Shown piece by piece: positions 1-64,000 of a stretch of 64,000 bases of DNA. The notes beneath the pieces were generated by a model. The model was not told the DNA's origin and searched no databases. It was given only the letters and a program-made list of their open reading frames with translations. The stretch is taken from the NCBI GenBank assembly GCA_018398585.1, contig JAGTTD010000001.1, positions 37,463,938 to 37,527,937 of the forward strand, in the 5' to 3' direction. Source of the stretch: Simmondsia chinensis. Taxonomy: Eukaryota > Streptophyta > Magnoliopsida > Caryophyllales > Simmondsiaceae. The position numbers were made by a program, and so were the translations under genes. The first letter of the stretch is position 1. Each line of letters opens with the position of its first letter.

Positions 1-1027
1 GAAGAGAACTCTGAGCTAATCCCGAACTATTCTGCGGAAGTCATCGCCCTCGCTGTAGCTGATAGACTAACCAGGGAACAAGCCCTAACTCCTCGTTAAG
101 TCCCTAACGTTAGTGCCAATATCGCCACGGCACTTATTGACCGGGCTATAGAATCACTGCAGGAGATGGTCCCTCTGGTGCGCACCACAACAACTTTGGA
201 AATGGCAAGGGTTCAACCTACTTTTGAGCGGATAATGGATGTTGTGACTATTTGTGAGGAGCCGAGAACTCCGGATACAAGGGCAACGAATGAAGGACTG
301 GGTGCCTAATGGCAGACGTTAGGACAGGTCTCCTTCCATTTCAATGGCCGGATACTTGGGAGGTGGTCTCTACCCCCACACCACATTGATCCCTTACGGT
401 CCACAGCCTATGGCCCAACTTTCATTTCAGGACGTACGAGAAAATTAGCATCGGCCTCTTCTAGTACCACGGGTCGAGAGTGATAAAGCTATATCAGCAT
501 AGTCTAATACCCAGATAACACATTAGGAGAATGAAGATCCGGGAAACATTAGTGATAATGACTCCGCTACCTCTGGTCTGAAATTCCCTCTAGGAGTTGA
601 GCCCCTTGTATTGATTAGACACTTGCATACGGAGGATTGTATGCCCGAGGATCATAATGTGACTGTACTGGCTATGGAAGGGCCTAGCACAGCTCGGCGG
701 AGGAAGAAAAAACCAATGCCATCAAAGAGGGGCAAGAGAGCGCTGAAGCGCAAGATGAAGGAGAAAGAGAAGCGGGAGCTCTAGGAATTCCTGAAGGACA
801 TGTCACCTAGAAGTAGTGCAGGAAAATCGAAAAAGACAGCCCGGAAAAAGAAAAAACAAAAAATGGGGAATCGTGCTAATAGTGCTAATTATGATGAGAA
901 GATCATGGAAGCGGAGTATGATGAGAAGATCATGGAACCGGAGTGAGTAATAGAGATGAGAAAAAGGGTGGGTCTTAATTTTAATGGGTTCGACCCACCT
1001 ATGATGGCAGACATACTTGCTAAATAA
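1..1027 (+). pseudogene. Decayed DUF4283-type ORF1 of the LINE-like element
   Basis: Readable pieces include a GRWSL block near 355, matching GRWAL of copy 2, a Pro-Gly-containing acidic middle, then the very basic KRGKRALKRKMKEKEK stretch near 725-775 and the block EFLKDMSPRS near 785-815. The reading frame is broken by several stops, for example tag directly after the Glu-Leu codons near 782. DUF4283 proteins are zinc-knuckle-associated, probably RNA-binding proteins of plant LINEs and related elements. The domain itself is upstream of what is readable here, so the family call is carried over from copy 2. Not expected to be functional. Confidence 0.6.
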
Positions 1028-1345
1028 TGTACATGGTTTATATTGGTGAGGCAATGGGCAGCTTCAATCCTGCTCTCGTGTCATGTGTTGATCTTCTGCT
1101 TCATCTTCAGGTGAGGTCCCTGTCTGAGTTTGTTCTAGCTCGCTGTTTTGTCCTGTTCCCTGTGTTTTGTCTGGATTTGTACTTGGTGTCTGCTATTTCG
1201 TGTTTGAGGCGAGCGTCTATTCCTGTTAATCTATCCTTTTGTTTGTGTTATTTATTTTTGGTCCCCGTTTTCTTACGGGTGGACTTAGACCTCGCCTAGC
1301 GACTGGTCTGCTTGTATCGCAATTTTGTCATAATTAATCGAAAAA
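1..1345 (+). mobile_element. ORF1-only LINE-like element, copy 1 (5' end outside window)
   Basis: The segment is homologous over its length to the complete copy at 42879-44437. Both share the basic Lys/Arg-rich stretch, the motif EFLKDMSPR or DFLKDMSPR, a DE-KI-E-E segment near the ORF end, and a 3' end in which a run reading ttggtccccgttttctt is followed by cgcctagcga and a short A-rich tail after ttaatcga. No reverse-transcriptase coding lies between the ORF and the 3' end in either copy. The 3' boundary near 1345 is placed where similarity to copy 2 stops. The orientation is plus and the upstream end is cut by the window. The family assignment to LINEs rests on the A-rich 3' end and the target duplication of copy 2. 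Confidence 0.7.
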
Positions 1346-2053
1346 AGAAAATATAAGTAGCAATACAATATAGATAAAAAGTTAATAGAAAAATACAATT
1401 AACCGTCAAACCTATATAAAATAGGAAAATTTGTTTTATGTACCATAAAATTTGGGCATTTATCATCTAAGCACCATGTCCTTTGAATATATACAATGAG
1501 GTATTCTAAGATATGAAATTTTATAACCTAAGTATACCTACATTTGGTGAATTTTTATTAAAATTAGGCTAATTTCCAGAAAAAACAAATGTGATATAGA
1601 CTGTAGTCCCATATATATATATATACATGCTACATCAGTTTTTCTACAGAAATCCAGCCAATTATGAAAAAGTCGGCTGTGTTCTAACAAAATTACGCAT
1701 ATTTGCATTTTCTGACAAAAGTAATCATTGTATTATGATAGAATACACACTTATGTTCTTGATTAATATTCCTCGTCAATAATTTTCATTTGGAATCAAC
1801 CAAATTTTGGTAAAAGATACTTGAGTCATAAAATAAAGTATGATAAAAAAAAACACTAAAGTAGACCCATCTGAATTTTCTTAGTGCTGTACTTGCTAAG
1901 TTAAAAAGAAAGGTGTCGTATTAGTATTAAAGAATTTTTTTGGCACCCGACTTGAAAATAACCATTTTTTTTAGCATTGTGTGGTGGAGTGTGAACCCCA
2001 CTTGCCAACTTGCAAGTGGAAAAGAATCAAGCTAATTTTAATATAAAAAATTA
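1346..2053. other. AT-rich gap with a dispersed-repeat fragment
   Basis: No coding signal is seen. The part 1865-2053, which includes ttgctaagttaaaaagaaagg and gtgtgaaccccact, is repeated in inverted orientation at about 21030-21240, showing that it belongs to a dispersed non-coding repeat. The rest is unassigned AT-rich sequence. Confidence 0.5.
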
Positions 2054-2344
2054 GAGAAATTTGGTTTAGGTACTCTGAGGTTTGGTAATATATTATTCAA
2101 GTACTCTGATATTTTAAAATATTTTTGAGATGCCCTAAACTTTGGTTACTTTTTTTAAGTACCCTTCGCTAACTGAACTCTAACGGATTTAAGCAGAGAG
2201 TGCCTGAAAAAACCAATTACCAAAGTTCAGGGTACCTCAAAAATATTTTGACATCTTGGGGTACCTAAAAAATATATTACCAAACTTCAGAAAATTTGAA
2301 AAATATATTATCGAACCCCAGGGTATTTAAACTAAAATTTATCT
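2054..2344. repeat. Palindromic MITE, copy 1
   Basis: The left half reads agaaatttggtttaggtact and the right half ends with its reverse complement in diverged form. The arms are longer than 90 bp and contain a short unit resembling ggtaccctgaggttttg in both directions. The centre holds the sequence aactgaactctaacggattt. A second copy lies at 20081-20338. No coding capacity exists. It behaves as a hairpin-forming miniature inverted-repeat element; the superfamily is not clear because no reliable target duplication could be fixed. Confidence 0.65.
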
Positions 2345-2473
2345 AAGTTTAACCTTTTAATCTGAATAGAAAAATAAATTCTTAAGAAGAGAAGCACTTC
2401 TAATTAAAAATATTTAGTTTCTTATTCCTATTTATATTGTACAACTTCAAAGCAATAACTACTATTAGATTCT

Positions 2474-3668
2474 TGATTCAGTTTTAAAAGTGTGTTTTAA
2501 AACCGTCTACTTGTATGCTTACGTGTTCGTCGTAGCTTAATGGGGTATACGGGTATTGCATCCACGAGGAATTGGTGTTAAGTCGAATTCAGTTATTAAC
2601 AAGTGAATTAATTTTAAGATCTATTGGTGAATTAAGCAATTAACAATAATGACACAACTAAAACAGTGAAAAGGGTGTCAATTTGATTGCGGGTGTAGTT
2701 TAGGAAAGAACTCAGGGCAGCCTTACTCATATCTCATCATTATATTTTATTTAAGACAATGATTTAAAAGGCTTAGGCTACAAGTACTAAGCTTGGGTTA
2801 ATATTTAAATTAAGGCTTAAGATAATGAACTAGTCTAAAAGCATGACTTATCTTATCGCTTTTAGTATAGGTCATCTCATTAGCACTATTTAATTCATTT
2901 TTTGCTCCTAATTCAATATTAACTTCTATAAAGATTATGTTTAGGATTGAGTACAATCTAAATCCTAGTCACGCTTGAAAACCTGTTATGTTATGATCTA
3001 GGCTACAAGCTCATAGACAAATGCTAAATAGTTGGAGATCTAAACATGGCTGCAAGCACAAGTATAATACAACTCAAGGATAAGGACGGCTACCCATCCT
3101 TCATCCCTAAACTTAGAGTCTGCTCCTCCATAGGAGTTCTAAACATAATTAAAATCTTAAAGAGAAAACAATAATGAATAAAACTAAGAATTGGAGACTC
3201 CCTCAATTGTTGTTGAATGTTAATCCTTGCTTTGATTTCCCTAGCACTCCAACCACCTGCTCTTTGGCGTTTGAGAAAGCTCAGATCTTGCAGCGGCTTC
3301 CGGAAGGAGAGGAGACGAGGCAAAAAGATCCAAAATATAAGTCCCCTCTTGTATACATATGGGCAGCGTGCCCTAATGGCACGCCACCCACCCTGTTGAC
3401 CGGGGGGGGGGGGGGGGGGGGGGTGGTCTATATATTACCATGAAAAGATACTTGCTTTAAATTGTAAGACCGAATTTGATTCGATGGGTTCTTTTTCCAC
3501 ACGTGGTTGGGTTTCTTAGTGTAATCTTCAAATATGCCTAAATTTTACTTGATTTTCGCCACTTTTTAACCTTTGATTGCTCTGATGCATTCCCTAGCCT
3601 AAACGTACCAAGATTGCAATAAATCACATATGGCATAGCCAAATATGCCGCAAGAATGAGGCACATCA
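2474..3668 (-). repeat. 3' LTR of the gag-protease gypsy element
   Basis: It is 1195 bp and matches 7902-8177 plus 18573-19509 along its whole length, with many substitutions, so the element is old. A 22-base G run at 3402-3423 is present here but the sister LTR has only an AT-rich stretch at the equivalent place. The polypurine-like sequence lies immediately to the right, near 3669-3690. Confidence 0.8.
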
Positions 3669-5160
3669 ATATCCACAAACCCCAACCTTGCTTGTCCTCA
3701 AGCAAGATTCAGCTCAAACTAGCTAAAGATGAAAACAAATTAATCAAGAACGTAATGGAAAAAATTGCTTGTGAAAAATATTTTCGAGCATATTTGAAGG
3801 AGTACTTGAAAGTGAAGAATTTTTATGTAATGTTATTATTACAATCGTTCCATTTCAAGTTCTGGTGATTTAAGTCTTTCTAATAGTGAGTGAGTTTAGA
3901 ACTTCTCTTCCCTTTTCCTTATTCCAAACCTTTCAAATTTAAGACGAATAGAGAGAATAATTAAAGGAATCAATTATCTTAACAAATCATCTCCTAATCA
4001 ATAAAAAAAAAAAAATCTCAGGGCTTCTCTTTTCTCTCTTGTTTTCGCCTTTTTTTCCTTTTTGTTTCTAAGATAGTCGATGACTCTCGATGCAGTTGGC
4101 TCAAGGCACCAAGTGAAGAGCACTCATCGGGCCTAATGGCTCGAGTCAAAGGAATTCACAACCTAAGCCATTACTGGTACATAACTTTCAAAAATATTTC
4201 AATCACATTAGGCATTGGTGCTTATTAAAGTGACTTAAAGAAGTTGATTCTTTTTAAGCTTTCCCCGTGGCTTGTGTAACGAGCTTTCGACCAGTAGCCC
4301 CCGACCTAGTTGGCTCCAGGTACCGGGTGTTAAGACACCCCTACGGACTTACTTGCTTGAGACACAGGGGCTATAAGAACCAACAAGTCACGGGTACTTT
4401 CCTCATTGAATAGGCATTGGTACCTTCTTTTTCTTTTTTGAGTAGAATCACTCAAGATAAAGAGATAAACCATTGATTTCAATATTGTTAGGAGTAAGAT
4501 GCGTGATTCAAATTCCTAAAATTATTACCACTATCACAACTTAAAACGTAAGATATGTCACAAGATTAAGGGTGAAAAGTAAAAATCTCTCCACCTAGTT
4601 AAAAGACAAAAATATAGATTCAATAGTCAGATTCAGAAATAATCTTATTACAGAAATATTCTAACCATCATAGCACATCTCAAATTTGATCTTTAATATG
4701 AGTCACAAAAAAACTCTATTCTAATCCATGCAAAAGCTTAGCTAATTTAAGCAAAATTAAGCTAAAAAGACAAACAAAAGTTCAAACCATACATGTCATC
4801 CCCAAACCCAAACCTTACATTGTCCATAATGCAAATCAAACAAAAGTAAATACAAGCAAGGAAAGGAAAGAGATGACCTGAGGTATGGCATATTTAGCTA
4901 TTGTGTGGTGGAAAAATCCAAAAAGGGAAGGCAGAAATAGCAAGCTACATAGAAGACAAAATACTCAGTAAACTTGTCAGTAGGATAAAAGAAATATGAA
5001 CATGACAAATGTTGAGTATAAGAGAAACAAAGTATTTGCAAAAGAGAGATAGTTCAATACTAAAATCAAATTAAAACACACAACAAAAATAAAAGAAGGC
5101 TGGGTTGCTTCCCAAGAGTGCTAAGTTTAACGTCTTCAGCCGGACACGAGGTAGAGCACA
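3669..5160 (-). other. Non-coding 3' interior of the gag-protease gypsy element
   Basis: No reading frame of interest is present. Two imperfect copies of a GC-richer block, near 4090-4215 and 4300-4430, share gttggctc-aggtacc and gcattggt-cc. Such blocks lie between pol and the 3' LTR in related plant elements. The block at 5100-5125, tgggttgcttcccaagagtg, is also typical of this element type. Confidence 0.5.
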
Positions 5161-5163
5161 AAG

Positions 5164-5940
5164 TCAACCTAAATATGGGGCAATGTCTGCAATAGAAATC
5201 AGGTTGAGCTTATAGGGACGATCCCCTAATCCAACTGCGTTTCTAAACTTATGACTATCAAGGAGGAAAACATGATCAACAACGGAATCTTGAATCTCTA
5301 TCCTACCAAGTTTAGGTGATGACTTAGCAGTTAACGCACAGTTATCGACACAGATAGGGACATTATTCCAATCAGCACTTTTAGTAAAATCGGGCGCACC
5401 AAATTCTACCAAAGGTTAAAAATCATCAACCCGATAATATTCTAACTTGTCCTCAGACTTACGGTGCCGAACAATGTTCGAGACCTTCAATTTTCTCTTA
5501 AGGTTTCCGAAAGAAACCTCTGACACTCCCGTCCTACAGTGAATCACGGTGTTGGCCGTCGCAAGGAATGGTCGACCTAGAGTAATGGGAGTGTTGTTCT
5601 TCCACCTAAGAGTGGGGTCCACATCTAGCCCAATAAAATCAATCAGAAAGACAAACTTGTCAACCTTGACAAGTACGTCTTCCACCACCCCACGAGGTAC
5701 ACGATCTGTCCTATCGGTCAACTAAAGTGTGACATTAGTTGGCTTAAGGTCTCCCATAGCATATTCCTGAAAAAACTAAGTAAGGAATGAGGTTTGCACT
5801 CTCTCTCCTAGATCTAAAAGGGCTCTACTAGTGTAACTCTACCCGATGACACAAGGGACATTAATGGCCCTGGGATCTCTAAACTTAGGCGGGGTGCTCA
5901 ACACTAAAGTGCTACTCACCTTCTCTGTGAGTCGGACCTT
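5164..5940 (-). pseudogene. Retroviral-type aspartic protease remnant (Athila/Tat-like)
   Basis: Read on the minus strand, a segment around 5880-5730 gives FRDPRAINVPCVIG followed by an ALLDLG active-site region; such elements normally have DLGAS, and here the residues after DLG are changed. Downstream come a VTL block, VPRGVVEDVLVKVDKF and the C-terminal ITLGRPFLATA with its diagnostic LGRPFL. In-frame stops are visible, for instance near 5870 and 5722. The 82-codon stretch 5412-5164 continues the polyprotein after the protease. The enzyme would cleave the gag polyprotein in the virus-like particle. Decayed and not expected to work. Confidence 0.75.
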
Positions 5941-6029
5941 CTTCGGAGTGTGTGCTTGTGTGTGCTTCTTTTTCACACAAAGGTCCTAGAGGAACGTGGC
6001 ATATATAGGAATATGTTTAATGGCTTTAA

Positions 6030-7833
6030 TCAACTGTAAGTTGATTTCACGTCCTTAAATACATATATGAGCTCATCCCTCCTTAGGTCGTCCTTTTTCT
6101 TCTGTCCTGCAAGGGCCGAAGGAAAAGGGATAGCAGGTTCATATGACCTATCTTGTGGTTCCTCTCCATCAGCAGTGGGCAAGGGATCCGTGCTCTCCTT
6201 CTCAAGCTTGACCTCCACATCCCTGAGGTTCCCCTCTCCAGACATTGACACAACCTTAACTTGCTCATGAGTAAGTAAGTTAGGGTTAAAACTAGTCGAC
6301 CCTGTTGGAATTGTGAGATGTTGGGAGGGTAATCTCCCTACCTCTCACCTATGAAGTGCTTGGGGTCAATTATCCTATATGGTCCTCTAATTTTGCAATA
6401 TGTAGGGAATGGGACCGTACTAGTTGTGTAGTGTCCTCCATGAATTGGAGCATGCGCTCCTTGAATTGTGAAGAATATCCCGGAAGAGAGAGGGGGTGGG
6501 GGGGGGGGGGGGGGGGGGGGGTAAACATGAGAAACAATGGAGTGGGTTCGAGCATCATACCTTTGCCCTCCTTGAAAAACAGGAGGATGTGCGTTACCTA
6601 CAAAGCCATGATCTTGTTGTCTCGTGAGTTAATTCTGAGTGTGTTCTGCTTCCACGAGAAGTTCAGATGATTAGGCCACTTGGGATTGTAGGTCTTGGAG
6701 AATGGGTCGCTATTTCTCGAATATTCTTGAGTTGCATAAACCAGGTCTTGCACATATTCGAGAAATTGAGACGCATATAAACAATCAAAAGCAGAGTGAT
6801 CCTCACTCGAATAAATGCCACACGGAGTAGTAACACCCGATGACTAAGCTGCGTGGACTAGGAGCACCTTAGTAGGGTTTGCATGCAAGTTCATAATCTG
6901 ATCCATCTTCCTATTAAGGGCGTCCAGTCTGAGGTTAAAGTCATTGTTAGGTGCTACTTTGTAGAAACCGCGTGTGCTCCCTCTTACCACCCTCGCAGAA
7001 GAGGTTGGTGGAGGGTGTGTTCGCTGTTGTGCTTAAATAATGTCCACGCCTTGTTCTCATCTTGTTGGTTGAATTCTCTCCTGCATGAAGCATTAACCAT
7101 CTACTTATTTGAAGTTGTCAGACCATCACAGAAGTTTTGCACGAGAGCCCACTCGCATGACCCGTGGTGGGGATAGCTTTTAAGGAGCTCTTTAAATATG
7201 CCCCAACTTTCATGAAATGGCTCCTGTTCTTTTTGTTTAGAACTATTGATTGTGTGCTTAATAACCATAGTTGTGGCCTTAGGATAAAACTTGACGAAAA
7301 CTTTTGTTGGAGGTCATTCCAAGTGGTGATTTCATCCCTCGGAAGAGACTGAAACCACATTTTAGCTACGTTTTTTAATGAAATAAAGAAAAAGGCATAG
7401 TCTAATAGCATCAGTCGAGACACCTTGGTAGTGACAAGTTTGGCAATTTTTGATAAACACATCAAGGTGCTCGTACGGAATCTCTATCGGCTTCCCATAG
7501 AAAGTGGGAAGCGTGTTGATGATCCCAAGCTTAGTTTCGAAGTTGGCATTACCATGACAAGTAACTCAACACCAACGGGTGTGACGTACATTGGGGAATA
7601 AAGTAATCTCCAATTGTACGAGGAGCATAGTCAGCCATGGTGTGAGGTGTATTCACACTTCGCCTCAAGGTAGATAGAGCCGACTCAATTTTCGGAATGT
7701 AAGGTAATAATTCAGGGTTGAGTGAGTGTCTACCGTGCATACAATATGGAAAGCGAGTTGAATTCACTTTGACCACAACCCTAAAATTAAACAAAATAAA
7801 TAAATAGAAAAAAGAAATAAAAAAAGAAGACAA
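6030..7833 (-). pseudogene. Gag remnant of the gag-protease gypsy element
   Basis: The clearest part is 7465-7118, where the minus strand gives the retrotransposon gag signature AKMWFQSLPRDEITTWNDLQ followed by a KFSSSF segment; W-F-LP and the I-TWN-L spacing are typical of the Retrotrans_gag domain. The N-terminal stretch at 7833-7549 and the linker at 6251-6030 are in other frames, so several frameshifts have occurred. A 24-base G run (6498-6521) interrupts the gag C-terminal region. Gag would form the particle and package RNA. Confidence 0.7.
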
Positions 7834-7878
7834 AAAAAAAAAAACTCGTTAATTCCTAATCTCACTTAGCTTACCAAT

Positions 7879-7895
7879 CCCTGGAAATGGCGCCA
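7879..7895 (-). promoter_or_regulatory. Primer-binding site (TGGCGCC type)
   Basis: On the minus strand it reads TGGCGCCATTTCCAGGG, six bases after the end of the 5' LTR. This resembles the TGGCGCC-initiating primer sites of Athila/Tat gypsy elements. It fixes the element's orientation as minus. Confidence 0.75.
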
Positions 7896-7901
7896 AACAC
7901 T

Positions 7902-8177
7902 TGATTCATTTTTAAATGTGTGTTTTAAAACCATCTACTTGCAAGCGTACGACTTCTTCATAGCTGATCGGGGATACGAGTATCTTATCCATGAGGAATC
8001 AGTGTTAAGTTATTAATGAGTGGGTTGATTTCAAGTTTTGTTGGTGAAGTTAGCAATTAACACCAATAACACAACTAAAACAGTGAAAAGGGTGCCAAAT
8101 TGATTGAGGTTAGTTTAGGGAAAGAATTTAGGGTAGCTTAACTTGTATCCTATCATTATATTTTACTTAAGACGAAG
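7902..8177 (-). repeat. 5' LTR of gag-protease gypsy, inner part
   Basis: It matches 2474-2755 and breaks off exactly where the copia LTR starts. The missing remainder resumes at 18573. Positions 8173-8177 (cgaag) are the left target duplication of the copia insertion. Confidence 0.8.
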
Positions 8178-9563
8178 TGAAAGCCCAAAGAGCAACCTGG
8201 AGGGAGGGGGGGGGGGGGGGGGGGGAGAGGAGAGTAGGTTTTTTTGTGATAAGTGATAAATTAAACTTTAAGAACCAAAAATTAAAATAAAAGCTAGACA
8301 ATAAATATAAAATAAAAAAGATAAAGGCAAGAATAAAAACGATGCACAAAGATTTTTGTAATGGTTCACTTCCGAATCGGAAGCTAGTTCACTCCTCAAG
8401 TGACTACTCTTCATCACTTGAGCTTTTAACTAAGCTTGATAATCCTTTTTAAAAACAGGTTCAGGATCCAACTTCTACAACTGGTCTTTTTGTACGTAGG
8501 CTCAAGATTCAACCTTTACAGCCAATCCTTTTGTAATTGTAGACTGAAGATCCAACCCTTACAATAAACAATTGAAATAAAGCAATGAGACTCTTTACTC
8601 TTTCAAGAGTGAATTGACAATAGCCAAAGCTAAGACTATGCCAATTAAGCTCAATGATCAACAATAAAGAGAACTAGTGATGCTCAAGGAAAACTTTAAA
8701 CAAAACTTGAAATCAAACCGATAAAGCACAAGAAAGTAAGCGCCTTTTATCAATGAATGCTTAGAGAGTGTTGGATGATTTAAACCAAAGCATTCAAGCC
8801 CTATTTGTAGGCAAATGAGAGCCTAGGGGATGTTCAAAATGTTGAAAAAAGATTAGGAAAGAAATCAAGTCAAAAGTAGCCGTTTGGAGCTTTTTCTGAT
8901 ACGTGTGTCGACACACAGAAGCTCCGGTGGCTACTGTATGTATTTGTGTCGATACTTAGCATGCCTAGGTGGATTTGAACGTTTTTGATAAATTAGCTTG
9001 ATTGATTGGTTGATTTACCATATTAGCCAAGTAAATTGATTACCATATTAGTTTAATTTTTGAATTAATTTCCTCATTTTGCTCATTCAAAGATTGATTG
9101 ATTCAATCAAGCTAAAAACTCACCCATTTAGAATTTGATCTTGTTTGATTTGATCATACTTTTCAAAATATCAATCTTGAAAAATATTTTTATTAATAAA
9201 ATAAATTGATTTAAATTATGACTTGAATATTTTTCAAATAAAATTTGGAAATCAAATTTTAAAAATATTTCAAAAACATTTTTTTTGTTAGAACATCACT
9301 TATTAATATTGAGATTTTGACTCAATTGATATATCCCAATCCTAAGTCCTAGAAAATAAAAATAAATAACTTTAAGATGAATCTTCTCTTTAACTTTGAT
9401 CTATTTTCTTCTTGATACACCGTCTTAGAAAGCTTGGTATCAACATAATTACCCTTGATTTTTTCTAACTTTCTTATGAGTCACTTAGAAACAGGATTAG
9501 AATAATTTAAACACAAAAACTCATTAAATGATAGTTATCATCAAAATTACAATATAAGTGAAT
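8178..9563 (-). repeat. 3' LTR of the copia element
   Basis: It aligns with 17118-18549, from ccaaagagcaa to atcatcaaaatta-aatataag. A 20-base G run (8206-8225) is present here where the sister LTR has only gagggggt. The motif gtgtcgacacac occurs near 8905. The outer ~20 bp expected at the U3 start (present in the sister LTR as ggctttagggccaaca) is not found at the right edge. Confidence 0.75.
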
Positions 9564-9907
9564 TTATATGATGGCAAATATTGGGTGTTTTCTCTTGGAA
9601 AAATGAAAGTTGAAGTATAGAATTCACCATAAAATTTTGACTGCTCAAATCATACAGATTCTCACTTTGTATCAAGTCAACGTGTTAAAAGTTCAAACTC
9701 AATTGTCTCCCTCTATGTTGATGCACTGTAGAAATCATAAATTCAATAGGTTAACATCATTATCATTTTTAACATTACTCAATCAAACAAAAACTTCATG
9801 CCACGATCGGTGCACTCTAGGGGATAGATGTTCAATTAACTTACACCTAGCATCATTTTTATAACATGACACAACTAAGCATGCGTCACTATGCACCTAC
9901 ACACCAA
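9564..9907 (-). other. Unassigned stretch between the 3' LTR and the polypurine tract
   Basis: About 340 bp that have no counterpart in the 5' LTR lie between recognisable LTR sequence and the polypurine-like tract. They could be a longer U3 that the 5' LTR has lost, or an insertion. No coding is seen. Confidence 0.4.
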
Positions 9908-9920
9908 TTTTTTCCCCCTT
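9908..9920 (-). promoter_or_regulatory. Polypurine-tract-like site
   Basis: The minus strand reads aagggggaaaaaa after gttaatgac. In copia elements of this lineage a comparable purine run primes plus-strand synthesis directly before the 3' LTR. Its distance from recognisable LTR sequence is unusual. Confidence 0.5.
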
Positions 9921-10189
9921 TGTCATTAACAAAAAGAACAAGATAGGGGATAGTGAAAGTGGCTATAAGAGCATATATAAACACAAGCAAATGATACACA
10001 TTCTTAAATAGTCATACATTGCATTATTCCAAGCAGAATGTTGTACAACAATGAAAAATGTAGCTCCAAATTTTTGAAAGAAAAGAAAATAAATCTAAGG
10101 AGTAGGGGGCCTTTGTCTACACAAGAGAAAGTCTAAAATCTTTTGAAGTTTGAATCGTGTTTCATTGTGAAACTCTTCAAGATTTAAGT

Positions 10190-11224
10190 GTAAAGATGAA
10201 TGTTATTTTTGTAAGGAAGACATTTGTTCTTCCAAAGAAGTAAGTCATTCACTTATACTCCTTCTTTTCGAAGGTCTTTGTTGAGATTCCTCCTCTTTAA
10301 CCCCCATCAGCTCCAACAAAATTTTCCTTTTCCTTCTCTCTGTCTTCATCTATTTCTTCTGTTCTCCCAACTCCTTTTTGTTTCTTTACCCATTCGTTGT
10401 GTTTAAGTTCGAAAGCCATCTTTTTCAAAGATGTCTCAATAGAGTCATCTTGATAAGGAATGGGTTTGTAAAAGATGATCTAGTTAAAGTGTGTTAAAAA
10501 ACATGGGTAAGAAGCATGGCATAAGCGGGATTAGTCTTTCGAGAATGGATATGAAACATGAATTTTAAGATTAAATCCCCAACATTAATTTTTTGGCCAT
10601 TTAGGAGTTGAGATAAAAGGAACAGATACAAGTTTGAGACCGAGTTGAAGCCACTCGATCTTAGAGTGATGTTCATACAGATCAATTTATGTGCTAATTT
10701 AAAGAATCACTCCTAAATCATTTGAGTTTGGTTTCTTTGGTTTAGAAAGTGGTATTTCACCCCAAACTTGTTCAAGTAACGAGTTGTGGTGAGATTTGGG
10801 GAGCGGGAATTGGTGGAGTTCTTAGGGAAAAAACAAAATCACCCTCTTTATCAAAAGCAAAACCAGGCAATTCATTTATATAAGACACATTAGTTTTAGT
10901 TACTTGGCCTAATACTTTTGAGGATAACTCTAGAGGAGTAGTTCTAGAAATTTTAAGATTGAAGTAAAATTAGGATACTAAATCTGGGTATACCGGTTCC
11001 CTTATACAACAGATTTTAATCCAACCTACTCTTTCAAACAAAGTAAATAATTCCCCCAAGTTGTTTCTCTTAACCCAAGTCCAATTTACGAATCTACCAA
11101 ATAAAACTTCTTTTTTGAGGAAGGGGTTAGAGAAATTTACAGAATTAGGACCCCGGGAAGAAGCACCTTCACTATCTCCAGACCTTTTCTTGGCAGTAGT
11201 TTCCGACCTCTTTGTGCAACACAT
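10190..11224 (-). pseudogene. Third ORF of the copia element (plant transposon-protein-like domain)
   Basis: From the ATG at 11224 the minus strand encodes a Ser/Lys-rich start, then FSNPFLKKEVLFGRFVNW and a segment ending in REPVYPDLVS. One in-frame stop follows at 10970, and the same frame continues with FYFNLKISRTTP and a LINELPGF-like block (YINELPGFAF near 10860). LV-x-FY-NL followed by an IN-LPG-like block is the pattern of the domain named putative plant transposon protein, found downstream of pol in SIRE-like elements. The C-terminal part (10440-10220) is Lys/Glu-rich and may be a coiled coil. Its role is unknown; it has been called envelope-like in relatives. The domain name is recalled, not searched. 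Confidence 0.55.
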
Positions 11225-12011
11225 AGCTTAGAGTTTGGCAAAAAAAAAAAAAAAAAATTGAGGGAAATTTCGTGGTTGGGGTTAGGGTTTGGTAAAAAAG
11301 GTTGAAATTTTGAGATTTGCTTAAAACTTATTAGAGAGAATGAAATATTAGTAAAAATAGATGATTTTTAACTTAGAAAAGCAATAAAATTTAAGAAAAA
11401 CAAACAAATTTGAGAAAATTTGGTTGGTTCTTTTTTTTGTTAGAGTTTTTTTGAAGAAGATAAATTTTTGACAATAATCTAAGGTTCTGATATTAAAATA
11501 AAAAATTAATTTCTATTAAAAATTTAAAAGAAATTTGAGAAAATTAATAATTTTGGATGAGTTTTGAGAGATTTTTGAAAGAAGGAAGTCAAGCTTTGAG
11601 AGAGAGAGAGAGATGGGTGAAAGAGTAAAGTGGTGACGATAAGGAAGAAAATGGGGAAAAATACAAAAAAAAAGAAAAGTCAGAAGCACAGGTATTGCAG
11701 ACCCGTGACTTGCCTCTGTGTGTTGACACATAGGTTCTGTGTGTCGATACATAGTAAGCAGTGAAGCTCACTGTTAGTCCGTGTGCCGACGCATAGATCT
11801 TGTGTGTCGGCACACAGAGAATAGAGCATTGGTTCTGTGTTTTGTGTGTGTGCCTTTTTTATATTATTATTATTAATTGAAAATACCCCCTCCCCCCTTT
11901 TTTTAAAATAGTCCAAGTTCCTATATCCATGAGTTAAATAAGAATACTTGGTTTATTGGAGTTCTTTCTTGTTGAGTATTAAAACTCAATGTTAAATGCA
12001 AGCAATCAAAG
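11225..12011 (-). other. Non-coding spacer between RNase H and the third ORF
   Basis: AT-rich. At 11700-11820 it contains four related copies of a near-palindromic motif of the type tgtgtcgacacatag, arranged as two pairs about 21 bp apart. The same motif occurs in the LTRs of this element and at 42400-42500. No protein-coding signal is convincing. Confidence 0.5.
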
Positions 12012-13620
12012 TTAAGTAGTCAAGTTGCACAAGCCAATTCTAGTTCTAATAGTATAAAAGATTTCTTCACCTATAGTTTTAGTGAAAATGTTCGCTAATT
12101 GATCATTGATGGGAACATATTTCACAATGACATCTCCCTTAAGCACATGATCATGAAAGAAATGATGTCTAATCTCAATATGCTTTGTTCTTGAATGTTG
12201 AGCCAGGTTTTTAGTTAAGCATATAGCGCTAGCATTATCGGATATAATGGGAGCATGGTCAATATGAATGCCATAGTCATTTAATTTATGCCTTAGCCAC
12301 AACATTTGAGCATAACAACTTCCACATGCAATATATTCGGCCTCGACAGTGGATAGAGCAACGGAATTTTGCTTTTTGCAAAACCATGACACCAAAGCAT
12401 GACCCGGAAATTGACAAGTGCCACTACTCGATTTTCAGTCTACTTTGTATTCGGAAAAATCTGCATCACTATATCCAAGTAGATCAAAGAAATCACATTT
12501 AGGGTAAAATAAGCCTAGGGTAGAAGTACCAACTAGGTATCGAAATATTCTTTTCACGACACATAAACGAGATTCCTAAGGACATGCTTGAAATCTGGCA
12601 CATAAGCATACACTAAACAATATATCAGGCCTACTAGCAGTAAGGTAAAGAAGGAATCCGATCATACCTCTATATAGCTTTTGATCCAACTTTTTCCCCT
12701 TTTCATCCATATCTAGCTTATGAGTTGAGCTCATTGGGGTTGCGACTGCCTTAGACTTTTCCATGCCAAATTTCTTAAGCATTTCCTTGACGTACTTGGC
12801 TTGGTTGATGAAAATCTCTTCCTTGCCTTGTTTGATTTGCAATCCAAGGAAGTAGTTGAGTTTCTCCCATCATACTCATTTTGAATTCCCTACTCATAAG
12901 ATTTGCAAATTCTTCACAAAGAGATGGATTAGTAATACAAAATACTATATCATCAACATAAATTTGGACAATAAGAATGTCATTTCTAGAGTGTTGGATA
13001 AAAAGTATGGTGTCAACCTTTCCTCTTAAAAATCCATTTTGCATTAAAAAGGAACTCAATTTCTCATACCAAGCTCTAGGAGCTTGTTTCAATCTATAGA
13101 GAGCCTTTTTGAGTTTAAAAATATGATTAGAAAATTTGTCATCCTCAAATTCGGGTGGTTGTTTAGCATAAACCTCTTCTTGAATTAAACCATTTAAAAG
13201 TGCACTTTTTACATCTATTTAAAAAAGTTTGAAATTTTTAAATGAAGCAAATGCATATAAGAGTCAAATAGCTTCTAATCTAGCAATGGGAGCAAAGGTT
13301 TCCTTATAGTCTATACCTTCCTCTTGGTTATAGTCTTAAGCTACTAACTTTGCCTTGTTTCTTACCACGTTGCCTTTCTCATCTTTCTTGTTACGGTAGA
13401 CCCACTTGGTACCGATGACTTGATGATCTTGAGGTCTATCCACAAGTTCCCACACATCATTTCTCTTGAATTGATTTAGTTCTTCCTCCATTGCCATTAT
13501 CCAATTTGCGTCATTAAGAGCTTCTTCTATGTTATTGGGTTTTTCAAGAGAGATGAATGTGGCTTGATGACAATATTTGGTCAATGCATGCCTTGTTCTT
13601 ACACCTTGGAAGGGATCACC
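12012..13620 (-). pseudogene. Copia reverse transcriptase and RNase H remnant
   Basis: On the minus strand the RT starts around 13584 with the block EALNDANWIMAMEEELNQF and GTKWVYRNKKDE. After a gap in frame it continues with QAPRAWYEKLSSFLMQNGF and the catalytic motif YVDDIVF (near 12950). A frameshift near 12830 leads to QAKYVKEMLKKFGM and the MIGFLLYLTASRPDILF block. RNase H follows, with GYSDADF near 12455, ALSTVEAEYIACGS (12395-12310) and HHFFHDHV; it ends with LANIFTK near 12085. These enzymes copy the element RNA and remove the RNA strand. Several frameshifts and stops make this a pseudogene. Confidence 0.85.
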
Positions 13621-13695
13621 AATGATTTGACTGGTTGGGTGACCCTTCAGGGATTTCTAATCTCGTGGCAGGTCTTCCTCTTTGAATTCTAGACT

Positions 13696-13986
13696 TTAGT
13701 TATCTCCTTTCGGTTAGGGTTCATTTACTAGGCACTAATGCACTGGATCCCATTAGAACTCCGAAGTTAAGCATGCTTGGGTGAGAGTAGTACCAGGATG
13801 GGTCCCTGGGAAGTCCCCGTGTTGCCAACCTTATAAGGTTGGGGGTCCATGGAAATAGCCTCTCGGCAGGGTTACACCTTGAAGGGGTAAGGCTGTGTAC
13901 ATCCACCCCCTAGACCTCGCTTAGGCGGGAGTCCTTGAGGCACTGGGTTTGTTGTTGTTGTTGTTGTTAGTTATCTCCTTTCGGTT
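13696..13986 (+). mobile_element. SINE with a 5S rRNA head and an RTE-LINE-like tail
   Basis: A direct repeat of 18-20 bp (13696-13715 and 13967-13986, containing tatctcctttcggtt) flanks a body of about 251 bp. The body has three parts. Positions 13716-13831 match plant 5S rRNA from its first bases to its last. Positions 13836-13950 match the 3' end of the LINE at 28921-29035. Finally there is a tail of ttg repeats. The insertion lies between the integrase and RT parts of the copia element. The flanking repeat and short-repeat tail are the normal products of LINE-driven target-primed insertion. Most plant SINEs have tRNA-derived heads, so the 5S head is unusual. The tail resembles that of the Au SINE family. 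Confidence 0.88.
13716..13831 (+). promoter_or_regulatory. 5S rRNA-derived head with internal Pol III promoter
   Basis: The segment contains gcactaatgcactggatccc, then gaactccgaagttaagcatg, cttgggtgagagtagtacca and ctgggaagtccccgtgttgc, colinear with plant 5S rRNA. The internal control region of 5S genes lies at about 13764-13806: box A at aagttaagcatgctt, then box C at gagagtagtaccaggatggg. Relative to 5S, about four bases are missing after the gatgggt segment. This would recruit TFIIIA, TFIIIC and Pol III. It is not a functional 5S gene because it continues without a terminator into LINE-like sequence. Confidence 0.85.
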
Positions 13987-14360
13987 CATCCGTTGGAGTT
14001 TTGTATTTATCTTTTTCTTGCTCTTGAGATGAGGGTGTGATGTCTATTGGTTTGATTATTATATCATCATCATCACATGGAATTCTAGAGGATAAGACAT
14101 TAGTTTCATTAAAAACCACATGTATAGACTCTCTACAATCTTTGTCTTTTTATTATAGACTCTATATGCTTTGCTAGTTAGGGAATATCCAATAAAAATA
14201 CCTTCATCTACTCGTGGATCAAATTTACCAACATTTATTTAACCATTGTTGTGAATGAAGCATTTGCACCCGAAAAGGTTTAAAATATGTAATGTTTGTT
14301 TTTCTACCTTTATAAATTTCGTAGGGCGTTTTCTTAAAAATAGGCCTACTAAAGCTCGAT

Positions 14361-15340
14361 TTAAGATGTAGCAAGCGGTGTTGATGTCTTTGGCCCAAAA
14401 GGATTTTGGTAAATTACAGTTCTTGCCATATCTTCAAGAGTTCTGTTTTTTCTTTCGACCACTCTATTTTGTTGAGGAGTTCTAGGTGCCGAAAATTTAT
14501 GGTCAATTCCAAAGTAATCATAATAATTCTTAAAGTCATCATTCTCAAATTCCTTTCCATAATCACTTCTAACCGAAATAAATTTTAAATCATTTTCATT
14601 CTGTACCTTTTCGCAAAACTTTTCATATTTATCAAATGATTCACTCTTATGAGAAAGGAATAGGCCCCAAGTAAAATGGGAGTAATCATCAACAACTACA
14701 TGTCCATATCGCTTTCCACCAAGGCTTAAATGACGAGTAGGACCCAACAAGTCTATATGTAAGAGTTCAAGATGCCTTGATGTTGAAACTACATTCTTAG
14801 GTTTGAATGAAGATCTGGTTTGTTTACCATATTGACATGCATCACAAATGTGATCTTTTTTATATTTTAGTTTTGGTAATCCTCTAACAAGATCATTTTT
14901 TGAAAGTTTTGAAACCAAGTTCATATGCTAGCATGTCCAAATCTTCTATGCCAAATCCAAGGATCATTTTCTTCGAAGACACTAAAACACTTTAATGAAT
15001 CTACACAATCAAGATTAATCATATAGACATTTTTACATCGTAGACCAACAAACAAAATTTCATTTGTTTTAGCATGTTTAACTATGCATTTAGATGATTC
15101 AAAGTTCATACAATAGCCTTTATTACATAATTGACTAATGCCTAGAAGATTATGCTTAAGATCTTTAACAAGTAAGACATCTTCAATGCAAGGAGAAGAG
15201 TTAGAAGCAACATTACTAATACCGATTATTTTTCCTTTCTTTTTGTCGCCGAAAGTGATATTTCCTTTTCTTAGCATTAGTGAGTGAACTTAGATTTATC
15301 TCCGGTCATGTGTCTTTAGCAACTAGTATCCAAGTACCAC
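14361..15340 (-). pseudogene. Copia protease end, pre-integrase and integrase remnant
   Basis: On the minus strand a protease remnant near 15340-15285 gives WYLDTSC, then a stop, then RHMTGDKSKF; the usual active site is DSGCSRHMTGD. Positions 15277-14921 give the region ending in WHRRFGHASI, the pre-integrase zinc-finger start. Positions 14924-14361 carry KLKYKKDHICDACQYGKQ (zinc-finger cysteines), LLHIDLLGP (first Asp), VRSDYGKEF (second Asp) and PQQNRVVERKNRTL (catalytic Glu). The integrase would insert cDNA into the host genome. The frame changes at about 14921. Confidence 0.85.
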
Positions 15341-15639
15341 TTTTTGTTTTTGCTTTGGATTTTCATACGCGCATATCACAATTTAAACGCTTTTAAGTAC
15401 TCAAATTTTCTTAGGTCATTTGTTGTTAGCCTTTACATGAGGTGGTTGAAATCCTTTTGGGACCCAAACCATCTTTATCTTTCTCAAATTCTTTTTGAAA
15501 GGACATTGATACAAGATATGCCCATGGTCACCATAATAGTTACATTTTATAGAGTTTGTTGGAGGTGAAGAGGCTTTAACAAAAAGAACATTCAAAATTT
15601 TCTTTTGAGCCGTTCCATTATAATCAATTCCTTCTTTGT

Positions 15640-17050
15640 CATAGACCGGTTTTTGATATGAGAGAATTTTGTCAAGTGTTTCTTGCCCTTAGAAAAATTT
15701 GTTTGATATTTTCAAAAGTTCTTCCACTCTTTTTTTCAAAGACTCATTCTCCTTCAAGAGTGATTCGTCTTCCTTGGATATTTTTTTTTATTTTCCTTTA
15801 AAATATGAAGTGTTTCTTTTAAGGATTGTTTTTTATTGGTTAGTTTTATGATTTCATCGTTTAAAGACTCGTTCTTTTTCTTTCATTTTCAAGTTCAAGC
15901 AATAAATATTGTTTTGAATCTTTTTCTAAACCCATCTGTTCAAGACTTTTTATGAAACTGTTGTATAGTTTTTTTAATTTTTTATATTTCTCATTATGAA
16001 AACCAACAAGAAGTTCATCATAGGATAGATCACTTACCTCATCTTCTTCAATGCTATCATTGTCAATGGACATGAGATAAAAGTTGGCTACTTTGTCTTC
16101 ACTTTCTTTATCCAAGCCGCAAATGCTTTCCTTCGTTCTTCCTTTTTGTCCTTCTGTTTGAATTTGTTGGAGGACTTCTTAGTTTTTGGCTTGGGACAAT
16201 CCCTCTTGAGAGATCTGATTTCTCTACACTCATAGCAAGTTGGTTCATCTTTGGAGAAAGATGAACCTTTTTAAAATTTTTCTTAAACCTTTTCATTTCA
16301 AGACATTTATAAAACTTTTTTGTCAACATAACGACTTCATCATCACTTTCATGACTTTCGTCACTTAGAGATGATTTAAATGCTATGTCTTTACTTTTCT
16401 TTTATTTTTCTTCTTTCTTAAATTCTTCTATGTCAATCTCATGGGTCATGAGATTTCCAATTAGTTGATCAAGTTTATAGGTAGAGAGGATATGAGCTTC
16501 TCGAATAGCGGTAACCTTGTCTTGTCATGAAATATGAAGACATCTAAAGGATTTTACTAACTTGTTTCTTATTTGATTACATTTTTCCAAGAGCGTAGAG
16601 TTTGTAAGTAATGTCGAAAAATTTAGTGTACATTTCTTTTATTGATTATTTCGGTTTCATTTTAAAAAGCTCGTAAGATCTTACCAACATGTTTGTTTGT
16701 GAAGACTTTACTTGATTCGTATCTTCTAGGTGACCTCTAGCTTGTCCCAAATCTCTTTTGCCAATTGACAACCTAACACATGATTAAAGACATTTGAAGC
16801 AATAGCACAGAGTAATTCATAATGAGCTTTTACATTTTTTGCAAGTTTTTCTTTATCATCTTGCATAAGCTCATTTTCCTCTTTTTAATAGAATTTTTCT
16901 CCTTGTTTCTTTGAAGGTACATAATCACCATTTTTCCTTATAAGTCATAAATCAAAATCAATGGATATAATATAAAGTCTCGGAAATTTTGCCTATAAAA
17001 AAGAGAAGGCTTGTTAGTCGATTGAACCTCGACTAAGATAGAAGTGAATG
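15640..17050 (-). pseudogene. Copia gag remnant
   Basis: From right to left, minus-strand pieces give AHYELLCAIASNVFNHV-like and AKEIWDKLEVT blocks (about 16830-16730), characteristic of the UBN2/copia gag. Then come KLDQLIGNLMTHEIDIEE (near 16440), a Cys-poor Lys-rich zinc-knuckle region (16329-16108) and an acidic coiled-coil stretch at 16115-15861 with EDEVSDLSYDELLVGF. The block EVSDL-YDELL is typical of SIRE-type gag C-termini. Frame changes and stops are numerous. Confidence 0.7.
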
Positions 17051-17101
17051 CTGCCATAGGATCACTCTAAGGTTGTTAGATCAAAAACAAAGTAAGAGTA
17101 T

Positions 17102-17115
17102 TATCCCTGATGCCA
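17102..17115 (-). promoter_or_regulatory. Primer-binding site of the copia element
   Basis: The minus strand reads TGGCATCAGGGATA two bases after the LTR end. It is a mutated form of TGGTATCAGAGC, complementary to the 3' end of initiator methionine tRNA. Confidence 0.7.
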
Positions 17116-17117
17116 AT

Positions 17118-18572
17118 TGAAGGCCCAAAGAGCAATCTAAGAGGGGGTAAATTAGGTTCTTTGGTGATAAGTGAAAAATTAAACTTTAGAAACCAAAAAT
17201 TAAATTGAAAGTTAGACAATGAATATGAAATGAAAAAGATTAAGGCAAGAATAAAACGATGCACAAAGATTTTTATGGTGGTTCACTTCCAAACCGATAG
17301 CTAGTCCACTCCTCAAGTGACTACTCTTCATTGCTTGAGCCTTTAACTAAACTTGATGATCCTTTTTAAAAACAAGCTTAGGATCCAATCTTTACGACCG
17401 ATCTTTTTGTACGTAGGCTCAAGGGCAAACCTTTACAACCAATCCTTTTGTAACCATAGGCTTAGGATCCAACCTTTACAATACCTAATTGAAATAAAAC
17501 AATGGAAGAATTAAAGCAATAAGACTCTTCATTCTTTCAAGAGTGAATTGACAATTGATCAAGCTCAGTCAAAGCTAAGGATATGTGAATTAAGCTCAAT
17601 GATCAACAATAAAGAGAGCTAATGATGCTCAAGATAAATTTTAAACAAAACCTGAAATCAAACTGTTAAAGCGCAAGAAAGTAAGAGCCTTTATCAAAGA
17701 TTGCTTATGTTGGATGATTTACACCAAAGCGTTCAAGCCCTATTTATAGGCAAATGAGAGCTAGGGGACGTTCAAAATATTGGAATAAATTAGGAAAGAA
17801 ATCAAGCCAAAAGTAGCCGTTTGGAGTATTTTCTGATATGTGTGTTGACAGACAGAAGCTCCGGATGGCTACTGTATGTCTGTGTGTCGACACATTTCTT
17901 CTGTGTGTCAACACTTAGCATCCTTGGGTGGATTAGAGCATTTTTGATCAATTAGCTTAATTGATTGGTTGATTTACCATATTAGCTAAGTAAATTGATT
18001 GATTAATTAATTATCATATTATCTTAATTTTTGAATTAATTTCCTTCATTTTGTTCATTCAAAGATTGATTGATTCAATCAAGCTAAAAACTCACCCATT
18101 TAGAATTTGATCTTAGTTGATTTGATCATGCTTTTCAAAATACCAAACATGAAAAATATTTTTATTGAGAAAGGCTTAAATTTTGACTTGAATATTTTTC
18201 AAATAAAATTTGGAAATCAAATTTCAAAAATATTTCAAAAAGATTTTTTTAGATCATCACAAGTCAATATTGAGATTTTGACTCAATTAATATATCCCGA
18301 TTCAAAATCCTAGAAAATAAAAATAAATGACTTTAAGGCGCTTTGACTCGAATCTCGTTCTCTTCAATTTGGATGATTCTTCTCTTCAACTTTGATCTCT
18401 TTTCCTTTTGATTCATCATCATAAAAAAGCTTGGTATTAGTATAATTAGCCTTGATTTTTCCCAACTTTCTTATGAGTCACTTAGAAATAAGATTAAAAC
18501 AATTTAAACATAATAACTCACTAAATGATTGTTATCATCAAAATTATAATATAAGAGGCTTTAGGGCCAACA
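17118..18572 (-). repeat. 5' LTR of the copia element
   Basis: It is 1455 bp with TG...CA ends on the minus strand. A TATA-like cctataaata lies on the minus strand at 17741-17750, upstream of the expected RNA start. The motif tgtgtcgacacat occurs near 17885. The right end joins the gypsy LTR exactly at 18573. Confidence 0.8.
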
Positions 18573-19509
18573 CAATGATTTAAAAGGCTTATTCTACAAG
18601 TACTAAGCATGGGTGAATATTTAAATTATGGCTTAAGGTAATGACATAGCCTAAAGGCATAACCTATCTTATAACCCTAAGTGTAGTATATGTTATCTCA
18701 TTAGTACTACTTAATTCCTTTGTTGCCCCTAATTCAAATTAACTTATGAAAAGATTTAGGGTTGGGTACAACCTCAACTCTGACCACGCGTGAAAACCTA
18801 TTATGTTATGGTATAGGTTACAAGCTCATAGACAAATGCTAAATAGTTGGAGATCTAAACATGGCTGCAAGCACACACAAAGAAAACCAAGCAACATGAA
18901 TAATTACCAATAGGGGCGTGAAAATAATATAACCAAATCAATGTCAAAAGTATAATACAACTCTGGAATGCAGATGACTACCCCTCCTTCATCCCTAAAC
19001 TAAGAGTCTACTACTCCATGAGTGTTTTAAACATCACTAAAATCTTAAAGAGAAAACAATAATGAATAAAACTAAGAATTGAAGACTCCTTCAATTGTCG
19101 TTGAATGTTGATCCTTGCTTTGATTCCCCCAATATTCTGATCACTTGCGCTTTGGCATTTGAGAAAGCTCGGATCTCATAGTGGGTTCGGGAAGGAGAAG
19201 AAGAGAGGAGACAAGGAAAAAAGATCCAATAATATAAGTCTTAATATATATATTATACTATGAAAAGATAATTACTTTAAATTGTAAGACCGAATTTGAT
19301 CCGATGGGTTCTTTTTCCACATGTGGTCGGGTTTTTCAGTGTAATCTTCAAAATATGCCTAAATTCTGCTTGATTTCGCCACATTTTAACATTTGTTTGT
19401 TCCGATGCATTTTAAGCCTAAATTTACCTAGATTGCAATAAAGCACACATATAAAAGCCGAATATATCACAGAAATGAGGTATAAAATATATAAAAATAA
19501 GGCACATCA
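18573..19509 (-). repeat. 5' LTR of gag-protease gypsy, outer part
   Basis: It matches 2756-3668 and completes the LTR interrupted at 8177. It ends with ggcacatca (plus), which is TGATGTGCC at the minus-strand start. The following atgct is the right target duplication. Confidence 0.8.
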
Positions 19510-20080
19510 ATGCTTGGTATATGTAATTAAAGCTTGTAGTTGAGGTTAAAATTATAATTAAAGTCTATAATTCCAATTACGTTTGGTTCATTTGTTAAAA
19601 TTGGAATTGAAATTTGGATAATATTCATAGAGACCTCCCGAACTATTTGTCAGAATCAAAGTGGCTCCTCGAACTCTTAATTTCGTTAATAACATATCTG
19701 AACTATGGATCAAAATCAATGTGATCTCCCAACTTCTAGTTTGATCAAGGACACCCCTGAACTGTTGACTAAAATCAATTTGATATCTAACCTGAAAAAA
19801 AATTATTAGACATAAGAAACTATTAAGATAAGATTTTGTTTTAGTATCTTGAGATTTAATAATACAGATTTCAAGTGTCCCAAGATTTTAAAGTATTTTT
19901 ATAATATCTTGATTTTTGGTAATATTACTATCCAAGTATCTTTTACATTACTTAGATGGATTCCGTTAAATTTAGGCTAACGTAACACTAAAAAAGTTTA
20001 ACAAAGGAAAAAAAAAATAATATTCATAATTAAAATAGTTTTAAATATTTAAAAAAAATTTAAAAAAATTAATATTTTTT
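19510..20080. repeat. Intergenic stretch with short internal repeats
   Basis: Positions 19630-19790 contain about three diverged copies of a unit like ctgaactattgatcaaaatc, roughly 50-60 bp apart. Positions 19850-19960 resemble one arm of the palindromic MITE (tttagtatcttgag, ttttggtaatatt). No genes are seen. Confidence 0.45.
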
Positions 20081-20338
20081 GAGAAAATTTTGTTTACTTA
20101 CCCTGAGGTTTGGTAATATATTTTTCAGGTACCCTGATGTTTTGAAATATTTTTGAGGTACCTGAACTTTGGTAGCTTTTTTTTAGGTGGCCTTTGCTAG
20201 TTGAACCTTAACAGAGTTAAGCAAAGGTACCTTAAGAAATAGTTACCAAATTTCATGATATCTCAAATACAATTCAAAATCTCAGGGTACCTGAAAAATA
20301 TATTACCAAAGCTCAGAGTACCTAAACCAAATTTTCTC
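20081..20338. repeat. Palindromic MITE, copy 2
   Basis: The left end gagaaaattttgttta and the right end taaaccaaattttctc are inverted. The arms contain aggtaccctgatgttttg and its reverse form, as in copy 1 at 2054-2344. Copy 2 is followed directly by the same dispersed repeat that precedes copy 1. Confidence 0.65.
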
Positions 20339-20344
20339 AAAAAA

Positions 20345-21240
20345 TTAATTAATAAAATACCAAATTATCTTTATGTGAATTTTTCTAGCACTATACAAAA
20401 GTAATGTAAAAAGGGTATTGTATTAGGCAAAATGAATATTTTTAGCGTTGAACTATATATAAACTAATTTTTTTAAACCACTGTGGGATATTCAACACTT
20501 GCTCAAATTCTTGTATCCTCTGTCGTAATATGGACAAAAAAGGATGTGCAAGTTTATATTTGTCATATTTTTGTATAAATATGAGGAATTTAGAAATTGT
20601 TAATGTGTCACAAATCATCATAATATATATTTTCCACTTTAGCACTTTGGTACATAATTTACCAATTAAAATTTTATCAGATCAGAGTGAAATTTGTTAG
20701 GGAAAATCAATAAAATCCAATACTAAAATCAAACTGGCATTAAGGTGTGTAGCAAACCTTTTTCCTTAATACTTATTTCGTGCTTATTGAAATGCTCCCG
20801 AGGATACAACAATAACCCAAACAAAAAGAGAGAATGTGTGTAGAAAGGATTGGTTTCCGAAATGGAATGCATATGAGCAAGTAATAGATACCATACAGTG
20901 CTTAAAAGGAATTAGTTTATGTCTAGTTCAATGCTGAAAATTTTTTATTTTGGTAGTACAATACCCTTTTTTGTTTTACATTTGTAAATATAGTGCTAAA
21001 AAGATTCACATAGAATTATATTATATTAATTATTTTTTCTATATTAAAATTAGCGTGATTCTTTCCCACTAGAATGGCGGTGAGTGGGGTTCGCACTTCA
21101 CCTCGCAATACTAAATAATTAGTTTTTTCTTAGTTCGGTGCAAAAAAAATTCATTGATGCTAGCACATTACCTTTCTTTTTAACTTAGCAAGTACAATGC
21201 TAAAAAAATTAGTATGTGTTTAATTTGGTGTTTTTTGGAT
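20345..21240. repeat. Dispersed repeat with ~125-bp inverted arms and an LTR fragment inside
   Basis: The arms 20345-20480 and 20905-21035 are inverted: both contain the series tatgtgaat, tagcacta, aagggtattgta and gttgaacta/attgaacta in matching order. The right arm continues to 21240 in sequence shared, inverted, with 1865-2053. Between the arms, 20694-20900 (gttagggaaaatcaat, gtgtgtagcaaacc) resembles a copia LTR fragment related to 36805-37026. No coding is seen. Confidence 0.5.
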
Positions 21241-21834
21241 CATTGTTCCTTCATAAAAAGATTAAACTCTAGGGTATTTGGATTATAAAACTTTTGAACT
21301 TCATATTGAAGCATCAATGTATGTACTAAATTCTAAAATTTTGGGTTACCTAATTGATAACTTTCCTATAATATTATACTAGGTTTTTCCCATGGGATAC
21401 ACGGAATGTTTTCATTTCATTAATTTGTTTGCCTTTTTTACTTATAACGTTTATGAATCAAATTCGCTTTCTATTGTTGAAAATATTGTTACAATAAATT
21501 ATGATTGTATCTTGAATTTGAATTAGATTTGAAGAAGAATGTAGGAGGAGAAGAAGATTAGAGAGAATTTGATAAGGGATAGAGACGAAGAAGATATTTG
21601 CGAAATGATCTTGTAGTTGCTTGCCTTTGAATGACGACTTATATGAACATTTATAGCCTTATGATACAAACATAATCAGTCTAACAACCATAGGTAACTA
21701 ACTAACAATACTAACAACTTCTATGAATCTCTTGCTACTATTTGTATCATTACCCTGCCCTTAAAACGCCCTTGTCATCAAGGGTGAATTTGATGAAAAT
21801 GGCGGGAATGTCATGTTCATGTGCAAAAATGTAT

Positions 21835-22405
21835 CTACCCCCGGATCGAAAGTAAGAGTAAGTTGTCAGTCATGAATATGGTGTTGCTTGGTAAGACTTT
21901 CTTGCATGAGTAATTGACAGATAGTAGAAGGCCTTTCCATGGATCTGCTTTGCACTGGAAGAATTTTTTCAAATTCAACCTATGATGAATCCCTTGGTTG
22001 TTCCTGTGGTTCCTTAAACTCATTAAGGTTAGTATATCTAAATAAATATGCCAAATGATCATTTCTATAATATTTCTCACCAAAATTGCCAGCACCGCCA
22101 AGTTTTTTGGAGCAATTGTCTTCATTCCAAGCAACATGACCATTTTCAATGTAAGTCTTTTGATTGTGATGAAGTTGGACCTAGTTGATACCTGCAACGT
22201 GTTGCCATCTTTCTTCGGATATGCAAAAAGGACTTCACCATCTATGCGAACTTTCTCTTGTTCATTAACTTGTGAAAAATGAACTTGAGAATCCATGTCT
22301 TTCATTCTTTCCTCTATTGTAACTGGACTCCTCACTTCATCATGCCTCGATCTTTCATTGGCATTAATTTTCATCGTTTTCTCATCCTTTTGAAATTGCG
22401 AATCT
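21835..22405 (-). pseudogene. Unrecognised coding remnant of the outer RRM element
   Basis: An open minus-strand frame runs through this block and beyond into the inserted LTR. It is rich in charged residues (DEKTMKINANERSRHDEV) and then hydrophobic; I recognise no domain. The 3' half may be out of frame. Position after the RRM piece suggests the C-terminal part of the same protein. Confidence 0.3.
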
Positions 22406-22861
22406 GATGCCACAGTTAGGGGTTGCATCCAAGAATTAGGGTTAGGGTTTGGGTAATGGAGTATAGATGAGAGAAAGAAAGATTACAAGGAGATGAGAGA
22501 AAGAAAGAGAGAGAGACAAGAGAGAGAATAGTTTGTTATGTCTTTCTTAACTTCCTTAACACCCTAATAGAAAGAGAGAGAGATGAGAGAGAGAAGAGTT
22601 TGTTATGTCTTTATTAACTTCCTTAACACCCTAATACACTATTTATACTAACATTTACTTAATACAAGTATTATTATACTTATCCCCTTTTACTTGTATC
22701 ATTACTCCCCGCCAAAACACCCTTATCCTCAAGGGTGAAAAGAAAAGGAAAAAAAATACATTGAATTTCATAAATTTTTTACTGTTATAACGCTCTCTAA
22801 AGTAAATAACATGCTATCCTAGCATAACATTGATTATTTTTCCATTTGCTGCATCAGCTCC

Positions 22862-23227
22862 TTAAAAAGCTGCTCCACCACCAAGATCAAACGAGAAGGT
22901 TTGATAAGGAAGCTTGTATTGTTGCTCAATTCTCGACGTGGTGATGAACGAATTCAAAGAATAGACGAGGCTTACGAATCTTGGTGTTGCGTCCTCGACA
23001 AAAAATATGATGTATGGAGCCTTCTCCTTGAACTGAAATGTGTTATGGAGTTTAGGCAACAATTCATCATCAACGAGCAAAATGTTTAGCTTAATACCAC
23101 CCAAATTGTCGAGTTCCCGGAATGAATTGCCGATCAAGACAAACAGTTCCCGAACTCTATTCTCAACCATTATTGGTGGAATCTTGAATTCGATTTCAGT
23201 GGAGGCATGACCCTCATTAAGTATCAA
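22862..23227 (-). pseudogene. Inner element, unrecognised C-terminal coding piece
   Basis: A 121-codon minus-strand frame, with motifs EFKIPPIMVENRVRELFVL and FVEDATPRFVSLV. I do not recognise a domain. It lies downstream of the RRM and ends 160 bp before the 3' LTR. It may be part of the same captured or element-specific protein. Confidence 0.35.
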
Positions 23228-23342
23228 TTATTCATTACCAACTTCATCTTCCACCAGAGGTGTTGATGTTTTTGCTAGTGTGCCTCCAATATGATGTTGT
23301 ATGTTGTGCACTTGTGACTCAAGATCATCTTTAACATGATAG

Positions 23343-23705
23343 CTAGGAGTTTTCTTCAACTTTAGGAGAATCGATACTCAAAATTTTTGCTTCATGAAGA
23401 TTTAATGCTCCAAAAAGTGCCCCAGCTAATACAATACCAACCTTTGGTGCCAAAATTGGAATTTGAGTTTTCTTTTCTTCCTCAACTGCCTCATAAGGAT
23501 TGAAAAAAATTATGTCTAGCATACAACATTTGTCATATACATTCCTGTCATGCAAATTGGCGTATGCTGAAGCCGCATTTTGTCTTGAAGAAAATGTGAT
23601 ATGTGCTTTAACCTTAAGGATTGATGATGAGATGACTTCAATTTTTTCAATGTGAACATAACGAGAGAATACCTGATGAAGAACATCTTCGGTCGATGAT
23701 GCCAT
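23343..23705 (-). pseudogene. RNA-recognition-motif segment resembling polypyrimidine-tract-binding proteins
   Basis: Residues 5-65 give EDVLHQVFSRYVHIEKIEVI, KAHITFSSRQNAASAYANL and YDKCCMLDIIFFNPYE. The order VLHQVFSPYG / VEKI / A-I-F-SRQ-A--A-A-L-GRNIYDGCC-LDI-FS is the pattern of RRM domains in plant PTB-like splicing regulators, in particular the IYDGCCQLDIQFS end. Here several consensus residues are changed. In host proteins the domain binds pyrimidine-rich RNA. Inside a non-autonomous retroelement it was probably captured from a host gene; the alternative is a host gene split by insertions, which the LTRs and primer site argue against. Confidence 0.6.
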
Positions 23706-23919
23706 CTAAAGGTTGGCTGATGATGCCATCACCTGGTTGATGTTGACTTTGAATATCACGCAAAATCTCTATAATTTTGGTTTGTTCTTGCTTGATCGAA
23801 CAAAGATCCGATTGAAGAGCTTGGAACCTCTCATTCATACGACCCTCGGTATCATCCAGCCGGGCTTCCAAACGGCCCAAATTCGAAACATTGAGAGTAC
23901 TATCAGCCGTAACAACCAA
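23647..23919 (-). pseudogene. Gag-like N-terminal coiled coil of the inner element
   Basis: The minus-strand frame starts 30 bp after the primer site. It contains RLEARLDDTEGRMNERFQAL and IKQEQTKIIEILRDIQSQ, a heptad-like helix of the type found at the N-terminus of Ty3/gypsy gag proteins. Its end overlaps the start of the RRM frame (23705) in a different frame, so a frameshift or a separate translation unit is implied. Confidence 0.5.
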
Positions 23920-24214
23920 TTATGCAGTACGAACCGGGCTTTGATACCAAATGATACAACAATTAGGGGTTGCATCTAAGAATTAGAGTCAGAATTTGGG
24001 TAATTTGAAGAAATAGAGTATAGATGAGAGAAAGAAAGAGATTAGAAGGAGATGAGAGAAAGAGAGAGAGAATAGTTTGTTATGTCTTTCATAACTCCCT
24101 TAACAACCCTAATACACTATTTATACTAACATTTACCTAATACAAGTATTATTATAGTATTATTATACTTATCCCCTTTTACTTGTATCAAAATCAGGTT
24201 TCTTTAACTCATTA

Positions 24215-24425
24215 ACATGAGAAAAGTTAATGTCTACTACACAACATTTGTCGTAGATGCAATGTCCATGTAACCACACCATTGCAGTAGCAGCAACACT
24301 TCAATTCAAAGCAAATCTAATATGTGCCTTAACTTCATAGATTGTGGATGAAAGCAATTGTAATTCTTCATGATCGCCATAAGGAGAAAATATTGGGTAA
24401 AGTAAATCTTCATTTATAGGATAGG
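24215..24425 (-). pseudogene. Second RRM-like piece, outer element
   Basis: On the minus strand this gives EDLLYPIFSPYGDHEELQLL, then KAHIRFAL and YDKCCVVDINFSHV. It follows the same PTB-like order as 23343-23705 but is clearly diverged, and one stop lies near the middle. It is 150 bp from the primer-site-like sequence of the outer element. Confidence 0.55.
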
Positions 24426-24876
24426 ATAGAGAACATCGGAAATATTTATCAAAAGAATAGCATTGTTGGCCATGACTTGCCTTTTTTTTTTTTTAATTTT
24501 TTTATGAAATTCCACTTCCTTTGTTTCTTTTTCAACATGCCAAAATGTTGAATTTATGTGGCTGAGAATCGACAGCTCTGGTATCAATTCATACAATCAA
24601 TTTTGACTGTATCTTGAATTTGAATTAGATTTGAAGAAGAATGTAGGAGGAGAAGAAGATTAGAGAGAAAATTTGAGAGAATTTGAGAAGAGATAGAGAA
24701 GAAGAAGATATTTGTGAAATGATATTGTAATTGCTTGCCTTTGAATGATGACTTACATAAACATTTATAGCCATATGATGCAAACATAACAAGTCTAACA
24801 ACCATGCCTAACTAACTAACAATACTAACAACTTCTATGAATCCCTTACTAGCCATATTAGCTACTAATTGTATCA

Positions 24877-27059
24877 GTTATTCAAATGTGTTTCTTGTTG
24901 GCTTCATTCTTATGTGTAACTCATTTGATTTATTTGCCTAAACTTAATGTAATTTTTCATCGACAATTATTTTGAAAATGTCTGAGGTTGCTACTTGAAT
25001 CAGTTGCTGTGACATGTATAGAAGATCTTAAGAAAAAGATACGCATAGAAGTAAAATGATGTAGTCATATTGTTTGCAGTTGGTGCTCATTGTATATGTC
25101 CACCTTTTGTGGGTTGATTTATGTTGTGTACTTAAAATTACTATTTATATATTTGTTCATAATTTTTGAAACACAACTTGGACGAATTTATCCTGTCAAT
25201 GTATTGATGTCCTTTTCCATTTTAATATGTTTCTAAGTTTTATTACTGCAAATACTTTATTATTACTATTATGACACTATCATCATTTAAATTTTATTTT
25301 TCTGACTTTAACATATGAAAGTTATTGACGGTCTCGAATATTTTTGTTGCAATATATATATGTATACCACTAATACATCGTCTTTATTTTGATAATTAAA
25401 ATTCATTTAACTTAATGAACTAATAAGATAGAATAATTGTAATCATATCATATAATTTCATAAATAGGATATATGTTTACGTGTAATTTATATATTGTTC
25501 CATATGATTTTTTGCCGCTTTTTTATTGGATAAACATAAAAGAGTGAGACCTCAAAATAAAAAGACATACCACCATCAATGTGGAACACAGATAGGCATG
25601 CCCGACTTGTCAAATGATCCAACAGGATCCGATCTGCCTAGGGTGGGACCTTAGACATGGGCCTGACCTCTGGTTTGACCTGTTGTACGAATGGGTCTAA
25701 CCTAATTCGACCAATCCAAACTGCTTCATTATGACAATTTTATATTTATATTATGTCATTTTTCTTTTCCCTTTTTATGGGAAATGTATGACTATTATGG
25801 CTTGTTGTTTATTTGTTTCCCCTCACTTTAGCATGTGAAAGTCTTTGATGCTATTAGTATTTTCTGAATTTGGGAAGTAAAATGTTTTTAAACCTAAAAT
25901 AACAATAAAATCTAATGATTATAATTATAATCATATAATTTTAGGAGCAACATATTTATTTTATTTTGTAGGTATTTTATGTCATTTTAATTTTTATATA
26001 AATTTAAAAGAGAGAAGCTTACTAATAAAATGTCACGTCAGCATTGTTGTGGAATGTGGAATACAACTATCCATGCCCGACTGGGCAAATGGTCTAATTT
26101 GACTCTTCCAACTAGGCTAGCAGGTAAAATTAGAGCGAACCCATGCGCAATAGTTGGATGGGCCATGGGTTGTTAATTTTTTATTTGAAGCCGGCTTGGC
26201 CCGACTAGCCCGATGCCCATGGCACCCTTTGACACATGTCTTACTCGTTAGGTTCGATCTAGTTAAACCCGTTGTGCAGATGGATTTTACATGGACTGGC
26301 CTACCCGAACTGTTTCATTATGACAGTCTTAAATTATATAATTTCTTTTCTTTTTTTTTCCTTTTATGGTAGATTTAAGCTTTTATGACTTGTTTTTGAG
26401 ATTTTTTTTTCTCTTTTTTCATGAGGTTTCGAAGACATGTTTGAGGATTATTGGAAATAAGATTTGGAGGGCTTTAGGGAGGGGAAAGCTTCTCTATAAT
26501 ATATAGCAATTTAAAATGATGAAAAGTGCTCTTTTAAAACAATGAGAAAGTAACATTTGGGCTCCGTTTGATTATTCGGTCCAACTCTTGTTGATTTTGT
26601 GATGTTAAAAGTCTACATTCCAATCCTATTCATTTCAGTTCGATCCAAATCCACACAATGATTACCGCAAAGGTTTTTGTGTCACTTGGAATCATGACTT
26701 CCTTATTTTTCAAGGGAAGTCATTTTCTATCTATTAGATGGAAAACCTTTTCCATCAAAACACCTTTTCTTTCATCGAATGTTTGACAAACAAAAAAAGG
26801 GAAAACGGATTCTAGAATCTACTTTTCCCTTGACAAATGAAGCCTTAGGTCTCGTTTGATATGCAGAAAATAGAAGTAAGAAGTAGAAATTCATGAAAAG
26901 TACGAATTTTGGCTTAGTTCATGTGACATCCACATAAAATTTATGGGAAGTCAAAATTCATGGGAAGGAAGTAACTTCCTCAAGAGTTCAATGTGAAAAA
27001 CCAAATGACGCTTTAGTTCTCTGTTTCAGACCTTACTATAAGATTTTATTTAGGATTTT
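24877..27059. other. Long non-coding stretch
   Basis: AT-rich. Apart from the direct repeat at 25300-26390 and short pieces at 26560 and 26845 that begin like many plant MITEs (ggctccgtttgatta, ggtctcgtttgatatg), nothing is recognised. No frame above 72 codons looks coding. Confidence 0.4.
25300..26390. repeat. Diverged direct repeat of about 0.5 kb, two copies
   Basis: About 25300-25800 and 25840-26390 share, in the same order, the blocks ctttaacatatgaaagt/ctttagcatgtgaaagt, ataattgtaatcatat/ataattataatcatat, an aataaaa...gtc-gtca block, gcatgcccgac/ccatgcccgac, cggttcgatct-like and ctgtttcattatgacagt. The copies are strongly diverged. The GC-rich core has terms like gggcctgacc. No coding or terminal repeat is clear. 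Confidence 0.5.
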
Positions 27060-27079
27060 ATAGACAAAGATAATTATTT

Positions 27080-28260
27080 AGGAGTCTCAGAGAACCAATT
27101 TGGATTTATGCTAGGTAAATCAACAACAGAAGCCATCCATCTCCCGAGGAGGTCCATAGAGTACTACAGAGATAGATAGAAGGACCTTCATATGGTTTTC
27201 ATTGATTTAGAGAAGGCATATGATAGAGTGCCGAGAGAAGTCCTATGGTGGGTCCTGGAGAGGAAAGACATCCACGAGTCCTACATACGAGTCATCAAGG
27301 ACATGTACAAAGATGCTCAAACTAGTGTGCTCACTACAGAAGGGGAGACAGGCGCTTTTCCCATTACTGTAGGGGTACACCAAGGATCAGCCTTGAGTCC
27401 CTTTCCGTTCATTTTGGTGATGGACGAGCTTATTAGGCACATTCAAGGGGATGCACCTTGGTGCATGCTTTTCGCAGATGACATAGTTTTAGTGGGTGAG
27501 TCTAGAGTGGAGGTGAATGAAAAACTAGAACTATAGAGGTTGGCCCTAGAATCAAAAAGTCTAAGGCTCAGTAGATCTAAGACAGAATATATGGAACTTA
27601 AGTTCAGCACCTTTACCAAGCCAAGCGCAGAAGTTGTACGGATTGGAACAGAGCACATACCTCAGAAAGCATGCTTTAAATATCTGGGGTCCATGGTGCA
27701 GAATGATGGCGAAGTGGACGCAGATGTCAACAACAGGATTAAAGTGGGTTGGCACAAATGGAGAAAGGCAGCGGCGATACTGTGTGATAGGAAATTCCCA
27801 CTAAAACTAAAGGGTAAATACTATAAGACAGTAATAAGGCCAGCTATGTCCTACGGGGCAGAGTGCCTGCCTGTAAAGTGTCACCAAACTCAAAAGATGA
27901 GGGTGGCGGAGATGAGAATGCTAAGGTGGATGTGCGGATACACAAGGAGGGACAGGATCAAAATGAGGTCATTAGAAGTAAACTGGGTGTTGCCTTAATA
28001 GAAGATAAGTTGAGGGAGCAATGTCTGCGGTGGTTTCGGCATGTTAGAAGGAGACCCACCACTGCACCTGTCAGGAGATGAGAACAACTACACATAGCAG
28101 ACGGGAAGAGAGGGAGAGGACGGCCAAAGAAGAGCTGGATGGAGACAATATGACGGGATCTTACCTATCTCAACCAAATGATGAGATGGCTCTAGACAGA
28201 GCTGTGTGGAGGACCAGGATAGGCGTACCCGATGTAGCGGTGTAGGTGCATTTGTTCACT
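27080..28260 (+). pseudogene. RTE-type LINE reverse transcriptase remnant
   Basis: Reading right, the frames give [58 protein letters not shown] and the catalytic box [10 protein letters not shown] (about 27466-27495). A stop follows at 27534, then [46 protein letters not shown] and [14 protein letters not shown]. After a frameshift near 27985 come [20 protein letters not shown] and GRGRPKKSW. These C-terminal blocks identify the plant RTE clade. The enzyme nicks the target and copies the RNA in place; the upstream endonuclease is missing. Confidence 0.85.
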
Positions 28261-28409
28261 TGTACGCTCGATCTAGTGCCACGACTCTACGGTATGCCTA
28301 TTCCACAGCTTGGGCATATGGACTTGCGGTCCCAGGGGCGGCCAACGGGGTTGTGGTATGTGGCGTAGTGGGGCCCGGCCTAGATAGAAGAAAGAATATA
28401 AAATTAAAA

Positions 28410-28660
28410 AGTTTTGCATGAAGTGGTTCAGGCATGTCAGGAGGAGACCATCCATTGCTCCAGTCAAGTATTGCAATCAGCTTCATACCACGCTAGAAAG
28501 AAGAGGATGAAACAGGCCAAAGGAGGAACGACTGCAGTCGTACGGCAGGACCTCACCCAGCTAAACCCACCGAAGGAGATGGCCTTAGATAGAGCTAGAG
28601 CTCGAGGGAGGACTAACACAGGAGTAGCAGAGATAGCGGCCTCACAATGCTGATTATTCT
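28410..28660 (+). pseudogene. Second copy of the RTE C-terminal coding end
   Basis: Translation gives [20 protein letters not shown], a diverged version of 28037-28080 ([18 protein letters not shown]), followed by Q-H-T--ER and PPKEMALDRA-like remains. The copy lies 380 bp after the first. The intervening 28260-28385 segment (ggcatatggacttgcggtcc) is GC-rich and unassigned. Confidence 0.6.
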
Positions 28661-28920
28661 GCCATTTATATGTTCATAGGCGTATAGGCTTGTTATGCAG
28701 TACCTTTCTACCTATACGCCTATCTGTCTATTATCGGCATATTTGCTTATTTGCTTAATTGGAATATTTGCTTATACTAGCTGTCTTGTAGGGAAGGTTT
28801 TTGCCTCGTAGTCTCCTCTAGGGCATTTTTAAGTTATGACTTACTCTTTTGCTTTCATGACCTATTACTCACAACTCATTGCTCACAGGTCTCCATGAGG
28901 CGATGAAGACTTACCTCTCA

Positions 28921-29046
28921 GGTTGGAGGCCCTCCAAAACAGCCTCTCTTCAGGTTGACACCCTGGAGGGGGAAGGCTGTGTACATCTATCCCCCAGACC
29001 CCGCTTTTGCGGGAACCCTTGAGGCACTGGGATTGTTGTTGTTGTA
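28921..29046 (+). repeat. RTE LINE 3' end shared with the 5S-headed SINE
   Basis: It contains gaaggctgtgtacatctatc, ccccagaccccgcttttgcg and gaggcactgggattgttgtt, in the same order and spacing as 13836-13966. The region just before, ggttggaggccctccaaaac, is also matched. In partnered LINE/SINE pairs this 3' sequence is what the LINE enzyme recognises. Confidence 0.8.
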
Positions 29047-29109
29047 CCAAAGAATGTTGCTCCAAATCTTCTTAATTCAACTAAAAGCACCGAAGTGCCC
29101 AAAAAATCT

Positions 29110-30549
29110 AGTGATTTTTTTAAATTAGCATATTTTGACATTTTTATTTTCAAAATAGCATACAAAAATTTGAAATTATTAAAATAGCATGCTCAGTCAG
29201 CATGCCATGTGGCAAACTGTTACTGAATCAAGGGCATTTTGGTAATTTTACAATTTTCGTAATTAAAAAGAATAGAAAAATGAGGGGTTTTATTTTCTTT
29301 TTTAAACGGCGGCAACAACCTTTCACCAAAGGGCATGTTTGGTATAAGGTTGTAAGGGTTAATGGTTACAGGGGTAACCATTACATTCCTTTTGACCCTG
29401 TTTGGTTCACCATCAATATTTTCCCAATTCAAAAGTTTACCCCCCAAATGGAGTTAACACATTTACACTACTCTCCCCTAGTGCAACATCCATAACAAGG
29501 GAATGGATAAAAAAATTTTCAACTTGTTCATTGGCTTGGAGAATTTGGATATTATAAAAATATATTTATATATTTAAAAAATTATTTAAATATTTAATAA
29601 AATATTATAAATATTATAAATATTTTAAAAATTTAGAAAATATTTAAAATATAAATTTTAAATATTATAAAAATATTTATATATTAAAAAAATATTTAAA
29701 ATATAAAATATAAAAAATCAAGAGAAAAAAATATATCATAATGTTTAAATATTGAAATGTAAAAAATACATAAAAAAAAATTTAAATATTAGAAAATATA
29801 TAATTTTAAAAACATTTAAATATTAGAAAAATATTTTATATGTTTATAAAAATATTTTAAATACTTTAAATTTTTAAAAATATATTAAATATTCAAAAAA
29901 GTGAATAGAAAGTAAGAGAGATCTACTGTGGTTGTGCTGGTGGTGAAAGGAGGTTGGCAACAATAGCGACGTCGGCGGGGAGAGGTCGTCGGCATTATAA
30001 TAGGGATTATCTAATTTTTAAAAAAAATTAAAATTATTTTTTAAATATTTAAAGCATCGTTAATTATATAAGAGTAATTTTATCCAGTATTTTAATAAAC
30101 CGTTATATTTTATTATAATTAAAATTTAAAAAAAATTAAAAATAATATAAGTAATGAATTAGCACATGAAAGATAAAAGAAGTATATTACACTTAAACCA
30201 TACACATTAAAAGATTCATGGGTTAATATTTACTTCTATAAAAGTACACAATCAAACAAGGTGGAACAAAAAATTTTCATGGGATAATGGTTAACCCATT
30301 AACAATTGCACCATTAAAATATTTAGACAACACTTAATTTTTTCACATTTTGATGAAATATTGTTGCAGCCGTAAAAAAATTATTTTTCTTTTTTCATTT
30401 TAAAAATTATGAAATAACGAAAGTGCCCTTGCTTAGGTGGCAACTTGCCACATGGCATGCTGACTGGGCATGCTATTTTGATAAATTTTAATTTTTACGT
30501 GCTATTTTGAATAAAAATATTAAAATGTGTTATTTTAAAAAATTATCCA
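29110..30549. mobile_element. Mutator-like long-TIR MITE, copy 1
   Basis: Arms of about 100-200 bp are inverted: left gtgattttttta...catattttgacatttttatt..., right ...aaaatattaaaatgtgttat...aaaaattatcc. The direct repeat aaaaaatct, 9 bp, is at 29101-29109 and 30550-30558, as expected for Mutator-like elements. The interior holds a very AT-rich block (29540-29900) of tat/ttaaa repeats and no coding. The smaller relative at 60084-60759 has the same arms. Confidence 0.7.
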
Positions 30550-30608
30550 AAAAAATCTCTAGGCTAAAATTCTCTCTAAAGAAGCAACCAATAGTCCGAT
30601 ATATATAT

Positions 30609-30762
30609 GTTATAAAGCTATAGAGATATTATACTCTATAGAAAGATAATAAAAAGACAAACTCAAATAAGCTTTAAAAAAAATAGCAAGCATTTTATAC
30701 CAGAAAAAGATAATTTTATTAAAATTTTCTTATTCTTCTCGTTGCTTCATTATTCCCCTTCT

Positions 30763-30794
<32 letters not shown>

Positions 30795-30850
30795 TGTTTC
30801 TGTTGTTCATTGTTGCTGTGTATGTAGTGTGTATATATATATACATAAGA

Positions 30851-30885
<35 letters not shown>

Positions 30886-31071
30886 GTCACCAACATGGTG
30901 CTTTAGATTTGTGACACTTGTCACAATTTATCCAAATATCCATTTATATATATGTATATGTATATATATGTAAATAGGTATTTTAGATAATTTCTAATTT
31001 TCTATGATATTTGATAATATCCAAACTCGACTCTAAAATTTGTACCTAAAAAATATCCTAGATCTACAACA
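30609..31071 (-). repeat. 3' LTR of the decayed copia element
   Basis: It starts tgttataaagctatag and ends gatctacaaca on the plus strand and matches 35492-35926. A 32-base G run lies at 30853-30884, where the sister LTR reads agggagggggtg; a T run of over 20 bases lies just upstream. Confidence 0.8.
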
Positions 31072-31084
31072 CTCCCCCTTTAGA

Positions 31085-31830
31085 TATTTTTCGTTATAAC
31101 GGAACATAGTGTCCAAGCTAAATACGCTTGCCTCATTAAAAACCTTGCCAGGAAAACCCAGTGGAAAAAAACATAGCGAAGGAAAAAAGAGTACAACCAT
31201 ATTCAACTCCCCCTCATGTGAACATTTTAGTAAGGGGCGTTTCTGAGTCGACGTATACCAATCTTGTGAACTAACTTCTCAAGTTGATATTGACAATGCT
31301 TTTGTGAACAAATCTGCCAGATTCTCATTTGAGCGAACTTGTTGAACATCTATTTCACCCATCTTCTGAAGCTCGTGTGTAAAGAAGAACTTTGATGAGA
31401 TATGTCTGGTTCTGTCACCTTTCTGATAATATGTGCGGGACATAACACTCGTGGAAAGTGTATTTTGTCCGGGTTATATATGCTTCTTGAACTGCCTCGT
31501 TAAAAAACCTTTGATAGGAAAAAACCCAGTGGAAAAAACCATAGCAGAGGAAAAAGAGTGCGGTGCGTAATTAACTCCTCTTCAGGGGCGCACATTAATC
31601 AAAGATGTCTTGGGGTTGGCGAATGCTAATCTTGTGCCAATTTCTTGAAAGTTTGTAGTAGATGCTTTCTTGAATAACTCTTCCAGGTTCTTGAGCGAAC
31701 ATATACTTCATCTTTCTTCAAGAAGCTTGAGAGTAAGAACTTCTTTGAAGTGCACCGGTTCTATGAACTCTCTTTCGCTTGAACAGTGCATACTTATCTT
31801 CATTGTTGCACTCCCCCTGATCATTGGACC
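31085..31830 (-). pseudogene. RNase H end of copia pol, present in two tandem diverged copies
   Basis: On the minus strand 31440-31240 reads FFTHELQKMGEIDVQQVRS-like blocks followed by DLFTKALS-like and KLVHKIGIRRLR remains, the C-terminal end of copia RNase H. Positions 31450-31830 repeat this arrangement, including the flanking gcctcgttaaaaaacct and cccagtggaaaaaacatagc. So the pol end plus following sequence has been duplicated. Both copies are disrupted. The conserved flank occurs after pol in many plant copia elements. Confidence 0.55.
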
Positions 31831-33425
31831 AAGGGCTTGAATGTTACCAATTCTCTACTTGCTCATAAAGCTCAAGTGTTTCAGTAGTAACTGCAATTTT
31901 TAGTAGATTGTCAAAACATAGCAATACAATTATATAACAAAATAGTATTCTTATCACTTACCGGATGCCGATCAACACTTGCATACATATTAATTGCAAG
32001 TTTGACATAATATAATAATGTATACTAGTTAATCTATCAAGATAAATATTTAACCATATATCACATACTAGTGACAAGTTGACCAAAGAGGCCATATCTG
32101 GTTGTGTGACAGCTGTAGCAATGCGTCACTTAAACCAAGATATGGTGAGGTCAAGAATTTATTCGTTACCTCATTGAGGACCGGAAGAGGTCAAAATTAA
32201 GGCACTCAACAACATGATGCAATACTCAAGTACCGTACTGGTATGAGTTGATTAATAGAGTAATACTCTATCATATTAGTGCTCGATCTTCAGGTCGAGA
32301 CAAAATATTTCCTTTTTCGAGATCCTCAATCTCGAGTTCTCAGTTTAGATGCGTAACAGCCTTTTTAAGCTCTTCAGAAGTTATGATGATATTAACATAT
32401 CTCTCTTTCAGTAGATATGTACCGCGGTTTTGAACTACATGCTTCTAGCATGTTTAGTCCTTCAGGTACTTTCATATAAATATCATCGTACAAATAAGCT
32501 ATTACCATATATATATGACGCATATAGAGACCGTCAGATTAAGTGCATTCATTTCTCATATGTATGTCCCATCAATTTCTGGTATCTAAAATAAACCTTG
32601 GACTACAAATTGTGCTTTCACCACCTCATTATTTTCTGCACAAACATTCATATGTAGCATATAGGTTTTATTCTTTAGGCATTTGGACTTCAGGTCCGCA
32701 AATTACACGTGGCTAATTCAGCCTGAATCACGTCTTTCTATTTTAGCCAATCATTTCTTTGTTGGCATTCTTGAACAAACTCTAGTTCAAGATTTAAAAT
32801 TTTTTTTTTATCAGATCAGTAGCTACTGTTTATGGAAACATTTGATCAATTTTCATTTCAATTCCATCTTATCTCATATTTCATAGAGATCTCTTTATCA
32901 TCATAATTTCAATAGACTCAGGTAGCTTCAGGTACCTGATAATCTTGAGGGACTTTCATTTACACATATTATTATCTATGCAGAGTTTTTCTCCTCAAGA
33001 ATTTATAATAGAGGGACCAATCTTTTCTATTGCTCGTTTTTTTCTCTCAGATTCAAATCTTTGGGACCGATATATTTACCACGCTTCTGGCGTGCAATGG
33101 ATGCATTTTTAATATATTAGAATATCACTCAACTGGGATATTAATTCGAGCAGGAGCATATATAGTTGGGACATATTATTTGGTCACCCTCTTTCCCTAA
33201 GTGAATACATATGTGAATTGGCTTGTAATAATTTACAAGTGAACAATTCTTCGAACTTCTAGTTCGATGACGCATTCCATATAAATTCTCATTTTCTAAC
33301 TTTCGTATTTCTCCCCCTGATTATGGAAACCCTATTTTGTCAAATTGACAATCAGCAAACTATGCTGTAAAATGTTTCCAGTTAATATCTCTAGATATTT
33401 TATCATAAATTCCAAGTCCTCTTAT

Positions 33426-33486
33426 TTAGACCCATCTTTTCTCACTGAGGTGGAATAATTGGGACATAAAGTATATAACCATAGAT

Positions 33487-33537
<51 letters not shown>

Positions 33538-34216
33538 TGTCGGAGACAAGTTATACTGGGGAGATCCATAATTAATGCTGCAACATATATCATAACATGT
33601 GCCCATGTAAAAGTTGGCAATAATAATGGTCTAACAATTCGCTGCAGGCGTTTAATCAGAAGACCATTTTGTATCTGTACGCGGGCTATATGGCAATTCA
33701 TCCAATACAATAATCATTAAATTCCTAGGATATAATTTCTCCTGCAATATCATACAATCCAAGACTTGAGCTCATAGTCGGATCATTTATGCAAGAAGTT
33801 TCACAAATACCACATCACAAGTGTATCATACTCATGGGACCAACGGGTAGAGGCCTCTGTTGATGTCATAACATACCAAATTTGTCCATGTGATAAAATA
33901 ATTGGCCCACATATGTTCCATTTAGTATTCCTCCAAATATATGGGATTCAAACTCAATTTCAATTGAGTATATAGTAATTGCTTTGCGTTAAGCAGCACA
34001 AACGGCACATGAAATCTCATCAAGAGAAAGAATCTTCAAGTTCTTTAATGAGTGCCCATGAGAACTTTCAATAATTTTTCTCATCATCGTTACACCTGGA
34101 TGGCCCAAACGGTCATGCGACAGGGTAAACGTTTTACAATCAGTTAACTTTTGGTTAACCACTGTATTTGATTCAATATAATATAACCCGAAAAAAAGTG
34201 CTGATAATTTTTTCAC
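33426..34216 (-). pseudogene. Copia pre-integrase and integrase remnant
   Basis: Minus-strand 34216-33989 gives SHDRLGHPGVTMMRKIIESS and SCAVCA, the gag-pre-integrase zinc-binding His and Cys pattern. 33710-33560 gives ARVQIQNGLLIKRLQRIVRP and AAALI, the C-terminal integrase helix region. A (ta)n microsatellite (33490-33536) is inserted in the coding line. The catalytic core between them is mostly lost. Confidence 0.7.
33490..33536. repeat. (TA)n microsatellite
   Basis: About 23 uninterrupted ta units within the integrase remnant. Any long open frame over it is an artefact of the repeat. Confidence 0.9.
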
Positions 34217-34664
34217 TATTTTCTTTCTTCCTGAAGTAAGCGATGTAATATAAAGATATTCTTTATCTCCCTCATTTATTGTCTCAATATGATAACCATT
34301 GCGACGAATATCTCAAAAATTGATCAAGTTTTTCTGTGATCTGCTGGAAAACAGAGCATCGCTTATGTTTAGTTTTGTCCCTTTAGGGAATATAACATGT
34401 GCTCTTCCGGAGCCTTCATCCAAATTTGAAACTCCTGATATAAGAATCTTGTGGTTCTTTAATGGGTGTGAGAATTCCCAACGATTCTCTTAACCATAAT
34501 TATACCTGGATGACTCAAATAGTCATGTCATAAAATAAAAGCCGTTTGGGTCTGTTAACTTCTGGTTAACTATCTCAACAGATATATCGAAATTAAATAT
34601 TGTTTCTTCAGAAAATATGATATGTGCTCTTCTGGAGCCTTTATATAGATTGGCTGAGAAATGT

Positions 34665-34797
34665 AACTATATGAATAACTGATAATAAGTAGGCGGCATA
34701 GCTGACCATATGAATAACAGATAATAAGTAGGTGGCATAGCCGACCATATAAATAACAGATAATAAGTAGGCTTCATAGCCGACCATATAAATAATG
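34665..34797. repeat. 39-bp tandem repeat, about 3.4 units
   Basis: Units at 34665-34703, 34704-34742, 34743-34781 and a partial at 34782-34797. Each has accatat-aataac-gataataagta followed by ggc--catagc. The array lies in the copia interior between gag and pre-integrase. Confidence 0.85.
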
Positions 34798-34829
34798 AAT
34801 GAGTAATAAATATGTTGAAGCATTCACTT

Positions 34830-35470
34830 CAGGGAATGGTTCGACTCCAATGGTCGTGTCTGATAATTTTTCATCAACAATTTATTACTTTGCTCAGCAA
34901 CGAGGGGACAGTTATCAACTCTGAGTATTTTTCAAATTCTCGTTCTCAATATTGCTATTACAGGAGCATATTCGAGACATGAAAAGTAGAGAATGTTTTC
35001 TATAACATATCCTCCTCAGTAATATTTCCACTGCATAATTGTAGCCTGGAGGTAATACTAAGCACTGTAGAATTATACTCGCTGACAGTTTTAAAATCCT
35101 GCAGTCGCAGGTGAATCAATTCATAGTGAGCTTTAGGGGGGATCATAGACATTTGATGATCAAACCTCTCCTTTAAATTCAGTCAAAGGACATACAGGTC
35201 CTTTACTGTAATATATTCAGCTTTCAATCCTTCAGGGATATGATGCCTGAGAAATATCATTGCTTTAACGCGATCCTGTAGGGATGCGCTATTAGCCCTT
35301 TTTAATTGTCCGAAATTCACAGCATCATAATGAACCTCAACATTAAGGGTCCAAGTCAAACAATTTTTTTGCCAGATATATCAAAAGCAGTAAACTCAAG
35401 GTTAGTAAAATTATAAATCACAAAGATTAGGAAATAAAAAGTTACCTCGAATATAGAATAATCAGCTGGC
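34830..35470 (-). pseudogene. Copia gag remnant
   Basis: Minus-strand pieces give LTNLEFTAFDISGK near the start, RVKAMIFLRHHIPEGLKAEY, KERFDHQMSMIPPKAHYELI, HLRLQDFKTVSEYNS and KTFSTFHVSNMLL. This is the UBN2-type gag found in several copia lineages with short LTRs. Stops and frameshifts interrupt it. Confidence 0.75.
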
Positions 35471-35491
35471 TAGAGACTCGTGCTGATAACG

Positions 35492-35926
35492 TGTTATAAA
35501 GTTATAGAGATATTATACTCTATAGAATGATAATAAAAAGACAAACCCAAATAAGCTTAAAAAAATAGCAAGAATTTTATACCAGAACAAGATAATTTTA
35601 TTAAAATTTTCTTCTTCTTCTCGTTGCTTCATTTTCCCCCTTTTCTTTTCTTTTCTTTTTTTCTTTTTTTTTTTTTTTTCCGTTGTTCATTGTTGCTGTG
35701 TATGTAGTGTGTATATATATACACATAAGAGGGAGGGGGTGAGTTACCAACATAGTGCTTTAGATTTGTGACACTTGTCACAATTTACCCAAGTATCCAT
35801 ATATATATGTATATGTATATATACGTAAATACGTATTTTACATAATTTCTAATTTTCTATGATATATGATAATATCCAAACCCGACTTTAAAATTTTTAC
35901 CCAAAAAATATCCAATATTTACAATA
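35492..35926 (-). repeat. 5' LTR of the decayed copia element
   Basis: Sister of 30609-31071, starting tgttataaagttatag. It lacks the long G run. It ends near acaata at 35926 with the terminal CA mutated. Confidence 0.75.
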
Positions 35927-36178
35927 ATGTTTATATTTTCATATGCATCGCATTTTAGAGTTTCTTTCCTTCTTTATTTTGAAACTAAAAAAGAATAATG
36001 TATAGAAATAAATATTTTTTAAATAAAAATAAAGCATATAATTTGGCAACTAAAATTATATGAAATCCTTTCGTGCGGCAAAAAATTTTTCCTTGCTGCA
36101 GGAGTGGAATATAATTTAATACTGGTGGGTAGAGGTGGCCGCGGGCAGGGCCCGGGTTGGCCCAGGCTAGCCTCCCAG

Positions 36179-36220
<42 letters not shown>

Positions 36221-36242
36221 TTCAAAATTTTATAAAACATGA

Positions 36243-36306
36243 CACTAATGGGATTAAAACCTCACCCCTTTAGCATGCAAAGCATCCTTATTATCATGTG
36301 AGCCAA
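36243..36306 (-). repeat. tRNA-like segment A inside the hAT MITE
   Basis: On the minus strand it begins ttggctcacatgataataag, resembling a D-arm with box A, and ends with gaggttttaatcccatta, a weak box B/T-arm. It aligns throughout with segment B, 148 bp further right. It lacks the paired acceptor stem of a tRNA, so it is a tRNA-related repeat, not a gene. Confidence 0.5.
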
Positions 36307-36390
36307 TTTTTTTTTTTATAATTTTATTGGGTATAAAAATAATTTAACATAATTTACAAAAAAAATGACAAAAATTTGATACAAAATTCA

Positions 36391-36453
36391 CACTAATGGG
36401 ATTTGAACCCAATACCTCTAACGTATAAAGTTCCCCATTACCATGTAAGCTAC
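36391..36453 (-). repeat. tRNA-like segment B inside the hAT MITE
   Basis: On the minus strand it begins gtagcttacatggtaatggg, like box A, and contains gggttcaaatcccatt, a very good box B and T-arm (ggttcaaatcc). The pair suggests that tRNA-derived SINE-like material was picked up and duplicated. No CCA or acceptor pairing is visible. Confidence 0.55.
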
Positions 36454-37033
36454 AATTTTTTTATAATTTTATTAGGTAAAATTAATATATATACATATAT
36501 AATAATTAAAAAATACCCAAATGGGCCCGGGCTGGGTCCTGCTTGGGCCAGGGTCGGGCCAGGATCGGGCCGGGCTAGACCCCAAATTTTTTGGGCCCGT
36601 GGCCTGGCCCGGCCTGCTATAGTAGGGGGCCGGGTCGAGCTGGGCTGGGCCCAAACGAGCTGGGTCGAGCCGGGTTCTGGGCCGAGCCGGCCAACTAGCC
36701 ACCTCTACCGGTAGGATCCCGTGCAATTCACCCTTTTTATATTTTGAAAAAAAATTTAAATTTGTTTGACAATTATTTAAGAATCATCATCATCATATAT
36801 GTATTGTTGGAACAACTATGGTAAATCACACGAAATTAGTTAGGAAAATATAAGACATGTAGCAATATAAGTCACCTCTTCCTAGGTATGTAGCGAACCA
36901 CTTTTCTTAAGACCTACTTTGTTAATGCCGAAATAGTCTCAGAGATATAATTGTCATGTACTTAGTTGGATTACACAAATTACATTTACTTACATTTTAA
37001 TTCTTTTATACTTGCACAATGTTAAGTAATACA

Positions 37034-37299
37034 TGTGTGGGTAGTTAAGGGGGTTGGTTGTAGTGTAATTGTTTGTTACAAGTTGTTAATACTTGTACTT
37101 AGATATAAGCCAGGAGTATGATGTATTTGGTATCCAAGAAATAAATTGACTTTTCTCTCTCTTACTTTCCTAATTCTGATCTCCCTTCTCTCTCCTCATC
37201 TTCTCTTTCCTCTTCTCTCTCTCTCTCTTCCTTGATCTCCATGGCTGAAGCTCAGCCTTTCTTCTCTTCTTCTTCCCTTATCCAGGCTTAAACCTGACA
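37034..37299 (+). repeat. 5' LTR of the chromovirus
   Basis: 266 bp, starting tgtgtgggtagttaag and ending aacctgaca. It includes a ct-rich block tctctcctcatcttctcttt shared with the 3' LTR. Similarity to the 3' LTR extends a few bases further left, so the true start could be up to 7 bases earlier. Confidence 0.8.
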
Positions 37300-37302
37300 A
37301 AT

Positions 37303-37317
37303 TGGAATCAAAGCTCG
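37303..37317 (+). promoter_or_regulatory. Primer-binding site of the chromovirus
   Basis: TGGAATCAAAGCTCG, three bases after the LTR. One base from TGGTATCAAAGCTCG, the initiator-methionine-tRNA type. Confidence 0.75.
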
Positions 37318-37394
37318 ATCTTGAGCTAAAATTCCCTACAAATAGGAGCGTCAACCGAGTTATACACTGGCTGGAGGTAAAAGAAGGCCTACCA

Positions 37395-38555
37395 TGGTTG
37401 AAATAGAAGGTCAGGTACAAGGCATCGCACAGTAGATGGCAGACTCGCAACAGAGGTCCGAAGATCGTCACCAACAGCTTATTGAGGTCATGCATAGGAA
37501 CAACTCGCAGATGCTTACCTTGATGCGGAATGACTCATAAATGTTAACCCTAATTCAGCATATTGGTGGTTAATACGACACATGTAGCGAACTCCGCGAA
37601 GGATCTGGAAGTAGAAGTTCTTGTACCAGAGTCCATAGCTCATATGGGGCAGATTAATGCCTGGAAGCCTCCAATTTTCGATGCATGCCCTGTAACAAGC
37701 GGCAACAGTAATTCCGAAGGCTCTTTTGGAGGCAATAACTCCCAACCGAAGCCCAAGATGGATTTTCCTGTCTTTTCTAGAGCCAACCTTAGAAGTTGGG
37801 TTAGGCATTGTCAAAGGTACTTCAACTTCTACCGAGTTTTAGATGATCAGAAGCTGGGAATGGTGACAGCATACTTGGATGACAAAACTGATCTTTGGTT
37901 AGATGGGTTGATAGCGAACAAAGGTCGCATTGGATGGAAAGAGTTCGACACACGGTTTGAGGATCATGGTGATACTGATATTGTTAGCCAGTTCAACAAA
38001 TTGAAGCAGATCGGCTCGATTATTGAATACCAAGAACGCTTTGAAGAATTGAGGTCACACATGCTGGCCACTGACAGCTCCTTCAGTGAAGGATATTTCC
38101 TTTCGTCCTACATCTCAGGCCTAGATAAAGAAATTCAGCCATTAGTCAAGGCCCTCCAACCTAACTCTCTCTCAAAAGCATTCACTAAAGCCTGCTTACT
38201 CTCTCAATCCTCAGAGAACACCCTTCAAAAAGCAAAAAATCTCCTTAAGACCAGCACAAACCCTACATCAACTATACCCAATACTTCCCAAAGATATGGC
38301 CAAAGAAGAAGCAGATCTACCCAGAACTGGGCCAGGTACCAGTCACCCAGAAATCCGTGCTTATGCTATAAATGTAATAAGCGATACTACCCAGGTCATC
38401 GATGTGATAATCTAACCTTGTACAGCCTGGAGGCAGCTGAGCTGCTTAACCTAGGACCTGACTTAGAGCAATCCTCAATGACAGAAACTGAGGAGGAGCA
38501 GATTATAGAGCTTGTGACAAAAGCACTAAAGAGGTTTATGTCCATGCCCTCATAG
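37395..38555 (+). pseudogene. Chromovirus gag
   Basis: The likely start is the ATG at 37395, but stops at 37434, 37539 and 37573 break the N-terminus, leaving the open part from 37563. The Retrotrans_gag domain spans about residues 60-175 of the open part, with RSWVRHCQRYFNFY, WLDGLIANKG and IEYQERFEELRS. A CCHC-like knuckle, CYKCNKRYYPGHRC, is near 38352; the usual C-x2-C-x4-H-x4-C spacing is altered. Gag forms particles and binds RNA. The frame ends at 38555 and pol continues in another frame. Confidence 0.85.
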
Positions 38556-39100
38556 GGAATTCCTTCTCCAGCACCATTAAAATTCTGGGAGACCTACATA
38601 AAATATCAGTTATAATACTGATTGATAGTAGGAGTACCCACAGTTTCTTGGACCCAAGAATAGCCAGAGAAGTAGGATTTACTGTGGAGGATGCTACTCT
38701 ATTGGGTATCAAAGTAGCTAATGGGCAGACGATGTTGAGCAAACAACAGTGCCTGGCCAATTGGCAGATGCAGGGCCACAGTTTTTTGTACCGTATTAGG
38801 TTGATGAAGATTGGAGGGTGTGATATGCTACTCGGGGTTGATTGGATGAAGCAATTCGGTCCTGTATCGCTGGATTTTAACCAGCTTGAGATCAGCTTCA
38901 GCAAGGAGGGCAAAATGGTAGAATTGACTGGAATTAAGGAGAGTGGCATGCTAAAACTCTTCACTGGTCACAAGTTGCAGGGGCTCTGTCAAAAGAAGGA
39001 GGAGCACTTTGTGGCCACTTTGTTGCTGGTACAAGGCAAGGAAGCTCATGAGGTAAATAACTCACCCACCTCCTTGCTCATTCAGTTATTGTTAGAGGAG
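38556..39100 (+). pseudogene. Chromovirus protease
   Basis: After gag the frame gives IKILGDLHKISVIILIDSRS followed by THSFLD. The active-site motif should read DSGSTHSF, and the Gly is replaced by Arg (aggagt instead of ggg-agt), which would inactivate the enzyme. Further on are GCDMLLGVDWMKQFGPVSLD, the C-terminal flap region typical of Ty3 proteases. Confidence 0.8.
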
Positions 39101-40630
39101 TATAATGATGTATTTCTTGAACCCAAGTCACTGCCACCTCCCAGGTCACATGACCATCATATACCTTTAAAAACTGATGCTAAGCTAGTTAGCATTAGGC
39201 CATATAGGTACCATTACCTGCAGAAAGATGAAATAGAAAGGCAGGTGAAAGAAATGTTGGAGGCCTCGATTATACAACCTAGTTGTTCTCCATTTGCATC
39301 CCCTCTATTACTAGTAAGAAGAAGGATGGATCCATGAGATTCTGTGTGGATTACAGAGAGCTTAATGGTAGCACCATCAAGAATAAATTTCCTATCCCTC
39401 ATAGAGATGATCTCCTAGATGAGCTTCAAGGGGCCTCAATCTTTTCCAAGCTAGATCTCAGATCTGGTTATTTCCAAGTGAGAGTTCATGAGTCTGATAT
39501 ACCCAAAACTGCATTTAGGACCCATCATGGTCATTTTGAGTTTAGAGTCATGCCCTTTGAACTCACAAATGCTGCAGTAACTTTTTAATCCGTAATAAAT
39601 GATATCTTTGGGCCCTATCTGAGGAAATATGTCTTGTTATTTTTTGATGATATTCTGGTTTATAGTACTTCCCTTGAGTCTCATGTCAAACACTTGAGAG
39701 TAGTGCTGCAGCAACTCAGGAAGCATAAGCTCTTTGCAAAATAGTCCAAATGCAGCTTTACTCTGTCCCAAATTGAGTATTTGGGTCACATTATCTCTGC
39801 CTCTGGTGTGGCTATAGACCACACTAAAGTAGAAGTTATGACTTCTTGGCCTTCTCCTCGACATGTAAAAGAATTGAGATCCTTTTTGGGTCTCACTGGG
39901 TATTACCGAAAGTTTGTAAGGAATTATGGTAGCGTAGCTAAGCCATTGACTGACCAACTCAGAAAAGGGGGATTCAGATGGTCTGAGGAAGCAAAGTCAG
40001 CCTTTCAAGGTCTGAAGGTTGCCATGATAGTAGCTCCAGTCCTAGCCTTACCAGATTTTTCCCTACCTTTTGTCCTTGAGACAGATGCAAGTGACAAGGG
40101 GATGGGGGCAGTGCTTATGCAACAGGGTAGGCCTCTTGCCTTCTTGAGTAAAGCTCTTGGCCGTAGGAATGTAGGGCTGTCAGCCTATGAGAAGGAATTC
40201 ATGGCCATACTCCGAGCTGTTTTCAAATGGAGACGTTACCTTGAGATAGGCTGTTTTGTGATAAAGGCAGATCAGCAATCCTTAAAGCACTTGTTAGAGC
40301 AACGAATAACTACAGCTATTCAAAGAAAAGGAATGTCTGAACTTTTGGGTTTAGATTACACCATCCTTTACAAAAAGGGCAAGGAAAATACGGTGGCTGA
40401 TGCCTTATCAAGAAGGTTTTCAGACTTATGTATGGCAACTATTGTTTCTGTAGTTCACCCTACTTGGGTGAATGAGCTTGTCAAAAGTTATGAAGATGAT
40501 ACAATGTGTACTCAGCTGGTAGTTGAGCTGCTTATTGCCCCTGACAGCGACCCTGACTATGTACTTAAAAATGGAATTATGAAGTTCCATGGCAGGTTAT
40601 ATGTTGGCCAAAGCCATAATCTGAGAGCCT
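39100..40630 (+). pseudogene. Chromovirus reverse transcriptase and RNase H
   Basis: RT begins at about 39090 with LLEEYNDVFLEP and PYRYHYLQKDEIERQVKEML. A frameshift near 39310 leads to [35 protein letters not shown], and the catalytic box LLFFDDILVYS near 39645. Stops at 39586 and 39742 interrupt it. The connection domain reads EYLGHIISASGV, then LRSFLGLTGYYRKFVRNYGS. RNase H contains LETDASDKGMGAVLMQQGRP, YEKEFMAILRAV and VADALSRRF. The frame closes with a stop at 40630. Confidence 0.9.
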
Positions 40631-41901
40631 AACTTGTCTCTTCCATCCATTCTTCTCCTGTGGGAGGCCACTCAGGTATGAATGCTACTTATCAAAGGCT
40701 TAAAAAGCTGTTCTACTGGCCTCAATTGAAGGCTGATGTTAAGAGAATAGTAGCTGAATGTGATACATGCGAAAGAGGTAAATCTGAACACATTACTTAC
40801 CCTAGGATGTTACAGCTCTTGCTAGTTCCTAAGCAATGTTGGTCTCACATTGCTATGGATTTTATAGAAGGACTTCCCCTTTCAGAAGGAAGAGACACTA
40901 TCTTGGTGGTGGTTGATAGGTTAACAAAATATTCACTTTTCATGTCATTATCTCACTCTTTCACTGCCACTCATGTAGCAAGAGTGTTCATGGACAATGT
41001 CTATAAGCTCCATGGTTTACCAGAGAGCATTGTGTCTGATAGAGATAAGGTTTTCCTTAGACTGTTTTGGCAGGTGCTCTTCAAACTGTTGGGAAGTTCC
41101 GTTGACATGAGTTCATCATATCACCCTCAATCAGATGGACAATTCGAGAGGATGAACCAATGCTTGGAGACTTATCTGCGTTGCTTTTATTTGGATAAGC
41201 CCAAACATTGGAATAAGTGGCTTTCTCTTGCTGAGCTATTGTATAATACTAATCATCACAGCAACATTCAGCTCACCCTATTTGAAGCCTTATATGGCTA
41301 TGAAGCATCACAGCTGCACCTGGATGCCATTCCAGGCCTCATTCCTACAGTATCCTCAGTAGAAGACTGGTTTAAAGAGAGAAGCTCCACCCTGTAGCAG
41401 CTGAAATACAGACTTGAGCAAGCCAGGTCCAGGATGAAACATTTTGCTGATAAGAAGAGCTCTGAAAGGGTTCTGCAGCGAGTAGATTGGGTGTATCTGA
41501 AGCTGCAGCCCTACAGGCAGTCCTCAGCTTCCATTAGAAAGTGTCTCAAGCTTTCATCTAAGTTTTATGGTCCAATTTTGGTGTTACAAAAGATTGGACA
41601 AGTTGCTTACAAGATTCAGCTGCCACAAGGATGTCGCATCCATCCTGTATTCCACATTTCCCAGCTGAAGAAGAAGATTGGCACTCAAGACTTGGTCACT
41701 CAGCAACTTCCCAAGACAACCCTTCATGGAGAATTAAAGGTAGCCCCTGAGAAAGTGCTTGCCAGAAGAATTGTCCAACGACAGGACCAAGCTGCAACTC
41801 AGTGGCTTATCATATGGATGAACCTAAGTGAAGAAGAGGCCACATGGGAAGACTTTACCGCCATTCAAGCCCAGTTTCCTGATACATGTGTGGGTAGTTA
41901 A
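40631..41901 (+). pseudogene. Chromovirus integrase with C-terminal chromodomain
   Basis: The zinc finger reads GHSGMNATYQRLKKLFYWP and CDTCERGK. The catalytic triad is visible: AMDFIEGLP (Asp), IVSDRDKVF (Asp) and HPQSDGQFERMNQCLETYL (Glu). A stop at 41396 splits it. The GPF-like segment and HPVFHISQLKKKIG follow. The C-terminus (41740-41890) with VLARRIVQRQDQAATQWLII and EEEATWEDFTAIQAQFPD is a chromodomain, which in chromoviruses targets integration to heterochromatin. The coding end overlaps the 3' LTR start by a few codons. Confidence 0.88.
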
Positions 41902-42155
41902 GGGGGTTGGTCATAGTGTAATTATTTGTCACAAGTTGTTAATACTTGTACTTTAGATATAAGCCAGGGATATTATGTATTTGGTATCCAAGAAATAAAC
42001 TAACTTTTCTCTGTCTTACTATCCTAATTCTGATCTCCCTTCTCTCTCCTCATCTTCTCTTTCCTCTTCTCTCTCTCTCTCTCTCCCTCGATCTCCATGG
42101 TTGAAGCTCAGCCTTTCTTCTCTTCTTCTTCCCTTATCCAAGCTGAAACCTGACA
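41887..42155 (+). repeat. 3' LTR of the chromovirus
   Basis: 269 bp, almost identical to 37034-37299. The polypurine-like run gttaaggggg is included in both copies, so the exact start is slightly ambiguous. Confidence 0.8.
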
Positions 42156-42257
42156 ATAATGAAACCCAAAACAAAGTGAGAGTAAGATGACCGAGACTTT
42201 TAGAAGAAGAGAGAATGTAGATTTTCCATGTGTATCACAAAACAACAATGGTGGGGC

Positions 42258-42269
42258 TATTTATAGAGA
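42258..42269 (-). promoter_or_regulatory. TATA box of a minus-strand LTR promoter
   Basis: On the minus strand it reads ctctataaatag, followed by a leader with gttttgtgatacaca. The motif tgtgtcgacacat is repeated upstream (42395-42500). Similar TATA boxes occur in other LTRs here, for example 47693-47702 and 54194-54203. Confidence 0.5.
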
Positions 42270-42878
42270 TTTATGTGTCTCTTGGGAAGAGACACATCTT
42301 GCATACTTATCCTTAAACAAGGGACATTGTCCTTTAAAAATCACATAAATAATTTCCAAAAAGTCCAAAAAAATCACGTGAGGTAACGGCAATAACTGCC
42401 TTGTGTGTCGAACTAAGTGTCCATACACAGGGCTATGTGTCGACACATAGACCCAGTCCTTGGGTTCCGTAAGACTGTGTGTCGACACTCAGCTTCATGA
42501 GTATGTTTTTGCAATCTATAACCCAATACATGATATACACAACCGAAATACTTTATTTTGAAAATACATCAACCTATATATATGTTGGTTAGATTAATGA
42601 CCGGTGCCCATAGTTCAGTATTATTAATTTTGATTACATTAAAAAAAAAAAAAGATAGAACAAATTATACATATTATATTAGTGATGATAAACTCACCTC
42701 GAATTTGTAGAGTAGCTAAAAATGGTTATAATTAGTTTGGTACCACGGTCATTAAACTCCCAATTTGAATTTTAAAATTTGAAGATTATATGATTCCACA
42801 ATGTCGAGCGATTCGGCTCCTAAGTAGAATTATGAGTGCTGATCATTATAAAGAAACTAATGGTTATAATCATAATAT

Positions 42879-44437
42879 TTTTTTCGATAAATTACGACAA
42901 AGTCACTAAACAAGTCGGCCACTCGCTAGGCGCGGCCTGAGTTCACCCGCAACAAAACGGGGACCAAAAATAGCTAACACAAAATAAGAAAACAGGATCA
43001 AAACACTCTCCTCAAAAATGACACAGCAACCATCGAGCACATGACCAGAAAAGACACGAGGACAAGAAACAACAGCTCACACAGGCCCATCACACAAAGG
43101 GAACCTAGATGAAGAAAGAACCACAAGGCCAGAACAAGCACCAGGAAAGGGACTGGAGCCACAACCCAACACCCAACCCAAATCCTTGGGCGAGAATGTC
43201 AGCCACAATAGCCGGGTCGAAACCATCAAAGTTGAGACCCACCTTTTCTCCTATCTCTATTACCCGCTCCGCTTTCAGGATCCTCTCATCATACTCTTCT
43301 TCTGTGATCTTGTGGATTCGATTTCCCCTATTCCGTTTTTTCCCCTTTTCGGCTGTCTTAGATGATTTTTCAACATTATTTCTAGGAGACATATCCTTCA
43401 GGAAGTCCTGCAACTCCTGCTTTTCTCTTTCCTTTATCTTGCGCTTGGTCGCTTTTTTCTCTCTTTTTGCTGTGCAAAATTTTTCCTTTTTCCTCCAGCC
43501 CGTGCTAGGCCCTTCTATGAATGGAGCTAAAACTTGCTGACTCTGTGACAAACTATCCTCAGCTTGAGAGTTACCGATTGCTATTATAGGCTCGAATCCT
43601 GGAGGGGATTCAGGCCCAGATGTTGTTGACTCATTATCACTATTACTTCCCCGAGTATCAGTATCAGGTGTGGTTATTTGAGCATGATGTTGATCAGCTG
43701 GAGCTTCACCATTCTCAACCCATGGCAATAGTCGGGGAGGATGAACCACCTGCTGTGGAGCGTTAGGCACGGCATGCAGGAGCGATCCTTGCAGGGCCCA
43801 TCTCCCAATTATTTTTCCATTGAGGTGGAGGGAAACATGTCCAAACGACTGCCAAGCAATTCCCACCCCTTCATTTTCCAACCGCGGGGCAGAATATCTA
43901 ATCTCCTCACTAATAGACGAGTGTTCTGGTACCAGATGCATAGAAGGTTGAGCCTGTGGAGAATGTCTTACCACGGTCATGCATTTGTTTCCTGGGGGGA
44001 AGTGTGATGGGAGATAGGCCTGCTACCTAGCCAATCTAACAGATGCGGCTCTAGACACAACACTGGGAGAATAGTCTGGTATCAAAACAAAGCTCCCTTC
44101 TTTAACAAAGATCAAATGAGTTCCCCCACTGTGGTGAATCTGGACCATCTGGTGGATACATGTGGTGTGGCACGTGTCAATAAGAATCCTTGCAACGTCA
44201 ACGCACCTCATAGTGGATGTTCTGGGATCTACCCTAATGAACTTCCCCCAGATTTTGGCGAAATCGGCAAAGCATTCATTAGACCAACACTGGACTGGCA
44301 ATCCATGGATTTCGAGCCAAACCCTTCTGTCAAGGGATCCAAGCGTCTCTCCAGAGTACTTATATGAGAATCTCCTTCCGGGGGCCGAGGTAGGCATCCA
44401 TAGTGTCAATCGAATCACCGACCAGAATAAAGGAGTT
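42879..44437 (-). mobile_element. ORF1-only LINE-like element, copy 2 (complete insertion)
   Basis: A 16-bp perfect direct repeat, gttataatcataatat, flanks it at 42863-42878 and 44438-44453. On the minus strand the element ends with ttatcgaaaaaa, a short A tail. Between the ORF (end 43105) and the tail are only about 225 bp, sharing ggtccccgttttg and cgcctagcga with copy 1. There is no reverse-transcriptase coding. The long duplication and A tail mark LINE-type insertion. The 5' end lies inside the ORF, so it is 5'-truncated. Confidence 0.85.
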
Positions 44438-44448
44438 GTTATAATCAT
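43105..44448 (-). pseudogene. DUF4283-type ORF1 of the LINE-like element
   Basis: One frame runs from 44448 to 43105 with a single stop at about 44022. The N-terminal part gives VWLEIHGLPVQCWSNECFAD, FIRVDPRTS and CVDVARILIDT, the DUF4283 pattern of plant LINE ORF1 proteins (W-x-x-G-x-P-x-x-W). The central part has a GRWALQGSL block and an acidic Ser-rich segment. The C-terminal region is very basic (KREKKATKRKIKEREKQELQ) and ends with DDFLKDMSP-like and DPAIVADILAQGF. It likely binds RNA. The first codons come from target DNA, so the true start is missing. Confidence 0.8.
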
Positions 44449-44453
44449 AATAT

Positions 44454-45080
44454 AATTTTATGATTTTACTGATCCTCCCTTGATCCCCAGATTTCTATTC
44501 ATAGTTCCTACCAAATTATTCTAAATTATTTATCCAATTAAGATATGATTTATTTATTTCTTAATTTTTAAGTTATGTACAATGTAATTTAATTTCAATA
44601 TAATCTGGTGCAATAGTACCAAATGGCAAACAACGAACATCATAAAGGAATCATTGACACATTATAGAACTTACTGGGAAAAAAAAAAGATGATTGAATG
44701 TACTACATCACATAAATACTTAGGCTATGTTTAGAAACATAAAATAAATTACATTTTTTATCTTTAGTTTTATTTTTTATCTTTCGTTTTTCTTTTTTAT
44801 TTTTTACTTGGAATACATATTTAGAAGTGAAAGATTGGTAATAGTTTTCCAATATAGAAAAACTGAAACATGTGATCCAAAGATCTCCGTTTTTCAATTT
44901 TATGAAAACTGAAAAAATTATGGGTATAAGTAATATCCAAAAATCCAAGAAGTAGATAATCAGATGTGAAGCCAATCCAAACAATTAGGGTAACCAATGC
45001 AAAAATGACTGGATTGAGTATATCCAATTTGTGAAAATTTGAATATAAGTTCGCTAATTTTGAAAACACAATTTTGAAGT
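44454..45080. other. AT-rich gap
   Basis: No genes. Positions 44720-44900 are t/a-rich with repeated ttttttatcttt. The 5 bp at 45076-45080 (gaagt) are the left target duplication of the next element. Confidence 0.5.
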
Positions 45081-45545
45081 TTTTACTATACTAAATGTAA
45101 TCTAGCTCAAATCAATAGGAATCAGAAGCTAAAGTACTATGTTTGATAGATAAACCCCAATAATGGGGGATTTACATAGAAGAAAGGGGAGAAGACATAG
45201 GGAGAAATAGGGGGAGAGATAGAGAAAACACACAATATCATTTAACATATCAAAACCCTAATCCCCAACTCCCTATTTGTAGAAGAAACCCCCAAAATAT
45301 CTAAAAATATCTTAGGGTGAGGTGGCAGCCCTTGGAAGGTTCTGGAAGGAGGTTGCTGATGGTGATGCTGCCGTAGTGTGAGGTATTGGTGGCGTCTTGG
45401 CATATCGGGTTGTATGTTGTGGTGACGCCAGGTATAGCAGCTTAGCGGCCAGGATGGCGAGATGGGAAGGGACATATGGCGGTAGTAGCAGTGGCGGTAA
45501 CCGGGCAAGACGTATTGGCGGCTAGGCGATACTCGCATTGTATCA
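45081..45545 (-). repeat. 3' LTR of the gypsy-like element
   Basis: Matches 55903-56353. Its first two bases are tt where TG is expected, but the adjacent gaagt supports the boundary. A TATA-like cttctacaaatag lies on the minus strand at about 45276-45288, equivalent to a better box at 56094-56104 in the sister LTR. Confidence 0.8.
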
Positions 45546-45960
45546 ATACCGCCCCCTTGAAACGATCCTCATCCTCGAGGAACGGAAGTACGGTAGCTGC
45601 CATATGTATGTTCTCCTGAGGTGAGCTTGGTAGGTGATGAGTGGATAGGTAGGATACTTGGCAGTGGCAGCCTAGGCGGGTGGGGACTTATAAGATGGCG
45701 TACTTTTGTACGCCTAATCCCATTTTGGCTCGTATTACTTCTTTCCCCTCCAAAGACCCTTGTCCCCAAGGTTCATGGATTTCGTGCCAACACTCTAATG
45801 TGGATAAACCTCTCGGGTCAAAAACTAACTTTAAAAATTTCAGCAAGACATGAGCCATGAGATTAATTGGGTTGCTGTCTTCAGTGAAGTGCACTTGGTA
45901 GTAGAAGAGTAGGCGAAAGGGTGGAAGCTTGGCAGAAATGGAGGCAATGTCCTAAAATTC

Positions 45961-46671
45961 TTAGAGCAGCTGTTGAAGCTCTGGAGGATCTGACCCGATT
46001 GGCGTTCCTGTATTTGCTGAAAGCAGTAGAGGCGGCATAGAGACTTGAGTCACAAAGATGGTGGGGGATGGAGTTGTTATAGAGATAGTCTGTTTCCCAT
46101 CTGCCACTGTCTCGGACGGGCGATTGGCGACATTAACTGAGACGCCAAGAAGTGGGACAAAGGTGGTCTCCGAGACTGGATCCAGCTGTAAAGGAGAATC
46201 CTCATCCTCATGAAGTGTGTGTGTCACACATGGCTGACTCTGAGGTGAGTCCTTGATTGTTGGAAGCTGTTGGGGTGGGGGGTTGGCGGGACGGTCTTTC
46301 ACAGGACTTGGCGTCGGCATGTTTGGTGTTGCCCCCAGAGACCCTATGCTGGCTTTCTTCTCAAGGTACGCGAGATTGCGTTCTTGCTACTTGGCCAGCA
46401 ATTTGGCTGCATGAGCTATTTGGGGCCTGAACAAGCTAACGCCTTCAGCTACCTCTTCCCGCAAGCCTCCTATCAACACCTGAACCTTGTGTTCTTCCAT
46501 CAACCGACACTTGTCCACTAGGGACTCAAACCGGCTCAGGTACTCACCAACACTTCCTGTTTGGTGGAGCTTCATAAGCTTCGTGAGGGAGTTGTTCAAG
46601 GTACCCAAATACCTCTCACAACTATGTAACCACCTCTCTACACCTTCACTACTGAATCTAGAAAATTCCAT
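45961..46671 (-). pseudogene. Gag remnant of the gypsy-like element
   Basis: From 46671 the minus strand gives EGVERWLHSCERYLGTLNNS, LHQTGSVGEYLSRFESLVDK and VQVLIGGLREEVAEGVSLF. The order W-x-x-x-C-E-x-Y, GSV-EYL-RFE-L and FI-GL-EE is that of Ty3/gypsy gag, but the usual middle part between the first two blocks is deleted. A Pro/Thr-rich tail (46320-45961) follows after a frame change. No zinc knuckle, protease or RT is present. Confidence 0.7.
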
Positions 46672-46980
46672 CTGAGTAAATCGGGTTGGAGTTCGGTAAT
46701 TACCTCGTGCGATTGCGGGAGCAATAGTGATGAAAAATCGGTAGTGAGTTGATGAACTAGTTAAGGCATTTCATCGAACACCTTATGTGCAATTCTGAAA
46801 AATCAGTCTTGCTTTGATACTGCTCTGGTGATAATGCTTGAAGTTTGAGGATGCTCTAATGTGATCGGGTTTTGGTGATGAAAACAGCGAAGATCGACTT
46901 GCAGCTACTGGTAGTGCCCAAAAACCAGTGGTAGGTTGTGGTTACTGATGAAGATGATAATGCCTTTCTGTTTTGGGATT
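46672..46980 (-). other. Leader part of the gypsy-like element, left of the copia insertion
   Basis: Non-coding, with scattered gatga triplets matching the gat-rich region on the other side of the insertion. The last 5 bp (46976-46980, ggatt) are the left target duplication of the copia element. Confidence 0.5.
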
Positions 46981-49185
46981 AGTTGGGGAAAAACATGGTT
47001 TTATTGGAAAAATGAACTCTGATGCCGACTATTGGGTTCACAGTTCTCAACTATGGTGACAACAATAGGCACCTATTAGAGCACTTAGAGTAGGAGACTC
47101 TTCTCTTTACCTAAGCCCCTAGTCGGAGAGTCACGCTTCGTGACACCTCAGGTGCAAGAGTTCCCAAGAATAGGTTTATCTCTAAAAACCTTTTACCCTA
47201 ATACCAGTTGTCGGGACGAACTTCAAAAATTCTCCCTACTTTCATAAAGTTTAGAATTCATAACTCTAAACCTAGGGTTGATTTAAAATTCCTAACTTTA
47301 AATCTACTGACTTAAATTCATAATTTAAATCAACATATATAAATTCTTAATTTGGATCTATAGGCCTTTTACTCTAATACATTTATAACAATACATAAAC
47401 TTAAATAGCCATAATAACGAATACTATAAATAAATAGAAAAGCAAAAACTAAAAGAAGGAAAGAAGAACATACCTGAAATTGCTCCTATTATAGAGAATA
47501 CCAAGAAAATCAAGACCCTACGATCTTCTACGCAATGCCTCAAACTGCCCGGAGGGTGGGCTCCGAAAAATATTAAACTAGTAAAGAAAACTTTTAACGG
47601 AAATTTTTCTCTCCAATTAGATCTCTGAAACAATTTCAGAAACCCAAAAATATTTGTTTCAATTGAATTCCAAACCTTTGGAATAGGTACCTCTATTTAT
47701 AGTAGAATACCGGAGCGAAAATAAGCTGGAAATTCGATGTGGGATTCACGTACAACTAACAAAACGCATCGTTTCAATCAAAAGCAAAATCGAAACGCTG
47801 CGTTTTCCTTGCACGGTTCACGAGTGTTTTAGCTTATCATTGCATGCCACGTGTCGGCACGCGATTGGTCCGCCCCCGAAGGCGCGGATCCGTCCCTTCT
47901 GACCATCAGGGCGTGACATGTGTCGCGCTGATTGGTCACTAGCGTTTGACATGGATTGCAGCTATGCATTTGCAGTTTTTTTTTTTTTTTTTTTGCTTTG
48001 TTTCTCACAATTTTCCAAAATTATTTTATTTTATAATTTTTAACTTTTATCCATCTCATGAATAATATTTGGCAAAATTAACTTTACCCATCTCATTGAT
48101 AAATAATTCATCTCATAAATTCTTTAATATTTTTCTGTTGACAATAAATATAGAGGCTTGTGCAGGGACCTCAGGGACAATTTAAATCTGGCTACAAATG
48201 GGTTAAATTAATCATCTTATGAAATAATTTAATTACCATTTAATGAGACTTAATTGCACTAAATAAATCTCACTGCACTCCAAACTTAAATTATTTATTC
48301 GATATCTCCCTAATAGATTGTATTGATGACAACAACCCCTCCATTAGATGTCCATGGCAAAGGATAAATATAACTATTACCATTATCCTTCTCACAGCTT
48401 CTCCATTAGTTACCGACTCGCCCTTTACTAAATAATTCATTTATACTTGAACACATTCACAGTATAAATTCTAAATGTCAAACACTAGGAATACTTTGGC
48501 CAAAGTTTTCGAACTATTCAAATATTTGCGAATCAATTAAGGGGACATCCGTATTTCATAAGAGACTGTAGATTCGCTATGGAATATCTGATCCTTGTCA
48601 CACTTCACGCTGCTACCCAGTGTACATGAGATTTCAGTTATTCATTTAGACTTTACTTATAGTACACCAAAATAACTAACGCTCCATGCACAAGTCCAAA
48701 ATACCCTCAGGATTTAGAGTCGTCGTTCAAATAGTACAATATGAATCACTCATCTCTGATAGTAGTCTAGAAATAAATAATCCTCATGGTCCAACTCAGT
48801 GTGTCAATCTTATTAAATACATTAACCTAACACTTTTGAATCTCCATCCACATGACCAAGACAAGTCATCTAAAGTGTCACGTTATAGTCTTAACATACA
48901 AGTGGTCCAAACTTATCTTCGACTACGAGTCTTTCAAATAACAATCCATACCATTTGTTCCAAGTCTATCCGTGGCTTAGTCTCATAAACCACTTAGAAC
49001 AAACATAAAAATTGTAGTTTGAGGACTACACCCATCTCATAGATGTCTCCCAAAAGAAAATCGTATGCAGTATAAATGCTCACATACACAAATTTAACTA
49101 GGAAACGACTGAAACTTTAATTTTATTTATTAATTAAAATAATACATCCAGAATAAATATGGATTTCAGGACACTATTCCTAAAA
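46981..49185 (-). repeat. 3' LTR of the nested copia element
   Basis: 2205 bp. It contains the unit caataggcacctattagagc near the left end and gtacaccaaaataactaacg further on, as in the sister LTR. A TATA box, ctataaatag, is on the minus strand at 47693-47702. Confidence 0.85.
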
Positions 49186-49189
49186 ATCT

Positions 49190-51500
49190 CCCACTTGTCC
49201 TAAATCCAATTTATGACATAGTCCATCCTCGCTCCGTTTAAGTTTGAACCAAAGATCTACTGAGCCTAACCCTTAGTGAGCTCAATTACTCTATTGTGAA
49301 GTCAGCAATACAATACTGCTTAACATTCATCTTACTAATGGCTCCCACTTCAAGGGTCAAGACATGTTTAGACGTCGAACATCTATCATTTTAATTTGAC
49401 TGGCAATATATCCAACTGGAACTTGGTCGTCACTTTGAAAGATCAGCATAGGATCTCTAGTTCTTCTCCAGAACTAGAGAAAACATTTCAATGCCGCCTA
49501 GTCCATTGGAACCAGATTAGACTAACACCTGCATACTATACCATAGCATAGCAGACATCAAGTCTCGTGCACAACATGGCATACCTGAGGCTCCTACTGC
49601 CAAAGCATATGGAATATTCCTCAATTGTTCCTCCTCTTGAGGTGTCCTAGAACGCTATTCAAAAAAGAGAGGGACTCCATGCTATACCTTAATAACGTCT
49701 TGTCAATACAAGTAGCTAGAGAGATATAACAACATCCTACTTTTACGACCTTGCAGAAGCTTAATCCTAAAAGTAGAGTTGGCTTCTCCCATGTCCTTCA
49801 TACTGAGCTATCATGCAACCAAGTCTTTACAGCTAATGACACCCCCACATCATTCCTAATGAGTAGTATATTGGTGACATACAATACCAAAAAAGTCACT
49901 ACTTTCTCTTAATGTCGTTTGTATACGCATGGTTCGTTCATCCAATTGCTCAAAACTATAAGACTTAATTGCTTTATTATGGCTAAAAGGATCCGATTCA
50001 ATGCCACGGTCAACCACTAAGGCTCCCGCTATGAACCTTTCAGGTGTCTTGACAATCCTCCCACCATACATAAGCTCTCGTGTACCTGGAACATTCTCAT
50101 TTCTATCAGTAGGTGCATCTAATGCATCCACTATGTCTTAAGTTGTGTCTAGCTGCTCAAAATTATTGTCATTTTTCTTTAATACTATTTTTATTTTTAT
50201 TTTTGTAGCTTACTTGCAAAATATTGTTTTGCATTGTATTAAAAAAAAACTTTTTCAATTAAAAGAACTGTGAAAAAAGACCATCGTTGTTCCTTTTATT
50301 TGCAATAACATTCTTCTATAGTGTACCCAGAGCAGAAGACTGAGATCTTATCTCATTTGTAGTTAAGAAATCCAGAAATTCACCAAAAAAATATTCACCA
50401 CCTCGATCTGATAGAAGTGACTTAACTTGTTTATCTAATAGCTTTTAAAATTCAACTTTCTACTCTTTAAATTTCTCCAAAAATGTCCGACTTATGTCTC
50501 ATCAGGTAAATATATACATGCCTTGAGTAATCATCACTAAATGTGGTTAAGTACCCATACCCACCTCTTGCCTGAACATGCATTGTTCCACATGCATCTA
50601 TGTGAACCAGCTCAAGCAAGCCACCAACCTTATTGCCTTTACTCTTAAAGACAGACTTGGTCATCTTTCTTTCTATGCTGGATTTGTAGCCTGATAATGA
50701 CCTCAAGTCCAAAGCCTTTATTAGTCCATCTTTTACTAGTCTTTGGATCCTGTTCGAATTAATGTGACCTAAACGTTGGTGCCTTGTGTTGGAAATATCC
50801 CTTTCAAGGTGTTTTCGTTTAGAAGATTGAACAAGTGAACTTACGTTAGATTCATTTAAATAATTACCATACTTTTGATAAGGAAATAACATGAATAAAC
50901 AATTTATTCATGTATATGTGCAAATAAACAATTTATTTCTCATTTTAAAATTTTCATTATCGAAAACAACTGAATAAAAATTATCCATTAACCAAAATAC
51001 ATAAATCAAATTCCTATGCAGCGAAGGTTTAAATAATCAATCATTTAATACAAAACTCTATCACTAAAGTCTAAGCTAACATCGCCTACACTTAAGACTA
51101 CTATTATTGTACTGTCCTTGACCATCAGGTACAACACCCATCGTGTAGCCTTTAGTCTAGCCTGACCTCCTATAACATATTATATATATGGTCAGTTGAA
51201 CCTGAGTCCACCCACTAGGAACTTGGTGGGCTTTCAACTGTGCATGACTCAACTAAGTGAGATATCAACATATCTCCACCAGATGGCTTAGTAGTCTTTG
51301 CAGGAAGAGTAGCTATGTACTTAGTGTAGTTTCTCCTCCAGTGGCCTAGTTTTCTTGCAAAAGAAACACTTTTCTTTTGCTGACTTTCTTATGGACTTGG
51401 TTGCTATAATAGCAACCTTGCCCTTTCCTTATTTCCTAGTTGGCCCCTTGTGAGTAATAACCAAGTCTAACTTATTTTTCAAGGCAAAGTAATTTGGTTC
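49190..51500 (-). pseudogene. Copia gag zinc knuckle, protease, integrase and RT/RNase H remains
   Basis: From right to left on the minus strand: a zinc-knuckle line KEKCFFCKKT near 51380, then a protease line near 51230 with WVD-G-T-like remains. 50892-50467 gives HQRLGHINSNRIQRLVKDGL, LELVHIDACGTM and YGYLTTFSDDYSRHVYIYLM (pre-integrase and first integrase Asp). 50131-49856 gives RIVKTPERFIAG and GIESDPFSHNKAIKS (linker to RT). 49850-49600 gives LVLYVTNILLIRNDV, where YVDD is expected, and CIDKTLLRYSM; 49400-49200 is RNase H debris. The integrase core end and RT fingers are deleted or unreadable. Confidence 0.7.
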
Positions 51501-53444
51501 AGTGAGTACAATATGTATTTGAAATCATATGAAGTTCACCAGCTGTATCCATATCAAAAATACTATAAATGCAAGTACTTGTGTAACTGTCTAACAAGAG
51601 TCATGTATAATGCAGTGATATATATTCTTTTAATTTAGCATACAGAATAAGTTAGATATCCACCAAAACGTACTGTCATGCATACAATGATGACCCAAAC
51701 ACACCACTCCTTACTCCCCGGCAGCAGGGGTCACACGAAGCTAGTTCAGATGAGAACTATTTTCAATTAACCTGTTTTCTTGTAACTCTTACTAAATATG
51801 ATTAATTCACCACTTCACCTTAGTCTCTCACATGACACAATAGAGCTCCTCGGGGAGGCTAATGCATCACACTAGTCAAGTGCAAACCATTACCTAAACT
51901 TCCATACAAATACGCAAAATACTCCACGGCAACGTGGTCGTATTGCTTCTTTGCACTTCGGTTTATCCCTATAGAAGTCTAACCCTGTAATCCGCAAACC
52001 GACATCCTCCGCAGGGAGGTCTATCAATCTACTATACTGCTAGACCGGTAATGGAGACCGTGAGGTTACAACAATTGAAACCCTGCTCCCACTTAATTTT
52101 TATAACTAGTGATTTTTAATTGACTTGCATTTACAACCTGGATTATCGTATAATCCCCTTTAGAATCTTATTCTAAAAATAACAAAAAAAATTAATTAAT
52201 TCATTCTTTAAAATATTATCGTTTGACAATAAAGATTTTCTCATGATCTTGCTTTAAAATCTCATTCTAAAACAAAATAAATTAATATGAATTAATTTAA
52301 TTTAAATCCTTTTATTTAAACTGATACCAAAAACTATGTTATCTCATAATCTATTTTTTTAAAATTCTAATTTCAAAATTAAATTAAAAGTAATTTTATT
52401 TAAAATTAATACCGATTTTGTGCTTAGACTATCTAATGGTCTAGTTTAGAATCTTATTCTAAAATTTAATTAATAAACTTTAACTTTTTTTTTAAAAACA
52501 AAGTTAAACTTAGACTATCATATGGTCTGTTTCAGAATCTTATTCTAAAATAATTTAAAATAACTTTTATTTAAAATTAATACTGATTCACAACTTAGAT
52601 TATCATATAATCTAATTTAGAATTTCAATCTAAAAAAATTAATTAATAAAATAATTAATTAATAATCATTATATAAATCAGTAAATAACATTAAAAAAAT
52701 TTAATTGCTGACGCTGATGTCTGCAGCTGGGGCGTCAGATTTTATTTATTTATTTTTTAAATTAAAATATTTAGTTTTAAAATAAATTGAATCTAATCTC
52801 TCATTAGATCAATTTTATCTGATTTCGTATAAAATAATTTAATCTAATCTCATTAGATCAACTTTATCCAATTTTATAAAAATTAATTGAATCTAATCTC
52901 ATTAAACCAATTTTATCCATTATTAAAAATATTTGAATCTAATCTATTTAGATCAATTTTGTCCAATTTTGTAAACCATGACTGAGAACGTACAATCTCA
53001 TTATACAAAAAACGTAATGGCAAATTTATGGGTTGTTCCGAATTAACGATTAATTCATTAACGATTTAAACAATTTAAATCGTTACTATAAACAATCTAG
53101 TTAACTATTAAATCTTTTAACCAATTTAAACAATTTAAATCGATACTTTAAATAACCTAGTTAACTATTAAATATTTTAACTGATTTAAACAATTTAAAT
53201 CAATACTCTAAAACAATCTAATTAACAATTAATTACTTTGATGATTCAAACAATTTAAATCACAAATTCAAACAATCATATGAATTAATCATTAATTTAT
53301 TATCGATTTAAACAATTTAAATCGATACGTCAAATTAAATTAACTTTCTTTCTTAATAAAATCTCCATTTTATTAAATCGTAAATCTATTTATTTTGATC
53401 TTATTATATCTAGTCATGTATATTATGAATGTAATCAGAGGCTA
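51501..53444 (-). other. Leader and gag region of the nested copia element
   Basis: No gag domain is readable. The stretch 52090-53390 is very AT-rich with recurring blocks: atctcattctaaaat/aatcttattctaaaat units (52150-52640), aatctaatctcattagatca units (52790-52950) and acaatttaaatcgatac units (53060-53330). These look like a decayed simple-repeat expansion. Confidence 0.5.
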
Positions 53445-53458
53445 GCTCTGATACCAAT

Positions 53459-55579
53459 TGTTGGGAAAAAACATGAATTTTATTGGAAAAATAAACTTTG
53501 ATGCCGATTATTTGGTTTATAGTTCTCAACTATGGTCACAACAATAGGCACCTATTAGAGCACTTAGAGTAGAAGACTCTTCTCTCTACCTAAGCCCTCG
53601 GTCGGAGAGTCACGCTTCGTTACACCTCACGTGCGAGAGTTCCTGAGAATAGGTTTATCTCTATAAACCCTTTGCCCTAATACCGGTTGTCGGGATGAAG
53701 TTCAAAAATTCTCCCTACTTTCATAAAGTTTACGCAGCAGAATAGGTATAGAATTCATAACTCTAAACCTAGGGTTGATTTAAAATTTTTAATTTTAAAT
53801 CTACTGACTTAAATTAATAATTTAAATCAACATATCTAAATTCTTAGTTTAGATCTATAGGCCGTTTACTCTAATACATTCATAACAATACATAAACTTA
53901 AATTGGCGTAATAATGAATACTATAAATAAATAGAAAAATGAAAACTAAAAGAAGAAGGAAAGATGAACATTCCTAGAATTGCTCATATTATAAAGAATA
54001 CCAAGAAAATTGAGACCCCATAATCTTCTACGCAATGACCTCAAACTGCCGGAGGGTGGGCTTCGAAAAATATTAAATTAGGAAAGAAAAATTTTAACGA
54101 AAATTTTTTCTCTCCATTTAGATCTTTGAAAAAATTTTAGAAACCCAAAAATATTTGTTTCAATTGAATGCCAAACCTTTGGAATAGGTACCTCTATTTA
54201 TAGTAGAATACTAGAGTAAAAATAATCTGAAAATTCGATGTGGGATTCGCATACAACTAACAAAACGCATCATTTCAATCAAAAGCAAAATCGAAACACT
54301 GCGTTTTCCTTGCACAGTTCACTCATGTTTTGGCTTATCATTGCGCGCCATGTGTCGGCATGTTGATTGGTCACTGGCGTTTCACACGGTTAGCAGCTGT
54401 GCATTTGCAGTGTTTTCTTTTTTGTGCTTTGTTTTTCACATGTAAAATTCATCTTATGAATTTTAATTTTTTAAAATTATTTTATTTTATAATTTTTAAC
54501 TTTTATCCATCTCATAAATAATATTTAGCAAAATTAACTTTACCTATCTCATAGATAAATAATTCATCTCATTAATTCTTTAACATTTTTCTGATAGCAA
54601 TAAATACAGAGGCTTGCGCAAGGACCTCATGGACAATTTAAATCTAGCTCCAAATGGGTTAAATTAATCATCTCATGAAATAATTTAATTACCATTTAAT
54701 GAGACTTAATTCCACGAAATAAATCTCACTGCACTCCAGAATTAAATTATTTATTCGATATCTCCCTAATAGACTGTATTGATGACAACAACCCCTCCAC
54801 TAGATGTCCATGACAAAGGATAAATATAACTACTATGATTATCCTTCTCACAGCTTCTCCATTAGTTACCGACTCGCCCTTCACTGAATAATTCATTTAT
54901 ACTTGAACACATTCACAGTCTAAATTCCAAATGTTAAACGCCTGGAATACTTTGGCCAAAGTTTCCGAATACCTTATTGAATATATGATCCTTGTCACAC
55001 TTCATGCCGCTACCCAGTGTATGTGAGATTTCAGTCATTCGTTTAGACCTTACTTATAGTACACCAAAGTAACTAACGCTCCATGCACAAGTCTAGAATA
55101 CCCTCAGGATTTAGAGTCGTCATTCAAACAGTATAATATGAATCACTCATATCCGATAGTAGTCTATAAATAAGTAATCCTCATGGTCCAACTTAGTGTG
55201 TCAATCTTATTAAACACACTAACCTAACACTTTTGGATCTCCATCCACATGACCAAGACAAGTCATCTAAAGTGTCATGTTATAGTCTTAACATACAAGT
55301 GGTCCAGACTTGTCTTTGACTACGAGTCTTTCAAATAACAATCCATACCATTTGTTCCAAGTCTATCTGTGGCTTAGTCTCATAAACCACTTAGAACAAA
55401 CATGTAAATTGTAGTCAGAATACACCCATCTTATGGATGTCTCCCAAAAGAAAATCTCATGCAGTATAAATGCTCACATACACAAATTTAACTAGGAAAT
55501 TACTGGAACTTCAATTTTATTTATTAATTAAAATAATATATCTAGAATAAATTTGAATTTCAGGATGCTGTTCATAACG
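53459..55579 (-). repeat. 5' LTR of the nested copia element
   Basis: 2121 bp, starting tgttgggaaaaaa on the plus strand. It matches 46981-49185, with small indels (about 75 bp missing near 54370 and 45 bp near 54970). TATA box ctataaatag on the minus strand at 54194-54203. Confidence 0.85.
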
Positions 55580-55584
55580 GGATT

Positions 55585-55887
55585 ATTAAGAGAGGGGAGG
55601 TGATGATGGGAGACAAATGGTGGTGGGTTGTTGATGAAGATGACAATAGTGATGGGTTTTGGGGTTGCTGGAGATTGTGATGACGATGGTTTTGGGATGT
55701 TGATGGGTTTTTGGTGATGATGATGATGAGGAGAGGTGACGATGGTAAGGTGTTCTGTAAAATGATATTGATGATGGTAAGGTGACGATGGTTTTGTTGA
55801 TGTTGATGATGGGTGGTGATCGGAGGTGATGGGAGATCGTTGACGATGATGATGATTCTGGCGGTGGTAACGACATCGAGGATAGGT
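55585..55887 (-). repeat. gat-rich leader of the gypsy-like element
   Basis: Between the primer site and the copia insertion lies a stretch of gatga/ggtgatgat imperfect repeats. It yields long His/Ser/Pro-rich frames on the minus strand that are repeat artefacts. Confidence 0.6.
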
Positions 55888-55902
55888 AGCTTTGATACCA
55901 AT

Positions 55903-56353
55903 TGATACGTTACTAAATGTAATCTAGCTCAAATCAATAGGAATCACAAGCTAAAGTACTATATTTGATAGATAAACCTCAGTAATGGGGGATTTACATG
56001 GAAGAAAAGGGGGAAGATAGAGAGAAATAGGGGGAGGGATAGAGAAAACACACAATATCATTTAACATATCTAAACCCTAATCCTTAACTTCCTATTTAT
56101 AGAAGAAACCCCCCAAAATATCTAAAAATATCTTCGGGTAAGGTGGCAGCCCTTGGAAGGTTTTAAAAGGAGGTTGCTGATGGCGGTGCTGCCGTGGCAT
56201 GATGTATTGGTGGCATCTTGGAGGCATCGAGTTGTATGTTGTGGTGATGCCAGGTATAGCAGCTTGGCGGCCAGGATGACGAGATGGCGGAAGCAACAGT
56301 GGCTGTAACCGGGCGAGACGTATTGGCGGCTAGGCGATACTCATGTTGTATCA
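55903..56353 (-). repeat. 5' LTR of the gypsy-like element
   Basis: 451 bp, plus-strand ends tgatacgtt and gttgtatca (inverted TGATAC/GTATCA). It carries a TATA-like ctataaatag on the minus strand near 56094. Confidence 0.85.
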
Positions 56354-56358
56354 GAAGT

Positions 56359-57180
56359 GCAAACTGTTTATTCGTGATGTTGGACGAAATACAAAGAAAA
56401 AGATAAATTATTGAAATAGAATACAAATATAGCTACACATACATCATACTTGCTAACTTACATGGTCTTCTTATGTGTTCCCAACCTTGAATGTCATTTA
56501 TGTAATAGTGTTTACTCCAATAATCGTGCTAAGAACACAAAAATATTTGAGTAACCAATATTGGAAGTATAGTATTAATCGTAAAATATTTGAATAATCA
56601 ATATAAAAAATATAGTAAAAATTTGCAATTAATTTATGATAGTACTATGAGATGGATATGAAATATGCGAGCGTATGACATAAAAAAAAAATGTAGTAGG
56701 AAGGAGTGATGAAAAAAAAAGGATAAATGAAAAAGAAAAATGGTATTATAGACAATTAAATACTGTCTCTTTTAAATTTTAATTGCGTTGATAAATTAAA
56801 TTGAGTTAACTAGAAGCCAATAGTTGACTATATCCAATTTGATCCCCAAAAATTAATAATAATAAAAAAATAAAAAAAATTGAGAAACACCTAAAAAGCC
56901 CCTCTAGTTTTAGGATGGTTTTCTTCTTTTTTATTTGAAAGCACCCAAAAAACAAGGAGAGAAAGAGAAGACTTCAAAAGTTCTTGAATTCTCTCGAACT
57001 AAAATCTTAAAATTCAAAACCCTTTCTTCAAATTAGATATCGAGCCTCAGCCTCAATACAAGCCTCGTGCCCTTGTCAAGAAATTAAGCTCATCATCGGT
57101 GTTCAACGAAGCCAAGTATTAGGAGATCGAACCAGAGGACTTGTCGTCTGGTTGTAATTGATATACGTTTACAAAGATTG
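56359..57180. other. Gap, possible short exon-like fragment
   Basis: Mostly AT-rich. 57030-57150 on the plus strand reads IEPQPQYKPRALVKKLSSSS then VFNEAKY, a stop, and EIEPEDLSSG, which looks like part of a decayed host-gene copy, but I do not recognise it. No start, splice sites or second exon could be fixed. Confidence 0.25.
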
Positions 57181-57328
57181 TGTTGGAACTTTTAGGCTAT
57201 ATTATATAGGTGTCAATATTGTATGTGCTGAGCCCATTGGGCCTTCCTTGTATGACTTGTGTAGCCCATTCATTATTCTATAAATGAATGAGAGGGCCAC
57301 TACTCTATGTGTGCTCCTCATTATTTCA
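57181..57328 (+). repeat. Short copia-type LTR (5')
   Basis: 148 bp, tgttggaact to ttatttca, followed without gap by tggtatcagagcc (57329-57341), an initiator-tRNA primer site. A TATA-like ctataaatgaatg is inside. No matching 3' LTR is seen downstream. Confidence 0.7.
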
Positions 57329-57341
57329 TGGTATCAGAGCC

Positions 57342-57449
57342 ATCCCGAGTCCTCTCGTAAAGGCAAACCCAAGCCTCCCTTTTTCCTCTAATGCTTTCCA
57401 AAAAAAGGGCCAACCCTAGCCGCCGCCATCATTAACCCTAGCTGCCACC

Positions 57450-57483
<34 letters not shown>

Positions 57484-57960
57484 CCTCCCTCTCCTGTCTG
57501 GTGCACCCTATGGCCGACACAACATCGTCCACCACCTCTCCAGGCCCGGCATCCTCTCCACGCAAATTGTGCACCGCCCACCATCGGTGGCACTCCATCT
57601 CTTCCCACGCCATTTAGCGTCTCTAATGTCCGACAACACATATAGTCTACACTCGATTTGAATGATCCATCAACCTACTTAGTATGGCGCCCGCTCCTTT
57701 ATCTCCTATTGTCGGGGTTATGCTATTGATGACCATCTTGATGGTTCATCCCTTCCACCTGCCGCTTCCGCTCCGACCTACCATTACTGGATTTCGTTTA
57801 TGGGATTCTAATTCACCTAAATTCCCGACGAGTAGAGATGTCGTGTTTGATGAGTCTTCGTTGTTGCATACACAGAAGACGTCATCAGTTAGTTGTGGCT
57901 CAGGTCAGGTGCAGAGGTCAGAGGTAGTATATCTACAGTTAAGTAACATAGTTCAACTTT
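57342..57960 (+). pseudogene. Copia leader/gag start and integrase end, internally deleted
   Basis: After the primer site a leader with a (tc)n run (57453-57480) leads to ATGGCCGACACAACATCG at 57510, a probable gag start, and then quickly to gag-like LNDPS-YL text. The frame at 57770-57950 reads ITGFRLWDSNSPKFPTSRDV, VFDESSLL, which is the end of copia integrase (G-RLWDP-S-K---SRDV-FDE). Protease and the integrase core are missing, so a large internal deletion or a recombination joined the two. Confidence 0.6.
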
Positions 57961-58129
57961 AGATAGCTTCCACATATAGCATTCAGTCACCTCCATTATA
58001 GATTTCTGAAAGAAATAAAGAGGCTGAAGCCGTTCAGCAGTTGGAGTACCATTTAGTTGTTAGTGGAAGACAGAATAGACAAGCTATGCCACAGAGGTGT
58101 GGTTATGAAGAAATGATAGCTTTTGCTCT

Positions 58130-58343
58130 TACAGCTGTGTCTAGAGCTAATTCAGAAAAAAAAAGATTGGCTTTGCTGATAACTTCATCGATATGTTCAT
58201 TAAAGTGCTACCTAGCAGAAAGTTCCAGCATCGCTCGAACTCCGTTAGGTTTTCTGTTTTGTTGAGATAACCCCGTGTGGGGTGTTTTGTGGAGAAGGTG
58301 GAGAAAATTCTTTTATGTATAAATTTGAGTCAAGGTGGAGATT
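58130..58343 (+). pseudogene. End of copia RNase H and polypurine tract
   Basis: Plus-strand text gives NFIDMFIKVLPSRKFQHRSN, the DIFTKALP--KF-H end of copia RNase H, ending with a stop near 58264. A purine run, caaggtggagatt, at 58331-58343 sits directly before the next LTR. Upstream RT is missing. Confidence 0.65.
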
Positions 58344-58890
58344 TGTTAGGATGTGCCTCAAATTAGTAGTTCTGGGATCGGGTGCAACAGGGAGAAGGCC
58401 GATTGATCGAGAGCATGGCCGAGCGATCGGGAACAACGCCTTTGGGAGAGCTGCTTCGGCAGCTTGGCCAATCGATCGGGGTCCTTCCCGATTGATCGGG
58501 ACTTGTTTTCTTTGCTTGCCCTACTTTTTCGCTGCCACATATATATATTGAAGAGAGACGTGAGCTTTTTGAGGCGAAGAGCAGCTGCACAGTTTAAAAT
58601 AGATCCAAATAAAGTTGAGCGCCATCATCATTGAGAGAAAGAGGAAGTGAATTGTAATTTTTTCATTATTTGCATTCAATAAAGATTCTCCATCTTCTCC
58701 CATGGTTTTTCTCTTCTTGATTAAAGAGGGGTTTTCCACGTAAATCACCGTGTTCTTTGTTTGTTCTCTTTTATCTTTTGTTTATTTCTCTTGTTTGTTA
58801 TAGTATTTGAATCGGATCCCGTATTGGGTGTTATGTTCCGCTTCTCAAATTGATATCAGTGTATATCATATTTGAGTCCAGTTCCTCACA
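58344..58890 (+). repeat. Copia LTR with a polypurine tract before and a primer site after it
   Basis: 547 bp, tgttaggatgtgcctc to gttcctcaca. It is preceded by the purine tract of an element end and followed by ttgatatcagagc (58893-58905), a primer site of an element start. Within it, 58385-58500 has five diverged gatcgatcggg-type units. A TATA-like catatatatattg lies near 58540 and a polyadenylation signal aataaag at 58678-58684. Confidence 0.6.
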
Positions 58891-58905
58891 GATTGATATC
58901 AGAGC

Positions 58906-60074
58906 ATATCAAATTTGTCAAGATCCCCACAAAATCATGAGTTGCTCGTCAATTACAATATTGGCTCAATATTTAGGCTACCGGTTTTTCTTTTTATGGT
59001 TTAGCCTCTAGGATTATGTTGGGCATTGGACAGAAGTTTTGATCCTTATAATTATTCACGTTAGTAGAGGTGAAACTCACCTTACCAGATTTACCTTAAG
59101 AAGTCTTAAAATTGTTGGAACCAAATATTGAAAAAAATATACAAAACATATAAAAGGAAGGATGTTACCTGGAACACGTGAAAATGGCGAAAGCCAATAA
59201 AGTCACAATTAAGCAAGATGCAGATCACGCTCTCTTTAACACGGTTTTGTGCCCCTCGGATCTAAGCTGGTGCAGCAGGTATCGACGCGCCACCTCCAGA
59301 ATATTACGCCCAACCTCTATTGACACTTTCTAGGTCTACACAACCTTGAAAGATAGAGCCTCTCTAACACCTTACTCAGCCAAAATAGCGAAGGAAACCA
59401 TAAAAAATAAAGTAAAATAGTTGTGTTTTTTTTTTTAAAGAGAAAACTCACGTACAACATTTGCAAGAGAAACAAACCTTTATACACATAGACTAATCAT
59501 ACGCTTGCATTAACTTTGAAAATAAAAGCAACGGTCAAAAAATTTACATTGAGGACCTGGAACGGTCAAATTAAAATAAACCTCTTAAATTGATATTTTA
59601 TTAAATTTTATCAATAAAAAAGGGAGGATATAATTAGTGGTATTTCAATATAAATTTATCAACAATTAAAGATTATAAATGACATTACTACATAAAATTT
59701 AAAAATCACAATTAAAAGAATTATTTTTTATTAAAATATCCAACAGATTGTACCTATTGTTTTTTGAAGAAATACAAAAAAATTATTTTGTGATGCAATT
59801 TTTTTTATTCGAATTTTGTGTTTACAGGTATGAAGCTCACCATAAGAAAAATTAGAAGAAAATCTAGAAAACACACTTTTAAACTGTTTTTTCAATTTTT
59901 CAAAAATATAGGGAAAAATTCAAAACTATTTTTCAAATTTTCTAGTTGAAAAACTGGTCTCTTGAATACATTTTTTATTTTTCAATTGTCTATCCCAAAA
60001 TTTTTTCCGAATAATTAGAAACTTTTCTATTTGTAAGCATGAGTGACTAAAGTTGTATGAAATATAGAAGTGCA
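58906..60074. other. Gap without recognised genes
   Basis: 58936-58980 (gagttgctcgtcaattacaa) may be the gag start of the element whose LTR ends at 58890. The stretch 59160-59400 is GC-richer (ctcggatctaagctggtgca) but has no open frame and no recognised match. The remainder is AT-rich. Confidence 0.4.
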
Positions 60075-60083
60075 ATGCAAATA

Positions 60084-60759
60084 GGGTGATTTTTCAAAAT
60101 AACACATTTTGCCATTTTTATTTCTAAAATAACACGCCAAAATTTAAAATTATCAAAACAGTACACGAAAATTGAAAATTACCAAAACAGCGCGCATAGT
60201 CAACGTGTCCTTGCTACCTAAGCAAGGCCATTTTGGTCATTTTACTTTTTTTTAAAATTAAAAAAGAAAAGATTTTTTTTATTGTTATTTATTTATTTTT
60301 TTATGGTTAGAACAACCTTTCACCAAAATGTTTAAAAAAAAATTTAAGGTTGCCTAAATTTTTAGTATTATATTCTATAGATACTATTATTCGATATGTC
60401 AAAATTTATTGTGAGAAAAATATATAGTTACTTTTATTATTGTTGTTATATATTTGAATTTTTATGTTATGCAAAAAATTTAGGCAACGTTAAGTTTTTT
60501 TTAACATTTTGGTGAAAGGTTGTTCCAACCTTAAAAAGAATTTTCTTTTTTTTTTTATTCTGTAAAAAGTAAAATAACCAAAACGTCTTTGCTTAGGTGG
60601 CAAGTGCATGCAGATTGGGAGTGTTGTTTTGATAATTTTTAATTTTTGCGTGCTATTTTGATAATTTTAAATTTTTACATGATATTTTGATCATTTTAAA
60701 TTTTTTTGTGCTATTTTAAAAATAAAAATATTAAAATATACTATTTTAAAAAATCACCC
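60084..60759. mobile_element. Mutator-like long-TIR MITE, copy 2
   Basis: Arms gggtgatttttcaaaataac and the inverted ttaaaaaatcaccc, each extending for about 230 bp with caacctttcaccaaaatgtt near their inner ends. The flanking 9-mers atgcaaata (60075-60083) and aaacaaata (60760-60768) agree at seven positions. It shares its arms with 29110-30549 but has a different, shorter interior. It ends 555 bp upstream of the DUF617 start codon. Confidence 0.75.
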
Positions 60760-60768
60760 AAACAAATA

Positions 60769-61314
60769 TCCCATTTTCAAATTCATTTTATAACGGTAAA
60801 CAATAAGTGTTACAGTAAACAATTCCCTAAAATCTCTCTTTTAACAAAAATCATTAAAATTCAAACCCAAATCACATTTGCACCTAACTTAAAACAAAAA
60901 CCGTTTAAGATTTTGGGATTTGTTGCGGATTTTCGCTTGTTAGCTCGGGCATGTATTTTTCCTTTTTTTCTTTTTCTTTTTCTTTGTCTTTTTTACTTTT
61001 GTGAATTTTTTTGAGCTCCGCATCGATGGGAGCGACAGTTCTCTCTAATTATAAGAAGAAAAAAAATATATAATTACACTCCCAAACTATATAACCTTAA
61101 TGTTTTGGATTAACAAATAACCTCAATTTTCCGTATGCAAAATATGACAAGAAGATCCCCGTTCATCCCTCCGCAGACTAAGTCCCACCACAAAATCTTA
61201 CCGAACTCCAAATCCTCTCCTTCCTTCCCCTTCTCTCTCATCTCCCTCTCTCTTTCTCTCTCTCCCCTCTTCTTCTCTGCCATGGCCATCTCCCATTTCT
61301 AGTTCTAATCAGCC
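60769..61314 (+). promoter_or_regulatory. Upstream and 5' leader region of the DUF617 gene
   Basis: 60940-61010 is t/c-rich (ctttttctttttctttgtct). 61205-61280 is a pyrimidine patch (ctctctttctctctctcccc) typical of plant core promoters or leaders. A tiny upstream frame, ATG at 61282 to TAG at 61300-61302 (six codons), ends 12 bp before the main start. No convincing TATA box was fixed; tataattacac at 61066 is one candidate. Confidence 0.5.
61282..61302 (+). other. Six-codon upstream ORF in the leader
   Basis: ATG GCC ATC TCC CAT TTC TAG, in a good gccATGG context, directly before the main ORF. If the transcript starts upstream of it, this frame could reduce translation of the DUF617 protein. 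The transcript start is not known. Confidence 0.5.
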
Positions 61315-62067
61315 ATGGTGGATTCCGAACCCGAACCTTCGACCCCCAAAGCCACCTTGCCTGAAACAGCCCCACCAACACCAGAAGGCGACCCTCAGAC
61401 ACCATCCTCATCAAAGCCATCATCTTCTCTTGTCCAACCCTCTCGCAAGAAGAAACGCGCCAAGCCCTTTCGCGTCTTCCGCTCTATCTTCCGCTCTTTC
61501 CCCATTCTCACCCCAATGTGCAAGCTCCCCTCCCTTCCTGGCGGTCTACCTGACATAACTCACCGCGGCAACGTGGGCAATCGCATCACGGGCACGCTTT
61601 TCGGGTACGTAAAGGGCCGGGTGAGCCTCTCATTACAGGAGAACCCTCGGACTTTACCCACTTTGGTGGTAGAGCTCGCCATGCAAACAAGTGTTCTACA
61701 AAAGGAGTTGAGTTCTGGGATGGTGAGGATTGCGTTGGAATGTGAGAAGAGACAGGAGAAAGAGAAGATGAAGATTCTAGAAGAGCCCTTATGGACTATG
61801 TACTGTAATGGGAAGAAGACGGGGTATGGGGTAAAAAGGGAAGCTACAGAGGAAGATTTGAATGTAATGGAGCTGCTAAGGGCGACATCAATGGGCGCTG
61901 GGGTGCTTCCAGGGAACCCAGAAATTGAGGGGTCAGATGGAGAGTTGGCGTACATGAGGGCTCATTTTGAGCATGTTGTGGGTTCAAAGGATTCTGAGAC
62001 ATTGTATATGTTAAGCCCTGAGGGGAATAGTGGGCCTGAGCTAAGTATTTTCTTTGTCAGGATTTGA
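61315..62067 (+). CDS. MIZU-KUSSEI 1-like protein (DUF617 family)
   Basis: A single uninterrupted 250-codon frame without introns, as usual in this family. Residues 1-70 are Pro/Ser-rich and basic (PSRKKKRAKPFRVFRSIFRS). The DUF617 domain runs from about residue 85 to the end: NRITGTLFGYVKGRVSLSLQ, LVVELAMQTSVLQKELSSGM, EEPLWTMYCNGKKTGYGVKR, SMGAGVLPG, ELAYMRAHFEHVVGSKDSET and the terminal GPELSIFFVRI. This matches the whole domain order of MIZ1, a land-plant protein needed for root hydrotropism in Arabidopsis and reported at the endoplasmic reticulum; most paralogues have no known role. The start at 61315 (gccATGG) is the first ATG of the frame. This is the only intact host gene in the window. 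Confidence 0.93.
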   Translation: MVDSEPEPSTPKATLPETAPPTPEGDPQTPSSSKPSSSLVQPSRKKKRAKPFRVFRSIFRSFPILTPMCKLPSLPGGLPDITHRGNVGNRITGTLFGYVKGRVSLSLQENPRTLPTLVVELAMQTSVLQKELSSGMVRIALECEKRQEKEKMKILEEPLWTMYCNGKKTGYGVKREATEEDLNVMELLRATSMGAGVLPGNPEIEGSDGELAYMRAHFEHVVGSKDSETLYMLSPEGNSGPELSIFFVRI

Positions 62068-62256
62068 GGTTTTTTGTTTTTGTTTATGCATGCATGCACG
62101 AATGGCTCATATGTCTATGTATTGTAAAATTATTGGTATGGAAATGATGAGGTTTCATGCAATGATTAGTCCGTGTATGCAGTGCATGTTGCATAGGATT
62201 TTTAGGCGAGTAAGTAGTTTTTTTTGTTTGTTTTTTTTCAATTATACGAAATTGTT

Positions 62257-62262
62257 AATAAA
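62257..62262 (+). terminator. Candidate polyadenylation signal of the DUF617 gene
   Basis: An aataaa sequence about 190 bp after the stop codon, following t-rich sequence. Position fits a normal plant 3' UTR; not tested. Confidence 0.35.
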
Positions 62263-62305
62263 TTTGTGTGAGTGTCATGTAAAATTTTTTCTCAAATTTT
62301 TGGCT

Positions 62306-62716
62306 TTAGTGGGGATAAAGGCATTGGAGGCAAAACTGAAGGACCTGGCACCAACGACGCCCGATGGCGGTGAGGCTGTTGGGTATAGCTGTGCTAATGC
62401 ATCCATGGACAGGGGTCAAGAGAGCAGGATGAGAGAAGCCTGAGGTAATAAGACAAGGGGAGTTTATGAATGCTTGAGGCAAGAGGAGACCCAACTGCTG
62501 TCGTCCTGATGGTGGTAGGAGACGAGCCAGCACAAGGAAGCCCGGTCGCCCCTGCCAACGGAGGGGGACCTCGTCATGGTGGCGCTCCCAATTCTTGAGA
62601 GATCGGAGACCACCGCGTCTCTGTATTGGGTTGGGGGGCCTCCAAGGCACAGTTTTGTGGCTACCGGGGCTGCCGTTGCTGTGTGTAGGGTTAGAATAAT
62701 TGGGGCATCCGGCCAT
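62306..62716 (-). CDS. Small unrecognised ORF with promoter-like upstream sequence
   Basis: A 136-codon minus-strand frame, ATG at 62714-62716 (taATGG), in a block of much higher GC than its surroundings. Residues include MAGCPNYSNPTHSNGSPGSH and RRGGLRSLKNWERHH; I recognise no domain. Upstream on the minus strand lie a telomere-box-like aaccctaacccta (about 62726-62740) and a TATA box at 62845-62856, 130-150 bp away. It could be a small gene, the start of a longer spliced gene or part of a repeat with an LTR-like promoter. The plus strand of the same block is also open for a while. Its 5' end lies about 640 bp downstream of the DUF617 stop. Confidence 0.25.
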   Translation of the reverse strand: MAGCPNYSNPTHSNGSPGSHKTVPWRPPNPIQRRGGLRSLKNWERHHDEVPLRWQGRPGFLVLARLLPPSGRQQLGLLLPQAFINSPCLITSGFSHPALLTPVHGCISTAIPNSLTAIGRRWCQVLQFCLQCLYPH

Positions 62717-62844
62717 TAGAAAAAATTAGGGTTAGGGTTCACCTGTTATTTTTGAAAAACAAAAGAAATAAGTGGAGGACACATTAGAAAGCAAGAAAAG
62801 AAAATAAAAAGAGAATGGGTCGATGAATAGAGTTATAACCCTCG

Positions 62845-62856
62845 TTATTTATAGAG
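62845..62856 (-). promoter_or_regulatory. TATA box on the minus strand
   Basis: Reads ctctataaataa, followed by a leader with cgagggttataactctattc. It would drive transcription toward 62716. Confidence 0.4.
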
Positions 62857-62859
62857 GGA

Positions 62860-64000
62860 ACGGAAAGGGTGAAAATACATAAATAATCCTAATTAATCTC
62901 GATAGAGTACATAAGATAAAATGAAATACAATATTATCCTAGATATATTTACATATATTATTGCAAAGTTTTCCTCATCTCAAATTCCTCCATTTACTAG
63001 TCCATGTAATTTCATAAGTTTACTATTCAACTTCCTTAGAAAACCTAAACTAATTCATAAAATCGCTATTAGAGCATTTGAAAAAAAAAAAATTTAACAT
63101 ATTAATAAGGAGCTAAAAATAATAATTTAAGTTTAAATCAACGAAAATGTCGATATGACATATTAAATCTTTTTAAATTATAAACTCCCTCCCTGCATCG
63201 CACGGGGTTACACTAGCGTCCTTAATTATTTACAGAAGGAAGTAGTGAAGTAATATATCTTTTAGTAGTGAATAATTTTTCTTACATATACATTGGGCTC
63301 AAAATAAGTATCTTAACCGGAAACTTAGGCACCATTTAGAATGTGGAAAATATTGCAAAAGGAAAAAAATAAAATAAAAGGAAAGTAGTTTTTGTTGGAA
63401 TATTTCAAAAATATGAAGGAGAAAAATTAAATTAAAAATTTTTAAAAGTTATAGTAAAAATTGAGGAAAATCATTCTCCCCTTGAAACAAGCTGGAAGAT
63501 TGGAAAAAAGAAAAAGGAAAAAAAAAAAAAATCTCAGCCTAATATGCATTACACTTAATCTTAGCTTCATGTTTCGTTAACAAGGTGAGTTTTGCTTGTC
63601 ACATAAGTTTATTCAATATATATAATTATGTTCGCTTATATATAAAGCATAAATAGAATAGAGTATTTATAATTTATATGCTTGATGAATAGAATATTTA
63701 AACTTCAGGGTATGTAAGTAATAAAATTTTGAGAAAATTCTGGTTCAGGTTGACCAGGTACCGACAACGCCTGAGGGCACTAAAACTACTGACAAGGATG
63801 TTATAATTGGGATTTTACATATGATCTTTAGGGGCTTTAATAACCCAATTCATAGGATCAAATCGAAACTTGTAGGATTCTACTGAATGTATAATATAAT
63901 TATTTTCGCTATTAAAATTAGTTCCATAGTTTAGAAGATTTTCAAATAACAATACTAGAAAACACACATTTAGAGACGGAAATTTGAAAAGGCCCATGCA
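62860..64000. other. Right-hand gap
   Basis: AT-rich intergenic sequence. A short piece at 63185-63230 (gcatcgcacggggttacacta) and 63325-63345 (taggcaccatttagaat) resemble ends of plant repeats. No gene, RNA or complete element is seen up to the window edge. Confidence 0.4.

Follow-up and report, generated by a model that had tools for sequence, protein, structure and literature searches.

A probable 5S rRNA-headed SINE family with an RTE-type LINE tail in the jojoba genome

Described 5S-bearing elements and the jojoba locus

SINEs with a 5S rRNA head, known as SINE3, are reported from fish, bats, the springhare, a beetle and moths in the passages of the literature available to us (PMC7245038, PMC8010984, PMC3272025). 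The family described here from jojoba (Simmondsia chinensis) resembles them in its 5S head with boxes A, IE and C, its LINE-type tail and its target duplications, but SINE3 elements come from animals and the present family from a eudicot, and the comparison is one of descriptions. BovB is a LINE of the RTE clade. As given in the portions of the sources consulted, Ped-1 of the springhare joins a 5S head to a BovB tail (PMC3747384), and HaSE3 of a moth has a 5S head and an RTE-type tail (PMC7245038); both combine a 5S head with an RTE-clade tail as the plant family does, though with a different LINE and in a different kingdom. 5S rRNA-related SINEs are also mentioned outside animals, for Aspergillus fumigatus (PMC5063351, consulted in excerpt), but these elements are fungal and are likened to ours by description.

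Plant SINEs are said to be 'derived from tRNAs' (PMC9033089), or 'nearly all' of them to be so (PMC10741241), in the available text of both papers. Such elements (TS, Au, SolS) carry boxes A and B, whereas here 5S sequence makes up the full length of the head. The tobacco TS SINE has a tail like that of the jojoba family, its last ~100 nt being nearly those of its partner, the RTE LINE RTE-1_Stu, with TTG-repeat ends in both, according to the part of the source seen (PMC3747384); TS has a tRNA head, however, and this likeness too is by description. The Cassandra TRIM is likewise a plant retroelement with 5S sequence, but it is an LTR element without a LINE tail. One paper speaks of 5S in SINE3 'including plants', but in the passage available it cites the Cassandra paper (PMC3095306). 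In the titles, abstract openings and passages of the searched literature, no description of a plant 5S-headed SINE was recognised. Like SINE3 in its head and like TS in its tail, the family is, as far as this literature shows, undescribed for plants; the prediction of a new or little-known plant family stands, with 'new' to be read against the searched literature only.

The element lies in a 64,000-nt stretch of the jojoba assembly, hereafter the window (Table 1). Several features had been predicted from its sequence and were recovered: a body of 251 bp, a (TTG)n tail, and a target duplication, expected at 18–20 bp and found to be 20 bp, whose first 2–3 bases could equally be read as part of the TTG tail. 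Full-length 5S sequence had been placed right after the duplication, and the Rfam model RF00001 matches at 13713–13830 over model positions 1–120 (56.4 bits against a gathering score of 38, E 4e-9), overlapping the duplication by its first 3 bases, with the element starting at 13716. This was the only Rfam match at gathering scores in the 64-kb window. The insertion splits a minus-strand copia pol between its integrase (rve, 7.8e-10) and its reverse transcriptase (RVT_2, 4.6e-9); when the copia flanks are joined without the insert, one frame continues across the site, with other stops present in that frame. The window copy contains no long frame among its open reading frames, a 62-aa antisense translation gave no protein match, and the whole copy folded as RNA was no stabler than its shuffles (z 1.09; 178/200 shuffles at least as stable). 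It is missing 4 nt (GACC, 5S positions ~89–92, in the C box) that are present in the 40-copy consensus.

That the head is what remains of a 5S gene, or spilled over from a tandem 5S array, would explain its match to the Rfam 5S model, but this is contradicted by the duplication in copia, the LINE tail and the dispersed copies described below. The host 5S genes also argue against it: of the 47 best-scoring, 46 fall in two stretches of contig C8 and the other on C29, and helix I is different in those read. We give this reading no credence, and the claim that the interrupted pol marks a mobile element and no 5S remnant in place is upheld. Elsewhere in the window, a gypsy-like element was recognised by eye at 37029–42156, with a 93% identical repeat pair (37029–37300 and 41882–42156) that probably represents its LTRs, and a DUF617 (MIZU-KUSSEI 1-like) gene lies at 61315–62067, the best of 120 listed matches, from Macadamia, being 82% identical across 85% of the query.

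Table 1. Features of the element, its insertion site and the LINE remnant in the window (window coordinates)
Feature	Position	Strand	Basis or remark
5S-headed SINE	13716..13966	+	251 bp; 39 others among 40 scored genome matches near full length
Left target-site duplication	13696..13715	.	20 bp, TTAGTTATCTCCTTTCGGTT; 20/20 identical to 13967-13986
Right target-site duplication	13967..13986	.	20 bp, TTAGTTATCTCCTTTCGGTT
5S rRNA-derived head	13716..13835	+	RF00001 match
Box A of 5S internal promoter	13765..13779	+	5S positions 50-64; alignment and consensus
Intermediate element (IE)	13782..13787	+	5S positions 67-72; alignment
Box C	13795..13808	+	5S positions 80-97; 4 nt missing here, not in consensus
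LINE-derived tail	13836..13948	+	consensus 78-90% identical to 9 LINE 3' ends
Hairpin loop TTAG, LINE counterpart TTTT	13921..13924	+	loop counts in 94 SINE copies and 9 LINE tails
(TTG)n 3' repeat	~13949..13966	+	by sequence; common to LINE tails
Copia integrase region, upstream part of split pol	14361..14924	-	rve 7.8e-10
Reverse transcriptase piece, decayed partner-type LINE	27069..27533	+	RVT_1 1.1e-22; one internal stop
Partner-type LINE 3' end, tail common with SINE	28920..29045	+	BLAST and comparison of 9 LINE ends
TTTT, last hairpin loop of window LINE tail	29005..29008	+	sequence

A dispersed two-part family and its insertion marks

The same assembly (831 Mb in 35 contigs) was searched for further copies. 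A 24-nt query across the junction of 5S and LINE sequence, allowing ≤2 mismatches, occurred 2,952 + 2,740 = 5,692 times, compared to 0 for the reversed control. The whole-element query gave 8,831 first-look candidates, 40 of which were scored; all 40, on 21 of the 35 contigs, covered almost all of the 258-nt query, starting at base 1–8 and ending at base 250–258, and the 39 matches other than the window copy were 88–90% identical. Their consensus is ~257 nt long, and at 257 nt each the family would make up ~0.18% of the genome if all copies were full length, copies without the junction falling outside this count. Picks made with one half only led to the same two-part element: among 40 matches to the tail alone, 30/30 read carry a 5S head, which is truncated in 9 of them, and among 40 matches to the head alone, 20/20 read, all at new places, carry the LINE tail, one only to consensus position 212. 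A single template-switch product, in which 5S rRNA was joined to a LINE end in one insertion without giving rise to a family, would look like the window copy if that copy stood alone. Such a one-off chimera is, however, at odds with a junction found 5,692 times and with both halves in every pick read, and we consider it exceedingly improbable; the outcome that would have spoken for it, a single copy or 5S on varied tails, was not seen. A one-off template switch may instead describe the founder of the family. The window element is very probably one copy of a large family of SINEs in which a 5S rRNA head is joined to the tail of an RTE-type LINE.

Several marks of retrotransposition accompany the copies. 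First, counting duplications at a score of 9.5 or more in strict windows, and taking flanks paired across different copies as the control, we found a target duplication in 22/40 copies, compared to 2/400 mismatched flank pairs, and in 13 of 20 exact-junction copies picked by their order of position on contig C1 (the C1 set), compared to 3/380. One of the 13 (L234) lies 18 nt from the start, and 18/40 and 7/20 copies are without a clear duplication. Second, the best flanking repeat ends ≤3 nt from the element's first base, AGGGTTCATTTACC, in 33/40 copies, and the flanks of the 40 copies are mutually unrelated except for 5 short matches. Third, 5'-truncated copies have a duplication at the break in 4/6 cases in the C1 set and, in another set, clearly in 2/9. 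It had been expected that copies would be dispersed, have duplications of their own and begin at the same 5S base, and this was borne out within the genome of origin. Two observations on placement may be added: on C1 and C2, exact-junction copies crowd towards the contig ends, with 48 of the 92 listed there in the outer 10% at each end (hand count), and at C8:29965460–29965880 a SINE copy immediately follows a tail fragment from a second copy.

These marks also bear on the reading as a Cassandra-type element, a miniature LTR retrotransposon whose LTRs carry 5S sequence, or as a solo LTR from such an element. A Cassandra target duplication measures 5 bp. At the window locus the duplication is 20 bp, and the SINE has a (TTG)n end and a LINE-homologous tail; there is no LTR pair, the repeats in 13600–14100 being the 20-bp duplication and a 15-nt pair. 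Cassandra is a known plant element with 5S sequence, as the part of PMC10853983 consulted states, but as an explanation of this locus it has next to no likelihood.

On average, copies differ from the consensus by 6.2% among the 40 best matches and by 9.4% (4.7–15.1%) in the C1 set, both values being biased downward by the selection of copies. With 7e-9 substitutions per site and year, the age of the C1 set would come to roughly 13 million years. Consensus position 213, which is G in 45 and T in 24 of 74 aligned copies, suggests two subfamilies. Outside this genome, the consensus junction had 0 matches in public collections, and two patterns had 0 matches against public genome contigs. A loose pattern matched at least 120 stretches in a public viral contig collection, where two other patterns had 3 and 0 matches, and BLAST of the element against 123 loci taken from public collections returned a single 19-nt match.

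Origins of the head and the tail

The 5S internal promoter boxes were located with a 5S numbering that we take to be box A at 50–64, IE at 67–72 and box C at 80–97. Between positions 18 and 113, the SINE consensus is identical to a host C8 5S gene at 92/96 sites, and at 45/48 over 50–97. Promoter positions 50–97 are not conserved in excess of the rest: the window copy is changed at 8/48 of them, compared to 14/72 outside (p 0.81), and promoter bins among the 40 copies gave no clear excess conservation either.

T39 and A49 are common to the SINE consensus and the host 5S genes, while Arabidopsis 5S has C at both positions according to a printed probe (PMC7412053, seen in part). Since these two states are as in the host, they point to capture of the 5S head from this plant's lineage. 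Because of such host-like 5S states in the head, the plant 5S-SINE is also presumably of independent origin from SINE3, from the plant's own 5S. At position 81 the SINE has G, as does Arabidopsis, and the host 5S genes read have A, a single site that hints weakly at an old capture. A wider version, which placed the capture ahead of several changes in the host 5S, was scaled down because of its dependence on an uncertain reference sequence. The first helix of the 5S structure differs as well: the SINE can pair AGGGTT/AACCCT in helix I, where the host 5S pairs GGGTGC/GCACCC, and the commonest pair is retained in 28 to 39 of 40 copies at each of the six SINE pairs. As a separate observation, behind the lone 5S gene at C29:34924400–34925200 comes another 5S-like stretch, whose ends are altered and which may be a Cassandra LTR.

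The tail had been predicted to be RTE-like. BLAST within the window aligned 13836–13961 with 28920–29045 at 82% over 126 nt (E 9e-31), the second stretch being the 3' end of a LINE that has no 5S head in the window. This LINE type is abundant, with 150/150 scored matching out of 9,222 first-look candidates. We read the 3' ends of 8 of the 150, chosen by score or for a long open frame, together with that of the window LINE, and all 9 carry the SINE tail and (TTG)n, which favours the predicted tail. Because of its TTG end, we call the partner LINE RTE-type. In all seven flowering-plant RTE families tabulated in the section of PMC3747384 available to us, the repeat is of a non-A kind, either (TTG)n or (TTGATG)n. 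RVT_1 is the sole Pfam match of the LINE; its C-terminal pieces matched no Pfam family. By eye, the C-terminal part of the LINE protein is present twice, in different places, within window positions 27990–28640, as if partly duplicated.

Pol III stops at a run of four T (T4). The last hairpin loop of the tail reads TTTT in 9/9 LINE tails, compared to 0/94 SINE copies read, where it is TTAG in 53, TTAT in 28 and another sequence or a gap in 13; the rate on the SINE side rests on these 94 copies. TTTT occurs anywhere in the SINE body in 4/94 copies (6/40 and 1/20 under looser bounds, 4/74 in a further count), and the family consensus is without a T4 run. Genome-wide, the LINE context reads GCTTTTG 58 times and GCTTAKG once, and the SINE context reads GCTTTTG 23 times. 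Since T4 stops Pol III and the SINE loops read are without TTTT, the tail looks adapted to Pol III; the loop state could also come by descent from a LINE subfamily without T4. The loop further bears on a non-autonomous RTE derivative transcribed by Pol II, with the 5S head as a passenger. That the tail is LINE sequence and that promoter positions show no excess conservation would fit such a passenger, but starts cluster at the head's first base, the consensus boxes are nearly intact and the SINE copies read are without the TTTT of the LINE tails, which makes this account unlikely compared to a SINE with a 5S head and an RTE-type tail.

A proposed cycle and its implications

The family, its two-part structure, its duplications and truncations, the tail common with the LINE and the T4-free consensus are legible in the genomic sequence, from which we infer Pol III transcription, use of the partner LINE's enzyme and a template switch. 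Pol III, recruited via the 5S internal promoter (boxes A, IE and C), would start at the first base of the head, and the transcript would take in the LINE-derived tail and (UUG)n before ending at a T-run in the flank. The LINE reverse transcriptase would then recognise its own 3' end on the SINE RNA and insert a copy at a nicked target site. Duplications of ~10–21 bp would result and, where the enzyme at times stops early, 5'-truncated copies. The family probably began with a template switch in which the LINE enzyme passed from its own RNA to 5S rRNA.

Alu uses SRP proteins to reach ribosomes. By analogy, the RNA of the 5S-SINE might be under selection both as a 5S-like particle and as a Pol III product, with helix I rebuilt and the TTTT loop turned into TTAG or TTAT, and may use 5S-binding proteins (TFIIIA, uL18/RPL5) in like manner to reach the ribosomes that translate the LINE enzyme; an overlooked class of plant elements may also exist, 5S hits being filtered as rRNA. 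We offer this proposal as speculative and rather doubtful. A step of AnnoSINE drops SINE candidates that resemble known RNAs, according to the portion of PMC8825457 consulted, and such filtering could miss 5S-headed families.

A 5S-headed SINE has been proposed as the source of the 5S sequence in Cassandra LTRs, a hypothesis cited in the part of PMC10886601 seen, and the jojoba family is an element of that kind, the correspondence being by kind only. With more than 5,000 junction copies, the family shows that 5S-headed elements have arisen in a plant as well. The SINE and its partner LINE, paired in one genome, could serve as a natural experiment on the adaptation of a LINE tail to Pol III through the loss of TTTT.
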